Positions 1 through 6,896 of a stretch of 6,896 nt of DNA are shown one piece after another. The notes under the pieces were generated by a model. The model ran no database searches, was not told the origin of the DNA, and worked only from the letters and a program-made list of their open reading frames with translations. The position numbers were made by a program, and so were the translations under genes. The DNA comes from an uncultured Phascolarctobacterium sp. (lineage in GTDB: Bacteria > Bacillota > Negativicutes > Acidaminococcales > Acidaminococcaceae): the NCBI GenBank assembly GCA_900553055.1, contig USBV01000084.1:1-6896 (forward strand), in the 5' to 3' direction. The first letter of the stretch is position 1. Each line of letters starts with the position of its first letter.

Positions 1-1037
1 TGGTGATTACGGCCGGCGGTCGCACTGCTACCGGTGCCCGTTTGGCCGCAGGCGAGGGCGCGAAGCTGACCTATGAGGATGGCGAAGCTATTATGAAGCA
101 GGTGGACGGCGTTGCACGCATGAGTGCCAGCGTTAACAAAAGCTATCAGCTAGTGGCGGGTAACCAAAACTGGACCAGCCGCGTGGAGGGTACCACACCC
201 AGTAATTTTGAAATTCAAAGCTTGGAAATCGAAGATGGGCACATCTTTCGCAATAAGGATTTGACCAGTCGCAACAGAGTGGCAGTAATTGGTAAAACAG
301 TTGCCGATAGCCTCTTCCCGGAGGGCGACCCTGTGGGCAAAATGATGCGCATTAATAAGGCGCCCTTTCAGGTCATTGGTGTTTTAAAAAGCAAGGGCCA
401 AAGCGGCATGGGTCAGGACCAGGATGATGTGGTCTACATCCCCCTGACCACGGCACAGAACCGTATGATGGGCATTACCTATGTGCAAAGAGTGACGCTG
501 CAGGCCGAAAATGAGAACGTGATTAATGATGTTCAGGCAGAGGCAGAGGAGGTGCTGCGGGTACGGCACAAAATTAAGGCTGGAGCCTATGATGACTTCA
601 CCGTGCGCAACATGGCCGCTATTATGGAAACGATGATGGAAACGGCAAACAGCATCACGATGCTGCTGGGCTGCATCGCCGCTATCTCCCTTTTGGTAGG
701 CGGCATTGGCATCATGAACATCATGCTCGTTTCTGTGACCGAGCGCACGCGTGAGATTGGTATTCGCAAGGCTTTAGGCGCAACCTATAACAATATCCTG
801 CTGCAGTTTTTGCTCGAGGCCATGGTTATCGGCATCGTGGGCGGTGGCCTGGGTGTAGTGCTGGGCGTGGGTGCAAGTTTCGCCATCAGCGAATTTGCTG
901 GCTGGAACACAGTGATTTCTGTGTGGGCAATCGTTATCGCCGTGGTCTTTTCCATCGGCATTGGTCTCTTTTTTGGCATTTATCCTGCACGCAAAGCAGC
1001 GCTTTTGGACCCCATCGACGCATTGCGTTACGAATAA
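1..1037 (+). CDS. MacB/YknZ-type ABC exporter permease, 5'-truncated
   Basis: This is the C-terminal part of an inner-membrane permease of the MacB/FtsX family. The frame is open at the left edge (first whole codon at base 3) and stops at TAA 1035-1037, leaving 344 visible residues. Family permeases are about 400 residues, so roughly 55 residues, including the first membrane helix, lie outside. Visible residues 1-210 form the extracytoplasmic MacB core domain (RVAVIGKTVADSLFP at about 92-106; GKMMRINKAPFQVIGVL at 112-128). The FtsX-like membrane domain follows, with helices at about 216-242, 265-295 and 303-327. The signature LLVGGIGIMNIMLVSVTER, followed by TREIGIRKALGA, and the C-terminal GIYPARKAALLDPIDALRY are typical of MacB. 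Such permeases work with a separate ATPase and a MacA-like adaptor, probably encoded upstream, to export peptides, antibiotics or other substrates. The substrate cannot be read from the sequence. An intrinsic terminator follows, so this is the last gene of its operon. Confidence 0.93.
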   Translation, partial: VITAGGRTATGARLAAGEGAKLTYEDGEAIMKQVDGVARMSASVNKSYQLVAGNQNWTSRVEGTTPSNFEIQSLEIEDGHIFRNKDLTSRNRVAVIGKTVADSLFPEGDPVGKMMRINKAPFQVIGVLKSKGQSGMGQDQDDVVYIPLTTAQNRMMGITYVQRVTLQAENENVINDVQAEAEEVLRVRHKIKAGAYDDFTVRNMAAIMETMMETANSITMLLGCIAAISLLVGGIGIMNIMLVSVTERTREIGIRKALGATYNNILLQFLLEAMVIGIVGGGLGVVLGVGASFAISEFAGWNTVISVWAIVIAVVFSIGIGLFFGIYPARKAALLDPIDALRYE

Positions 1038-1093
1038 AGGGGCTTTGCGCTATGAATAATGCTTAAAATGTAGTATAATAATAGTAAAAGGTG

Positions 1094-1123
1094 AAAGACA
1101 GTGGCTCGTGCTACTGTCTTTTT
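1094..1123 (+). terminator. Intrinsic terminator after the ABC permease
   Basis: A 12-bp stem (1094-1105 with 1110-1121, one G-T wobble) closes a TCGT tetraloop. It runs straight into five T's at 1119-1123. Flanking GTG (1091-1093) and CAC (1124-1126) could extend the pairing after a small bulge. It lies 56 nt after the permease stop codon and separates that operon from the small ORF at 1178. Confidence 0.85.
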
Positions 1124-1151
1124 CACAATGTGGCTGGCACGTGATTATTAT
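1122..1151 (+). promoter_or_regulatory. Possible weak promoter for the 70-residue ORF
   Basis: TTCACA (1122-1127) and TATTAT (1146-1151) are separated by 18 nt and sit just after the terminator. A start near 1157 would leave a very short 5' UTR before the Shine-Dalgarno at 1165-1172. The match is modest. The only stronger argument is position: a gene directly after a terminator needs its own promoter. Confidence 0.3.
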
Positions 1152-1177
1152 ATTTGCGGTAAGCAAAAGAGGTTGGC

Positions 1178-1390
1178 ATGAGCAGAAAGAATTATTTGCG
1201 GGATATAGAACCCTGCAAGCATAAAAACGAAAAGCATAATGTTAGCTTGAGCGAATATTGGCAGGCCATGCTAGCCTTTTTACGCAAGCCCAAGACACGC
1301 TTTGATTTGCGCGATCGCAGCATTTTACTACTTTTAATGGTTTTAGCAATTATTCTGCTGCAAAAGGTTGTGGAATACTTTAGTAATTGA
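1178..1390 (+). CDS. Small single-helix membrane protein of unknown function (70 aa)
   Basis: I do not recognise this protein. It starts at ATG 1178 behind a good Shine-Dalgarno (AAAAGAGG, 1165-1172, 5 nt spacing) and ends at TGA 1388-1390. Residues 1-46 are polar and rich in Lys, Arg and His, with a Cys-Lys-His-Lys stretch near residue 13 and a SEYWQAMLAFLRKP segment that could be amphipathic. Residues about 48-63 (SILLLLMVLAIILLQK) form one strongly hydrophobic helix, followed by a short tail, VVEYFSN. By the positive-inside rule the basic N-terminal part should be cytoplasmic. It stands alone between a terminator and the nadD promoter. It could be a lineage-specific envelope or division-associated microprotein, but nothing in the sequence shows this. 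Codon use resembles its neighbours, and the ribosome-binding site makes a chance ORF unlikely. Confidence 0.7.
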   Translation: MSRKNYLRDIEPCKHKNEKHNVSLSEYWQAMLAFLRKPKTRFDLRDRSILLLLMVLAIILLQKVVEYFSN

Positions 1391-1396
1391 TATAAT
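1368..1396 (+). promoter_or_regulatory. Extended -10 promoter for the nadD operon
   Basis: A perfect TATAAT (1391-1396) is preceded by TG plus one base (1388-1390), giving an extended -10. A partial -35, TTGTGG (1368-1373), lies at the ideal 17-nt spacing. Transcription would start near 1402, about 50 nt before nadD. The TG is part of the TGA stop codon of the upstream small ORF, so promoter and coding end overlap. Confidence 0.6.
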
Positions 1397-1440
1397 AATA
1401 TGATAAGATAATTCAGTGCTGGTTTTTATAAGGGCATGGG

Positions 1441-1445
1441 GGAGG
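1441..1445 (+). promoter_or_regulatory. Shine-Dalgarno that decides the nadD start
   Basis: GGAGG, within a run GGGGGAGG at 1438-1445, abuts ATG 1446 with no spacing. It is 6 nt from the in-frame GTG at 1452. Normal spacing therefore favours GTG 1452 over ATG 1446 or the distant GTG 1416. Confidence 0.65.
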
Positions 1446-1451
1446 ATGGCT

Positions 1452-2078
1452 GTGGCTGGCAAAAGCTTGGGAATTTTAGGCGGGACCTTTGATCCCATTC
1501 ATATGGGGCATCTGCGCATGGCGGAGCATGTGTTTCAAAGCATGGATTTGGAAAAAATTATCTTCATCCCTGCCTATGTGCCGCCGCACAAGCTGGGGCA
1601 GGATTTTGCACCGGCGCAGGCTCGCTATGCTATGACCGAGCTGGCCGTGGCAGATAATCCCCATTTTATTGTGTCGGATATGGAGCTGAAGCGCAGTGGC
1701 GTTTCCTATACTATCGATACCATTCGGCAGCTGCATAAGCTTTATGCCGATAAGAAGCTGCATTTTATTATTGGTGCTGACAGTGTGGCTCAGCTGCACA
1801 CATGGCATAATATTGAAGAAATGCTGGAGCTGACGCGTTTCGTTGCGGTGTGGCGACCAGGGTATGAGGATGCTATGGATGAATTGGTGCGTCATTTGGG
1901 AGAGGGCGCGAAGCAGCGCGTTTTGCTTTTGGATACGCCTGTCTACGATATTTCGTCCACAGAAATTCGCACGCGCATTCGCCAGGGGGCAAGCCTTGCA
2001 GGCTTTGTACCCAAGGCTGTAGAAAACTATATTTATGAGCATGGTTTATACGGTTGTAAAGTGGGAGATAAAAAATGA
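1452..2078 (+). CDS. nadD: Nicotinate-nucleotide adenylyltransferase
   Basis: NadD transfers AMP from ATP to nicotinate mononucleotide to make deamido-NAD, the step shared by de novo and salvage NAD synthesis, in the cytoplasm. With the GTG start the protein is 208 residues, normal for the family. The nucleotidyltransferase signature GGTFDPIHMGH is at residues 10-20 (the HxGH at 17-20 binds ATP phosphates). VPPHK is at 43-47, SYTIDTIR at 85-92 and IIGADS at 106-111. The second nucleotide-binding signature, ISSTEIR, is at 167-173. All expected motifs are intact. The start is chosen by Shine-Dalgarno spacing; ATG 1446 would add two residues, and GTG 1416 would add twelve poorly conserved ones. 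The stop codon overlaps the yqeK start (ATGA), implying translational coupling. The gene opens the operon, behind the promoter at 1368-1396. Confidence 0.95.
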   Translation: MAGKSLGILGGTFDPIHMGHLRMAEHVFQSMDLEKIIFIPAYVPPHKLGQDFAPAQARYAMTELAVADNPHFIVSDMELKRSGVSYTIDTIRQLHKLYADKKLHFIIGADSVAQLHTWHNIEEMLELTRFVAVWRPGYEDAMDELVRHLGEGAKQRVLLLDTPVYDISSTEIRTRIRQGASLAGFVPKAVENYIYEHGLYGCKVGDKK

Positions 2079-2650
2079 TGACTTTGGAAGAAATGCAAGA
2101 GCTGCTCAAGGATAGTATTCCCGGTAAACGCTACAAGCATTCGGTAAATGTGTATGAAACAGCACTTAAGCTGGCCGAAGCGCATGGGCTGCCTACGGAA
2201 AAAATTGCCGTTTCTGCTCTGCTGCACGATTGTGGACGCGAGGTGCCCAGCAAGGAGAGCGTTGCCAAATGCCAGGAGCTGGGCCTACCCATTGACGAAG
2301 TGGAGCTGCATCAGCCCATTTTGCTGCATGCTAAGCTGGGCGTGTATAACGCTATGCACAAATATGGCGTGGCTGACCAAGAAATTCTTGATGGCATTTT
2401 GTATCACACCACGGGCATCGACGGCATGACTGCTTTAGCCAAGGTAGTATATTTGGCTGATATGATTGAGCCGGGCCGCGATTTCCCCGGTGTGGAGGAG
2501 CTGCGCAAGCTGGCACGCAAGGATTTGGATAAGGCCATGCTTTTGGCTTATGGCAATACCATTCGTTATTTGTTGGAGGGTGGGCTATTGATTCATCCGC
2601 ATTGCATTCGTGGCTATAATGAATTGATTTTGGCAGCTAAGGCTAAGTAA
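2075..2650 (+). CDS. yqeK: HD-domain Ap4A hydrolase YqeK
   Basis: YqeK-family proteins are metal-dependent HD-domain hydrolases that split diadenosine tetraphosphate symmetrically into two ADP, clearing a stress-associated nucleotide. This 191-residue protein has the usual length. Candidate metal ligands are His22 (in YKHSVNVYETA), the HD pair His51-Asp52 in LLHDCGRE, His85 in LLHAKLG, His111 in YHTTG and Asp129 in YLADMIEPGRDFPGV. The last block is a family hallmark. The start overlaps the nadD stop by 4 nt. GGGAG at 2063-2067 gives 7-nt spacing to ATG 2075, preferred over ATG 2078. Adjacency to nadD is widely conserved in Firmicutes, and in some bacteria the two are fused, consistent with linked adenylate chemistry. 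The function is assigned by family, not by this sequence alone. Confidence 0.93.
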   Translation: MMTLEEMQELLKDSIPGKRYKHSVNVYETALKLAEAHGLPTEKIAVSALLHDCGREVPSKESVAKCQELGLPIDEVELHQPILLHAKLGVYNAMHKYGVADQEILDGILYHTTGIDGMTALAKVVYLADMIEPGRDFPGVEELRKLARKDLDKAMLLAYGNTIRYLLEGGLLIHPHCIRGYNELILAAKAK

Positions 2651-2673
2651 TAGGAATTTAGATGGAGTAATTT

Positions 2674-3756
2674 ATGGAAGATATGCAAAACGAGGAGCAA
2701 AGGCCCCCGCCCCACAAAAAGCGCAAGCTGCGCTGGGGAAGGCTCTTATTGTTCTTGGTAATAATAGGCTTATTTGGAGCAGGCTTATTCTGGGGTAGCG
2801 TTTGGGTTTTTGATACCTTTATCAATCCGCCGCAAAAGAATGTGGTTGCTGCTGCCGATGACACCATTCGTAAGGATGAAAAGCTGAATGAGCGCATTAA
2901 TGTGCTGCTGCTTGGTATTGACGACGGTGATAGCGAGGCGGCCGAATCGGAGCCCAAGCGAACTGATGCCATTATTTTGCTCAGCTTTGACCCGCAAAAG
3001 AATTTGGTATCGCTTTTGTCCATTCCTCGCGACACTAAGGTGGTTTTGCCGGGGCACAAGGACCCCGATAAAATTAATGCTGCTTATGCCTATGGCGGCG
3101 CCGTGATGGCAAAGCAAACTGTAGCAAATTTGCTTAGAGTGCCTATTCACTATTATTGCTTGGCTGATTGGCGTGGCTTTATTGATGTGGTCAATTTAAT
3201 TGGCGGCGTTGATATATATGTTGACAAGGATATGCATTATGAGGACCCCTACGCTAATCTGGTCATAGATATTAAGCATGGCTACCAGCATATGGATGGT
3301 GCCACGGCGGGCAAATATGTGCGCTTCCGTAGTGATGAGTTGGGCGATATTGGTCGCGTGCAACGCCAGCAAAAGTTCCTCAAGGCTGCGGCTGAGCAAA
3401 TGTTTTCGGTACAAAACGTAACCAAAATCAGCAGCCTGTTGGCGACTTTGGAAAAATATATTCACACAGATTTGAATACACTGACCATGTTGAAGGCAGC
3501 CAACAGCTTCAAGCTTTTTGGTGATGACAAAATGCGTAGCTGTATGCTGTATGGTCAGTTTGATGATTCCACAGGTGTTAGCTATTGGTCAGCGGATAGA
3601 GCTGCTGTAAATAAATCCTTGGATGAGCTGGGCATACCATATATCAAGGAAAAGACCGAGGATGAGCCCAAGGCTGAGGAAGAAGCACCACGTGAGCATT
3701 TGCAGCCCAAGGATAGGGAGCAAATATATCGTGAGAGAAACAGTAAAAAGAATTAA
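2674..3756 (+). CDS. LCP (LytR-CpsA-Psr) family cell-envelope glycopolymer ligase
   Basis: LCP enzymes are membrane-anchored phosphotransferases that move polyprenyl-linked glycopolymers (teichoic acid, capsule or related) onto peptidoglycan on the outer face of the membrane. The protein has 360 residues. Residues 1-21 are a short basic cytoplasmic tail (KKRKLRWGR at 15-23), and a single membrane helix spans about 23-48. The LCP domain runs from about 75 to 245: INVLLLGIDD (75-84), KRTDAIILLSFD (95-106), SIPRDT (116-121), DKINAAYAYGG (132-142), GGVDIYVD (177-184) and YVRFRSDELGDIGRVQRQQ (215-233). The conserved Arg and Asp residues for pyrophosphate and metal binding (Arg96, Asp98, Arg119, Asp120, Arg217, Arg219, Asp221, Arg228) are present. 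Residues about 325-360 are a charged, probably disordered tail. The start is ATG 2674 with TGGAG 6 nt upstream. It sits 23 nt after yqeK. The polymer it transfers is unknown. Confidence 0.92.
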   Translation: MEDMQNEEQRPPPHKKRKLRWGRLLLFLVIIGLFGAGLFWGSVWVFDTFINPPQKNVVAAADDTIRKDEKLNERINVLLLGIDDGDSEAAESEPKRTDAIILLSFDPQKNLVSLLSIPRDTKVVLPGHKDPDKINAAYAYGGAVMAKQTVANLLRVPIHYYCLADWRGFIDVVNLIGGVDIYVDKDMHYEDPYANLVIDIKHGYQHMDGATAGKYVRFRSDELGDIGRVQRQQKFLKAAAEQMFSVQNVTKISSLLATLEKYIHTDLNTLTMLKAANSFKLFGDDKMRSCMLYGQFDDSTGVSYWSADRAAVNKSLDELGIPYIKEKTEDEPKAEEEAPREHLQPKDREQIYRERNSKKN

Positions 3757-3793
3757 CTAGTGTGATTGCAACGTGAAAAAAGGAGGATTTTAC

Positions 3794-4153
3794 ATGGATA
3801 CTAAAGCATTAGCAACTAAAATTGCCGCTGCTGCCAGCGATAAAAAGGCAAAGGATATTTTACTTTTGAATATGGAGGGCTTGTCCCCCGTAACTGATTA
3901 TTATGTAATTTGCAGTGCTAGCAACACCACCTTGGTGCGCACCATTGCCGATAATATTGAAGATAAGCTGGGCGAAGCAGGTGCGTTCCCCACTCACAAG
4001 GAGGGTTATCAGGATTCCCGTTGGGTGCTTTTGGATTACGGCGATGTGGTTGCGCATATTTTCTTGGAAGAAGAGCGCGATTTTTACAATCTGGAGCAGC
4101 TGTGGGCTGATGCTCCCTCCGAAGCCTTTGTGGAGAGTGAAGATGCTGAATAA
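3794..4153 (+). CDS. rsfS: Ribosome silencing factor RsfS
   Basis: RsfS (RsfA, Iojap, DUF143) binds protein uL14 on the 50S subunit and blocks joining with 30S, lowering translation in starvation or stationary phase. The protein is 119 residues, normal for the family. The central block has the typical signature: DYYVICSASN (35-44), LVRTIADNIEDKL (47-59), EGYQDSRWVLLDYGDVVAHIF (70-90) and ERDFYNLEQLWADA (94-107). The start is ATG 3794, because AGGAGG at 3781-3786 is 7 nt upstream. The in-frame GTG 3773 would lie upstream of that Shine-Dalgarno and is unlikely. The gene follows the LCP gene by 37 nt and overlaps the next gene by 11 nt. In Bacillus it follows yqeK directly; here the LCP gene sits between them, an order also known in Clostridia-like lineages. 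Confidence 0.95.
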   Translation: MDTKALATKIAAAASDKKAKDILLLNMEGLSPVTDYYVICSASNTTLVRTIADNIEDKLGEAGAFPTHKEGYQDSRWVLLDYGDVVAHIFLEEERDFYNLEQLWADAPSEAFVESEDAE

Positions 4154-5069
4154 TAAAAAGCCCATGTGTAAATTTGTGAAAAAGCCCGTGGTAGTACAGA
4201 ATAATACTAAATATCGCCCCGGTGATGTAGTGACTTTAAAGGTAGTGCGCTTGGGTGAAATGGGCGCCTTTTTAGATGGCGGCACAGGTAATACGGATGA
4301 CGATATTTTGCTGCACAAGTTGCAGCAAACTGCCGAAGTTAAGGAGGGCGATGAGGTTAAGGTTTATTTATACCTGGACCCCAGCAAGCGACTCACTGCC
4401 AGCATGAAGCTGCCCAAAATGCGCGAAGGCCAGCTGGGTTATGTACGCGTTATCAGCGTTACGCGCGATGGTGGCTTTGTGGATATTGGCGCGGAGCGCG
4501 GTGTGTTTTTGCCCTATAGCCAAATGCGTGGCCACGTAAGCGAGGGACAACTGGTGTGGGTAAAGCTGTATCGCGATAAGAGCGGTCGTCAAGCTGTGAC
4601 CATGCGCGTGGAAGAGGATATGCAGCGTGCTGCCAAGCCTGCCGAGGGCTTGAAGGTGGGCGACAAGGTCACCGGCACGATTTATAATATTCTGCCCGAG
4701 GGATTCTTTATCTTTACTACGCAACGCTTTATTGCCTTTTTGCATCGTAGCGAGGTTCCGGGCGGTCGTTTGGACTTTGGTCAACAAATTACAGGCCGTG
4801 TAACGTATTTGCGCGAGGATGGACGCATCAATATTTCCATGCGCTTGCAAAAGGAAAATGCGTTGGTAGCCGATGCTGAGGATATTTATGCTTATTTAGT
4901 GCAGCGCAATGGCAGCATGCCTTATTGCGACAGCACGCCGCTGGAGATTATCAAGCAAAAGTTTGGCATCAGCAAGGCGGCCTTTAAGCGTGCACTGGGC
5001 CATCTGATGAAAGAGGGCAAGGTGCGCCAGGAAAATGGCTGGACCTACCTGATTGAAGAGAAAAAATAA
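4143..5069 (+). CDS. cvfB: S1-domain / winged-helix RNA-binding protein, CvfB family
   Basis: CvfB/YitL proteins bind RNA through several S1-type OB folds; in Staphylococcus aureus CvfB affects virulence gene expression, and the biochemical role elsewhere is poorly defined. This copy has 308 residues, close to the usual 280-300. Three S1-like units are visible: about 24-90 (KYRPGDVVTLKVV to RLTASMKLP), 94-158 (REGQLGYVRVISVTRDGGF, VFLPYSQM, QAVTMRV) and 168-236 (EGLKVGDKVTGTIYNILPEG, FIAFLHRSEVPGG, GRINISMRL). A C-terminal winged helix at about 244-306 (EIIKQKFGISKAAFKRALGHL, GKVRQENGWTYL) completes the CvfB layout. The frame is open further upstream inside rsfS, but ATG 4143 has GGAGAG at 4132-4137 and is chosen; ATG 4164 lacks a site. 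The 11-nt overlap with rsfS suggests coupled translation of two RNA/ribosome-linked proteins. It ends the operon. Confidence 0.87.
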   Translation: MLNNKKPMCKFVKKPVVVQNNTKYRPGDVVTLKVVRLGEMGAFLDGGTGNTDDDILLHKLQQTAEVKEGDEVKVYLYLDPSKRLTASMKLPKMREGQLGYVRVISVTRDGGFVDIGAERGVFLPYSQMRGHVSEGQLVWVKLYRDKSGRQAVTMRVEEDMQRAAKPAEGLKVGDKVTGTIYNILPEGFFIFTTQRFIAFLHRSEVPGGRLDFGQQITGRVTYLREDGRINISMRLQKENALVADAEDIYAYLVQRNGSMPYCDSTPLEIIKQKFGISKAAFKRALGHLMKEGKVRQENGWTYLIEEKK

Positions 5070-5074
5070 GCTGT

Positions 5075-5105
5075 AAGCTACCCTGCGCGGGTAGCTTTGC
5101 TTTTT
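5075..5105 (+). terminator. Intrinsic terminator of the nadD-cvfB operon
   Basis: A perfect 9-bp stem, AAGCTACCC (5075-5083) with GGGTAGCTT (5089-5097), encloses a 5-nt loop and is followed by TTTGCTTTTT (5096-5105). It begins 6 nt after the cvfB stop codon. Confidence 0.88.
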
Positions 5106-5144
5106 GTGTTGTTTACAAATAGAGAAGAGGGGTTTGTATTTACT

Positions 5145-5885
5145 ATGGATTTATATAATTTAACATTAGCCGGGCTCATCATCTTCATCGGCTCCTTCTT
5201 TGCAACTGTGTCCGGCTTTGGCTTCGCCCTCGTGGCCACGCCGCTATTAGCGATGATTATGCCTGTGAAGTGGGCCATCATTTTCATCCTAGTGCTCACT
5301 GTGGTGCTGCGCATCCTAACTATGTGGCGGGTGTGGGGCGAATTTAATTGGAAAACTGTGGCCTTGACTAGCATTGGCAGCTTCGTGGGCATGCTGCCGG
5401 GCAGTAAGGTACTGCACTTTATTTCCATCACCCATCTGCAAATTTTCTTGGGAGTGGTGCTGCTTTTGGCAACAGCGCTGATGAGCCTGCAGTACACGGT
5501 GCCAATTAAAAACAAAACTGCAGGCCGCTTGGGAGCTGGCATTTTGAGCGGCTTTTTTGGCGCCTGTACCAGCGTTAGTGGCCCGCCTCTGGTGCTTTAT
5601 TTTCTCAACGAGCGCACCGATAAAACCGAGATGCGCGCCAACATGATTTGGATTTTTGGCGTGACCGGCGTGCTCATGGTGGGTGCCAGCTATTGGGCTG
5701 GCAATATTGGCACCGTGGGGGATTGGAGCTATCTTTATAGCATGATTCCCGCCACCTTTATCGGTGTGCTGGCTGGCGAGCGCATGTTCCGATACCTTAA
5801 CCAGCACCTTTTCCGTAGGCTGTCCTTAATGATTGTTCTCGTTGGCGCGGTGATGATGCTGTTTAATGGAATAAGAGAATTGTAA
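5145..5885 (+). CDS. TauE/SafE (TSUP) family membrane transporter
   Basis: The TSUP family comprises membrane proteins proposed to export or take up sulfite, sulfoacetate, thiosulfate or related organic anions; substrates are known for only a few. The protein has 246 residues and is almost entirely hydrophobic, with about eight predicted helices in two halves. Each half carries the repeated family motif: GFGFALVATPLLAMI at 24-38, and GILSGFFGACTSVSGPPLVL at 132-151 followed by YFL. A charged loop, NERTDKTEMRANMIW (155-169), follows the second motif as is usual. The start is ATG 5145. The nearest Shine-Dalgarno-like run, GAAGAGGGG (5124-5132), is 12 nt away, longer than ideal, but an upstream TTG start at 5097 would fall inside the terminator hairpin. 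The gene stands between two transcription units, and no clear promoter is visible in the 39 nt after the terminator. Early codons use ATC, TTC and CTC more than the neighbours do. The substrate cannot be assigned. Confidence 0.88.
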   Translation: MDLYNLTLAGLIIFIGSFFATVSGFGFALVATPLLAMIMPVKWAIIFILVLTVVLRILTMWRVWGEFNWKTVALTSIGSFVGMLPGSKVLHFISITHLQIFLGVVLLLATALMSLQYTVPIKNKTAGRLGAGILSGFFGACTSVSGPPLVLYFLNERTDKTEMRANMIWIFGVTGVLMVGASYWAGNIGTVGDWSYLYSMIPATFIGVLAGERMFRYLNQHLFRRLSLMIVLVGAVMMLFNGIREL

Positions 5886-5903
5886 CCTCCGTTACACTTT
5901 TGT
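5881..5903 (+). terminator. Weak terminator candidate after the TSUP gene
   Basis: A 6-bp stem, TGTAAC (5881-5886) with GTTACA (5891-5896), around a CTCC loop overlaps the stop codon and is followed by CTTTTGT. The stem is short and the T tract interrupted, so termination would be inefficient. It is the only terminator-like structure between the TSUP gene and the next promoter. Confidence 0.3.
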
Positions 5904-5931
5904 CAGAAAAAGCAAAAATGAAACAAAAGTG
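5895..5931 (+). repeat. 9-bp perfect inverted repeat upstream of the leader promoter
   Basis: CACTTTTGT (5895-5903) and ACAAAAGTG (5923-5931) are exact inverted copies separated by 19 A-rich nt. The repeat ends 11 nt before the -35 box of the DAHP synthase promoter. It could be an operator for a dimeric regulator or a loose hairpin belonging to the upstream gene. It lacks a T tract, which argues against a normal terminator. Confidence 0.45.
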
Positions 5932-5942
5932 CAAAATTCTGC

Positions 5943-5971
5943 TTGACGGCATAAAGCGGTAGCAGTAAAAT
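5943..5971 (+). promoter_or_regulatory. Sigma-A promoter of the leader-DAHP synthase unit
   Basis: TTGACG (5943-5948, 5 of 6 consensus bases) and TAAAAT (5966-5971, 5 of 6) are separated by exactly 17 nt. Transcription would start near 5978, about 43 nt before the leader ORF and about 305 nt before the synthase start. It is the best-matched promoter in the window. Confidence 0.75.
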
Positions 5972-5979
5972 TATTCTAA

Positions 5980-5995
5980 TCGCTGAATATAGCGA
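5980..5995 (+). other. 5'-end hairpin of the leader transcript
   Basis: TCGCT (5980-5984) pairs with AGCGA (5991-5995) around a 6-nt loop. TAAT (5977-5980) and ATTA (6000-6003) offer alternative pairing just outside. It lies at the predicted transcript 5' end and upstream of the leader Shine-Dalgarno, so a role in protecting the RNA end is possible. Confidence 0.4.
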
Positions 5996-6020
5996 AAAGA
6001 TTATTTTGCAGGTGAATATA

Positions 6021-6152
6021 ATGGATTCTATCAAAATGAACACTGCAATTGAATACGGCTTTTATTATGCACCGGTCTTTAGCTATTACTTTAGCACCGG
6101 TTATTTGGCATGTAAAAAAGTATATGGCAGTGAACGTAATAGAAGCCTTTAA
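6021..6152 (+). CDS. Tyr/Phe-rich leader peptide (43 aa) of the DAHP synthase attenuator
   Basis: This is a regulatory ORF inferred to sense charged tRNA-Tyr and tRNA-Phe rather than to make a functional protein. It runs from ATG 6021 to TAA 6150, behind AGGTG (6010-6014) at 6-nt spacing. Residues 12-28 read YGFYYAPVFSYYFSTGY: six Tyr and three Phe in seventeen positions, with a seventh Tyr at 35 and no Trp anywhere. The Tyr codons are at 6054, 6063, 6066, 6084, 6087, 6102 and 6123; the Phe codons, all TTT, are at 6060, 6078 and 6090. The clusters fall at residues 12-16 and 20-24. A strong terminator begins 37 nt after the stop codon, and the next gene is DAHP synthase, which fits amino-acid-starvation attenuation of aromatic synthesis. 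The alternative is a small membrane or secreted peptide, since the middle is hydrophobic; the position between promoter and terminator favours a leader. A second ATG at 6036 lacks a ribosome-binding site. Confidence 0.8.
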   Translation: MDSIKMNTAIEYGFYYAPVFSYYFSTGYLACKKVYGSERNRSL

Positions 6153-6195
6153 TAGTATTTGTATATACACCTTCACAATGCTTTTTAAGCAGGCT
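6054..6195 (+). promoter_or_regulatory. Alternative RNA pairings of a transcription attenuator
   Basis: Drawn by hand, three mutually exclusive pairings are possible. 1:2 pairing: GGCTT (6057-6061) in the first Tyr/Phe cluster with AAGCC (6143-6147), plus CTATTAC (6083-6089) over the second Tyr pair with GTAATAG (6136-6142); the two helices are nested. 2:3 antiterminator: 6144-6152 with 6185-6195, nine pairs with a 2-nt bulge (6189-6190), using the leader stop region and the terminator 5' arm. 3:4 is the terminator. A ribosome stalled at Tyr or Phe codons would break 1:2 and permit 2:3 (readthrough). One reaching the stop codon would cover segment 2 and allow termination. Segment 2 (AGCCT, 6144-6148) repeats part of the terminator 3' arm (6205-6209), as exclusivity requires. 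Energies were not computed. Confidence 0.5.
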
Positions 6196-6217
6196 CTTTT
6201 ACGGAGCCTGTTTTTTT
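6187..6217 (+). terminator. Leader terminator (attenuator) before DAHP synthase
   Basis: CAGGCTC (6190-6196) pairs perfectly with GAGCCTG (6204-6210) around a 7-nt loop, followed by seven T's at 6211-6217. AAG (6187-6189) can extend the stem into the T run. Its place, after a leader ORF and 67 nt before the next start codon on the same strand, marks it as a conditional terminator rather than an operon end. Confidence 0.88.
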
Positions 6218-6251
6218 ATAGCAAAATTAATCTTGGAATATCTTTAACCGG

Positions 6252-6269
6252 TTCTACGAGGAAGTAGAA
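6252..6269 (+). other. Small hairpin just upstream of the DAHP synthase ribosome-binding site
   Basis: TTCTAC (6252-6257) and GTAGAA (6264-6269) form a perfect 6-bp stem with loop GAGGAA. The Shine-Dalgarno AGGAG (6273-6277, 7 nt from ATG 6285) begins 3 nt later. The loop itself is Shine-Dalgarno-like. The hairpin may keep the real site open or set the 5' end of a processed mRNA; no function is demonstrated. Confidence 0.4.
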
Positions 6270-6284
6270 AAAAGGAGAGATTTT

Positions 6285-6896
6285 ATGGTAATTGTATTCA
6301 AACCAGGAGCACCCGAGGACAGTAAAGCAAAAATGAAAGCCAATCTGGAGCGTCAGGGCTTCCAGATTAACGAAATTAATGGCGTGAACATGACCATTTT
6401 TGGCATTATCGGCGATACCAGCGCCTTAGATATGAACATGCTGCGCATTGATGACGCCGTGGAAAAGGTTATGCGCGTGCAGGAGCCCTTTAAGCGTGCT
6501 AATCGCGCCTTTCATCCTGATGACAGCGTTATTAACGTAGCTGGCGTACCCATTGGTGGGCGCAAAATTCAGGTTATCGCCGGTCCTTGCTCTGTTGAAA
6601 GCGTGGAGCAGATTATTGAGGTTGCAAAATCGGTGAAGCTGGGCGGCGCTAGTTTGCTGCGCGGCGGCGCCTTCAAGCCTCGCACCTCTCCGTACTCCTT
6701 CCAAGGCTTAAAGGAGCTGGGCTTGGATTATCTCAAGGCGGCGCGTAAGGAAAGCGGCCTGCCGATTTGTACCGAAATCATGTCCGCCGACAAGATTGAG
6801 CGCTTTGTTGAAGACGTGGACTTGCTTCAGGTTGGCGCCCGCAACATGCAGAACTTTGAGCTTTTAAAGGAATTGGGCAAAACCAATAAGCCCATT
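6285..6896 (+). CDS. aroF: DAHP synthase, type I-beta with N-terminal regulatory domain, 3'-truncated
   Basis: The enzyme condenses phosphoenolpyruvate with erythrose 4-phosphate to 3-deoxy-D-arabino-heptulosonate 7-phosphate, the entry to chorismate, Phe, Tyr and Trp. The start is ATG 6285 behind AAAGGAGAG (6271-6279). The first 204 residues are visible and the gene runs off the window; Thermotoga-type relatives have about 338. Residues 1-70 (MVIVFKPGAPEDSKAKMKA; TIFGIIGDTS; VEKVMRVQEPFK) match the ferredoxin-like domain that mediates Tyr/Phe feedback inhibition in the Thermotoga maritima enzyme. FHPDDSVI (76-83) links to the barrel. Catalytic signatures are IAGPCSVE (98-105, metal-ligand Cys102), LRGGAFKPRTSPYSFQG (125-141, PEP-contacting Lys131 and Arg133), TEIMSADK (163-170) and QVGARNMQNF (182-191, Arg186). 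It is expressed through the attenuator leader upstream. The symbol varies by genome (aroF, aroG or aroA); the enzyme class is certain. Confidence 0.94.
   Translation, partial: MVIVFKPGAPEDSKAKMKANLERQGFQINEINGVNMTIFGIIGDTSALDMNMLRIDDAVEKVMRVQEPFKRANRAFHPDDSVINVAGVPIGGRKIQVIAGPCSVESVEQIIEVAKSVKLGGASLLRGGAFKPRTSPYSFQGLKELGLDYLKAARKESGLPICTEIMSADKIERFVEDVDLLQVGARNMQNFELLKELGKTNKPI

Follow-up and report, generated by a model that had tools for sequence, protein, structure and literature searches.

The segment at positions 6021-6217 of the window (the whole 6,896-nt stretch of uncultured Phascolarctobacterium DNA that was analysed) is, by its anatomy, very probably a classical ribosome-mediated transcription attenuator that makes transcription of the following DAHP synthase (DAHPS) gene depend on how much charged tRNA-Tyr and tRNA-Phe is available. 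The grounds for this reading come from sequence and comparison: a conserved open reading frame (ORF) rich in Tyr and Phe codons, RNA arms which stay complementary although their letters differ between leaders, and a hairpin resembling a terminator. A broader proposal, to which we give an even chance, is that the window carries one member of an old and widespread leader regulon that reads the charging of Tyr, Phe and often Trp tRNAs; this regulon would control DAHPS, aroA, aroK, aroE and tyrA in Negativicutes and Clostridiaceae, would replace T-boxes, and would use its aromatic codons a second time as an arm of the RNA switch.

Predicted leader, terminator and RNA arms in the window

All features described here lie on the forward strand. 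The leader peptide ORF (MDSIKMNTAIEYGFYYAPVFSYYFSTGYLACKKVYGSERNRSL) spans 43 codons at 6021-6152, ends in the stop codon TAA (6150-6152) and is conserved in relatives; it holds 7 Tyr and 3 Phe codons, nine of these ten within residues 12-28, and the Shine-Dalgarno sequence AGGTGA (6010-6015) stands 5 nt upstream of its ATG. A hairpin scan and a fold z-score both predict an intrinsic terminator, hairpin plus T run, at 6187-6217. Its core consists of CAGGCTC (6190-6196), the loop TTTTACG and GAGCCTG (6204-6210), which together give a 7-bp stem located 37 nt past the leader stop and followed by seven T's (6211-6217); the hairpin scan lengthened the stem to 11 pairs (6187-6213). The fold of 6160-6217 has a z-score of -4.34, a value reached by none of 200 shuffles. 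Both elements had been described in an earlier note made from the letters of the window, and the sequence agrees with it on every point, from the Shine-Dalgarno sequence and the 7:3 ratio of Tyr to Phe codons to the length and spacing of the hairpin. A sigma-70-like promoter for the leader transcript, TTGACG-17-TAAAAT, is predicted at 5943-5971 by a promoter scan; since three promoter-like sites were seen in the 601 nt scanned where 1.6 are expected, this call is weak when taken alone.

The putative controlled gene, at 6285-6896 and cut by the window end, encodes a type I-beta DAHP synthase with a ferredoxin-like domain according to family, domain and structure matches, in line with the earlier claim that a DAHP synthase gene follows the leader. 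Its best subfamily is PRK08673, scored below that model's cut-off with the gene incomplete at the window end; the ferredoxin-like domain DAHP_snth_FXD (PF18152) is present, and the best solved relatives include 1rzm and 3pg9, which we take to be the DAHP synthase of T. maritima. DAHP synthases of the class with this domain are inhibited by Tyr and Phe. The closest named relative of the protein, at 76% identity, is encoded on an uncultured Phascolarctobacterium contig (L001), and identity reaches 95% within the order, so that a host in the Acidaminococcaceae (Negativicutes) is likely. Directly upstream of the leader, the window encodes a TauE/SafE-family exporter (5145-5885), and a similar C-terminus lies upstream in L001, where a direct repeat of about 50 bases (about 1950-2060) also stands just upstream of the leader promoter region. 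Elsewhere in the window, a 70-aa ORF with a hydrophobic C-terminus lies between an ABC permease and nadD (1178-1390); it has no match in NCBIfam or Pfam.

Three RNA segments could form the switch. Arm 1 (GGCTTTTATTATG, 6057-6069) comprises codons 13-17, that is, Gly-Phe-Tyr-Tyr and the start of Ala, and is the predicted partner of arm 2 (CGTAATAGAAGCC, 6135-6147), which ends just before the stop codon and, from folds and anchored pairing, may pair with either arm 1 or arm 3. Arm 3 (GGCTCTTTTACG, 6192-6203) covers the 5' arm of the terminator plus the loop, and is predicted from the fold of 6098-6203 and a swap control to form an antiterminator with arm 2. In the minimum-energy fold of 5978-6222, arm 1 pairs with arm 2 over 13 consecutive pairs and the terminator is formed (z -5.08, reached by 0/200 shuffles); in the fold of 6098-6203, from which arm 1 and the 3' arm of the terminator are absent, arm 2 pairs with arm 3 (z -1.61, 13/200 shuffles). 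If arm 1 is left out while all letters are present, the terminator still beats the antiterminator at equilibrium, and the switch thus needs co-transcriptional timing.

We propose that under a shortage of Tyr or Phe the ribosome would stall at codons 12-28 and cover arm 1, leaving arm 2 to pair with arm 3; the terminator would then be blocked, and RNA polymerase would enter the DAHPS gene. With Tyr and Phe both plentiful, the ribosome would reach the stop codon and cover arm 2, and the terminator would form. Without translation, arm 1 would take arm 2, and transcription would end in this case too. The arm logic is that of the E. coli pheL-pheA and trpL attenuators (1:2, 2:3 and 3:4), which are proteobacterial and sense a single amino acid each.

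Conservation of the leader and of its pairing arms

The DAHPS query was matched in 62 of 63 Acidaminococcales genomes, several of them with a sole match that was weak and distant, and 75 regions upstream of DAHPS genes were taken from this order, the window included (L115 and L145 are one place). Leaders were scored by the number of aromatic residues (Tyr, Phe or Trp) in a 20-residue stretch, with a main threshold of at least 8. At this threshold a leader together with a terminator-like hairpin was found in 50 of the 75 regions, and three more regions score 7. Fourteen of the 25 regions outside the 50 precede the second gene of a DAHPS pair, tandem or neighbouring; a score-7 ORF before one such second gene (L110_1501) was judged spurious. 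Three upstream regions are cut by contig ends (L094, L108, L132), and two were missed by the ORF rule (L111, L131), their genomes (G017, G006) being matched by a peptide profile just upstream of DAHPS. No leader was found upstream of DAHPS in L118, L140 and L142, the last of which has a T-box motif. Tandem DAHPS pairs occur in L089, L090, L093, L095, L096, L098, L103, L109, L110, L112, L114, L117 and L125; in the tandem pairs of this order the leader stands before the first gene only, and the second gene has none.

Comparison of these upstream regions, which had been put forward earlier as a check, shows that start, stop and Tyr/Phe codons are kept while other codons drift. Across 53 aligned Acidaminococcales leaders, eight alignment columns are at least 80% aromatic. 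At Tyr/Phe positions in leader pairs, the residue is kept in 1048 of 1271 cases, exchanged for another aromatic residue in 125 and lost in 98; substitutions fall on codon positions 1, 2 and 3 in the numbers 578, 591 and 889, counted in pairs of 55-98% identity among which related pairs enter repeatedly.

The pairing of the arms was examined across leaders as well. When each sequence was compared with its own shuffles, the window duplex of arms 2 and 3 was reached by 20 of 100 and is not exceptional, while that of arms 1 and 2 was reached by 3 of 100; over 128 leaders, the level of at most 5 in 100 shuffles was attained by the 2:3 duplex in 33 and by the 1:2 duplex in 24. As this single-sequence test is noisy, an arm-swap control was used, in which related leaders are not independent. 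Here the pairing of a leader's own arm 2 with its own arm 3 beats the expectation from row and column means by 3.67 kcal/mol (0/5000 permutations, n=123), and the own arm 3 is within the best 5% for 43 of the 123 leaders. Own pairing of arms 1 and 2 is likewise better than expected, by 1.74 (0/5000), and is weak in Acidaminococcales taken alone (residual -0.35).

Within the Acidaminococcales, the start of arm 2 pairs with the terminator loop at five of five positions in 44 of 48 leaders, as against 571 of 4800 shuffled segments, and fails to do so in 4 of the 48; some of this pairing is built in by the anchor pattern, which required, close to the aligned column, either CG[TC][AG] or any of three variants. 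If any 5-mer in 21 nt is allowed to pair with the loop, the figures are 44/48 and 1418/4800 shuffled. The letters themselves change, with CGTAA, CGTGA, CGTAG and CGCGA among the arm 2 variants and TTACG, TTGCG and TTGTG among those of the loop. RNAalifold, run on the alignment of the 48 sequences (from which L116, L130, L141, L113, L110_1501 and identical rows are excluded), makes mainly the terminator visible. The place of arm 2 relative to the ORF differs, being within it in the window and directly after the stop codon in some relatives, L083 among them; this is an argument that the RNA is kept and not the end of the peptide. A further, core hairpin inside the Tyr/Phe codons is moderately supported: over 19 distinct arm pairs, 65% of cells are paired, a level reached by 4 of 5000 swaps.

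Folding was also done with the region under a ribosome masked. In the window, arm 3 was engaged at about 0.8 for a stall in the core, about 0.7 for a ribosome at the first codons, 0.44 for ribosome-free RNA and 0.4-0.5 for a ribosome at the stop. The means over 129 leaders were 0.66 for the core, 0.60 for early codons, 0.50 free and 0.40 at the stop, and a gain of more than 0.2 was seen for core over stop in 79 of the 129 and for core over free in 57. The gap between early and core masks is small, and the test is thus stronger evidence for the stop side of the switch than for its start side. The conservation of codons and the co-varying alternative RNA arms both support the leader-peptide attenuator mechanism that the earlier note had suggested.

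Distribution, candidate regulon and T-boxes

A wider set was formed from the best 80 of 582 loci, ranked by DAHPS protein similarity alone; 78 of these had 400 nt of upstream sequence. A score of at least 8 was found in 44 of the 78 DAHPS upstream regions; for regions preceding the other long ORFs of these loci the count was 5 of 389, and for shuffles 115 of 3900. The best 80 include records that their submitters titled Treponema, Brachyspira and Lentisphaerae; two Treponema loci (L049, L065) and the Lentisphaerae locus L073 have leader plus terminator, while the Brachyspira case is doubtful. Taking all sets together, a terminator-like hairpin follows 129 of 131 leaders scoring at least 7 (210 of 1310 shuffles), and a hairpin of -10 kcal/mol or stronger follows 114 of them (3 of 1310 shuffles). 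Motifs like a Shine-Dalgarno sequence precede 122 of the 131 leaders and 91 of 780 other ATGs of the same regions, a count that favours the leaders, for which any in-frame start before the core was allowed.

A profile built from 14 leader peptides was used for a six-frame search of 150 Negativicutes genomes (E <= 0.01), and matched at 70 places in 60 of them. Fifty-nine places lie before DAHPS genes, eight before genes of the aroA, aroK, aroE or tyrA type and one before a gene with an ACT-domain pair (Pfam PF19571), and two are without assignment. The 32 places that were inspected comprise 21 before DAHPS genes (all by blastp), two before aroA, three before a shikimate kinase gene, one before aroE, two before prephenate dehydrogenase-type genes, the ACT-domain-pair case and the two without assignment; the remaining 38 were placed by their coordinates, directly ahead of DAHPS matches. 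In NCBIfam the downstream aroA and aroE genes score above cut-off, while for the shikimate kinase and prephenate dehydrogenase genes these families are the best matches but fall below it. The three shikimate kinase cases are not independent, as leader and gene are nearly identical in all of them. Because the profile was built from DAHPS leaders, its 59 DAHPS places are partly expected, whereas the eight others are not; leaders before aroA, aroK, aroE and tyrA-type genes point to a small regulon for aromatic synthesis in Negativicutes. At the ACT-domain-pair locus (L235:1145-2179 and L235:2247-2681), a type I-alpha DAHP synthase gene of the aroFGH family adjoins on the opposite strand. Another locus (G063, contig C1, 1819900-1824800; L237) holds three copies of the leader, two before DAHPS genes and the third near DAHPS-like fragments with internal stops.

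In Clostridiaceae, the family of C. tyrobutyricum, the profile was matched in 93 of 146 genomes (E <= 0.01), a few of the weakest matches perhaps by chance. Thirty loci were examined, and a DAHPS gene of the window's type lies downstream of the leader in 27 of them by tblastn; one locus (L332) ends at a contig edge. At L324:161-1252 a type I-alpha DAHP synthase gene follows the leader, which is thus not tied to one type of DAHPS. The kinase-like ORF at L317, which by eye resembles a shikimate kinase, is left without assignment, as NCBIfam gives it only a weak homoserine kinase match below cut-off. A set for the phylum Bacillota contained 119 genomes, of which 99 had a DAHPS match and gave 90 loci. 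Leaders were present in 9 of the 30 better-matching loci, and no leader at a score of at least 8 was found in the 60 further genomes with lower DAHPS identity (L255-L314). This gives 9 of 90 overall at one locus per genome, and the system is therefore not general in Bacillota.

An Rfam search of 5880-6400 in the window gave no T-box (RF00230) among 8 matches up to E 10 and no amino-acid leader family at gathering score; for the latter families, there were also no matches in L001, L002, L007 and L009. Outside the Acidaminococcales set, a T-box motif, allowed up to 2 mismatches, is present in none of the 68 DAHPS regions that bear a leader and in 23 of the 123 that lack one (L007 and L173 being one place, and L001-L004 being assigned as leader-bearing by hand), and in 2 of 268 shuffled regions; within that set, the window included, it occurs in L142 only. 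The leader therefore looks like an alternative to the T-box at the same gene, and appears to go with a subset of DAHPS genes. Among 20 loci of other Bacillota scanned with Rfam, T-boxes precede DAHPS in L266, L298 and L303.

Rival readings and relation to known systems

The idea of a combined Tyr and Phe leader stands as far as the codon count is concerned, but may be too narrow, as relatives carry a Trp codon. In four close relatives (L089, L090, L101, L102) a Trp codon takes the place of the Cys codon seen in the window, a Trp codon lies in the core of 23 of the 28 leaders of L147-L199 and of 27 of the 53 Acidaminococcales leaders, and DAHPS supplies all three aromatic amino acids; on the other hand, the window itself has no Trp codon, and core Trp is found in only 11 of the 47 leaders of L005-L080. 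We regard it as a real possibility, somewhat short of an even chance, that Tyr, Phe and Trp codons all contribute to a pan-aromatic sensor and that the Trp codon was simply lost from the window. It is also possible, though we lean against it, that one amino acid, Phe or Tyr, is sensed in practice, since a stall would count only where it sets arm 2 free. A precedent is the aroR leader of C. glutamicum, which according to PMC11802643 contains Phe-Tyr-Phe and responds only to Phe; in the window, however, the mask test gave like results for stalls throughout codons 12-28, a stretch that holds codons of both types.

The remaining readings concern the mechanism. In the consensus, certain positions are held by the non-aromatic residues Ser, Gly, Ala, Cys and Lys, as would suit a nascent peptide arrested by a free aromatic amino acid in the manner of TnaC, without slow decoding. 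We consider this improbable, as these residues may in part reflect RNA, namely the core hairpin with its changing sequence, and as the position of arm 2 varies among leaders, from within the ORF to beyond its stop. Chance is an even poorer account: an equally dense 20-residue stretch of Tyr, Phe and Trp within an ORF did arise in 8 of 2000 dinucleotide shuffles of 5886-6284, and weak terminator-like hairpins are present in the 210 of 1310 shuffles given above, but a constitutive terminator beside which a Tyr/Phe-rich ORF merely happens to lie, or a small protein that has nothing to do with control, is very hard to reconcile with genome-wide specificity for aromatic genes and with the co-variation of the arms. 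As for a T-box or other riboswitch, such elements do precede DAHPS in the other Bacillota mentioned, but this candidate was ruled out for the window by the Rfam and motif scans, and the split of the motif between leader-bearing and leader-less regions makes it scarcely credible. We thus favour a ribosome-mediated attenuator.

Leader-peptide attenuation is usually taught for Proteobacteria. If our broader proposal is true, many Negativicutes and Clostridiaceae set the first step of aromatic amino acid synthesis by the decoding speed of Tyr/Phe codons, and the small ORFs ahead of their aro genes are explained. The leaders also form a natural series for asking how one peptide weighs two or three amino acids.

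The earlier note knew of no described Tyr/Phe leader of this kind, a claim to novelty that the literature does not support. PMC11802643 and PMC4046766 describe aroR-aroF of C. glutamicum, in which a leader containing Phe-Tyr-Phe precedes a DAHPS gene and ribosome stalling raises transcription. Compared by description, this system resembles the window in having a leader peptide with Phe and Tyr codons before a DAHPS gene, but it is actinobacterial, its F-Y-F is short compared to 10 Tyr/Phe codons, and only Phe is effective, Tyr availability having no effect in PMC11802643 despite the Tyr codon. PMC11802643 also names the E. coli pheL-pheA and trpL attenuators. PMC6429828, a study of five genomes including C. 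novyi, presents in the legend of its Fig. 6b two candidate uORFs that contain F and Y and belong to shikimate genes; by description these are like the window leader in their F/Y codons and in their genes, and could be its Clostridium form, although the text gives neither species nor gene list, arms or test for them. In PMC8632094, the uORFC-13-1 motif at aroF of Acholeplasma has a uORF coding for at least one Phe, and a terminator. In common with the window leader it has Phe codon(s) in its uORF and a terminator ahead of the gene, aroF, but its 24 sequences come from Acholeplasma and environmental sources only, again compared by description. Firmicutes his leader peptides, found at the his operon and at hisS/hisZ genes in PMC2965389 and PMC9413887, are similar in that regular leader peptides stand in place of T-boxes, and differ in their His codons and in the genes they precede. 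The accessible portions of PMC1262725, PMC2494555 and PMC4833913 hold nothing closer, and a literature search whose scope left out most subscription papers gave no description of a leader of the window type in Negativicutes. Given aroR, uORFC-13-1, the PMC6429828 uORFs and the Firmicutes his leaders, the leader described here is new and widespread but of a known kind: what is new is a described family of such breadth with a likely regulon, while the mechanism itself is one already known.
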